A stretch of DNA of 33,885 nucleotides from a virus: the IMG/VR virus record IMGVR_UViG_3300027733_000133, positions 1 to 33,885 of that record; one strand, 5' to 3'. Of this stretch, positions 1-33,885 are shown one piece after another. The notes under the pieces were generated by a model. It was not told the origin of the DNA. It ran no database searches and saw only the letters and a list, made by a program, of their open reading frames with translations. Numbering within the stretch: the stretch's first letter is position 1; every line of letters starts with the position of its first letter. The position numbers were made by a program, and so were the translations under genes.

Positions 1-15
1 AAATAATTTTATAAA

Positions 16-65
16 TCTTTATATATAAAAAAAAAAAAAAAAAAATAATATATATATAGAACTCA
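16..65. repeat. Left copy of near-identical terminal direct repeat
   Basis: Fifty bases running from TCTTTATATATAAAA through a long A-run and a TA-rich tract to GAACTCA. They match 33836-33885 at 48 of 50 positions with no length difference; the mismatches are A31 versus G33851 and A58 versus T33878. If the ends are joined, the two copies lie in tandem with a 65-nt period. This could be a genuine imperfect tandem repeat across a circular junction, a terminal repeat, or an assembly end in a low-complexity tract. Substitutions rather than indels argue against simple homopolymer error. Confidence 0.8.
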
Positions 66-232
66 GGAATAGATATTTTATATGTCTAGGTGATAATTTT
101 ATTTTTTACTAATAAGAGGTGATTTATATATCTATATTTATAAAAACTCAAAATCCTGAGTTTTTTGTAAGAAACGTATACATGGCGAGGCCTGTAGGGC
201 AAACTCAGGCTTAACCCTGAGTTTGCCTGAGT
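61..232. repeat. ACTCAGG/CCTGAGT repeat cluster, left end
   Basis: Five exact copies of a 7-mer lie in this stretch: ACTCAGG at 61-67 and 203-209, and CCTGAGT at 155-161, 216-222 and 226-232. Two are arranged as perfect inverted repeats. One is AAAAACTCA/TGAGTTTTT at 142-150/157-165; the other is AAACTCAGG/CCTGAGTTT at 201-209/216-224. The surrounding DNA is extremely AT-rich and has no gene. The cluster resembles iterons plus an unwinding region beside the primase/ATPase operon, but a regulator or terminase binding site is equally possible. I did not find the exact 7-mer elsewhere in the window by eye. Confidence 0.7.
142..165. terminator. Possible weak bidirectional terminator hairpin
   Basis: A 9-bp inverted repeat AAAAACTCA/TGAGTTTTT has a 6-nt loop, and its T-rich 3' arm lies within the stem. 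It sits 70 bp beyond the stop of the DUF3987 gene in the direction of that gene's transcription, so it could reduce read-through. The stem is AT-rich, and a stronger leftward terminator exists at 33647-33675 across the junction. It may instead be a protein-binding palindrome. Confidence 0.35.
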
Positions 233-1534
233 TTATTTAGTCCAGAAATAATACGTTGTTGGCCTTTGTGCGTTGTTTAGTTTTACGAGTTTAGTGTGGA
301 TTGAATTGTTTGCTGTAAGTTCGTCAAGTAGTTGTTTTCGTAGCATTGGCAGTATCTGTGCTGTTTTGCTTCCCAGCTCTTTTGCTGTTATGCCTTTTCT
401 ACCAGCCTCTTTTATTCTTGCTTTTAATAGTTTTGTTAATCGTTCGTTTTCGTTGTCTGAGCCTAGGTGTTTAAATTTTTGTGAGAATACTTTTATTGAT
501 TCCATTTCTAATATTTCAAACCAATGCAGGATTTCTATGTTTTGACACTGATCTATTAGCATTGCTCCTTGGATAGCTCTAACCCCTCCGCGATTATACA
601 TAGGAGCGAATGATTTGTTATCACCGGACAACGATATGCTTTTTTTCTTAAACCTATACACTAAATCATATTTTGCTTCGCTATAAGCCTCTGTTACTGG
701 TAATTGAGTCGAGCATAAAAACAAGTCTTTTGCATATTGCTGTTGTAATGCTAGTAAATCACTAATGATGCTGGCCGGAACTTGTATGTTGTGAAGCTTT
801 AATTTAATCGGCAATAAACCATTAAGGCCAAAAAGTAGCGAATATCTAGCTAAAGAGCCGTTTGCAAGGTCTGATGTCTTTAATCCGTCAAATATCTGTC
901 GTTCTGTGCTTAAGCCAAAAACACAGACATTAGGCTCAATAATCTTTTTAGCCGCGTTACCTTTTGTTTTTTTACCAGACAAAGAGCTGTTTGCCGAGGT
1001 ATAAGCCTCTGTGAGCAATACCACAATTTCTTTAGAGAATTGATTAGAATTTTTCCCGTTAATGCTCGATAGATACTCGCCAAACTCGTCAATATAAAAT
1101 AACATTGTTGGCGATTCTTCCAAACTATCCATGAAGGCCGCCCCTGATGCCATTTTTCCGTGTAAGCTATCACCCATGCCTATTGTTTCAAGTATTAACT
1201 TTGCAGCCTTAAACGGAAAATCCTTGCCTTCGCCTGATTCAGCCATTGCAATAAACATTAAGTTTCCTTTAATGTTCTCATAAGCAATGTTTCTGCCTAC
1301 AGCCACCGACATAACCGACATGGCCGCAGCAAAGGCTATAGCTGGTTGAGGATAAATACTTTCTTTTAAAATCCATTGCTGAATATCTCTAGCTATGCAA
1401 GGAAACGGTATTATGTAATCAATATCACTTGACAGGTCGGGCTTCCAGTCCTGCGCCTCTGGTTCGTCATTCTCTCTTTCTTTTAAGCGATCATCTAAAT
1501 ATTTTTGTCCAGCTGTCGGATTATTGGCTTGCAT
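233..1534 (-). CDS. DUF3987-family P-loop ATPase (replication)
   Basis: A 433-aa protein resembling DUF3987 proteins, the helicase-like ATPases found fused to or beside small primases in phages and mobile elements. It carries a P-loop-like AMAESGEGKD motif; Asp follows GK, as I recall in other DUF3987 members. It also has a Walker B-type segment, MLFYIDEFGEYL. It probably acts with the CHC2 protein encoded just upstream, loading at or unwinding an origin. The open frame extends to a TTG at 1573, but the ATG at 1534 is preferred. That start overlaps the primase end by 14 nt and has GAGG/GGTGGG purine runs upstream. The gene ends directly against the CCTGAGT cluster. Family assignment is good; biochemical role is inferred. 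Confidence 0.8.
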   Translation of the reverse strand: MQANNPTAGQKYLDDRLKERENDEPEAQDWKPDLSSDIDYIIPFPCIARDIQQWILKESIYPQPAIAFAAAMSVMSVAVGRNIAYENIKGNLMFIAMAESGEGKDFPFKAAKLILETIGMGDSLHGKMASGAAFMDSLEESPTMLFYIDEFGEYLSSINGKNSNQFSKEIVVLLTEAYTSANSSLSGKKTKGNAAKKIIEPNVCVFGLSTERQIFDGLKTSDLANGSLARYSLLFGLNGLLPIKLKLHNIQVPASIISDLLALQQQYAKDLFLCSTQLPVTEAYSEAKYDLVYRFKKKSISLSGDNKSFAPMYNRGGVRAIQGAMLIDQCQNIEILHWFEILEMESIKVFSQKFKHLGSDNENERLTKLLKARIKEAGRKGITAKELGSKTAQILPMLRKQLLDELTANNSIHTKLVKLNNAQRPTTYYFWTK

Positions 1535-1937
1535 AACCCACCGCCTCACTAATTCTTTGATATGCCAATTCAATACGTTTTAAGTCATTGCCCGATATTT
1601 TTATCTGATTAACAATATCAGATGCTGCAAGATGGATAATTCTAGTCTCGTATAATAGACACTTTAAAATGTCAGCAGCCGGAAATGGTTGGTATTCTCG
1701 CTTAAATCCTTCTTGATTTTCTGGAAACAAGTCACTTAACTCTAAGCCTATCGCCCCAACTATTGACGAAACATCACATCCACTAAAGCAGTGAATTAAA
1801 AGATTACCATTATCACATTCTTTAATCGCTAAAGAAGGCGACCTATCATCATGAGCAGGACAACAGGCTATCCATCTATTGTTTCCAGTTGACTTAACTT
1901 TTTGCAAATGCTGTAAGACATTATTGGCTATTGACAT
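1521..1937 (-). CDS. CHC2 zinc-finger primase fragment-type protein
   Basis: A 138-aa protein with a CHC2-type zinc-binding domain at about residues 20-60. The presumed ligands are Cys26-x2-His29 (CPAHDDRSPSL context) and Cys50-x3-Cys54 (HCFSGC), the spacing common in phage Toprim-primases. Full primases carry a TOPRIM catalytic domain after the finger; none is present here or in the next gene. The protein is therefore a stand-alone template-recognition module, or it works as a split unit with the DUF3987 protein. Its start overlaps the HTH gene by 17 nt and its end overlaps the ATPase gene, so the three are probably translationally coupled. Confidence 0.8.
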   Translation of the reverse strand: MSIANNVLQHLQKVKSTGNNRWIACCPAHDDRSPSLAIKECDNGNLLIHCFSGCDVSSIVGAIGLELSDLFPENQEGFKREYQPFPAADILKCLLYETRIIHLAASDIVNQIKISGNDLKRIELAYQRISEAVGYASQ

Positions 1938-2106
1938 GATTAATCTCTAGGTAGTCGCTCAATTTTTTAAAGGTTCTATACGTTGGGTTTATATCATCCC
2001 CCCTCTTAATACGTGAAATTTGCTGGTAGTTAATGCCAGTGGCTGCGGCTACTTTACTAATATTTTGCTTGTTAAGGTTATTTACGATTTGGTCTAGTGT
2101 TAGCAT
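1921..2106 (-). CDS. Cro/CI-type HTH DNA-binding protein
   Basis: A 61-aa protein consisting of little more than one helix-turn-helix (ISKVAAATGINYQQISRIKR, about residues 16-35), followed by the TYRTFKKLSDYLEI segment typical of XRE/Cro folds. It is the first gene of the leftward operon and faces the rightward early promoter across 200 bp of AT-rich DNA. It is therefore a natural regulator of both divergent units. The ATG at 2106 has only a weak ribosome site (TAGAG). No larger CI-like repressor with a dimerisation or protease domain is visible, so a Cro-like early switch is more likely than lysogenic repression. Confidence 0.75.
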   Translation of the reverse strand: MLTLDQIVNNLNKQNISKVAAATGINYQQISRIKRGDDINPTYRTFKKLSDYLEINHVNSQ

Positions 2107-2122
2107 GTTTATATACTCTAAA

Positions 2123-2145
2123 ATTTAAACTTATGGATTTAAACT
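2123..2145. promoter_or_regulatory. Candidate operator for the HTH regulator
   Basis: Two direct copies of ATTTAAACT lie at 2123-2131 and 2137-2145, 14 bp apart, just upstream of the HTH gene. A nearby near-copy of the late -10 motif (TGTTATATAG on the minus strand) lies at about 2144-2155. Placement suggests autoregulation of the leftward operon. No binding data can be inferred, and AT-rich DNA produces such repeats by chance. Confidence 0.35.
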
Positions 2146-2240
2146 ATATAACATTAATGCTATAATTAAAACCTAATTTTTAAATTATTTTAAAATCCTT
2201 ACAAAGTTTTTATTATAGAAAAAAAAAGAATATAAATAAT

Positions 2241-2269
2241 TTTACTTTTTAAAAAATTTATAATATAAT
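2241..2269 (+). promoter_or_regulatory. Rightward early promoter
   Basis: A sigma70-like promoter with TTTACT (2241-2246), a 17-bp spacer and a perfect TATAAT (2264-2269); a second overlapping TATAAT is at 2259-2264. It stands 40 bp ahead of the first plus-strand gene, in an A/T-tract-rich region that could act as an UP element. The same -35 (TTTACT) recurs at 7567. Confidence 0.7.
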
Positions 2270-2308
2270 TACCTCGAACTAAAAAAACAACCTAACCGAG
2301 ACAATGCG

Positions 2309-2524
2309 ATGATTAAATTTGAAACAAACAAAGCTTACAAAAACCGTTCAATTTGTGATTCTGAAATGTTTTTTGAAATAACAGTTATTTCAAGAACTGA
2401 AAAAACTATCAAAGCATTAGTTGATGGAGTGGTTAAAACTTTACGCATTGCCATTTATGAAGGGCGTGAATTTGTAAAACCTTGGGGCTCTTATTCGATG
2501 TGTCCAATTATTAACGCAGCATAA
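2309..2524 (+). CDS. Small hypothetical early protein
   Basis: A 71-aa protein, first in the rightward operon. It has a compact mixed beta pattern (FEITVISRTEKTIKAL) with two conserved-looking cysteines (SICDSEMF and SMCPI). I recall similar short phage/plasmid proteins starting with an F-x-x-NKAYKNRSICD-like segment, but I cannot name a family or function. The ATG follows CCGAG by about 8 nt. Confidence 0.7.
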   Translation: MIKFETNKAYKNRSICDSEMFFEITVISRTEKTIKALVDGVVKTLRIAIYEGREFVKPWGSYSMCPIINAA

Positions 2525-2533
2525 AACAAACCT

Positions 2534-2547
2534 CCCCAGAAGTGGGG
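2534..2547 (+). other. Conserved RNA hairpin CCCC-AGAAGT-GGGG (copy 1)
   Basis: A tetra-C/tetra-G stem with a 6-nt loop, lying 10 nt after the stop of the preceding gene and 18 nt before the start of the RHH gene. A near-identical element (loop AGAAAT) lies at 7780-7793, also just downstream of a small gene. There is no T-tract, so it is not a standard terminator. A translational operator or mRNA-stability element is possible. Confidence 0.5.
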
Positions 2548-2565
2548 CAACCAACGGAGCAAAGC

Positions 2566-2733
2566 ATGACCTCAGAAGATGAACAAAAAGCATTTAAAGC
2601 ATCACAAGAACGAACACTAGTATCTATTAGTGCTGAACTACACAAAAAACTAAAAGTAATGGCAGTATCAACATCAACAAGCATTTATGTCTTAGCTGAT
2701 GAAGCGATTACAAAATACTTAAAAGGCAAGTAG
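2566..2733 (+). CDS. Ribbon-helix-helix (Arc/CopG-like) protein
   Basis: A 55-aa protein whose segment RTLVSISAELHKKLKVMAVS followed by TSTSIYVLADEAITKYL fits the beta strand, helix, helix plan of Arc/CopG-type DNA-binding dimers. It is probably a regulator of the early operon. A GTG exists at 2542, but the ATG at 2566 is chosen. It has GGAG six bases upstream, whereas the GTG start would lie inside the CCCC/GGGG hairpin. The proximity suggests the hairpin could influence this gene's translation. Confidence 0.65.
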   Translation: MTSEDEQKAFKASQERTLVSISAELHKKLKVMAVSTSTSIYVLADEAITKYLKGK

Positions 2734-2734
2734 A

Positions 2735-3580
2735 ATGGCAATCCCTAGCTTAGACAATGTAAAGTTTGATGATATTGAATTGGCAGTTAAGACAAAGAAA
2801 AGACCACAGTTCAGCATCATCTATGGCAAGGGCGGTATAGGCAAAACTACAGCCGCTTGTTATTCACCTGACCCAGTTATCTTGCCAGTTGGTAGAGAAA
2901 CAGGTCAAGAAAGAATGATTGATAATGGTGTTCCTTCTTTTGAAAATACAAAAGGAATGCCACCTATTGAGTTTGTCTTTGGCTGTATGCAAAAGCTACT
3001 TAAAACTGAGCATAGCCGCAAGACATTAATCATAGATAATATTGGTTCATTTCGTGAGGCAGTAGAGGAAGATGTAGAGGCGGACAACAAAGGCGTTGAC
3101 CTTAAAGCTTATGGCAAGGGCGCAGCATTAGCATATCCATACTACACAAGACTATTAGCTGGCATAGATGCCATCATGAAAAAGAAAGACATGCACGTCA
3201 TTCTAATTGCTCATGATGTTCTTTATAATATTAACAAAGAAGATGGCACGTATTACCAACGTATCGGCATTAACGCACCAGCAGGAGAAAATACAAACGT
3301 GCGAGGATTATTAGAAGCAAGAGCGCATAACGTACTTTATATCAGAGGTGAAGATCCAACCAGAACCGTTAAAGGTGTTATGGGTGGAGTTAAACAAATA
3401 GCCACATCAGGCAAAATAAACCGAGTAATTTACACCAAACCGCAAGGTACATTCTTTGCAAAGAGTCGCGTCAATGCTGAGCCTTACTATGAAATAGAAC
3501 CCACAGAAACCGAGGAGGACTTATTAAACAATAAAACAAATGAAACTTTAATACAACTTTTTACTGACCTTTATAAATAA
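2735..3580 (+). CDS. Sak4-like RecA/AAA ATPase (AAA_24)
   Basis: A 281-aa P-loop protein with Walker A GKGGIGKTT (about residues 31-39), a Walker B-type TLIIDN (about 97-102) and a later MHVILIAHD strand. This is the layout of phage 'nucleotide-binding proteins' of the AAA_24/Sak4 group. These are short Rad51/RecA-core proteins known to promote single-strand annealing together with a phage SSB. The gene order fits: an SSB-like gene follows after 27 nt. Its likely role is recombination-dependent replication or repair in the cytoplasm. The start ATG directly follows the RHH stop and has AAGG upstream. Confidence 0.85.
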   Translation: MAIPSLDNVKFDDIELAVKTKKRPQFSIIYGKGGIGKTTAACYSPDPVILPVGRETGQERMIDNGVPSFENTKGMPPIEFVFGCMQKLLKTEHSRKTLIIDNIGSFREAVEEDVEADNKGVDLKAYGKGAALAYPYYTRLLAGIDAIMKKKDMHVILIAHDVLYNINKEDGTYYQRIGINAPAGENTNVRGLLEARAHNVLYIRGEDPTRTVKGVMGGVKQIATSGKINRVIYTKPQGTFFAKSRVNAEPYYEIEPTETEEDLLNNKTNETLIQLFTDLYK

Positions 3581-3607
3581 ATTAAAACTAAATCAAGGAA
3601 TAAGGAA

Positions 3608-4156
3608 ATGTCATTTTTTACTAAATCAACTGGCGAATCTGTAGAACAAACAACTGAATTTACAAACACAGGATTACAAGCCTTAATTCCAGACGGAACT
3701 CAATTAATATGTGCTATTGCTGGTTCATCATGGGAACCAGAAACACAATACAAAGGCAAGACTGTAAAGGTTATGCTTCACGTTATTCAAGCTGGTAAGT
3801 TTAAAGACTTTATCGTTAATGATAGCTTGAAGTTATTTGATAATAAAGCCTTTGTAGCTGACAAAGCATTAGAAAAGCTAATGACTTATGACGCAATCTG
3901 CACAGGTCAATTATATTCTGCTGATAAGGCTGGCAAAGATATTTTAGACAATAACGAACTGTTAGCCAGAGCATTAAATGGTGGTGAAGTGTTAGTTACT
4001 TTTGCTGAATATTCTATTGACCGTGACGACGGCACAAAGATTACAGGTAACTGGGTGCGTAGCATCAGTGCTAAGCCTAAACCAGCTCCAAAGGCAGCCT
4101 CTCCAGTCATCAACTATGCTTCAGAAGAAGAAGCATTGGCTGACGTTAATTTCTAA
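3608..4156 (+). CDS. SSB-like single-stranded DNA-binding protein (DUF669-like)
   Basis: A 182-aa protein resembling the DUF669-type phage proteins that accompany Sak4 ATPases. It has a beta-rich OB-fold-like body (TQYKGKTVKVMLHVI, then KDFIVNDSLKLFD), a Pro/Ala/Lys linker (about 155-165) and an acidic C-terminal tip, EEEALADVNF. The acidic tip ending in Phe mirrors the protein-interaction tail of bacterial SSB. It probably coats ssDNA and recruits the upstream ATPase. There is a strong purine-rich ribosome site (AAGGAATAAGGA). Confidence 0.75.
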   Translation: MSFFTKSTGESVEQTTEFTNTGLQALIPDGTQLICAIAGSSWEPETQYKGKTVKVMLHVIQAGKFKDFIVNDSLKLFDNKAFVADKALEKLMTYDAICTGQLYSADKAGKDILDNNELLARALNGGEVLVTFAEYSIDRDDGTKITGNWVRSISAKPKPAPKAASPVINYASEEEALADVNF

Positions 4157-4208
4157 ATATTAAACCTAATGCACAAGGATGTGCAATTATCTAAACAAGA
4201 GAGCAGTA

Positions 4209-4406
4209 ATGTTATCAACAAATATTTATAAACAAACAAAAACCCCAAATTTATTTAAAAACACCTATTGGGGGAGTCATGCTTATGAAAAATGCAACAT
4301 AGAAATAATAGAAAACAGAAATAAATTTGTTATTGAATATCAAATAAAAAAACAATCCGCAAGAATGTCTTATGCTCAAGATATATGGGCAAATTATGAC
4401 AATTGA
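4209..4406 (+). CDS. Hypothetical protein, 5' half of a TGA-split frame
   Basis: A 65-aa unrecognised, Lys/Asn-rich protein. A longer start at 4179 exists but has AAGG directly abutting it; the ATG at 4209 has AGAGAG at a normal distance. The frame ends at TGA (4404-4406) and then stays open, in the same frame, to 4637, so this and the next ORF may be one gene broken by a nonsense codon. The DNA of 4209-4637 is noticeably more AT-rich than its neighbours, consistent with recent acquisition. Confidence 0.5.
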   Translation: MLSTNIYKQTKTPNLFKNTYWGSHAYEKCNIEIIENRNKFVIEYQIKKQSARMSYAQDIWANYDN

Positions 4407-4451
4407 TTTGACCACAAAGAATTTTATAATTTATTAGACGGTCGAGTGTTA

Positions 4452-4637
4452 ATGTTGTTTAGTTCATATAAAGGGTATATTAATTCAGAAGAAAAATTTG
4501 AAAAGGATTTTAAAGAGCTTGGGTATGAATTAATTTATCCACTTTACGTTGAAGAAGCTAATTCTTATATAAAAATATTTAGCTCAAGAAAAAAATTAAA
4601 TTCATTTTTAAAAAATTGCTGTTTTGTTAAATATTAA
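4452..4637 (+). CDS. Hypothetical protein, 3' half of a TGA-split frame
   Basis: A 61-aa unrecognised protein in the same frame as the ORF ending at 4406. The 15 codons before this ATG are open, so the two could be read as a single product of about 142 aa if the TGA were absent or suppressed. GTG 4446 is an alternative start; ATG 4452 has GAG five bases upstream and could be used by reinitiation. It is aromatic/Lys-rich with no membrane segment. It could also be an independent small gene. Confidence 0.45.
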   Translation: MLFSSYKGYINSEEKFEKDFKELGYELIYPLYVEEANSYIKIFSSRKKLNSFLKNCCFVKY

Positions 4638-4654
4638 ACAAAGGACTAAAACAA

Positions 4655-5164
4655 ATGTCAACAATATACGAACTGTCCCAAGAGCAACAAGACTTATTAG
4701 ATGCTTTATTTTGGGATGATGAAGACGAAGTATCGCTACACAGACTTGAAACAATACGCGGAACAGTAGAACAAAAGCTTCAATTCTTATCTACTCTTTA
4801 TGCAGAGCAAAAAGCCAATGCTGATTTGGCTATTGAGACTTTAAAGATTGCAACTAAAAGACTTAAGGCTCAATCAGATCGTGCTGAAAAGGCAAGGGAC
4901 AGATTAAAAGGTTTTATCCTTAACACAATGCTAACTTTTGAAGTAAAGCAAGTTAAGGGCGAGGTGTGCAACTTGTCTTACTATTACCCTGCTGCATCAC
5001 TTAAGTTACTAGAAACTTTAGACATCGCTAATTTGCCTGACAGCTGCAAAGAAATCATAGAGACAGTCAAAATAAACAATGCAGAGATAAAAAGAAGATT
5101 AGGCGAAGGCGAAGAAATAGAAGGCGCGTATCTTGTAAAAACGGCATCACTGCGGATGTCATAA
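4655..5164 (+). CDS. Siphovirus Gp157-like protein
   Basis: A 169-aa protein with the Gp157 architecture: a short N-terminal YELSQEQQDLLDAL segment, a long charged helical coiled coil (about 35-90), then a C-terminal beta region with LPDSCKEI. Gp157 was first described in streptococcal siphophages, where it was linked to phage resistance phenotypes; in many phages it sits in the replication module, as here. Its mechanism is unknown. It overlaps the helicase start as TAATG, implying coupled translation. AAGGA precedes the ATG. Confidence 0.75.
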   Translation: MSTIYELSQEQQDLLDALFWDDEDEVSLHRLETIRGTVEQKLQFLSTLYAEQKANADLAIETLKIATKRLKAQSDRAEKARDRLKGFILNTMLTFEVKQVKGEVCNLSYYYPAASLKLLETLDIANLPDSCKEIIETVKINNAEIKRRLGEGEEIEGAYLVKTASLRMS

Positions 5165-6831
5165 TGAAAAAGACGCTGCGCTATTATCAAAACGAAACGT
5201 GTCAAGAAATAGCAAAGTCATGGGCGCGTAAAGAGCGCCCATACGCAAGCGTTATGACTGGACTTGGCAAGAGTTTAATATTTGCCGCTCTTACAAAATA
5301 TGGATTAAACAAAGGTTATAGAGTATTGCAACTTGTGCCAAGACTGGAACTGGTAGAGCAAAACAGAGCCGAGACATTAGCTTATATTGACGACAAGCGC
5401 TTAGTGGGTATTGTTTGCGGGCAACTTAATAAAAGCCAAAACAAACACCAAGCCGTTATTGCTATGGCTTCATCATTCGTAAACAAACGAGCAATTAGTG
5501 GAGTGTTTGACATCCTGCTCATTGATGAGTGTCACAGGATGAAGCTGTGCGGCCTAGATGGTCAGCGTGGTATTTATGAAAAGATTGTCACAAGCCTATT
5601 AAGACTTAACCCAAACATGATGATAGCTGGCCTGACCGGAACGCCTTACAGACTAGATCAGGGCGAACTGCACGAAAAGAGCCACAAGACACTGCCTTTC
5701 TTTACTCATAAAGTTTATGACACATCCATCTATCCAAGCATAAAGCGATTAATTAATGAGGGGCATTTATCCCATGTTGAAACCTTAAACACAAGCGTTC
5801 ATGTTGATTTAAACAACGTTAAAATGTTAGGAGGTGACTATAGCAAAGATGATGCAGGCGTAAAATTTGACGCTATTATAGACAATGCCGTGGATGATAT
5901 GCGCTATCAGTTTGAGGCCAACGACATCAAGACCGCTATTATATTTTGTTCAACATTAACTAATGCCAAGCACATATTGAACAAATGGAATGACGATAGC
6001 ACCATGCGTATTGTGTGCGGTGATGATGCTATTTGCACTAAACAACAACGTAAGGCCGCCATTGACTGGATAAAGAATGGTACTGGTTGCCGTTATATAG
6101 TTAATGTGGATATATTGGCAGAGGGCTTTGATTTTAAGGCTTTAGAGTGTTGCGTGCTAATGCGAGCTACCAAGTCAGCAGTGCTAATGGTGCAAATGGT
6201 AGGCAGGATTATCAGGCCGCATGATGACAAAGAACATGCTTTCTTATTAGACTATGGCACAAACATAGAGCGACTGGGTGAGATAGACAACATTATTATG
6301 CCTAAAACTAAGATGCGAGCAGGAGACGCGCCTAAAAAGCTTTGTGGTATTAAGGACTGCGGAACAATTAATATTTTGTCGGCTAAGAAATGCAAAGAAT
6401 GTGGCGCAGAATTTATAAGCGAGTCAGAAGATGGTTTATATACGATGAGAACCAAGGCGCAAGCACTAGCAATAAAACAATCATTAAGCACTAATTATGA
6501 GATAAACAGCATTAGTTATGAGCTGGCGTATAGTAAAAAAGACAGCATAGAAATGATTAAAATGAAGTTTTACGGTGCTAATGGCGGTGAGATCCACACG
6601 CATTATTTGTGTCTTGATCACAAAGGTTTTGCTGGAGATAATGCTAAGCGGTTTTTTATGAGTCTGTTTAAAAACGCTAAAGACTTTTATAAGCTTGGAA
6701 ACCTTATTACATGTCAAAACGCTTTAATACTCTTGACCGATGCACCTCACTTTTTTAAAGAATTTTTATCTATTGATCTTGTTGAGGACGGTAAGTTTTT
6801 TAAAATTGTTAGAATGGAGTTTTCAAAATAA
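5164..6831 (+). CDS. SF2 DEAD/DEAH-type helicase with zinc ribbon
   Basis: A 555-aa superfamily 2 helicase. Motifs in order are motif I MTGLGKSL (31-38), motif II DECH (121-124), motif III-like GLTGTPYRLD, and motif VI QMVGRIIRP. A C-terminal four-cysteine module follows (CGIKDCGT and CKECG), probably a zinc ribbon. The arrangement resembles RadD/YejH-type helicases found in phage replication modules. It is probably an ATP-driven DNA-unwinding or branch-remodelling enzyme in recombination-dependent replication. It overlaps the Gp157 stop at its start and is followed by the VRR-NUC nuclease, a common pairing. Confidence 0.88.
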   Translation: MKKTLRYYQNETCQEIAKSWARKERPYASVMTGLGKSLIFAALTKYGLNKGYRVLQLVPRLELVEQNRAETLAYIDDKRLVGIVCGQLNKSQNKHQAVIAMASSFVNKRAISGVFDILLIDECHRMKLCGLDGQRGIYEKIVTSLLRLNPNMMIAGLTGTPYRLDQGELHEKSHKTLPFFTHKVYDTSIYPSIKRLINEGHLSHVETLNTSVHVDLNNVKMLGGDYSKDDAGVKFDAIIDNAVDDMRYQFEANDIKTAIIFCSTLTNAKHILNKWNDDSTMRIVCGDDAICTKQQRKAAIDWIKNGTGCRYIVNVDILAEGFDFKALECCVLMRATKSAVLMVQMVGRIIRPHDDKEHAFLLDYGTNIERLGEIDNIIMPKTKMRAGDAPKKLCGIKDCGTINILSAKKCKECGAEFISESEDGLYTMRTKAQALAIKQSLSTNYEINSISYELAYSKKDSIEMIKMKFYGANGGEIHTHYLCLDHKGFAGDNAKRFFMSLFKNAKDFYKLGNLITCQNALILLTDAPHFFKEFLSIDLVEDGKFFKIVRMEFSK

Positions 6832-6845
6832 ATATTTTAGAGAAA

Positions 6846-7049
6846 TTGCAAAGCCTTAAAAATAAAGAGGCTTTGTACATTGCACCATTAATGCCTGAGC
6901 GCGTCATGATGCCAGACGGCTTACTATCTATGAGCGATGCTGTTTTTAGCGTCGCTCTTTTCCATTTAGACGTTGAGCCGGACGATATCCACGACTTAAT
7001 GTTTAAACCGCCAGAAACCAGAGAGAATATTTTAAATGATTACCGATGA
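6846..7049 (+). CDS. Small hypothetical protein with ambiguous start
   Basis: A 67-aa acidic protein between the helicase and the nuclease, overlapping the nuclease by 14 nt. Its start is unclear. TTG 6846 has only GAG close by, and the first ATG (6891) has no ribosome site and would remove a plausible N-terminus. The frame is open upstream to ATA at 6828, which overlaps the helicase stop as ATAA. GGAG lies 8 nt before it, and it would give an N-terminus (M)NILEKLQSLK. A rare AUA start, or an ATG lost by mutation, are both possible. No family recognised. Confidence 0.55.
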   Translation: MQSLKNKEALYIAPLMPERVMMPDGLLSMSDAVFSVALFHLDVEPDDIHDLMFKPPETRENILNDYR

Positions 7050-7557
7050 AGTATTTATTAGCGAATTAGACGCTAGTCTAAAGTCGCAAGTAATTTTAAA
7101 AGCCGAAAGGCTTAGGCTTATTGCTCATGCAATTACAAAACCGCAAGAAACCCGTGACGTTATCCTAGATTTTGAGGCTGGTAATGCTAAGCAGTACCTT
7201 AAAGCTAAGAAAGACAAAAAAGCTGTGCGTAGTGAAACTGCCGAACAAATAGACTTTATCGAATGGTTTAAAAAAACTTACAAAGGCGTGGTAATTATTA
7301 TGATTCGTAATGACGGTAGCCGCACTTTTGCCGAGCGACCTGAGCAGCTTTTAATGGGTTTACATGCTGGAGCGACTGATTTATATGTTCCTGCATGGCA
7401 TTGTTGGATTGAATTTAAACGCAGCAAAGGCGGGGTTTTAAGCGAAGCACAAATTAAATTTAGGGATTATGTTTTGGGAATTGGTGATAAGTGGTTGATT
7501 TGTAACGGTTTTGAAGATGGAAAGGCTAAGGTTATTAAATTAAATAAAAATAATTAA
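7036..7557 (+). CDS. VRR-NUC domain nuclease
   Basis: A 173-aa protein with a C-terminal VRR-NUC domain (about 68-170), a PD-(D/E)xK-type nuclease. Visible landmarks are Q71-x2-FIEWF, the RNDG turn, GATD (112-115), WIEFKRSKGG with the E-x-K pair (126/128), and S136-EAQIKF with the conserved Gln. The N-terminal 60 residues are helical and unrecognised. Phage VRR-NUC proteins are thought to cut branched or flapped DNA and are often encoded beside an SF2 helicase, as here. This is the last gene of the early right operon before a new promoter. Confidence 0.85.
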   Translation: MITDEVFISELDASLKSQVILKAERLRLIAHAITKPQETRDVILDFEAGNAKQYLKAKKDKKAVRSETAEQIDFIEWFKKTYKGVVIIMIRNDGSRTFAERPEQLLMGLHAGATDLYVPAWHCWIEFKRSKGGVLSEAQIKFRDYVLGIGDKWLICNGFEDGKAKVIKLNKNN

Positions 7558-7566
7558 AATAATTAG

Positions 7567-7594
7567 TTTACTTTTATACTCATAGGTTTAAAAT
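7567..7594 (+). promoter_or_regulatory. Candidate promoter for the accessory region
   Basis: TTTACT (7567-7572), 16 bp, TAAAAT (7589-7594). The -35 is identical to that of the early promoter at 2241. It stands 40 bp before the small gene at 7634 and upstream of the structured RNA, so it could drive both. Confidence 0.5.
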
Positions 7595-7633
7595 AGCCGC
7601 AACTTAACAAGAAAGGCCAACTGGAGAAACAAC

Positions 7634-7771
7634 ATGTTTAAAGTAAGAATAGAATACAAAAGCGGAAAAATTGAATTTACAAAAATAGATATTTTAGAGT
7701 ATGCAAATGCTTTAGAAAGCTTAACAAAAGAAAAAAGACTAGTATCAATTAAAATATTATCAGTAGTTTAA
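7634..7771 (+). CDS. Small hypothetical protein (45 aa)
   Basis: An ATG with GGAG seven bases upstream opens a 45-aa frame rich in Lys, Ile and Glu (starts MFKVRIEYKSGKIEF, ends SIKILSVV). It has no membrane segment and no recognised family. It is followed nine bases later by the CCCC-AGAAAT-GGGG hairpin, the same order seen for the 2309 gene and its hairpin. The good ribosome site and dedicated promoter support it as real. Confidence 0.6.
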   Translation: MFKVRIEYKSGKIEFTKIDILEYANALESLTKEKRLVSIKILSVV

Positions 7772-7779
7772 AGACAAAG

Positions 7780-7793
7780 CCCCAGAAATGGGG
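7780..7793 (+). other. Conserved RNA hairpin CCCC-AGAAAT-GGGG (copy 2)
   Basis: Thirteen of fourteen bases are identical to 2534-2547 (loop G to A). It is positioned right after a small gene and just ahead of the structured RNA region. The downstream sequence is AAAAGGTTTTT, so at best it is a weak terminator. Confidence 0.5.
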
Positions 7794-7799
7794 AAAAGG

Positions 7800-7972
7800 T
7801 TTTTAGTGATACATCAAGTTTCCTAGACAGAATTCTTGGTGTATCAGTAAGAATCTAAGGCCGGAGTCCTCGTAGTCCGAAAAAAGATACGAGTCAGTCA
7901 AACCTATAACTTGCCTTAGACGCAGTACCCCACCAGCCTATTTAGCGTAGTAGGTTTGGTGGGTTTTTTTAT
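7800..7972 (+). ncRNA. Candidate structured noncoding RNA
   Basis: About 170 nt without a convincing ORF but with nested inverted repeats. Stem A is TGATACATCAAG (7807-7818) pairing with CTTGGTGTATCA (7835-7846), 12 bp with one G-U. Stem B is TCTAAGGC (7854-7861) with GCCTTAGA (7913-7920), 8 bp, enclosing stem C, CTCGTA (7869-7874) with TACGAG (7888-7893). It ends in a strong intrinsic terminator at 7929-7970. The 67-nt stem-B domain has a tRNA-like span but lacks a canonical anticodon arm and T-loop. It matches no ribozyme core I looked for (hammerhead, twister). Exact 5' end unknown. It could be a regulatory sRNA or a long structured leader for 7994. Confidence 0.6.
7929..7970 (+). terminator. 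Strong rho-independent terminator
   Basis: CCCACCA (7929-7935) pairs with TGGTGGG (7957-7963), and CCTA (7937-7940) pairs with TAGG (7951-7954); seven T residues follow (7964-7970). It ends transcription of the structured RNA and separates the replication genes from the downstream accessory operon, unless it is antiterminated. Confidence 0.85.
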
Positions 7973-7993
7973 AATAATAATATTGGAGAAACC

Positions 7994-8065
7994 ATGAAAA
8001 ATTTAAACGCATTAAGAGCCAATGTAGTTACCAGCATGAACGCTAAAATATTTGGGGGTGTGTGA
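7994..8065 (+). CDS. 23-aa peptide carrying an integrase-tail-like end
   Basis: An ATG preceded by TTGGAGAAACC opens a 23-codon frame ending in ANVVTSMNAKIFGGV. Its last 15 codons and stop are nearly identical to the end of the next gene, with SNVVASMNAKIFGGV. It overlaps that gene as TGATG. It is too short to be an enzyme. It may act as a leader peptide that couples translation into 8065, or simply be the scar of a duplication of an integrase 3' end. Confidence 0.5.
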   Translation: MKNLNALRANVVTSMNAKIFGGV

Positions 8066-8067
8066 TG
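8021..8067 (+). repeat. 47-bp direct repeat, copy 1
   Basis: Forty-five of 47 bases match 8506-8552. Each copy ends exactly with a TGA stop overlapping the ATG of the next gene, so the repeat moves a stop, ribosome site (GGGGGTG) and start together. It brackets the gene at 8065-8550 as a cassette. Confidence 0.85.
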
Positions 8068-8550
8068 GGGTATCTAACGTTAAATGAGGCCGCAAAATAT
8101 GCAACCAATAAAAAAGGTTTTAATGTAGAGCCTTCGGTACTTTTACGCGCTGGAGTCTATGGCGTTTTAATTATAGCCGCAATTTTCCCATTTGGGACAA
8201 TGTACAACGCAACAGAGAGCAAAGAAGAAGATTTTAAAGCGGGGCTCTTAATTATCCCGCCTTTACACCTTCTCGAAATTGAAACCGAAGGGTTTACAAC
8301 GGTTGAGGCAGCTTTCAGCTCGGACGGGAATCACACCATGTACTTTCCCCGTAAAGAGCGAACGATTGGGCAGCTTTGTATTTTTATAACGGATCTTGAT
8401 AAGTTCATTATCAATTTGAGGAACACAACACCGACACAAGCTGAAACCGTGGCCGATGTTGGCATGGTTAAGCGTTACGCGCATTTATCAGACGGTCATG
8501 TAAGCAATGTGGTTGCCAGCATGAACGCTAAAATATTTGGGGGTGTGTGA
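8065..8550 (+). CDS. HTH/excisionase-like protein with integrase-tail-like C-terminus
   Basis: A 161-aa protein. The N-terminal part (YLTLNEAAKYATNKKGFNVE, then PSVLLRAGVYGVLIIAAIFP) resembles phage and island proteins with an excisionase-like winged HTH. The middle ends in LCIFITDLDKFI, a usual end for that family. The last 35 residues differ: VADVGMVKRYAHLS, then HVSNVVASMNAKIF. They look like the C-terminal end of a tyrosine recombinase, including the Tyr-containing RYAHLS box. The catalytic domain of an integrase is absent, so this looks like a fusion of a small regulator to integrase debris. The start is ATG 8065 rather than GTG 8062, with GGGGGTG upstream. Confidence 0.65.
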   Translation: MGYLTLNEAAKYATNKKGFNVEPSVLLRAGVYGVLIIAAIFPFGTMYNATESKEEDFKAGLLIIPPLHLLEIETEGFTTVEAAFSSDGNHTMYFPRKERTIGQLCIFITDLDKFIINLRNTTPTQAETVADVGMVKRYAHLSDGHVSNVVASMNAKIFGGV

Positions 8551-8552
8551 TG
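8506..8552 (+). repeat. 47-bp direct repeat, copy 2
   Basis: Partner of 8021-8067; the two differences are both G in place of A. It again ends in TGATG, starting the gene at 8550. A separate 19-bp repeat, GCCGATGTTGGCATGGTTA, at 8452-8470 recurs at 8889-8907 inside that next gene, where it encodes the same VADVGMV peptide. Confidence 0.85.
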
Positions 8553-9038
8553 ATTCCTGAAACTGAGTTAATGCGACTGCGTGATGTTGGGTTTGAATAT
8601 TTCCCAGCGGCACGAGAAAAGCAGAACGCCCAAAATCCCAGAGGGCATGAGAGCTATTACCTTGCCTTGTATTCCACAGTAACCGTGCTAGTCAATAGAA
8701 ACTTATCAGCCGTTGAAATAGCCGCTATTAGATTACTTCAAGCAATTGCTATGCACGCCACTTGTGATGCCGAACAACTGGCCGACGAAACGCTTTATGA
8801 TTCAACAATAAGCAGTATAAAAAATGCCCTTAAAACCTTGTCAGGATTAACTGGTAAAACTATATCGCTTGACTGCAACGAACCCGTTGCCGATGTTGGC
8901 ATGGTTAGTCATGCAGGAACAGTGCCAAAGCTATTAAATCATTTCGATAATGATTTTAAGTTTTCAGGGTTGCTTAACATGCCAACTTATACGACTGGAG
9001 CTAGCCAAGAGTATCATTTACCAACAGGACGCAAATAA
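8550..9038 (+). CDS. Hypothetical protein sharing a VADVGMV segment
   Basis: A 162-aa protein with an acidic, helical body (SAVEIAAIRLLQAIAMHATC) and no recognised family. Around residues 114-120 it contains VADVGMV, encoded by the 19-bp repeat shared with the preceding gene, then diverges (SHAGTVPKLLNHF). This suggests that recombination at short homology assembled both genes. It starts by TGATG overlap with the 8065 gene. Confidence 0.6.
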   Translation: MIPETELMRLRDVGFEYFPAAREKQNAQNPRGHESYYLALYSTVTVLVNRNLSAVEIAAIRLLQAIAMHATCDAEQLADETLYDSTISSIKNALKTLSGLTGKTISLDCNEPVADVGMVSHAGTVPKLLNHFDNDFKFSGLLNMPTYTTGASQEYHLPTGRK

Positions 9039-9039
9039 C

Positions 9040-9369
9040 ATGTGCCAATATGAATGGGATAACCAAGAAGAAGAATTTACAAACGAATACACGCCAGAAG
9101 AAGAAAATCATCTGGTATTAGCCGACGCAATAATGGCTAGGATTGTTAATGACTATGCCGATGACAGCACACAAGTGTTGGTGATATTAGCGCGGGCATT
9201 GATAAAAATGGCATCAGGTGAGCTAGACAGCAGCACTACCTACTCTTTCCACTTAATCCTTGATATTGCTATCAATGCACCTTTTGATAAGCGTCACGAG
9301 CCTTTTAACCGATTTGTAACTGATGCGCTTTATTCAGAGGCTTTAGCAATTGCGGAGTTAAATTTATGA
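9040..9369 (+). CDS. Hypothetical acidic protein (109 aa)
   Basis: Starts at ATG 9040 with AGGA ten bases upstream; the frame is open further upstream to about 8950 but without support. The N-terminus is strongly acidic (YTPEEENH), followed by two helical stretches (VLVILARALIKMASG and SFHLILDIAINAPF). No family recognised. Its stop overlaps the start of the next gene as ATGA. Confidence 0.6.
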   Translation: MCQYEWDNQEEEFTNEYTPEEENHLVLADAIMARIVNDYADDSTQVLVILARALIKMASGELDSSTTYSFHLILDIAINAPFDKRHEPFNRFVTDALYSEALAIAELNL

Positions 9370-9587
9370 TTATCGAAGTAGATGATTACGTGCTTGACGT
9401 GGAGTGTGAGCATCAACATTTTAAGCCAGAAACTTTAGAATCGCCAGCAATAAGAGAAAGTATTACAGTAGATGGTGCTTATGTTGACGGAGTTGATATA
9501 TTTAAGACTCTGCCAGAGTCAACAAAAGATAAAATTGCTGAAATTTTATGGGAGTTAGTCAATGAGAGTGATGATGATGGACTTTAA
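9366..9587 (+). CDS. Hypothetical acidic protein (73 aa)
   Basis: A very acidic small protein (calculated by eye as strongly negative) with beta-type repeats VDDYVLDVECEHQHF and VDGAYVDGVDIF, ending in ESDDDGL. Its stop lies inside the following membrane-protein gene, which it overlaps by 26 nt. Function unknown. Its charge is compatible with a DNA mimic, but that is speculation. Confidence 0.55.
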   Translation: MIIEVDDYVLDVECEHQHFKPETLESPAIRESITVDGAYVDGVDIFKTLPESTKDKIAEILWELVNESDDDGL

Positions 9588-9735
9588 GCCACGCAAAAAA
9601 AGCCCTAGCCTTTTTTATTGCATAGCGCTTTTTATTTTTAACTGGGCAGGATTTTCCTTATTAATGCTTTTTTTAGGCTTAATGGTGCTTGATGCAGCTA
9701 TATTGGCAGCAAGACTAATTAAGGTGATCTCATGA
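9562..9735 (+). CDS. Small membrane protein, two hydrophobic segments
   Basis: A 57-aa frame with an excellent ribosome site (GGGAG seven bases upstream). The short N-terminus is basic (PRKKSPS), followed by two hydrophobic helices (about 17-41, LFYCIALFIFNWAGF, and 37-53, LMVLDAAILAARL). It overlaps both neighbours (26 nt into 9587, ATGA at 9732), so it fits the coupled operon. It is probably an inner-membrane protein; superinfection exclusion or a holin-like role are possible but unproven. Confidence 0.6.
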   Translation: MRVMMMDFKPRKKSPSLFYCIALFIFNWAGFSLLMLFLGLMVLDAAILAARLIKVIS

Positions 9736-10178
9736 GCGAAACAGCAGAGGAAACAAAAAGCCACATTAATCGAGCTTATAGAGAAAAAAACAAAGCGGCA
9801 TTAGCTAAAAAAAGAGCCAACAGGTATCAGATACAAAAAAATAGAGAGTATTTAACGCGCCCCGCATCGGCTGTGTATTTGACGCTTACCACACAAAAGC
9901 TTTCTAATATTATTAATTTTAAGAAATATTGGAATGTACCAGAGCATATAAATGAAAAGGGAATAGTTAGGTATCATAAAAAAGACTTAGATAACTGGCG
10001 GCTACATAACCCGCAATACTTTGACGGATGGAAGCTAATAAAGAAAGGCTATTACACCATGTCAGCAAATGTAATGTTAATTACAGAGTGGTCGCAAGCA
10101 TCAAAGCACGTCACAGACTACTGCAACAAACAGCGAGTAGCTATTAATTCAATCCAATTTTGGGCGAGGTGGGCTTGA
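9732..10178 (+). CDS. Hypothetical protein with excisionase-like central segment
   Basis: A 148-aa basic protein. Residues 1-40 are a Lys/Arg/Ala-rich helix. About 48-92 reads like a MerR/excisionase-type wing (KYWNVPEHI, then IVRYHKKDLDNWRLHNP). The C-terminus ends WARWA. This suggests nucleic-acid binding, but the similarity is only of pattern. It overlaps the previous stop as ATGA and the next start as TGATG. Confidence 0.5.
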   Translation: MSETAEETKSHINRAYREKNKAALAKKRANRYQIQKNREYLTRPASAVYLTLTTQKLSNIINFKKYWNVPEHINEKGIVRYHKKDLDNWRLHNPQYFDGWKLIKKGYYTMSANVMLITEWSQASKHVTDYCNKQRVAINSIQFWARWA

Positions 10179-10570
10179 TGAGTAAAGAAAGAGAGTTGTT
10201 AAGAAGAATATCAAGCCATAGTGAGGCTAGAATACCTACCCATTTTATTTACGAACTACAAGAACTGCTCGCCCAACCTGAGACTAAACAAGAGCCTGTG
10301 GCTTGGATGATGAGTAAAAAAAGAGAGTTGTTAACCCGATTAGTAAAGTCTGGAGCATTCCCAGAGGCATATTCAGACCCTAGCATTTTGGATCATGTGA
10401 TGGTCTACGCGCCAAAGCTAGCACAGCAAGATCCTTTACCTCCAAAAAATCTACTAATTGAAAAATGCGATACCTTTTTAAGAAGCTTAATAGAGAATAA
10501 TGGTGAGGGGTTAAAAGAGCTGAAAGCATTTGACCTAGAAACATATAATAAACTAAAGGAGGTTTTTTGA
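10178..10570 (+). CDS. Hypothetical protein with internal duplication
   Basis: A 130-aa protein. The first 25 bases of the gene recur in frame at 10310 with one mismatch, so the segment MSKERELL is repeated as MSKKRELL after 44 residues. Between them lies ELLAQPETKQEPVAWM, a phrase familiar from Ea22-like accessory proteins of lambdoid phages. It was probably built by fusion or duplication of small accessory genes. Function unknown. GTG 10160 would be an alternative longer start, but ATG 10178 overlaps the upstream stop, matching operon style. Confidence 0.55.
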   Translation: MSKERELLRRISSHSEARIPTHFIYELQELLAQPETKQEPVAWMMSKKRELLTRLVKSGAFPEAYSDPSILDHVMVYAPKLAQQDPLPPKNLLIEKCDTFLRSLIENNGEGLKELKAFDLETYNKLKEVF

Positions 10571-10571
10571 A

Positions 10572-10943
10572 ATGAGTAGAGTATTAGCATTAAGAGCAGC
10601 TAACGAAATAGCAGACCAATTTACAAAGGGTTTTTGTAATGACCGGATGGTGGATGACTTTACAGACATAATCTATAAACACATCGGAGAGACTAAGCAA
10701 GTGCCTATTGAGGTTAAGATTATAGTGAGTTTTTTAGAGAAAGAATCGAAACTAACCCCACGTCAGGGTTTAGAAGAATATAAAAAAGGCTATGCACAAG
10801 CAGAGCGTGACTTAAAGCGTGAGCCTTTGAGTGATGAAGAAATAATGCAAGGCTTTAGAGCTGAAAACGATGCTACTACTAACATAGAAAATTACTATGC
10901 TGGCGTTGAGCTTGCAGAAAAACACTGGAGTAAAAATAAATGA
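10572..10943 (+). CDS. Hypothetical Ea22-like accessory protein
   Basis: A 123-aa soluble helical protein preceded by a near-perfect AAGGAGG ten bases before the ATG, the strongest ribosome site in this region. The C-terminal part (LEEYKKGYAQAERDL, SDEEIMQGF and YAGVELAEKHW) resembles the repeated 'whole-body' motifs of Ea22-like phage proteins. No function known. Overlaps the next gene as ATG inside its stop region (10940). Confidence 0.55.
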   Translation: MSRVLALRAANEIADQFTKGFCNDRMVDDFTDIIYKHIGETKQVPIEVKIIVSFLEKESKLTPRQGLEEYKKGYAQAERDLKREPLSDEEIMQGFRAENDATTNIENYYAGVELAEKHWSKNK

Positions 10944-11104
10944 AACTTTATGAACTAGGTAATGACAAACGATTTACCCTGACAGACGATGCCTCAGGCA
11001 CAGTTTTTCTATTAGATCACATTGATGGTGCATATTCTGTGTGCTACATAGGTAATGCGATTGTACACATATCAGCATCGGCTGAGGTTGAGGTGGTAGA
11101 ATGA
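10940..11104 (+). CDS. Small hypothetical protein (54 aa)
   Basis: Overlaps the previous stop (AAATGA type) and ends overlapping the next start (ATGA). It is predicted all-beta, MKLYELGNDKRFTLTD, then VFLLDHIDGAYSVCYI. I have an impression of similar short phage proteins with an 'HIDGAYS' core but cannot name a family. Confidence 0.55.
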   Translation: MKLYELGNDKRFTLTDDASGTVFLLDHIDGAYSVCYIGNAIVHISASAEVEVVE

Positions 11105-11208
11105 CACAAGAAATAGAAGTTAAAGGATACTTTAACAAATTTGCAATAGTGATTTATAGTCTAGTGGTTGTATTCTTTGTTATAGGCTTTATTAGGTGGG
11201 GAATATGA
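11101..11208 (+). CDS. Tiny single-span membrane protein (35 aa)
   Basis: An ATG overlapping the previous stop opens 35 codons: a short charged N-terminus (MTQEIEVKGYFNKF), one hydrophobic helix (AIVIYSLVVVFFVIGFI) and RWGI. Its stop overlaps the next ATG. The organisation as a link in a chain of overlapping genes supports translation. Role unknown. Confidence 0.5.
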   Translation: MTQEIEVKGYFNKFAIVIYSLVVVFFVIGFIRWGI

Positions 11209-11420
11209 ATAAATACACAGGCGTTATTGCTTTTAAGATTGATATTAAAGCAACGGACAGAGAATCAGCGGAGCATATAGCCAAGCAAGCACTACCTCAC
11301 AGCTTTGGTTTTATGGACGGCAAAGGCGGCTCAGGTAAGTTTTTAAGGGGACTAGTGCCAGTTTTATATGAGCAAGAAGAACACGGTGATAAACCAGATA
11401 GTTATTGGCGCAACAGATGA
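11205..11420 (+). CDS. Small hypothetical protein (71 aa)
   Basis: Starts at ATG 11205 with AGGTGGGG upstream (GTG 11196 is less likely). It has an alpha/beta pattern with TDRESAEHIAKQAL, then a Gly-rich turn GKGGSGKF. The latter is not a P-loop: the spacing and the missing hydrophobic strand before it are wrong. Ends overlapping the hydrolase start as ATGA. No family recognised. Confidence 0.5.
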   Translation: MNKYTGVIAFKIDIKATDRESAEHIAKQALPHSFGFMDGKGGSGKFLRGLVPVLYEQEEHGDKPDSYWRNR

Positions 11421-11794
11421 AGATTTTAGGCTTAGTGTTAATACTGTTTCCGGCATTAGCACTAAGTAGCGAGGCCGAGTGCTTGGCAAGTATCATGCAC
11501 TCTGAGGCAAGCGGAGAAAGCCTGGAAGGATTAATTTCAGTGGCTCAAGCAAGCATTAACCGCTCTAGGGCTACTAAGAGATTAATATGCTCAATCCGTG
11601 GCGTGACACGCAAGAAACCACCATTTAGTATAGCCCAGCATTATACTGCACTGGCTCAATCTATCTTAGATGGTGGCGTTTCTATCGTTGGTCGTGCTGA
11701 TAGTTGGGAAAGGGCATTGAGGCCAAGATATGCCGGAAAAATAACACGAAGAATCGGAAAGCATACTTTTTATGTAATGAAAGGATTAAGATAA
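11417..11794 (+). CDS. Secreted SleB-like cell-wall hydrolase
   Basis: A 125-aa protein with an N-terminal signal peptide (MKILGLVLILFPALALSSEA). A domain like the SleB/CwlJ hydrolase family (Hydrolase_2) follows: ECLASIMHSEASGESLEGLI, VAQASINR and a late HTFYV. Glu residues in the SEASGE motif are the presumed catalytic positions. Family members cleave peptidoglycan. It lies in the rightward accessory/early operon, far from the late lysis cassette on the other strand. It may act at a different time, for example local wall remodelling, or as an auxiliary lysin exported by Sec. Start ATG 11417 (overlapping ATGA) rather than upstream TTG. Confidence 0.75.
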   Translation: MKILGLVLILFPALALSSEAECLASIMHSEASGESLEGLISVAQASINRSRATKRLICSIRGVTRKKPPFSIAQHYTALAQSILDGGVSIVGRADSWERALRPRYAGKITRRIGKHTFYVMKGLR

Positions 11795-11795
11795 A

Positions 11796-11984
11796 ATGGC
11801 AGATGAAGCGGATATAGCAAACGATCAGGCACAAATGATCTTAGATACACAAATTAAAATGAAACGAAAGGATATTGACCCGTATCAAAATGACTCTGGC
11901 GTATGCTGGGAATGTGCGTCCCCAGTGCCAGACCGTCGTAGGTGGTGTTCTAAGGAATGTGTGACCGCAAGTGAACTGGGCTAA
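11796..11984 (+). CDS. TraR/DksA-like zinc-finger protein
   Basis: A 62-aa protein. The N-terminus MADEADIANDQAQMILD matches the start of TraR/DksA-type phage proteins. The C-terminus carries four cysteines, CWECASPVPDRRRWCSKEC, a compact zinc-binding knuckle. TraR relatives insert into the RNA polymerase secondary channel and mimic ppGpp/DksA. Here the CxxC...CxxxC-like spacing differs slightly from classic TraR, so a separate zinc-finger activity is possible. An AAGGA ribosome site lies upstream. Confidence 0.65.
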   Translation: MADEADIANDQAQMILDTQIKMKRKDIDPYQNDSGVCWECASPVPDRRRWCSKECVTASELG

Positions 11985-11985
11985 T

Positions 11986-12015
11986 TTTACATTTCCAGCC
12001 ATTAATTTATATAAT
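11986..12015 (+). promoter_or_regulatory. Promoter for the DUF3310 gene
   Basis: TTTACA (11986-11991), 18-bp spacer, perfect TATAAT (12010-12015). It begins just after the stop of the zinc-finger gene and precedes the ATG at 12040 by 25 bp. Its close -35/-10 match argues for independent expression of the last gene of the rightward arm. Confidence 0.6.
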
Positions 12016-12039
12016 TACCCTAAACAAACGAGAGATTTT

Positions 12040-12297
12040 ATGAGTGAAATAGAAGAAATGGGCTTAGGTGTTCGGAAGGTATGGAAACCTAAAGACTTGG
12101 TAAATAAGCCCGCTCATTATATACATGGCGGCATTGAAACATGGGATGTAATTGAGGCGTGGAACCTTAATTATAATCTTGGCAACGTGGTCAAACACAT
12201 TCGTCGATCAGATCACAAAGGTACGCGCTTAGAGGATCTACAAAAAGCGCGTGCTTACCTTGACCGTGAAATATGTTTAGAATTACAAAAGCAATAA
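12040..12297 (+). CDS. DUF3310 protein
   Basis: An 85-aa protein with the DUF3310 core: VNKPAHYIHGGIETWDVIEA, then NLGNVVKHIRRSDHKG and LQKARAYLDREI. I recall that T7 gp1.7 (a nucleotide kinase) is grouped with this family; if so, a nucleotide-metabolism role is possible here, but this is not shown by the sequence. The open frame reaches back to GTG 11971. ATG 12040 is preferred because GAGAG lies five bases upstream and a promoter lies between. Its 3' end overlaps the convergent endolysin gene by 15 nt. Confidence 0.8.
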   Translation: MSEIEEMGLGVRKVWKPKDLVNKPAHYIHGGIETWDVIEAWNLNYNLGNVVKHIRRSDHKGTRLEDLQKARAYLDREICLELQKQ

Positions 12298-12717
12298 ATC
12301 AGCTTCTTTTTTGCGTCTAATAGTCAAACCTTTGAGTGGGATGCCGTTCGCCTTATCCCACTTTTTAATCTCGCCAGATGCAGCAAGCCAGTTCTTTTGA
12401 TCTACGTATTTCTTAAGCGTAGATTTTGAATAATTGCCGATGCCCATATTATAGATAAAATCACCAATTGCCGCTTGACGACTAGCTGATGCAAGCACCA
12501 AAACAGGCGATGACTTCATGGCGCGTCTAAGCACATCAAGCGCCAATATATCAAGTTCTGCATCAGCTTGCACTTGAGTCCAGACCAGACCTTTCTTTAT
12601 ATCTATGCCTGTCACGCCCCAGCCGATAGTCCAGACTCCAGCAGGACATTGATAGGCTGTTAATTTACAGCCCTCACTGTCTTTTATTAACTTAACTAAT
12701 ATCGTTAAGGATAACAT
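12283..12717 (-). CDS. GH24 endolysin (phage lysozyme)
   Basis: A 144-aa muramidase of the T4/P1-type glycoside hydrolase 24 family. The catalytic triad E-x8-C-x5-T is visible as Glu15 (DSEGCKL), Cys24 (YQCPAG) and Thr30 (WTIGWG). A later NMGIGNYSKSTL matches the family's conserved substrate-cleft region. The N-terminus is too short and charged to be a SAR anchor, so export presumably depends on the holin. It is the last gene of the lysis cassette and of the leftward late block, and overlaps the convergent DUF3310 gene. Its ATG overlaps the stop of the 22-codon ORF upstream. Confidence 0.92.
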   Translation of the reverse strand: MLSLTILVKLIKDSEGCKLTAYQCPAGVWTIGWGVTGIDIKKGLVWTQVQADAELDILALDVLRRAMKSSPVLVLASASRQAAIGDFIYNMGIGNYSKSTLKKYVDQKNWLAASGEIKKWDKANGIPLKGLTIRRKKEADLLLL

Positions 12718-12785
12718 TAATACTTGCTAACCATAGGCTTCGTACCTCTGCCAACTGCTAATGACGGAGCTTTTTTAGTTGCCAT
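12717..12785 (-). CDS. Possible 22-aa basic peptide in the lysis cassette
   Basis: A 22-codon frame rich in Lys (starts MATKKAPSLAVGRGTK). Its ATG overlaps the stop of the holin-like gene and its TAA overlaps the ATG of the endolysin, both as TAATG. The double overlap suggests it is translated, perhaps only to carry ribosomes from one lysis gene to the next. No family recognised. Confidence 0.4.
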   Translation of the reverse strand: MATKKAPSLAVGRGTKPMVSKY

Positions 12786-13042
12786 TAGTGTTTCACCATG
12801 TCAATAAACCACGCGACAGAGGTGGCAATAGACGCGCCAATTCCGCCAACGATTAATAAAGTTTTCCATCCGCCCTGAGCTTCTGACAAAGTCACACTAA
12901 TACTTCTAAGCGCTTCCTTTATTTCTTCAATGTCTTTGGCCATTTTGTCCATGTCCGCCTCTATATGCTTAATGTCTGCGCTATGCGTAGCAAGTTCCCT
13001 TATCGTTTGCATAGCGGCCTCGTCATCATTCCAGTTTGACAT
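12785..13042 (-). CDS. Holin/antiholin-like protein with one membrane span
   Basis: An 85-aa protein with an N-terminal charged coiled coil (about 20-50, IEADMDKMAKDIEEIKEAL), then SEAQGGWKTLLIVGGIGASI and one hydrophobic span (about 58-80). The GGWKTL-membrane arrangement is common in small phage lysis-region proteins that resemble hemolysin XhlA or holins. With a two-span holin also in the cassette, this may be the second holin or an antagonist. It overlaps Rz by 17 nt. Confidence 0.6.
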   Translation of the reverse strand: MSNWNDDEAAMQTIRELATHSADIKHIEADMDKMAKDIEEIKEALRSISVTLSEAQGGWKTLLIVGGIGASIATSVAWFIDMVKH

Positions 13043-13514
13043 AATCTAGATCTCTTAGTGTAGATATATAGTTTTTACAGAGTGTGGCATAAGCGCTCAC
13101 CTCGTCGGCTCTATAAGCTTCGGATTTGAGAAATTCAGTAATTTGGTCTGAAAGTTGCCCATCATTGGTGGAGGTGTCAGTAATGGCGCTGGTATCACTA
13201 GCTTTCGCTGCGGTGCGATCACTACGCGCCCTATGGGTGTCATACAAGCGCTTAGACTTAAAATTATCGCGCTGACTATTAATAGCATTAATGGTTGATA
13301 CATTGGCAGCCTCCAGTTGTTGGGTTGCGTTAAGAGCCTTTTGATGCTCTTTGTCTGCTTGTTCGGTTAATGCCTTAAGCGTTAATGTTGCTTCCATGTT
13401 TTGAGCGGCTATGCCGTCTTGCATGTATTGTATCTGAGCCTTATCAATTTGGTGAGATAGACCAAAACCAGAAGCAAAAGAAACAGCAGCTATTAAAGCA
13501 AAAGCATATATCAT
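13026..13514 (-). CDS. Rz-like inner-membrane spanin
   Basis: A 162-aa protein with an N-terminal signal-anchor (MIYAFALIAAVSFASGFGLS), then a long predicted periplasmic helix rich in Ala/Gln/Lys (about 20-90) and a C-terminal segment with YATLCKNYI. This is the i-spanin plan. A second frame inside it encodes an Rz1-like lipoprotein, which together would fuse inner and outer membranes at lysis. Its ATG overlaps the holin stop (TAATG on the minus strand). Confidence 0.8.
   Translation of the reverse strand: MIYAFALIAAVSFASGFGLSHQIDKAQIQYMQDGIAAQNMEATLTLKALTEQADKEHQKALNATQQLEAANVSTINAINSQRDNFKSKRLYDTHRARSDRTAAKASDTSAITDTSTNDGQLSDQITEFLKSEAYRADEVSAYATLCKNYISTLRDLDYVKLE
13097..13303 (-). CDS. 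Rz1-like outer-membrane lipoprotein spanin, embedded
   Basis: A 68-aa frame wholly inside the Rz-like gene in another reading frame. It has a hydrophobic signal sequence (PLMLLIVSAIILSLSAC) with a lipobox L-S-A-Cys20. A Pro-rich mature part follows (VIPAPLLTPPPMMG), as in classical Rz1 proteins. The embedded arrangement is that of lambda Rz/Rz1. The mature lipoprotein would be 49 residues, anchored in the outer membrane and pairing with Rz in the periplasm. Confidence 0.8.
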   Translation of the reverse strand: MYQPLMLLIVSAIILSLSACMTPIGRVVIAPQRKLVIPAPLLTPPPMMGNFQTKLLNFSNPKLIEPTR

Positions 13515-13681
13515 TAGTCTTTTACCAGCAGACCAAGCCCGCCCGCAACACCGCCAGCCAGTAATAAAAGCTGGTCGATTGATTTACCTTGGTATATAAA
13601 CATAGCCCCCACGAGAGCCGTTACGACCCAAATCAACCCGCGCTGTGTAGATGCTTGACCCCAATGGATGCCTAGTTTCAT
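13514..13681 (-). CDS. Two-span holin
   Basis: A 55-aa frame with MKLGIHWGQASTQRG, hydrophobic span 1 (LIWVVTALVGAMFIY, about 16-30), a short polar turn (QGKSIDQ) and span 2 (LLLLAGGVAGGLGLLV, about 38-53), ending in VKD. The plan is that of small proteobacterial phage holins encoded at the head of lysis cassettes. It controls endolysin release. Coupled on both sides: its ATG overlaps the stop of the 13678 gene and its stop overlaps Rz. Confidence 0.75.
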   Translation of the reverse strand: MKLGIHWGQASTQRGLIWVVTALVGAMFIYQGKSIDQLLLLAGGVAGGLGLLVKD

Positions 13682-13914
13682 GACAGTGCGTTTATTTGAG
13701 CCGTTAAAGCTTGAAGCTGAACTAATAAATCTTCTTTAGTTGGTGGTGGCGTGGGCATTAAAACATCATCAAAGCTCTTTAAAACATTAGCAGCCGCTTC
13801 TTTTTGTGCAGTAGTAGCCTCGTCTTTAAAGGATATTTTGCCGTTTGAATTAACACCATCAATCGGACAAACTGCTTTTAATTCTGCGTCTAGCTTTTCA
13901 ATATTTACAATCAT
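13678..13914 (-). CDS. Small tail-end protein (XkdW-like)
   Basis: A 78-aa protein with IVNIEKLDAELKAVCPIDGV, SNGKISFKDEATTAQKEAA and a C-terminal helix LLVQLQALTAQINAL. Short proteins with this IDG...GKISF...AT..Q...A pattern commonly follow tail-fibre genes. Their role is unclear, with a fibre-associated or chaperone function suspected. AAGGA precedes the ATG. Confidence 0.55.
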   Translation of the reverse strand: MIVNIEKLDAELKAVCPIDGVNSNGKISFKDEATTAQKEAAANVLKSFDDVLMPTPPPTKEDLLVQLQALTAQINALS

Positions 13915-13925
13915 TATTTTTTCCT

Positions 13926-15221
13926 TTATCCGTAAATTGTGCCAGATATGCCGCTTCTTAGCCTAATAGTTGATGTTCCATTAAGGCTCATATTAAAACC
14001 TCTGGCATTGCCAAACCATGTGGTTGTTCCTGAGGCTTCTGAGACTTCTAACCATGCCAGAAAATGACGTCCAACGCTAGGATAGCCAGTATATACAGCC
14101 TTCAAAGCTTGAACTTCGCTGGAATTTGCACGAAACTCCGTAATGTTTGACGAAGTGTTATTTGTTACATCAAGACCAATAGCTACAGCAAGATTTATAC
14201 CACTAGTATTTCTAACCGTACACTGTAAATTGGCCGATACTGGAACTTCACTCAATCCTATAACAAAATCAAGTTGATTATCTGTTGAACCGTTGGCCTG
14301 TCTCATTGTGTTTGTTGTATATGTCCACTCATCGGTTAAATCATTAACTAGCATGTTTCGGATAAGCCTGTTTGATGCGTTCCATAAGTATCGTTTTTTT
14401 AATGAATCTTCACATTGACCCAAAACTGCTGTGGTTCTTCCTGTGCCAAGATAACGCCTAGTTGTTGCTCCAGATTTTACATAAATCCCATCTTGCAATA
14501 CTAATGCGGTGGCTCTTGTTGTGTCGTTTGTCCAATTCACTGTTTCTAGCGCAAAAGTAGAATCAACGATAAAAACATCAAAAGGTGTTGATGTTGTTGC
14601 TGGAACTGCAACGGATTTTTCGCTAAATGTGTTTATTGACCAAGCCGAACCGCTGTAAGTAGCAATCTGATTACCGTTGTACGGTGTAAAATATACAGTC
14701 GTTGCCGCCAAAACATCATCTGTCGTCACAGGCGCAGCTGTAGTTAAAGTAAGCCTGCCATTAATAGTGGCGCTTATAGGTACTGATGATGATGGTGCGC
14801 CAGTAACAGAAATAGTCCAGCTCGCCAGTGTTCCACTACCATTAACGCTAGTCACATTAATAACTAGCGAAGTGCCAGAAAATGCCGTCACTTGCCCGAT
14901 CATGTAATTACTTGGAGATACTGTTGAAGCAGCAAGAACGTATTGACCAATTGCATAAGCCTTGCCAGATTCGACCAGCGTCAATGATTTTGACCCTGTG
15001 CCGATTGCAAGTGATGTGGTGCTTGTTGAGTTAGTTGTTGCTCCACCTAAAACGGTCAAGGCTGCATTAACAACATAAGCCGCAACAGCGACCTCTTGTG
15101 CAAGAGCAGGAACAAAGCGCGTTTTCCAACCGCCCTCTTTTAAGCCTGTCGTTGCATTGTCGTCATCTGTGACTGTAGACCCGTCACCGCCGACTGATGT
15201 GCTAAATGTAACTAAACTCAT
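13926..15221 (-). CDS. Putative tail fibre/receptor-binding protein
   Basis: A 431-aa Thr/Ser/Gly/Asn-rich, predicted all-beta protein. It is the last large structural gene before the lysis cassette, the usual place for the host-recognition protein. The N-terminal 60 residues (FSTSVGGDGSTVTDDDN) look like a particle-attachment part. The middle is low-complexity beta (about 70-200). The C-terminal 150 residues (GLSEVPVSANLQCTV and FGNARGFNMSLNG) could be a jelly-roll receptor-binding domain. No catalytic motif is visible. Function inferred from position and composition. Confidence 0.55.
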   Translation of the reverse strand: MSLVTFSTSVGGDGSTVTDDDNATTGLKEGGWKTRFVPALAQEVAVAAYVVNAALTVLGGATTNSTSTTSLAIGTGSKSLTLVESGKAYAIGQYVLAASTVSPSNYMIGQVTAFSGTSLVINVTSVNGSGTLASWTISVTGAPSSSVPISATINGRLTLTTAAPVTTDDVLAATTVYFTPYNGNQIATYSGSAWSINTFSEKSVAVPATTSTPFDVFIVDSTFALETVNWTNDTTRATALVLQDGIYVKSGATTRRYLGTGRTTAVLGQCEDSLKKRYLWNASNRLIRNMLVNDLTDEWTYTTNTMRQANGSTDNQLDFVIGLSEVPVSANLQCTVRNTSGINLAVAIGLDVTNNTSSNITEFRANSSEVQALKAVYTGYPSVGRHFLAWLEVSEASGTTTWFGNARGFNMSLNGTSTIRLRSGISGTIYG

Positions 15222-16072
15222 AATAATTCCTTAATTTCGTAGCTTGTTTGGTATCTTATATTATAAGGTTGTTGAATTGCTGACAATGTCTGCAAGCGAC
15301 CTAAAAATGCGCGTCTATTTAAATTCAGCGCTGAGCTATCATCATAAATATAAAGAACCTCAGCATCTGTGCCGCTGATCTTTATGATATCGCCATTTAA
15401 GATTGACTCGTTGTAATCTAAATGGTCGAGCGTAAATCTTGCGACCCTGCTTGATGTCCGTCTGTCAAAGTACTCAGCGCCACTGATTGCAGTATCAATA
15501 ACGGTGGTTGTCTCATCACCAACAGACGCGCCTAGATTCATGTTTAATTTTGGCTGATATATTGAGCCTACAAATATTCTACCTAGCTCAATATAACCTG
15601 CTGCGTTTGTGCTATCAAAAAATTCAACTTCATAATAACGCGCGTCCGCTATCGCTGATGGAACGTAAACAATAGACTTAGTAAATAAAGCAATTTCTTC
15701 GGCTGATAATTGCAAGTCCCAGAACCTTGAATCTTCCCATTCATACGTTCCAAAAGGCATTAAAGGCCATGCGTCAATAATACCGCTATCATAAGCAAGT
15801 GTTGTATAACCACTATCCGAATAAGCTCTATAGCGCCAAGTTGCTAGACTTGTTAAGTTGTGGCTAACAATAGCAACAGAACCAATAATCCTAGATTGAT
15901 CTAATGAAAACCTAAGCTTTGTAGAAGCGTTGACGGCATTAGTTGATCTTGCTTTTTTGCCTAATTGTCTATTTTTGATATTAGTCAATGGTAGCGTTGC
16001 AGACCACGATCCATAGGCCGCAAACGTAGCTACGTCTATTCGATTTTGATAGCCAATAATAATATTGCCCAT
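15218..16072 (-). CDS. Tail-tip/baseplate protein
   Basis: A 284-aa protein, beta-rich, with aromatic-rich segments (YEWEDSRFWDLQL and ADARYYEVEFF) reminiscent of a discoidin-like carbohydrate-binding fold, and KARSTNAVNASTKLRFSLDQ near residue 50. It is encoded between the larger tail-tip protein and the putative fibre, with overlaps of 4 nt, so it is part of the distal tail. No family name is certain. Confidence 0.6.
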   Translation of the reverse strand: MGNIIIGYQNRIDVATFAAYGSWSATLPLTNIKNRQLGKKARSTNAVNASTKLRFSLDQSRIIGSVAIVSHNLTSLATWRYRAYSDSGYTTLAYDSGIIDAWPLMPFGTYEWEDSRFWDLQLSAEEIALFTKSIVYVPSAIADARYYEVEFFDSTNAAGYIELGRIFVGSIYQPKLNMNLGASVGDETTTVIDTAISGAEYFDRRTSSRVARFTLDHLDYNESILNGDIIKISGTDAEVLYIYDDSSALNLNRRAFLGRLQTLSAIQQPYNIRYQTSYEIKELL

Positions 16073-16073
16073 G

Positions 16074-17597
16074 TTAGCCCCAAAGCGTTAGTGTTGCGCG
16101 GTTTGTCGAATAATCCGACTCAATGCCTATGATTTTGAATAGTTTACCACCGTTTAACCCAAAACGATTCAATGTTAAGTTTGCAACATTAACTAAATCT
16201 GGCAGCGTCTCTGATAAGTCAAGCGCAATTCGCACAGTGTATAGGTCTCGCCTTGCTTTATAAAGCGCAAGCACACGAGCTGCCTCGGTTGCTGCTGATG
16301 CTTGAGTGATTAATAAAGCGTCTCTAGTAATTTCAACAGCAAGACTATATTGATTTTTTATTGCTGTATCTTCTGATGATGCTGTTAATGATGGCTGTGC
16401 TAATACGTTGCGCCTATCGTCTGCCACTGCTCCGGCCAAATCTGAATATTGCACGGTGTAATTCTTTTGGTAATTAACTTTGACTCGATAAGCCGCTATA
16501 CCTTTGTCCGTATCGTTTGTGCGGTTATGCTCAATGCTTAAAATATTACCAGCGTAAATCTCAATGTTTGCCGCGCCTGTCGGAGCGTCAAAGCGTCCCA
16601 TTCCAAATAATCCTGTAGCATCAAAACCGTAATAAGCACCGATTGATATGGCTATCTGATCCATTACATTAATTGATGTCTCTGTGCTTTCCAGCCACAC
16701 GCCAACAACAGCAGAGTTAAGCGTATCTAATGCTGTTACATCGCCAGCAACAATATCACCCGCAGACACACCGCCTTTTAAGGCAATGGCTTTAAGTATT
16801 TGCGCTACTGTCCTATTGCCTGCCGCTGCGCCTTGTGTTGCATCACACGTTATTAATCCTGATGGCACTGTTGTTAGCCTAATAAACCCTTCTGCTAAAC
16901 AAGTACGGTATTTTCCTGCCGATGGTGCTGTAGCTTGCAATAATGCGTTAGTTGCAACATCAGCCTCAAATACTAAAGCAACACCTCTATCATAAACGTT
17001 GCCGATTGCCGCAATTGCGCCATCATTAATCTGATAAATAAGCTTTGAACTATTGACCATTATCGGTTGAATGTTAAATACTTGACCGAATAATAAGGGT
17101 TTAGGCTTTTTAGCTATGTCCGCAACACCTTCCACGCCTGCTGGTAATGAGTTATTACCAGCATAAAGCGTTGTCTGTAATGGTTTATCAAGTATCGCTA
17201 ATTTATCACGCACTAAAATAGTGGCTTTAGCAAAAGTAAATTCAACTTGCTCCATTGTGCCGTTTAAGATTGTTGTAAATGTTGAAAATGCCGCGCCCTC
17301 TGTTCCAATCTTAATAACTAAGCTTCTACCGTCAAACGAATAAGGCAATAAATAATCCAAGCCGCCATCAACATTAGATAATTCAACCGCACCATAACCC
17401 ACTCGACTAGCTCCGCTTGTTGTGCCGTTGCTAAACATATTTCGACTGATTGATGCAGGGTTTACTATCCTTGCATCATAATAAGCATTAGGTGGCGTGT
17501 CGCTTGGCCCTGTTGTAAAGTTTTGAGATGAATATCTAAATACTTCAGTCGTTCCCGCTGCATCTATAGCAGCGGTTATCTCAACTAAATAAATCAT
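16074..17597 (-). CDS. Tail-tip hub-type protein
   Basis: A 507-aa protein immediately downstream of the tape measure, the position of distal-tail/hub proteins. It starts MIYLVEITAAIDAAGTTEVF and contains SSQNFTTGPSDTPPNAYYD. I have an impression of proteobacterial siphophages that encode this protein and the 15218 protein in place of lambda L-K-I-J, but cannot name a Pfam family. Probably forms the ring that the tape measure and fibre attach to. No peptidase motif seen. Confidence 0.6.
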   Translation of the reverse strand: MIYLVEITAAIDAAGTTEVFRYSSQNFTTGPSDTPPNAYYDARIVNPASISRNMFSNGTTSGASRVGYGAVELSNVDGGLDYLLPYSFDGRSLVIKIGTEGAAFSTFTTILNGTMEQVEFTFAKATILVRDKLAILDKPLQTTLYAGNNSLPAGVEGVADIAKKPKPLLFGQVFNIQPIMVNSSKLIYQINDGAIAAIGNVYDRGVALVFEADVATNALLQATAPSAGKYRTCLAEGFIRLTTVPSGLITCDATQGAAAGNRTVAQILKAIALKGGVSAGDIVAGDVTALDTLNSAVVGVWLESTETSINVMDQIAISIGAYYGFDATGLFGMGRFDAPTGAANIEIYAGNILSIEHNRTNDTDKGIAAYRVKVNYQKNYTVQYSDLAGAVADDRRNVLAQPSLTASSEDTAIKNQYSLAVEITRDALLITQASAATEAARVLALYKARRDLYTVRIALDLSETLPDLVNVANLTLNRFGLNGGKLFKIIGIESDYSTNRATLTLWG

Positions 17598-20500
17598 GAT
17601 GATGCCTCTAGTTTGGCTTTACGTGTTAGCTCTGACATTTCAGCTTTCATTCCTTTTAATTCATTAATCATAGCCACATTAGCGTTTGATTGTAGATTAA
17701 CCAATGCCTGTAGCTCTATCACTTGTTCTTTTAATAAAGTTGCTTGCACTTCACTAGAGTCTTTAATTGATTGAGATATATTATCAAATAGGCCAGCAGT
17801 TTGTGAATGATTAGTGACATTAGCAGGAGAGCCAAAGTTTACAAGCTCTGCTCCTTGTTCACCGACTAAAGACACGCCGCTAGCCATACCACCCATTGCA
17901 TAGGCTGGAATGCTTGCTAAATATTGATCTTTTAAAGCTTGATAAGCATTAGTCGCGTCCATATCTGCGCTCCACGCTCTGTTCATTCCTATGCCAAATC
18001 GCGCCTTGTGGTCTGAATCAAACTTAGATATTACAGCTTCCCAATATGGATTATTTGTCCCACCCGCCGCTGTTGTTGTTGGTACGTTTGACCTATACCC
18101 AGCTAATAATGCCGCTCTATCTGCTGTCGCTTTTACTCTTGCCGCCTCTGCTGCTGCCTCTGTCGCTGCCTGTGTCGCGGCTTGATTGTCTGCGTTTGTT
18201 TTACCTAAATCACTAGCAACATTTAGCGCTAAATCTATCCCTGTTGCGCCTCCATTTGTTGTTGTTGCTAATGTTGCGTTTTCTGCCCTCGTTGCTGCTG
18301 CTGTGGCCTGTATTCTTGCCGCTTCTGCTGCTGCTGCTTTTATTTCTTGTGCTGATACAAATCCGGCTAAAGCATCACCCAAAATTAATATAGACGATGC
18401 AACAGTATTAACGCTTACATCTAAAGCAATTAAATTGCTATTTGCGGCTTTTGCTTGGTCTAGCTGCTCTTGCATCAAATCAACTTGGCTTTTCGTTACA
18501 GCCATTGCCTCTTCTAAGCCTTTTAATACAGACTTATAGTCTGCTTGATAAGCTTCGCCTGTTGCGTTGTATTGCCTTGATGAGTCTAAAAACTCTTTTC
18601 CCAGTGCGGGCAAGCTTGCTAATGCTGCCTCGTTTCCTTGAGCCGCTAATATTGAGGCATCGGTGAAAGCTTTTTTGCTTGAGTTATATATTTCCTCAGG
18701 TGATGCGGTAGGATTTTTAGCGCCTGTTAATTCGTTGTAATACGTGAGTAATCCTTTTCCAAGCGTAACAAATTTATCACGCATTGCTGTCAAGCCCTTA
18801 TAGGCTGTTTCTAGTGTTTTCTCTGTGTTAGCTAAAGCCAAGCTTGCATCAGTTAATTTATTTAATGCTGATGTATAAGCTTTTGTTTCAGCATCCATGC
18901 TTAACGCTGCTTTTTCACGCTCTAAACCTAAAATAGCTTCTGACTCACCTAGCGCCTTATAAATTGCTATTTGTTGATTGTATGATGTATCAATAATTTT
19001 GTTTTGTTCTGCAAGCTTTTCTTTAACTAATTGAGCGCTTAAATCAGCAGCGTCCGCAAAATCTTGAGCCATAGCCAAAGCTAATACATAAATCTCACGA
19101 CCACGCACTGTAGTGTCGTTTTTTAATACATCAAGCAATGCTCTGTAGTTGGCTTTTGCATCAGTGACGATTCCAGTGGTTGAGTCAAAAGTCGCATTAA
19201 CTATTGGCATTAATAGACTAAGCTTTGAAAAGCTATCATTTAATGTTTGTGTTTTGCTAACAAGCTTGTCTTGATCTTTAAAGTAAAGATCAAAATAAGT
19301 GGCTAATGAATCTTTTAACGCTGATATACCGCCAGCAGTTACGATTAAATTAGTATCTAATAAGACACTGGCCGCGCCAATATCTTTTAGCCCTTGCTTA
19401 ATATTAATTAAATCTTTAAAAGCCTCGATTGCATCATCAGCAGTCCCTGGCAACATACCCATAATCGTGTTTAAATCTTCCATCTTTGATGATGCAATGA
19501 TTGACTGTACAACCATTTGTTTTTCAATATCGCCAGTTTTTTGTAGTATCTCTGAATAGTCAACCGCTGTCATTCCAAGCGTCTTAAGCTTTGCCTGTGC
19601 TGTGGCAATGATGACAGTCACGCGCATTAGCGTTTGATAGTAGCCTTCATTCTCTAGCTGAGCCTCTAAAAATTTAGGGTTAAGCAATGCCATTTGATCG
19701 GCAAGCTTTGACACTGTTGCTGTCAATATTTCACCATTTTTTTTAGCATCACTACCTAAAGGAATGCTACCAAGATCAATATTGAAACTATTTAGCTTGT
19801 CTTGTATAGCAACCCCATCGTCACCAATAACGTTAGCCGCTGAAACTATGCTTTGCGCTGTTTGAACAATGGTGTCGCCTATTGCTTTATTAATGTCTGA
19901 ATCTAATGCCGCATAAAATGTTTGTATTTTTGTTTTGGAGTTTTCAATCAAGCCCCATAAGTAAGATGTCGTGCTTGTTACTAAAACGTCAGTGTATTGT
20001 TGAGCCGCGACTATTCCATCCTCGACCACACTACCCAATGTTTGGCTAACAAACTTAATCCCTGACCCCGCGAACTCGCGTTTTATCTTAGTTGAACCTA
20101 GAAATGGATCAAGAATAAAACCCATCACAGAATTTATTACACTGCCAATCGCAGGAACAAGCTTTCCTAACGCTGTAACCAATAATGAAATTCCAAGCGA
20201 CCCAGCTGCGGCTGAGGCTGTCATAAATCCAGACGCCAATCCAACGCCTATATTTGCCGCGCTTATAGATCCACCAGCCACAGCATTTTGCACAGAATTA
20301 CTTGCTGTTGTTGATCCAATGCCTAAACCTGTTTGACCTTCTAAGCCAAACTTTTTAATGGCTGCGTTATTTATTGCATTATTTGAAACAGCAAGCATAG
20401 CTAAACTATTAGCCATTCCTTTGCTGTAATCAAGATCGGCTGTTGAATTTTTTGAAATGTTATCTAAAGCATCAAGAATTGAATTAGACATTTCATTGCT

Positions 20501-23014
20501 ACCCAGCACAGTACCGCTCAATGATGCTGAGTAAGCTTCCTGCTGTTGCTTTTGATAATCAGCGCCAGTCATTTGTGGTGCTGCTGATGCACTTCCAGAC
20601 ATAGCCACACCAATAGCCAACATAAAGGCTAACATAGCCGCGCCTGTAGCAAAACCAATAGGGAATGGAGCCGCTGAGGCTGCTGCTACTGCTGCTGTTC
20701 CTGATGCCGTTGCTTTTGTCCCGTCTGCAATTGTGTTGGGCAGTACAGACGCTTCGTTGGCCGCTGTTGACTGGAATATTCCAGAGATAAACGCGCCCAC
20801 CATTTTTGCATTATCAGTTATCATCTTGACCATTGACATGGCAGACTGAGCCATTTCAAACGCTCTAAATACTTTAGTCGCTACGCCTAAAGCCTTATAA
20901 CCTGTTGAGCCTTTTTCAAAAAAACCTTGAGCCGCTTTGGTCATGTCGCCATAAGATTTGACTTGTAGCTTATCTTGTTTTGCGCCTGCGTCTGAGATGG
21001 CTTTATCTTTCTTGGCTTGGTCGCCCTTGCCGTCATTCATCTTTTCAATAGATAATAACTGTTGCTCTAGTCCGTCTGTAATGGCTGCTTGTGACTTTTC
21101 ATAAGATGCAAAAGCAATGCCCATGTCACCGATTGACGCGCCTACACTGCCAAAAGCATCAGACAAACCTGTAGCCGCTTCCCTTGCCGCGTCTAAGTTA
21201 GCTGTAAGGATTGCCATTTCTGCTGTTGCTCTTTCATTAGCTGCTGTTTGAGCTTCGCTTATAGCTTTGATTCTGTCCGCTGCTGCTTTGCTTACTACCT
21301 CGTCCTTGCTGCCTTGGGTAGTTATATCAAGCTGTGCCATTTGTTCAGGTATCAATGCCTTTTCAGCTTGTAACCCTGCAATTTCTGACTTAAGCCTAAG
21401 CTGTTCCGCTAAAGTTAGATTGTATTTATTAGCAGTGTCTAGCTCTGCCTGTGCCGCTGCTATCTTTGCATCAATAGTCGATGCTGACTGAGCAATGATA
21501 GCCGCTTGAATAGCCCTAGTTTTGTCTAATGAGGCAAACAAAGCATCTTGTGTTTGTTGAGTGATTGCGTTTTTAGTGGCCTGCTCTGTCGCTATAGCCA
21601 TACTGCCCTTAGCCTTATCTTCAATCGCTTTGCGTTCTTCTGATAATGCTAGTAATTGTGTTCTTGATTGACCCTCTAATAATTTGCCAGCTATCTCTGA
21701 GCTTGCTATTGTTGCATCTTGTTGAGCCTTAAAATTAGCCTCTGCTTCTGCTAGTACTTTTTTTGCCGCTGCTGCTTCTTTTGTTGCTTTTGTTTGTGCT
21801 GCTGTCGCGTCTTTGTCCGAATACTTTTGGTGGATTTGATCCTTCATTGCGACGGTTACTTCGCCATAAGTATCTTTAGCCTCTTTTAATGCTTGGTTTT
21901 CTTTTTGTGATGCTGTGCCAAATTCTTTGATTCTCTGTATTTCTAAATCACGGAGCCTAACAGTTTCATCTTGTGATTTTTGAGTTTCTTTATCATTTTT
22001 TAGTTTTTGCGCAGTTCCCGCAGCGAAAGAATCTGATATTTTTTGTTGGTTCTTTAGTTGATTTAGCATTAATTCTTGTTGCATATACATCTCTTTAGCA
22101 ACAGGATAAGTGGCACTATCTTTATTTTCTGGTATGTTTTTCTTTGCTGCTGCTACGATTATCTCAAGCGTGGCTATTTGTTTAGCTATACTTCCCCTAA
22201 ATCTTTCAGTCAAATAATCAACTGTTATAATCATTCCAGATACAATATTTCCCAGCAGTCCACTTGCTTTGTCATTTAATAGAGCATCTTCAAAACCCGA
22301 CCAAGCCTCACCAAGCATGTCAACCTTACCGCCCAATGTTTGCATTTTTATTGCGCTTGCGTCTACTGCACTGCTGCCCATTGCATGTATAAGATTTTCT
22401 ATTATCGGCCTTGTTAATTGTCCAGCCTCCATCATTTTCATGATTTCCGCTGTTGTTTTTCCTGTGACTTCAGCAAGTAACGAATATAAAGGAACTCCGC
22501 GCTCTATCATTGCGTTAGCATCTTGAGCCTGAAGTTTGTTTTTTGCGTATGCTTGTCCCAACTGTCGAATTATTCCAGATAATGTATCTGACTCCCCGCC
22601 AATTTTAGAAACCATATTAGTTAAGTCTTGCATGACTTGAATTGTTGGCTCAATACCAAAATTCTTAAGCATCATATAAGATTTGGTTATTTCTTTGAGT
22701 GACTGTGGTGTTTCTCTTGATATTTTTTGAATATCAGCCATTGCCTTAGCAGCCATTACTGAGCTTCCTGTAACAGATAGCAATTGCGCCCGCATATTTT
22801 CAAATTCTATATTGACTTTTAAAATATCTTTAGCAAGAGACAACAGGCTAATTCCAGCTAATGCGCTGCCTGCTATTTTTGCAACGCTACCTAGACTACT
22901 CAACGCGCGTTCACTGCGTCCAGTAGCTTGCTCCATTGCAGATAGATTGCGTGATGCTGTTACTGCACTGGTCGAATCAACTGCAACTTGAATAGAATAG
23001 GTATCGGTGGTCAT
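17594..23014 (-). CDS. Tail tape-measure protein
   Basis: An 1806-aa protein, the largest gene (16% of the genome). The N-terminal region (about 60-250) has the tape-measure domain pattern, QKISRETPQSLKEITKSYMM and RGVPLYSLLAEVTGKTTAEI. Long Ala/Lys/Gln-rich coiled coils follow (about 290-720). Hydrophobic stretches come next (GFATGAAMLAFMLAIGVAMS and LGISLLVTALGKLVPAIGSV) that could insert into the host membrane. Near 1707 is the conserved GGMASGVSLVGEQGAELVNF end motif. It sets tail length; the usual rule of about 1.5 angstrom per residue gives roughly 270 nm. Confidence 0.95.
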   Translation of the reverse strand: MTTDTYSIQVAVDSTSAVTASRNLSAMEQATGRSERALSSLGSVAKIAGSALAGISLLSLAKDILKVNIEFENMRAQLLSVTGSSVMAAKAMADIQKISRETPQSLKEITKSYMMLKNFGIEPTIQVMQDLTNMVSKIGGESDTLSGIIRQLGQAYAKNKLQAQDANAMIERGVPLYSLLAEVTGKTTAEIMKMMEAGQLTRPIIENLIHAMGSSAVDASAIKMQTLGGKVDMLGEAWSGFEDALLNDKASGLLGNIVSGMIITVDYLTERFRGSIAKQIATLEIIVAAAKKNIPENKDSATYPVAKEMYMQQELMLNQLKNQQKISDSFAAGTAQKLKNDKETQKSQDETVRLRDLEIQRIKEFGTASQKENQALKEAKDTYGEVTVAMKDQIHQKYSDKDATAAQTKATKEAAAAKKVLAEAEANFKAQQDATIASSEIAGKLLEGQSRTQLLALSEERKAIEDKAKGSMAIATEQATKNAITQQTQDALFASLDKTRAIQAAIIAQSASTIDAKIAAAQAELDTANKYNLTLAEQLRLKSEIAGLQAEKALIPEQMAQLDITTQGSKDEVVSKAAADRIKAISEAQTAANERATAEMAILTANLDAAREAATGLSDAFGSVGASIGDMGIAFASYEKSQAAITDGLEQQLLSIEKMNDGKGDQAKKDKAISDAGAKQDKLQVKSYGDMTKAAQGFFEKGSTGYKALGVATKVFRAFEMAQSAMSMVKMITDNAKMVGAFISGIFQSTAANEASVLPNTIADGTKATASGTAAVAAASAAPFPIGFATGAAMLAFMLAIGVAMSGSASAAPQMTGADYQKQQQEAYSASLSGTVLGSNEMSNSILDALDNISKNSTADLDYSKGMANSLAMLAVSNNAINNAAIKKFGLEGQTGLGIGSTTASNSVQNAVAGGSISAANIGVGLASGFMTASAAAGSLGISLLVTALGKLVPAIGSVINSVMGFILDPFLGSTKIKREFAGSGIKFVSQTLGSVVEDGIVAAQQYTDVLVTSTTSYLWGLIENSKTKIQTFYAALDSDINKAIGDTIVQTAQSIVSAANVIGDDGVAIQDKLNSFNIDLGSIPLGSDAKKNGEILTATVSKLADQMALLNPKFLEAQLENEGYYQTLMRVTVIIATAQAKLKTLGMTAVDYSEILQKTGDIEKQMVVQSIIASSKMEDLNTIMGMLPGTADDAIEAFKDLINIKQGLKDIGAASVLLDTNLIVTAGGISALKDSLATYFDLYFKDQDKLVSKTQTLNDSFSKLSLLMPIVNATFDSTTGIVTDAKANYRALLDVLKNDTTVRGREIYVLALAMAQDFADAADLSAQLVKEKLAEQNKIIDTSYNQQIAIYKALGESEAILGLEREKAALSMDAETKAYTSALNKLTDASLALANTEKTLETAYKGLTAMRDKFVTLGKGLLTYYNELTGAKNPTASPEEIYNSSKKAFTDASILAAQGNEAALASLPALGKEFLDSSRQYNATGEAYQADYKSVLKGLEEAMAVTKSQVDLMQEQLDQAKAANSNLIALDVSVNTVASSILILGDALAGFVSAQEIKAAAAEAARIQATAAATRAENATLATTTNGGATGIDLALNVASDLGKTNADNQAATQAATEAAAEAARVKATADRAALLAGYRSNVPTTTAAGGTNNPYWEAVISKFDSDHKARFGIGMNRAWSADMDATNAYQALKDQYLASIPAYAMGGMASGVSLVGEQGAELVNFGSPANVTNHSQTAGLFDNISQSIKDSSEVQATLLKEQVIELQALVNLQSNANVAMINELKGMKAEMSELTRKAKLEASS

Positions 23015-23277
23015 TTTGTTTTGCTCCGTTTTGCAATTTGCTCTGCTTGAATATTTAAGTAAGCACTATCGAGCCGCATAATAGCACTTACTTCTAATGG
23101 CGTTAATTCTATGTTGGTCAATCTTGACCATGCGCCAATTTCCGAGTAACTAATTGGATTTTGACCAAACCCATTGCTTGAGCGTGTTCGGCTTAATTCA
23201 CCAAACCACGCCCAGCAGTAGGCGTAATTTTCTGGCATAGACAATGATTTATAATCATCAGGTATCTCATGCCCCAT
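23011..23277 (-). CDS. Tail assembly chaperone, T-like frame
   Basis: An 88-aa frame just before the tape measure, with EIPDDYKSLSMPENYAYCWA and YSEIGAWSRLTNIELTPLEV. Its frame is open upstream to the slippery site at 23391-23397, so it is probably made as the C-terminal part of a 257-aa GT fusion by -1 frameshifting from the G-like gene, as in lambda G/GT. GT binds the tape measure and recruits tail tube protein during assembly. Independent translation from ATG 23277 is not needed. Overlaps the tape-measure start. Confidence 0.75.
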   Translation of the reverse strand: MGHEIPDDYKSLSMPENYAYCWAWFGELSRTRSSNGFGQNPISYSEIGAWSRLTNIELTPLEVSAIMRLDSAYLNIQAEQIAKRSKTK

Positions 23278-23375
23278 TGCAATAATCGCTTGAGCTTCAT
23301 CGCGTAAACTACTGCCATTGTCGTTTGTTTTGCTGAGTTCAAATTCTCGTGTGCCAAACTCGACAATGTCATTGA

Positions 23376-23783
23376 TTAGGCTTTGGTGAAGTTTCCCAAG
23401 TTATTGCTTGCCTCAAAAACTTGTTCACGGATTTCGCTGTTGCGTTCCATTAACTTTGTGGCGTTTTCTGGTGAATATTCAAAGTTAGTAATTCCACGCC
23501 ATCCGACAACACGAATTGCTGCCGCGTCAATGCCGAATTGTTCATCGTCTTCAATGGTGCGTTCAACTTCTTTTCCGCGCTTAGCCGCTAACTGATCTTG
23601 TGACTTTCTACGGTTTAATGTTTTGCGAACCCAATCTTGCACTTTTGGTGCTTGTGAACCAAGCACTGTAATAAATATGCCCGTATCGCCACCGTCAGCT
23701 CTTAAATATTCAAACTCATAAGCGTTTTCTGACGCGCTAACTAAATCTAAATCATCAAATGATAAACCTGTTTTTTTGCTCAT
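23376..23783 (-). CDS. Tail assembly chaperone, G-like
   Basis: A 135-aa protein between tail tube and tape measure, starting MSKKTGLSFDDLDLV. The middle FITVLGSQAPKVQDWVRKTL suits a tail-chaperone N-domain. The frame is open further upstream, but that region contains the terminator hairpin, so ATG 23783 is chosen. The end NNLGNFTKA is encoded over the slippery heptamer G GGA AAC. Most ribosomes would make this short form and a minority the GT fusion. Confidence 0.75.
   Translation of the reverse strand: MSKKTGLSFDDLDLVSASENAYEFEYLRADGGDTGIFITVLGSQAPKVQDWVRKTLNRRKSQDQLAAKRGKEVERTIEDDEQFGIDAAAIRVVGWRGITNFEYSPENATKLMERNSEIREQVFEASNNLGNFTKA
23391..23397 (-). promoter_or_regulatory. Programmed -1 frameshift slippery site GGGAAAC
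   Basis: On the minus strand the zero-frame codons are TTG GGA AAC TTC, so the heptamer fits X-XXY-YYZ exactly. After a -1 slip the new frame reads CTT CAC CAA AGC and is open through to ATG GGG CAT of the T-like ORF and its stop at 23011. Only four sense codons of the G frame remain after the site, as is usual in lambda-like G/GT pairs. Confidence 0.85.
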
Positions 23784-23807
23784 GTTCTTATGTTCCTGTT
23801 GATTTAT

Positions 23808-23846
23808 AAAAAAATACCCACGCCCGCATGGTTGCAAGCGTGGGTA
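23808..23846 (-). terminator. Intrinsic terminator after the tail tube gene
   Basis: On the minus strand, TACCCACGC pairs with GCGTGGGTA (plus positions 23838-23846 and 23815-23823) around a 14-nt loop and is followed by seven T residues. It lies 15 nt past the tail-tube stop. It probably trims expression so that tube protein is made in excess over chaperones and tape measure. As no promoter is obvious beyond it, read-through must be substantial. Confidence 0.8.
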
Positions 23847-23861
23847 ATTGTAGCACTATTT

Positions 23862-25073
23862 TTAAGCGAGTGAATCTTGAACCATGATTGTTGTCGCTAA
23901 ATTAGCCACTGCACTACCACCCGCTGTATTTTTAAGCGCAGTAAATGGGAATGTGCGAGTTAATCCAGACGCGCCATCAGTTACATCAGCACCGCCAATT
24001 TTAACGCGTGACATGGTAAACGATACAAAATCAGCCGTTGCAGTGCTATCTGTTGTTAATACCATAATGATAGACACTTCGGTTTCATTGATAAAGTAAT
24101 CGCGGAATGTTGCGTCGGTAAAGTAAGCACTAAATGTACCTGTTGCGCCTACAACGCCTTGGAAAACATCTGGGCGTGTTAATGAACCAACTACTGCGTC
24201 AGCTACTGCAATATTTCCGTTAATGTCAAAATCAATTGAAGTAACGATTGCAACAGGTGTTCCTGCAACAAGTAACAAGCCATTTACACCAGCAGTCACG
24301 CCACCAGTTGTAATTGCAGTTGGTGAAGTTAAAACTTGTGATGTGCCAGTGGTAACATTTAAGCCGACCAATGGAAAATCAATGGTCGCCATGCCATTAG
24401 CAGGGATTTTTACCTGTGCATTAGTTTGCATAATGTCAGTGTAAACCTCTGACTGCGCAACGTCTGAAAACCAATGTTCAACTGTGTAATAATCTTGTGT
24501 CTGTGAAGTTTCTGGCACATAAGTATATTTGCCGGGAATAGCAACAGTTACCCCAGTAACTGAGGTTGCATTATCTGCAAGCGCACTACCGTTTAACGTT
24601 TTAACTGTTAATGTGGTTGCTGTTACAGCAGTCACTAATAAGTTTTTATTTAAGTTAGCCGCGTTAACGCTGCCCGCTGTAATGCGAACCACGTTACCGA
24701 TTTTAATACCACCAGTTAACGGATTTCCTGTTTGGAATGTAATCACGCCAGTTGATGCAACAATAGTGACAGCCGCTGCGGTTAACGATGAAATCGCAAC
24801 AAAGTCTTTACGCAATACGGATTGTAAAAAGTCTTTATATGTTCCCGCTGATAATTCACCGCTTAATGTACCCGTTGATTGTTTTGAGCCATGACGAAAA
24901 TCAGCAATTTGTTGATCTGGGCGAATCTCGTTTGACTGGAATGTTTCTTTAGTCAAGTTGATTGTGCTTGTGACACGTCTTAATTCTTGACCGCCACTGC
25001 CTGAAGCTGCTACGCCTAAGCCTGTTTGTTTTTTGTAAGATACGACTTTTTTAACGCCTTGTGCAATTGTCAT
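23862..25073 (-). CDS. Major tail (tube) protein
   Basis: A 403-aa Thr/Val/Ala-rich beta protein between the tail terminator and chaperone genes, the standard slot for the tube subunit. It begins MTIAQGVKKVVSYKKQTGLG and includes STINLTKETFQSNEIRPDQQ, a phrase typical of this tail-tube family. It is longer than a minimal tube protein (about 200-250 aa), with an inserted Val/Thr-rich beta region (about 100-190) that may project as a surface domain. Confidence 0.8.
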   Translation of the reverse strand: MTIAQGVKKVVSYKKQTGLGVAASGSGGQELRRVTSTINLTKETFQSNEIRPDQQIADFRHGSKQSTGTLSGELSAGTYKDFLQSVLRKDFVAISSLTAAAVTIVASTGVITFQTGNPLTGGIKIGNVVRITAGSVNAANLNKNLLVTAVTATTLTVKTLNGSALADNATSVTGVTVAIPGKYTYVPETSQTQDYYTVEHWFSDVAQSEVYTDIMQTNAQVKIPANGMATIDFPLVGLNVTTGTSQVLTSPTAITTGGVTAGVNGLLLVAGTPVAIVTSIDFDINGNIAVADAVVGSLTRPDVFQGVVGATGTFSAYFTDATFRDYFINETEVSIIMVLTTDSTATADFVSFTMSRVKIGGADVTDGASGLTRTFPFTALKNTAGGSAVANLATTIMVQDSLA

Positions 25074-25084
25074 TTTGTAACCTC

Positions 25085-25492
25085 TTATGGATAAATATCT
25101 GCTGAAAAATAAATTGATACCGGAATTTTATAAAGCACCCCGTCAATCAATGCCGGTGCAATTGAAGGTGTCTTGTCAATAATAACAGTTACACTGCCGT
25201 TTGTTAAACTTGTACCGCGTTTAAAATGATTAACCAATAAATCAACGCGGGTTGCTGCTGTTTTTGCGCCTACGTTAGCCGGATAACACAATAGAACCTG
25301 CATAAATCCTTTTACGCGATAATGATTGCCTCCCAGTGTTGGGTTAAGTGTGTCTGCAATCATTAAATTAACTTGTTGATATGCTGTGCCAACGATGGGC
25401 GTAAACGGTACGTTTTCCCACGCTGTCGCAATCGTAGGCGTTAGCGCATTGAGTTTTGTTTCTAATGCGGTACGGATCTCAACCAGTGCCAT
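25085..25492 (-). CDS. Tail terminator protein (DUF4128-like)
   Basis: A 135-aa protein starting MALVEIRTALETKLNALTP with TAWENVPFTPIVGTAYQQVN and KGFMQVLLCYP. This matches the DUF4128/lambda U-type tail terminators that cap the tube before joining the head. It sits directly before the tail tube gene in transcription order and overlaps the preceding gene by 14 nt. Confidence 0.75.
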   Translation of the reverse strand: MALVEIRTALETKLNALTPTIATAWENVPFTPIVGTAYQQVNLMIADTLNPTLGGNHYRVKGFMQVLLCYPANVGAKTAATRVDLLVNHFKRGTSLTNGSVTVIIDKTPSIAPALIDGVLYKIPVSIYFSADIYP

Positions 25493-25838
25493 TTAAAACT
25501 CCTTCAAATAATGCAACAGATACACGAACCATGCCGTTTGGTGCTTGTCTGCTATGTGCGTCATATTCTAATTTTTGAATATAAGGCACGTTGTTGGTTA
25601 AGTAAACAACACTGCCTGCTCTGCGTGGGATAACGCTTTGTGCTTTCATTACGCTACCGCTATCATCTTCACCGACAAAAGGCGAATCAATTGTACATTG
25701 CCAGTTACCGCGAGCGCGTCCAGTATCAACAGGTGTCATTTGAATAATGTTAGAAAAAACTTCACTTGTTGCAGCGCGTATTTTATTATCAACGTGACCA
25801 TTAGCACGCGCCACAATTTGCGACATTGACCCCGTCAT
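25479..25838 (-). CDS. HK97 gp10-like tail-completion protein
   Basis: A 119-aa protein with MTPVDTGRARGNWQCTIDSP, the signature of the HK97 gp10 family, and a late NNVPYIQKLEYDAHSRQAP. Family members act at the head-tail joint. Overlaps the head-closure gene by 4 nt and the terminator gene by 14 nt. Confidence 0.85.
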   Translation of the reverse strand: MTGSMSQIVARANGHVDNKIRAATSEVFSNIIQMTPVDTGRARGNWQCTIDSPFVGEDDSGSVMKAQSVIPRRAGSVVYLTNNVPYIQKLEYDAHSRQAPNGMVRVSVALFEGVLNGTG

Positions 25839-26194
25839 TTTCTCACCTGCATTTCATAAAGCGCGGGTAATTCACCCGACCATATATGACGAACTGCCAC
25901 CACTTGATAAACTTCACTATCAACGGTTACTTTATCTGCTGGTTGTGGAGTTGGTGCGCCTAATGCCGCGATCATTACCTTTCTGTCGCCCGCTTGCACT
26001 ACGCCACTAATAAAATCAATTCCGTTATAGTCTTTAATAACGGCAGTATGATTAGTGGATGTTGTTGTTCCGCCCGATAACTCCCCTGTTGTTGGGTCAT
26101 AAGTGCCCTCAACAATAGACGTTAGCGTGATTGATTTGCCAAACTTATCGAGCAATTTATCTGCTGTAGATCGAGCGCGAGCGTCAAGTGTCAT
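25835..26194 (-). CDS. Head-closure/head-tail adaptor protein
   Basis: A 119-aa protein with a small beta-barrel-like pattern (GKSITLTSIVEGTYDPTTGE, VMIAALG, VTVDSEVYQVVAVRHIW), like SPP1 gp16/HK97-type stoppers that close the portal after packaging. Position between connector and gp10-like gene agrees. Confidence 0.7.
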   Translation of the reverse strand: MTLDARARSTADKLLDKFGKSITLTSIVEGTYDPTTGELSGGTTTSTNHTAVIKDYNGIDFISGVVQAGDRKVMIAALGAPTPQPADKVTVDSEVYQVVAVRHIWSGELPALYEMQVRK

Positions 26195-26721
26195 GTTCTC
26201 ACCAATGATCTCGACATATCATTACCCTGTTGTTTAAAAAACACCGATAACATGGCATCAATTTGAGCATAGCGGGTTTGTTGTGGTGAGTATTTGTCAT
26301 ATTCCACCTCGATAACGTCTACTTTTTCACGAATAACGCCTTGCGTTAAATCCTGCATTAAAATGGCTGTGTAAGATTTTAACGCTAATTCAGCACACGC
26401 ATTTTTTACAGTAGTTGGCACAATGTCAAAATCCACATATTGCGGAAAAACATTTGCCGATAATGAATCAATTAATGGAACGTATAAGCGCGGCCAATCA
26501 AGCGACTGTGTTGAGTATCTGCGATAACCCGCATATTGCAAACGATATTGAGCCACCATATAATCTGTGGCTTTGCGCAATAATTGTTCTTTTGTTGCAT
26601 CACTTGTAATTGCCGCCCATGCCGTATTGCCAATGTTTGCGTGGTAGGTTGTTGCGTCTGCAACTGATACATAACTTTCAGCGTTTGCAAGTCCAGTGCC
26701 ATTTTCAACTATTAAAGTCAT
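26191..26721 (-). CDS. Head-tail connector with DnaT-like domain
   Basis: A 176-aa protein that begins MTLIVENGTGLANAESYVSV and continues with the YHANIGNTAW and LDWPRLYVP pattern. Proteins of this kind are annotated in databases as 'DnaT-like ssDNA-binding' but lie in head-completion clusters. The likely role is the first connector ring below the portal rather than DNA replication. Confidence 0.75.
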   Translation of the reverse strand: MTLIVENGTGLANAESYVSVADATTYHANIGNTAWAAITSDATKEQLLRKATDYMVAQYRLQYAGYRRYSTQSLDWPRLYVPLIDSLSANVFPQYVDFDIVPTTVKNACAELALKSYTAILMQDLTQGVIREKVDVIEVEYDKYSPQQTRYAQIDAMLSVFFKQQGNDMSRSLVRT

Positions 26722-26730
26722 AATATAACC

Positions 26731-27186
26731 TTAAAATGCCGGTGTAATTGTTGCGCCATCTTCAAGTGGTTCATATCTGATGTAATGTTTCCATGTGCCA
26801 GTAGTTGAACCAACACCAATAACGCTAGTTAAAATGCTATTTCCACCAACTCTAACTGCTCCCCAAGGAAATGCGCCCACGCCACTTGCGTTTGAAATAA
26901 CAGGCGCGTTAGTTAATGCGCCAAGTTGTGCAAGAACGCTTGTTTTAGGTGCTTTGCTTGCAAGTGTAGCTGATGCTGCTGAGATTGTTTGTGCGGTAGC
27001 ACTGTCATTATTTGTAATGCTGTATTGCAACGTTGATGCTGTTGCGTTATTTGCTGTGTAACATTCAGAAACAAGCGCATAAATTAAAACGTCACCAGTG
27101 ATATTAAAAAGCGTATCACCATTAACCATGACTTTTGCAGTTGTTTTTGCAACGTGATCTGAATTGTCTTTTGTTTGTCTGCTCAT
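26731..27186 (-). CDS. Putative virion structural/decoration protein
   Basis: A 151-aa Ala/Thr/Ser-rich protein between coat and connector genes (SRQTKDNSDHVAKTTAKVMV and GAFPWGAVRVGGNSI). ATG 27186 with AAGGTGG seven bases upstream is preferred over TTG 27192. Low charge and beta pattern fit a capsid surface protein. No family recognised. Confidence 0.6.
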   Translation of the reverse strand: MSRQTKDNSDHVAKTTAKVMVNGDTLFNITGDVLIYALVSECYTANNATASTLQYSITNNDSATAQTISAASATLASKAPKTSVLAQLGALTNAPVISNASGVGAFPWGAVRVGGNSILTSVIGVGSTTGTWKHYIRYEPLEDGATITPAF

Positions 27187-27188
27187 AA

Positions 27189-27464
27189 TCAATCCACCTT
27201 ATGAATTTGCAATGTGCCTGTTCCGCTTGTTGTAATCGCACCAATTTTGCGCGATTCATCAATACCTAAAGTGACTACATTATAAGCGAATAAAATATAA
27301 CCCGTTGACGTGGTTACATCTGTTGCAGTTTCTTCTACTTTAATATAACAATCAATTGTTGACCAAACATCATACAAACCTTCGTGAAGTGCTGCTGATT
27401 GAGCTGCTGATGATGATATTGCAAATGATTGTTGTGAGTTGCCTTCTAAAAATACTGGGTTCAT
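27189..27464 (-). CDS. Putative head decoration protein
   Basis: A 91-aa protein, NPVFLEGNSQQSFAISSSA onward, directly downstream of the coat gene. The frame is open back into the coat gene, but the ATG at 27464 with GAGA upstream is the sensible start. Small abundant proteins in this slot often stabilise the capsid. Overlaps the next gene's ribosome site. Not assigned to a family. Confidence 0.55.
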   Translation of the reverse strand: MNPVFLEGNSQQSFAISSSAAQSAALHEGLYDVWSTIDCYIKVEETATDVTTSTGYILFAYNVVTLGIDESRKIGAITTSGTGTLQIHKVD

Positions 27465-27490
27465 ATTTTTTCTCATAAGATAATAAAGGC

Positions 27491-27524
27491 GGGGGAACGC
27501 AAACAGGAACGAACGCGAACCCCC
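27491..27524 (-). other. GC-rich hairpin after the coat gene
   Basis: GGGGG (27491-27495) pairs with CCCCC (27520-27524), with an inner CGC/GCG pair. There is no T-tract on the downstream (minus) side, so it is unlikely to be a terminator. It could stabilise the 3' end of the abundant coat message after processing. Confidence 0.4.
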
Positions 27525-27532
27525 TAAAAAAA

Positions 27533-28681
27533 TTAACCGAGCAACGTCGCAACGTGGTTTGGTTTCCATACTTTAGCACCGTATAAGCAACGTACTTCAA
27601 GCATAGTTTTCATATAACCTTTATAGACTGCGATTTCAAATACCAGACCGCTTGTTGGATCTTGAACTGTCATTACATCAACAGCAGAGTCACCACCGTT
27701 TGGCATAGCTGGAGCGCGCATACCTAGCTCAACGGCTGATTTATGGAAAGCAACACTTGGTGTGTAAGAATCGCCAATTGTTAAAGCGTTTGCTGTAGCA
27801 ATGACTTTTTGTGCGCCTGGAGCATTTAATGAAATAGTGCCAGCAGCCGCAACACCTGTGCCAACAACGTATTTGTTAACGGTATCCGCTGCAAATGTTA
27901 CAACGTCACCCGCTAATACTGTGCCGCTACCAGTTACAAGAGCAACATCAGTTGCACCGATAGCAGTTGAGCCAGAAGTTACATAAGAAGCACCAGCGCC
28001 TTTTGTGTGCGTGGTAATGCCAGCCGATTCTTTAATCATTACGCCTTGAAGGTCAAGCAAAGTACCTTGGCGCAATAAAGCTTCATTACCAGCAGTATTA
28101 ACTTGTTGTAGTTGAGCAAGGTTGCGTAACTTAACGCCAGCAGCAGTATTCATTACTAGGCTGATTTGGTTATCAATCGGGCAACCGTTATCAACTAGGA
28201 CTTGACGCACTTGAGCGATAGTGTCGAAGTTAGAAGCAAAAGGAGTAGTTCCAGCAGTACCAATGGCGCGTGAAGCACCTTTGTAAACTGTTGCAAATAA
28301 GTCTTGTTCAATCTTGTTGCACAATGCGCGAATGGCTTGAGATATTTGGTCACCATAAATAGTTTCGTAGCCTGAACCGTTGTTGACGTGTTTGACATCT
28401 TCACCAGTCCAAGGAATCTGAACAGAAGCGTAAGAATCAAGAGTCATTGTTTTGTTGTCAACAGTTTGGTCAGTACCTTCAGGGATAGTCATTGAAGGCG
28501 CAAATGAAGTGTTTGCTGATGGTGTGCGTGTGAAAGATGCACGGATAGTGTCGCCTTTAGCGGCTCTGTCTGTTGCGTTACCATTGATGGTAGCTGATGG
28601 AATAAAGCCGACCAATTCACGACCGACTATGTCAGCCGCCTTATAAATGTCTGCCGCTAGGTTGTTTAATACGTTTGCCAT
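27533..28681 (-). CDS. Major capsid protein (P22 coat-like)
   Basis: A 382-aa HK97-fold coat protein resembling the P22 coat family. It has an N-terminal ADIVGRELVGFIPSATIN arm, a helical spine (QISQAIRALCNKIEQDLFAT), and a beta insertion with GDVVTFAADTVNKYVV (about 270-300) like the P22 I-domain. A separate scaffold gene lies just upstream in transcription. AAGG precedes the ATG within an inverted repeat that may modulate translation. Confidence 0.85.
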   Translation of the reverse strand: MANVLNNLAADIYKAADIVGRELVGFIPSATINGNATDRAAKGDTIRASFTRTPSANTSFAPSMTIPEGTDQTVDNKTMTLDSYASVQIPWTGEDVKHVNNGSGYETIYGDQISQAIRALCNKIEQDLFATVYKGASRAIGTAGTTPFASNFDTIAQVRQVLVDNGCPIDNQISLVMNTAAGVKLRNLAQLQQVNTAGNEALLRQGTLLDLQGVMIKESAGITTHTKGAGASYVTSGSTAIGATDVALVTGSGTVLAGDVVTFAADTVNKYVVGTGVAAAGTISLNAPGAQKVIATANALTIGDSYTPSVAFHKSAVELGMRAPAMPNGGDSAVDVMTVQDPTSGLVFEIAVYKGYMKTMLEVRCLYGAKVWKPNHVATLLG

Positions 28682-28684
28682 TTT

Positions 28685-28724
28685 GATTGCCTTCTAAAAT
28701 AAAAAAAATAATTAGACGGCAATC
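28685..28724 (-). promoter_or_regulatory. Inverted repeat covering the coat-gene ribosome site
   Basis: GATTGCC (28685-28691) and GGCAATC (28718-28724) can pair in the message across a 26-nt U-rich loop. The downstream arm contains part of the AAGG ribosome site of the coat gene. Pairing would partly hide the start, so it may tune the coat/scaffold ratio. Seven base pairs with a long loop is weak. Confidence 0.35.
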
Positions 28725-28736
28725 GAAACAGGGTTT

Positions 28737-29354
28737 TTACTCCGAGACTTTGCCGCCTTGCTTAATAAAACTAGCTCTCTCGGCTTGTGACATTGTGTCA
28801 AAGCCTGATCGACCTACTGTTTTCTGAGAGCCTGTACCACCGGCCCCACTCGCACCGCCTCCGCTGTTGGAAGGTGCTGAAATATAATGTTTACCGTCAT
28901 CACTGCCCGCCCATTCTGTGACGAACGCGCTTAAGTCCTTGTCGCCAATCATTGCTTTGCGACTATCACCATCAACAGTGATTTTAGCCTGTGTTGATAG
29001 CATTGCTTTTACAGCGGGTAAAAATGGAGCTGATACACCAGCCTTTACAAGAGCATCGGTTAAGCCATTATCAAGTAATAACTTAGATGTAAAGCCAGAC
29101 TCGGAGCTTAACTGGCCTTGTAATGTTTCCAGCACCTTTGCCGACTCTTTGCCAGCTTTGTTAGCCGCGCTTAAGTCTACAGTCAGTTTGTCTATCTGCG
29201 CTTCAAGATCAATCACCGTTTGTGGATCAATCTCTTGACCTTTCATAAGCTTCTTGTTCTTGTCTAGCAATTCCTGATTCTTTGTCTTAAGTCCGCTAAT
29301 TGCCGACTCAACTGCTGAATCAATAACTGCTTGTATTTCTGGTGTAATTTTCAT
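28737..29354 (-). CDS. Capsid scaffold protein
   Basis: A 205-aa protein, MKITPEIQAVIDSAVESAI, then a coiled coil (about 15-90, NQELLDKNKKLMKG and LEAQIDKLTVDLSA), a Gly/Ser-rich linker (about 165-180) and a short basic/helical C-terminus (MSQAERASFIKQGGK). This is the plan of internal scaffolds whose C-terminal end binds coat protein. Start ATG 29354 with AGGGGA upstream; the longer frame to 29381 lacks support. Confidence 0.8.
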   Translation of the reverse strand: MKITPEIQAVIDSAVESAISGLKTKNQELLDKNKKLMKGQEIDPQTVIDLEAQIDKLTVDLSAANKAGKESAKVLETLQGQLSSESGFTSKLLLDNGLTDALVKAGVSAPFLPAVKAMLSTQAKITVDGDSRKAMIGDKDLSAFVTEWAGSDDGKHYISAPSNSGGGASGAGGTGSQKTVGRSGFDTMSQAERASFIKQGGKVSE

Positions 29355-29415
29355 CTTGTCCCCTAAGGATTTGGAGGGCATAGCCCGATTAAAGATCGCC
29401 TAACGATTTTGACGT

Positions 29416-29442
29416 ACTATAACATGAAATATATTAAATCAA
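29416..29442 (-). promoter_or_regulatory. Candidate late promoter for scaffold/coat
   Basis: On the minus strand: TTGATT (plus 29437-29442), 15 bp, then an extended -10 TG-T-TATAGT (plus 29416-29424 reads ACTATAACA). The same 9-mer, TGTTATAGT, occurs upstream of the terminase genes at 33720-33728, and both are followed by a C/A-rich stretch containing CAAAA and CG. Confidence 0.5.
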
Positions 29443-30470
29443 CTCTCTTTTGCTTTTAATTCTGCAAGCGTGTACTTATGCCCTGAGCTGTCCACAAATT
29501 TATCCAGTGGCGTTCCTGCACGATATAGGTCAGCTCTGGCCTTGCCTAGCACCTCATCTTGAAATGCTACGGGCTGTTTTTTTAGCCATGTTTGATAGGT
29601 TTCTGTTTGGGCAACTTGCCCATTCATTGATGCTCTAGTTCTGCCATCAGGGTTTTTAATGCCCATACCTTCCCATGATTTTAGAACACTGACTGTAGAC
29701 GACCTGCAATTGATATGTGCAGGAGGATATAAAGCACTGTCAAGCGGATAGACTTTACCATCCCGCGCTTGGCATATTGAACTGGTTTTACCGTCTAATG
29801 TAGATACCCATTGCACACCGCTAAATATATCCGCATTAGCTTTGTAATATTCTTGGCTTGCCGTGTTGCTTGCATGTGACATTGCCGTGCTAACTATCGC
29901 CTGAGCCTGTCGTCTGTTTAAAGCTGTAACACCGTCGGTAAATTGGAGCGCCTTTGTTCCTGTGACTCGCTTAACAACATCGCTGTAAGACTGCCCTTCG
30001 ACTAAGCCAATTCTTACAGCGTCCTGTAATCTTGAAAAGCTATCGCTATCCAGTTTATCAATCCATTCTTTTATGAGCTTGCCTTGTAATGGCTTGGACT
30101 CTATGGCCGCAAAAAGCACAGCAGGCGCAACAGCGGTTAAGTCTAAAACTATAGGCGTTACGCTGTTAGTCGTCTTAATCTGCCATTCTTGCTCGTAAGC
30201 GCCCGCCTCGTTCATGTTAATAAACAACTCTTTACCAGCTAAGTTATAGCCCTCCGTCATTATTGCCCTGACTGATTGTAACCTTGCGTCAATCTGGGCA
30301 ATACTCATAGAGCTATCTAAATCTAATGAGCGGAGCTGTGCAACTAAATCCTTTTCAACTACCTTTAATAAGTCCATGACTTTTTTAGTAGTGGAAGAAT
30401 AATAACGCCTTAAATATATCTCGTGAGCTATGGTTTTATCCCTTAGCTGAGTGTTAGCTGTTTCTATCAC
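29439..30470 (-). CDS. MuF/SPP1 gp7-like minor head protein
   Basis: A 343-aa protein. The C-terminal MuF domain (about 195-285) shows RRQAQAIVSTAMSHASN, GVQWVSTLDGKTSSICQARD and PAHINCRSSTV, the Cys/His pattern of the family. These proteins enter the prohead with the portal and may be ejected with DNA. The start is GTG at 30470, overlapping the portal stop as GTGA. The C-terminal 60 residues are basic. Confidence 0.85.
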   Translation of the reverse strand: MIETANTQLRDKTIAHEIYLRRYYSSTTKKVMDLLKVVEKDLVAQLRSLDLDSSMSIAQIDARLQSVRAIMTEGYNLAGKELFINMNEAGAYEQEWQIKTTNSVTPIVLDLTAVAPAVLFAAIESKPLQGKLIKEWIDKLDSDSFSRLQDAVRIGLVEGQSYSDVVKRVTGTKALQFTDGVTALNRRQAQAIVSTAMSHASNTASQEYYKANADIFSGVQWVSTLDGKTSSICQARDGKVYPLDSALYPPAHINCRSSTVSVLKSWEGMGIKNPDGRTRASMNGQVAQTETYQTWLKKQPVAFQDEVLGKARADLYRAGTPLDKFVDSSGHKYTLAELKAKES

Positions 30471-31858
30471 GCTAACATCCCACCAGTGGCAGGGTTATTT
30501 TTAATCCTTTCTTGCTCATCGTCAAAACTAATATCCTGCGCAATAATGTCAGCAGACACAAGGTTTTCAAACAAAACATTCGCGGATATTGCCCCTGCTT
30601 GCCAACTCTTAACAAGCACATCTACATCCTGTGCCGTCATCGAATTAGGTATAAAGTCACGATTTAACTCGACGCTTACATCACCAGCAACGCCCGACCA
30701 ATCACGCAACAACTCAAGCACATGAGTTAATCCAATACTAATTGATTGAGCTATTGAAGCCAATACGCTGTTTTCACTTGATCTGTGTATTGATGCGGTT
30801 TGTGCTGCTTCGGCTGCTCGCTTTTCAGGTGCTAAAATCCTAGCCCCTAAGATAGCCATCATTGATTCCTTTGCGCGTAAAGCTTCGCGTAACTCTCCCA
30901 AGCCTTGGCCTGTAAACTCTAAGTAAAAAGCTTTTGATTGTGGATCTGGTAATAGCCAAGCCGTGCCGCTACCTATTCGAAGTTGTGCAGACTGGTCATC
31001 AGAATAGTATCCAGTAACAACAGGTGTTGGTAGTCCTGTAAAGTGTAAGCCATGTTCATAGTCTGCTGTAGTCCTGTAGTGGGATAAGTTAACGTCTATT
31101 AAATCTAACAATGGTGGCTTGTCTACGCAGGGGCTGTTATCTCTAACACCAAAGAACTCAAACGGTATTTTACTAAGCAGCTGCCCATTGATTTGAGGGT
31201 AAAGCTCATCAATTAAAACAAACTCGCCTTTTTTGTCTTTTCTAAATAACCTTTGGCGATACGCGCCCTCGGCTAAATCTAATACGCGCCATTGTGGTTC
31301 ACATTTCGATTCAAACTCGTCGCCCTCAATTTCATACTCTTCTTCAAGAACAACCAGCATTAAATGCTCGACGTTGTTTATGCGTCCGGTTTTCCAGTTT
31401 ATAATTGATTCAGCATCGTACATGGTGGCATAAGATCTTGCGCCTTGTGCCTGTGCTTGGGCTAATGTCACAGCATTGCCGATAGGCGGGTAATCAACTA
31501 AGACACCACAACGACCAAGCGTTATAACTTCTTCGGCTATCATTTCAGATAGTTGATGAAGCGACAATCCGCTCATGGTCACATCGGCTATGATGTCATC
31601 CATTGCGCCTGGAGCTGTAACCGCCTCTGGCTTCATAAACAGCATTCCCGTCAAGCCATCAATCGTTCTTGCTGTCGCGTTGTAATATAACGCCCGCTGT
31701 TTGTAAGCATAATATTCAGCGTCATTTTGACCGCTTAGGCGTGGAAGGTATTTAATACCATATTCGTGGATCTCGTCTTGCCCTTCTGCTGCGTGTTCGC
31801 ATCGTTCCCATTGCTCGTAATATTCGTGATACTCGCTGTGTTTTGTATCGACTGCCAT
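30467..31858 (-). CDS. Portal protein (DUF4055)
   Basis: A 463-aa protein of the DUF4055 portal-like family, with YGIKYLPRLSGQNDAEYYAY, RALYYNATARTIDGLTGMLF (about 55-75), a clip/stem region with LEFTGQGLGELREALRAKES (about 325-345), and a late AAEAAQTASIHRSSENSVL. Forms the dodecameric DNA channel at the capsid vertex. Placed between TerL and MuF genes with 2-nt spacing and 4-nt overlap. Confidence 0.85.
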   Translation of the reverse strand: MAVDTKHSEYHEYYEQWERCEHAAEGQDEIHEYGIKYLPRLSGQNDAEYYAYKQRALYYNATARTIDGLTGMLFMKPEAVTAPGAMDDIIADVTMSGLSLHQLSEMIAEEVITLGRCGVLVDYPPIGNAVTLAQAQAQGARSYATMYDAESIINWKTGRINNVEHLMLVVLEEEYEIEGDEFESKCEPQWRVLDLAEGAYRQRLFRKDKKGEFVLIDELYPQINGQLLSKIPFEFFGVRDNSPCVDKPPLLDLIDVNLSHYRTTADYEHGLHFTGLPTPVVTGYYSDDQSAQLRIGSGTAWLLPDPQSKAFYLEFTGQGLGELREALRAKESMMAILGARILAPEKRAAEAAQTASIHRSSENSVLASIAQSISIGLTHVLELLRDWSGVAGDVSVELNRDFIPNSMTAQDVDVLVKSWQAGAISANVLFENLVSADIIAQDISFDDEQERIKNNPATGGMLA

Positions 31859-31860
31859 AA

Positions 31861-33114
31861 TTAAATTCCTGTAATTGCTGCAAATGTGGGTCTATTATTA
31901 ACTATAGGATAGCGGTAAGCAACAAAATAACCTATTGCATCAACGACATGATCGAACCCAGCAGCTTTGTCAGGCTCGCCTGTTTTTGCGTAGCATTGTT
32001 TCTCTAGAGATTCGACCAGCATTGGACAATATTGCGAATTAACAAAGTATTTCCTAATGCTTAAGTTATGAATCATGGCGTTAACTGATAGCACTCTGTC
32101 TTTAATGAATGGATTGCGTGAATTAACCAATACTTGTAAGCCATACGACCTTAAGATGCTGTGGTCTGATTCACTAGCATTGTTTGACTTTCTAGCATTA
32201 CCACTTGCATCTGGATAGATTAATATTTTATGTGATGGATAGCGCTCTTTTAATAACCGCGCCATCGTTGGAGTATCAAACACGCCCGTGAACTCCATAA
32301 CTGCACAAGCTGTATCGCTGCGAACAACATGAACAACGGCAGACATGTTAGCAACGTTAAAATCCAAACCAACGTGTAGTACATCATCAGGCATAATTGT
32401 TTCAGTCGTTGCATTAAGCTTTCTATCAAACTCATGGTAGACGCTCCCAGCGTTAAGGTTTACAAAGTTGCCGTCAAGATATGCAGATAATTGTGCGCTT
32501 GAATAGGTTGCCTTTAATTGGTCAACATATCCAGCAGGAAGCCTTTTGTTTGAGCTTGTTGGAGCTTTGATTAGCTTATATCCTTTGCGCTTTTCTTTTC
32601 CCCATGTCTCATACATAAAACCAAATCCTTCAGGTGTTGACACTGCCGCAAGAGTGTTTTTTCTCCCGTCTGGTTTCTTTTGTCTACATCTTCCAAGCAT
32701 TTTAACCCATACTGTTCTTGCTTGGTCTATGCGTAGCGTATCAGCCTCATCTATCACCGCGTCAGCGACTTCAAACCCAACCAAACGCTCTGGGTTGTCA
32801 GCCGACCTAAATATTATCTGTGAACCGTTCTCTAGTTTGATGGTCGCATCACTTCGATTTAATTTATATTCTATCTTAAGTTTTTGCAGTATTTCTTCAA
32901 AGCGTGGAAACGCAATCAATCTAATTAAATCGTATGTCGGCTCAATAAAACCAAAATCCATTGTTGGATATTGTAACGCAAGTTTTATAATCCTTAATAC
33001 TGCTGCGTGACTTTTTCCCGCCCCATATCCTGCAACCATTGCTGGATGTGTTGATTTTGAATTAATGAACTTTTTTTGCGGAGTGCTTACTCTAATCTTC
33101 GTCGTCATCGTCAT
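31861..33114 (-). CDS. Terminase large subunit
   Basis: A 417-aa packaging motor. The N-terminal ATPase has Walker A GYGAGKSHA (about 29-37), Walker B AVIDEAD (about 117-123) and a coupling segment AAVSTPEGFG. The C-terminal RNase H-like nuclease has acidic residues in HVGLDFNVANMSAVV (about 247), YPDASGN (about 299) and DHVVDAIGYF (about 395). The sequence alone does not decide headful versus cohesive-end cutting. Overlaps TerS by 23 nt. Confidence 0.93.
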   Translation of the reverse strand: MTMTTKIRVSTPQKKFINSKSTHPAMVAGYGAGKSHAAVLRIIKLALQYPTMDFGFIEPTYDLIRLIAFPRFEEILQKLKIEYKLNRSDATIKLENGSQIIFRSADNPERLVGFEVADAVIDEADTLRIDQARTVWVKMLGRCRQKKPDGRKNTLAAVSTPEGFGFMYETWGKEKRKGYKLIKAPTSSNKRLPAGYVDQLKATYSSAQLSAYLDGNFVNLNAGSVYHEFDRKLNATTETIMPDDVLHVGLDFNVANMSAVVHVVRSDTACAVMEFTGVFDTPTMARLLKERYPSHKILIYPDASGNARKSNNASESDHSILRSYGLQVLVNSRNPFIKDRVLSVNAMIHNLSIRKYFVNSQYCPMLVESLEKQCYAKTGEPDKAAGFDHVVDAIGYFVAYRYPIVNNRPTFAAITGI

Positions 33115-33511
33115 CTAATCCGTCATCTTCAATAAACTCAAATTTCTTTATTGAGGCTGTTTTTATAGTTGCTTCAACACGATCTGTTGATACTCCTGCC
33201 GCTTTACCTCTGGCAATTTCAGCCGTAATAGCTGCGTTGATTTGATTGTTTTTAACGGCAAGGTTGCGCAACGTCATTAAGTCTTTTAAATGCGATTCAA
33301 GCGTAATGCCAACAGCTTCAATGATGGGTTTGCGTAACTCGTCAACCCTTGCTGAAATATTGCTGTCAGCCATAAGCCGTGAAGCATTAGCTTGTATCGT
33401 TTCAGGCTTAGTTGTTGGCTTTGTATCAAACGCCCCACGATAAGCATCAGCCTGTGTTTTGCCTTCTGCAACCAGTTGAGCAAAGCGTTCTTGTTTAGGT
33501 GTGAGAGCCAT
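33092..33511 (-). CDS. Terminase small subunit (Terminase_2-like)
   Basis: A 139-aa protein with the N-terminal HTH of the Terminase_2 family: LTPKQERFAQLVAEGKTQAD, AYRGAF and ANASRLMADSNISARVDELR. A central helical oligomerisation region and a very acidic tail (EDDGLDDDDDED) follow. ATG 33511 with AGGTG six bases upstream is preferred over the upstream codons. Recognises the packaging site; the terminal ACTCAGG repeats about 250 bp away are one candidate. Its start overlaps the methyltransferase-like remnant. Confidence 0.88.
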   Translation of the reverse strand: MALTPKQERFAQLVAEGKTQADAYRGAFDTKPTTKPETIQANASRLMADSNISARVDELRKPIIEAVGITLESHLKDLMTLRNLAVKNNQINAAITAEIARGKAAGVSTDRVEATIKTASIKKFEFIEDDGLDDDDDED

Positions 33512-33602
33512 AAGTTTCACCTGTTGAATCAAGTATTGCCTGTTTGCCCGTGAAGTCTTGCCAGCGTTTTACTAATACACACGCACTTTCTGTACGACAC
33601 AT
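33495..33602 (-). pseudogene. Remnant resembling a DNA methyltransferase C-terminus
   Basis: A 35-codon frame ending VKRWQDFTGKQAILDSTGET plus seven residues. The RW-(Q/E)-x-(F/Y)-TG-K-x-A-x-L-x-x-TG-x-T(F/Y) phrase is the usual C-terminal end of phage DNA methylases, which are commonly encoded immediately upstream of terminase small subunits. No catalytic DPPY-type motif or SAM loop is present, and the frame closes about 10 codons upstream of its ATG. It is probably the tail of a deleted gene, kept because it carries the TerS ribosome site. A second 35-codon frame with AAAGG upstream (ATG near 33636) starts before it in another frame. Confidence 0.55.
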
Positions 33603-33646
33603 AAATAGCAAAGTGAGTATGCTTACAATCTTTCATATTAACCTTT

Positions 33647-33675
33647 AAAAAAATGCCCTATTTATTTAACAGGGC
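33647..33675 (-). terminator. Leftward intrinsic terminator
   Basis: On the minus strand, GCCCTGTT pairs with AATAGGGC (8 bp with one G-U, 5-nt loop) and is followed by A and seven T residues. The only leftward genes that could feed it are those of the 233-2106 operon, reading through the joined ends. It therefore supports a circular or concatemeric arrangement, and insulates the terminase operon. Confidence 0.75.
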
Positions 33676-33719
33676 TTGAGTGGTTGGGTCGGAGAACCCC
33701 TTGCAAAATCGTTTTGGTG

Positions 33720-33728
33720 ACTATAACA
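33720..33728 (-). promoter_or_regulatory. Extended -10 promoter element TGTTATAGT
   Basis: Minus-strand TG-T-TATAGT, identical to that at 29416-29424. There is no good -35. The three phased ACTCAGGGMAG repeats lie about 55-90 bp upstream, where an activator could bind. Transcripts would have to pass the terminator at 33647-33675, so the element may serve an attenuated or antiterminated late message. Confidence 0.4.
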
Positions 33729-33763
33729 CTTTTTTAAAAAACCATAATAAAAACTACAATAAA

Positions 33764-33813
33764 ACTCAGGATAGGAAAAACTGCCCTGAGTCTTCCCTGA
33801 GTCTGCCCTGAGT
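33764..33813. repeat. ACTCAGG/CCTGAGT repeat cluster, right end
   Basis: One ACTCAGG (33764-33770), followed by three exact tandem-phased CCTGAGT (33785-33791, 33796-33802, 33807-33813). They form an 11-bp repeat CTKCCCTGAGT x3 at 33781-33813, putting the sites on one face of the helix. A truncated ACTCA ends the window (33881-33885). The sequence from 33603 to the end holds no gene larger than about 35 codons; besides this cluster it contains the terminator, promoter element and terminal repeat listed separately. Confidence 0.75.
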
Positions 33814-33835
33814 TTTCAGTAAATCCTCTTGTAAG

Positions 33836-33885
33836 TCTTTATATATAAAAGAAAAAAAAAAAAAATAATATATATATTGAACTCA
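33836..33885. repeat. Right copy of near-identical terminal direct repeat
   Basis: Matches 16-65 at 48 of 50 positions and in length. The flanking bases to the left are also similar (GTAAG versus ATAAA). See the left copy for interpretation. Confidence 0.8.

Follow-up and report, generated by a model that had tools for sequence, protein, structure and literature searches.

The put RNA of phage HK022 mediates RNA-only antitermination; it is about 70 nt long, consists of two adjacent stem–loops, is present in two copies per phage, and acts in cis via the zinc-binding domain of the RNA polymerase β′ subunit (PMC9378689). The Racr RNA anti-CRISPRs are small phage RNAs that mimic the host CRISPR repeat (PMC10651486), and the phage-borne RNA families c4 antisense, Lacto-int, manA, and wcaG came from comparative genomics (PMC2864571). 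The control of early phage transcription by RNA only has so far been represented mainly by put elements of the HK022 type, and RNA-only counter-defence mainly by mimics of CRISPR repeats.

The RNA described here is located at positions 7775–7972 of the window, by which we mean the whole 33,885-nt stretch of viral DNA that was analyzed (positions 1–33,885 of IMG/VR record IMGVR_UViG_3300027733_000133). Like put, for which no phage protein is needed and the downstream genes need not be conserved, it belongs to phage RNAs that follow an early promoter within an early-operon leader. The layout of two stem–loops typical of put was not found; instead, an H-type pseudoknot lies inside a closing stem, with a long hairpin on its 5′ side, and because the structure differs the window RNA was not assigned to put. 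The description of put (PMC9378689) mentions no pseudoknot, while here the pseudoknot is the core, and antitermination through contact with the host machinery is put forward as a proposal. The Racr RNAs are likewise small phage RNAs, and a candidate solitary type I-F repeat adjoins one member of the family (L139/L146); unlike them, the pseudoknot RNA matched no CRISPR-DR family in the window or in other members, as compared with the repeats in Rfam, and the repeat mentioned above is a separate element. The c4 antisense, Lacto-int, manA, and wcaG RNAs are also carried by phages and known by covariation only, but their sequences and folds are different. A C4 antisense RNA (RF01695) at 11174–11256 (+) of L026, in a prophage of M. 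tundripaludum that also carries the pseudoknot RNA, is unrelated to it. H-type pseudoknots occur in frameshift signals, in SAM-II and preQ1-I aptamers, in the T-even gene 32 leader, and in type III antitoxins (ToxI). The RNA shares their S1-L1-S2-L3 layout and A-rich L3, while it differs in having no Rfam match, in its closing stem that follows a long hairpin, and in being non-coding and without a partner protein. It also differs from the RNA of ToxI-like type III toxin–antitoxin systems, which consists of tandem repeats accompanied by a toxin gene, as it is present in a single copy (two in L030 only) and no common protein is encoded downstream.

The predicted folding energy of the window segment was −68.2 kcal/mol, compared to −42.7 ± 4.5 for shuffled sequences (z-score −5.65), and none of 200 shuffles equalled it. 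The corresponding z-scores of the relatives L009 and L002 were −5.7 and −6.6, respectively. The search of Rfam 15 that the preliminary description had proposed detected no family at or above the gathering threshold either at the window RNA or at the other members checked, and the best match below threshold in the window was at the level of chance. The view that the segment is not a canonical tRNA agrees with ARAGORN and RF00005, neither of which recognized a tRNA or a tRNA-like cloverleaf at the RNA; the tRNAs near L165 and L070 and inside L034 are separate genes and not the pseudoknot RNA. As had also been proposed, no ORF accounts for the segment: none of at least 50 aa lies within it, and a conserved reading frame is absent, as any one frame is open in at most 10 of the 30 members. 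The case of homologues with broken stems and a conserved frame, which had been named as evidence against an RNA, does not arise, since no frame is conserved. AAAAAAG is a slippery heptamer, and the GGAG upstream of it is similar to a stimulator; a −1 frameshift signal was nevertheless rejected, as several members read UUAAUAAG instead and no frame is conserved. The cores of the Pistol, HDV, hammerhead, and twister ribozymes had no support from Rfam, and an ENE-type triple helix of a U-run with an A-rich loop was discarded on the grounds that the strand opposite is not rich in U. Hence, the proposal of a new phage structured RNA holds with respect to the lack of an Rfam match, the compensatory changes in relatives, and the lack of a conserved coding frame, and the comparison shows that the segment belongs to an RNA family, new to Rfam, that is carried by phages of Methylococcales.

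The stems of 12, 8, and 6 bp that had been noted previously were all present where they had been placed. The alignment by eye of the window with L002, L009, and L007 showed that the loop of a further stem S1 (CGGA/UCCG) contains CUCGUA, which pairs with the downstream UACGAG to form an H-type pseudoknot, and that this pseudoknot is enclosed by the 8-bp closing stem P1. The 6-bp stem, here named S2, had thus been correctly placed inside the closing stem, but S1, and hence the pseudoknot core, had been missed. In the first alignment (A2; 21 sequences) 98.1% of the cells were paired, versus 75.7 ± 2.0 in shuffles, and the covariation was 0.569 versus 0.151 ± 0.028. In alignment A3, with 23 sequences, 94.1% of the cells were paired (shuffles 68.6 ± 1.9), and the covariation was 0.616 (shuffles 0.154 ± 0.025; slid controls at most 0.059). 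In divergent members S1 is exchanged on both sides, from GGAG/CUCC to GGUG/CACC, CCGUG/CACGG, or CGUG/CACG. The relatives with exchanged S1 came from a search with a covariance model, built from A2, in which only S2 was modelled; as the model took no account of pairing in S1, these exchanges are an independent confirmation. The test for compensatory changes proposed in the preliminary description therefore gave a strong signal for three stems: the 6-bp one, the closing one, and the one that it had not reported. At the level of sequence, the fold with the S1/S2 pseudoknot inside P1 is demonstrated by paired mutations.

Around the small pseudoknot there are about 14 invariant nucleotides, and little or no variation is seen across the family in GUCC, the A-rich loop, and AGU; L165, a late and weaker member, deviates in L3. 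On the + strand, L1 spans the 6-bp S2 with 2–3 nt and the A-rich L3 spans S1 with 8 nt, which is the canonical H-type geometry, whereas on the − strand a 2-nt loop would need to span six base pairs. In A3, G-U wobble pairs are present in S1 and S2 on the + strand. The loop lengths and the G-U pairs identify the + strand as the functional one.

Table 1. Coordinates of the features of the window, and of one solitary CRISPR repeat in a related prophage
Feature	Position	Strand	Basis and remarks
Possible sigma-70 promoter, TTTACT-N16-TAAAAT	7567..7594	+	9/12; 2 sites vs 2.5 expected in shuffles, weak; near-identical in L002
Small ORF, 45 codons, with ribosome-binding site	7634..7771	+	Sequence; between possible promoter and RNA
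Hairpin T0, CCCCA-GAAA-UGGGG	7780..7793	+	Folds; directly 5′ of hairpin A
Hairpin A, about 21 bp	7797..7856	+	Folds; contains 7807–7818/7835–7846
P1 with pseudoknot, overall	7854..7920	+	
P1, 5′ strand of closing stem, UCUAAGGC	7854..7861	+	Family pairing well above cross-member control
S1, 5′ strand of pseudoknot stem, CGGA	7862..7865	+	Compensatory changes in A3
Loop L1, GUC	7866..7868	+	Invariant or nearly so in family
S2, 5′ strand of pseudoknot stem, CUCGUA	7869..7874	+	6-bp stem noted previously; double changes in 5 of 6 pairs
S1, 3′ strand, UCCG	7876..7879	+	Compensatory changes in A3
A-rich loop L3, AAAAAAGA	7880..7887	+	A positions invariant in A3; later member L165 departs
S2, 3′ strand, UACGAG	7888..7893	+	Double changes in A3
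CAGU after S2	7895..7898	+	Conserved; AGU invariant or nearly so
P1, 3′ strand, GCCUUAGA	7913..7920	+	Family pairing above control
Intrinsic terminator T1, ahead of next genes	7929..7970	+	Sequence and fold; 14 pairs (7929–7963) plus seven T; conserved in L009, L016, L022
Solitary type I-F CRISPR repeat	L139 1374–1401 = G045:C1:2318849–2318876	-	Rfam CRISPR-DR4; prophage early region

The closing stem P1 pairs in nearly all members despite unrelated sequences, with a mean score of 22.6 versus 14.1 ± 0.5 when the 5′ strands were joined to the 3′ flanks of other members. In most members P1 directly abuts S1 with no linker. The constrained folds of 30 members showed a recurrent order: the short hairpin T0, the long hairpin A, P1 with the pseudoknot, and then either the terminator T1 or a ribosome-binding site with a start codon. 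The 12-bp stem noted previously is real, but it is only the upper part of hairpin A and not a stem standing alone. The scan of the members for terminators showed that in many relatives the T0 slot is occupied by a terminator-like hairpin with a U-run. The strong intrinsic terminator recognized in the preliminary description was confirmed in the window, and the statement that the RNA has its own terminator is true for the window group and for roughly half of the family, but not for the rest. In L143, L164, L024, L035, L007, and L148 a ribosome-binding site and a start codon follow P1 within 20–40 nt with no terminator between, so at the loci without a terminator the RNA belongs to an mRNA leader. 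A TGATGG-type strand in L024, L035, L143, L144, and L164 has two alternative partners, one upstream within hairpin A and one downstream within P1, and hence the two helices can exchange there.

Hairpin A is not a genome-wide repeat, as its matches were found at the RNA loci only. Its ends, TTTAGTGAT...ATCAGTAA, are conserved with a kept G-G mismatch in the window and in L009, L016, L022, L025, L032, L046, and L149; it is possible that they form a second protein- or polymerase-binding motif. Further structured stretches were seen near some members. In L064 and L024 a small common hairpin with conserved CGCACGAGACGCG is located 60–180 nt upstream of the pseudoknot, and its stem differs between the two, with GCCGC/GCGGC against AACGC/GCGTT. 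In L026/L151 and L023, about 80–160 nt downstream of the pseudoknot, ACCGGTGTGYTTACCGGGTGYAACCAGAAKCC is followed by a covarying stem with the loop CTGGGCAGTAA. At positions 4950–5500 of L030 the pseudoknot is present twice in tandem, each time after a repeated long hairpin GGAATACCACT...AGTGGTATTC.

The search with the neighbouring nuclease identified L002, where this protein is 87% identical and the RNA copy is divergent, while an exact 16-mer from the RNA identified L009 and, in a different phage, L007. The pseudoknot pattern recovered many further members, some from IMG/VR contigs and others from genomes with the label Methylococcaceae or Methylobacter. Its remaining genome matches, scattered over unrelated phyla and mostly coding, were attributed to chance, as S2 was unpaired. 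Patterns without GGAGTCC gave no new members, every added match having failed S1 or S2 pairing, and hence the relatives with exchanged S1 were reachable only by the covariance model. Two matches of the model, in G011 and G022 (L140, L141), were rejected as coding chance matches in which the pairs are not kept. In total, 30 non-redundant members were found in phages and prophages of Methylococcales. Among 311 genomes of Methylococcales, the order to which G001 (M. tundripaludum) belongs, the second covariance model was positive in 14, whereas a sample of 368 further genomes from the same class, outside this order, gave no positive. Each positive genome has one copy, except G066 with two on separate contigs, and the regions inspected around these copies contain phage-type genes. 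The 13 related viral records that were searched whole also contain one copy each, except for the tandem pair in L030. The blastn search of the window region against 50,697 deposited phage genomes gave no match, and that of the L007 region gave matches to low-complexity repeats only. Directly upstream of the RNA, L007 encodes at 5048–5365 a protein with DGYGSGSG repeats in which nearly every residue is G, S, D, or Y. As every member search relied on resemblance to the core already known, the host range given here is a minimum; the covariance E-values are rough and the gene calls mechanical.

The helicase of the window has best matches of only about 31% identity and does not fix the host of the window phage, which we infer from family membership to be a member of Methylococcales. 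None of the clusters of neighbouring proteins covers more than 6 of 28 loci, so that no protein accompanies the RNA as it moves. The RNA is common to many viruses that infect methane-eating bacteria and are otherwise unrelated.

In 26 of 29 loci the RNA shares its strand with the first gene called downstream of it, and two of the three exceptions resemble spurious ORF calls. Neighbouring early genes encode RecT, RecE, an RdgC-like exonuclease, Sak4, and a helicase. Judged from this gene order, the RNA is in most members located directly upstream of early phage genes and on the same strand. In L164, L144, L034, and L058 a TTGACA-type promoter is located about 60–130 nt upstream of the RNA, near an operator-like palindrome, and the genes upstream of the promoter are on the opposite strand; the site that follows this promoter and palindrome is the position of an early lytic leader. 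In several temperate phages the early promoter at this distance is a strong one and carries the operator-like palindrome. The window RNA is located mid-genome, after a small ORF and a weak predicted promoter. This promoter, already suggested in the preliminary description, is plausible, but such sites occur at chance frequency (Table 1). The slot on the 5′ side of the RNA is occupied by three unrelated small ORFs in the window (7634–7771), L009 (348–567), and L002 (4600–4697), with homologous sequence downstream. Such a slot in related phages is, by its sequence, an exchange point.

We tentatively favor, with less than even confidence, the explanation that the pseudoknot RNA is a cis-acting early-leader RNA, put-like in action but not put. 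While still being transcribed, the pseudoknot would bind to a component of the host transcription machinery, either RNA polymerase or a Nus-type factor, and this contact would let transcription continue past nearby terminators, which in the window means T1, and reach the early genes. If the RNA acts on the host machinery in cis, one would expect no protein partner to travel along, the downstream genes to differ, and the RNA to be confined to phages of a single host order. The action in cis on transcribing polymerase would fit best because of the leader position, the lack of a partner protein, the unlike downstream genes, the adjacent terminators, and the confinement to phages. On the other hand, in many members the terminator-like hairpin with a U-run is located upstream of the pseudoknot, beyond its reach, which argues against cis antitermination, and phages with the RNA as a rule have it once, in contrast to the putL and putR pair of HK022, which argues against a simple copy of the put model. 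The mid-genome place of the window RNA, behind a small ORF and a weak promoter, is a further point against this explanation. Other leader functions (attenuator, ligand sensor, or RNA stabiliser) fit the data almost as well.

The main rival explanation, which we regard as possible though unlikely, is a trans-acting early phage RNA serving as a stable decoy or sponge for a host protein, most likely one of a Methylococcales defence system. The restriction to phages of one host order, the presence in otherwise unrelated phages, the strong terminator in the window members, and the two tandem copies in L030 are consistent with such a decoy, as is a finding in the G045 prophage. There, a solitary CRISPR repeat of type I-F, which scores 44.7 bits with Rfam CRISPR-DR4, is located 100 nt downstream of the pseudoknot RNA on the same strand, and it differs by one base from the repeat of the array of G045 itself, which has 39 repeats and is 2.3 Mb away. 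RNA anti-CRISPRs are marked by such a match to the host array repeat (PMC10651486), which makes the solitary repeat a candidate for one and suggests that the pseudoknot leader can be a counter-defence locus, in one case in about 30. However, only this one of about 30 loci has an adjacent CRISPR repeat, the window RNA is unlike any CRISPR repeat in Rfam, the placement is nearly always that of an early leader, and about half of the members have no terminator. Among the roles raised in the preliminary description, the members without a terminator favor a cis-regulatory leader, and an sRNA or a decoy is less favored.

A riboswitch-like or protein-sensing 5′ leader, which would control the downstream gene by attenuation or translation, seems rather improbable. 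It would explain the roughly 14 invariant nucleotides around a small pseudoknot, the 5′ leader position with a terminator or ribosome-binding site next, and the TGATGG-type strand with alternative partners in five loci, but the downstream genes vary between phages, the window shows no obvious pairing that would make P1 and T1 mutually exclusive, and the RNA was found only in phages and prophages. More doubtful still is a structured 3′ UTR of small early genes with a non-regulatory role in mRNA protection or in processing by RNase III. In other phages this enzyme cleaves long hairpins, and in the window group the RNA comes after three different small ORFs and ends in T1; this explanation does not account for the invariant GUCC and AGU or for the leader position in other phages. 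A DNA element with a folding single strand (a single-strand initiation, packaging, or recombination site) is very improbable, even though replication and recombination genes are close by and the inverted repeats are long, as the G-U wobble pairs in S1 and S2 on the + strand, the loop lengths that fit an RNA pseudoknot on one strand only, and the nearly constant orientation along the downstream early genes argue against it.

The RNA probably either directs the expression of early viral genes or counters a host defence. We see about an even chance that it represents a new class of protein-independent pseudoknot phage RNA, which reprograms the host transcription machinery or neutralizes host defence at the start of infection, and which unrelated phages of methane-oxidizing bacteria have passed on to one another by exchange. 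The core of about 40 nt is small enough for direct testing. A family with a proven pseudoknot and no protein partner, shared by phages that have only their host order in common, would add another RNA-only system to those known, and it would provide a handle on the little-studied phages of methane-oxidizing bacteria.
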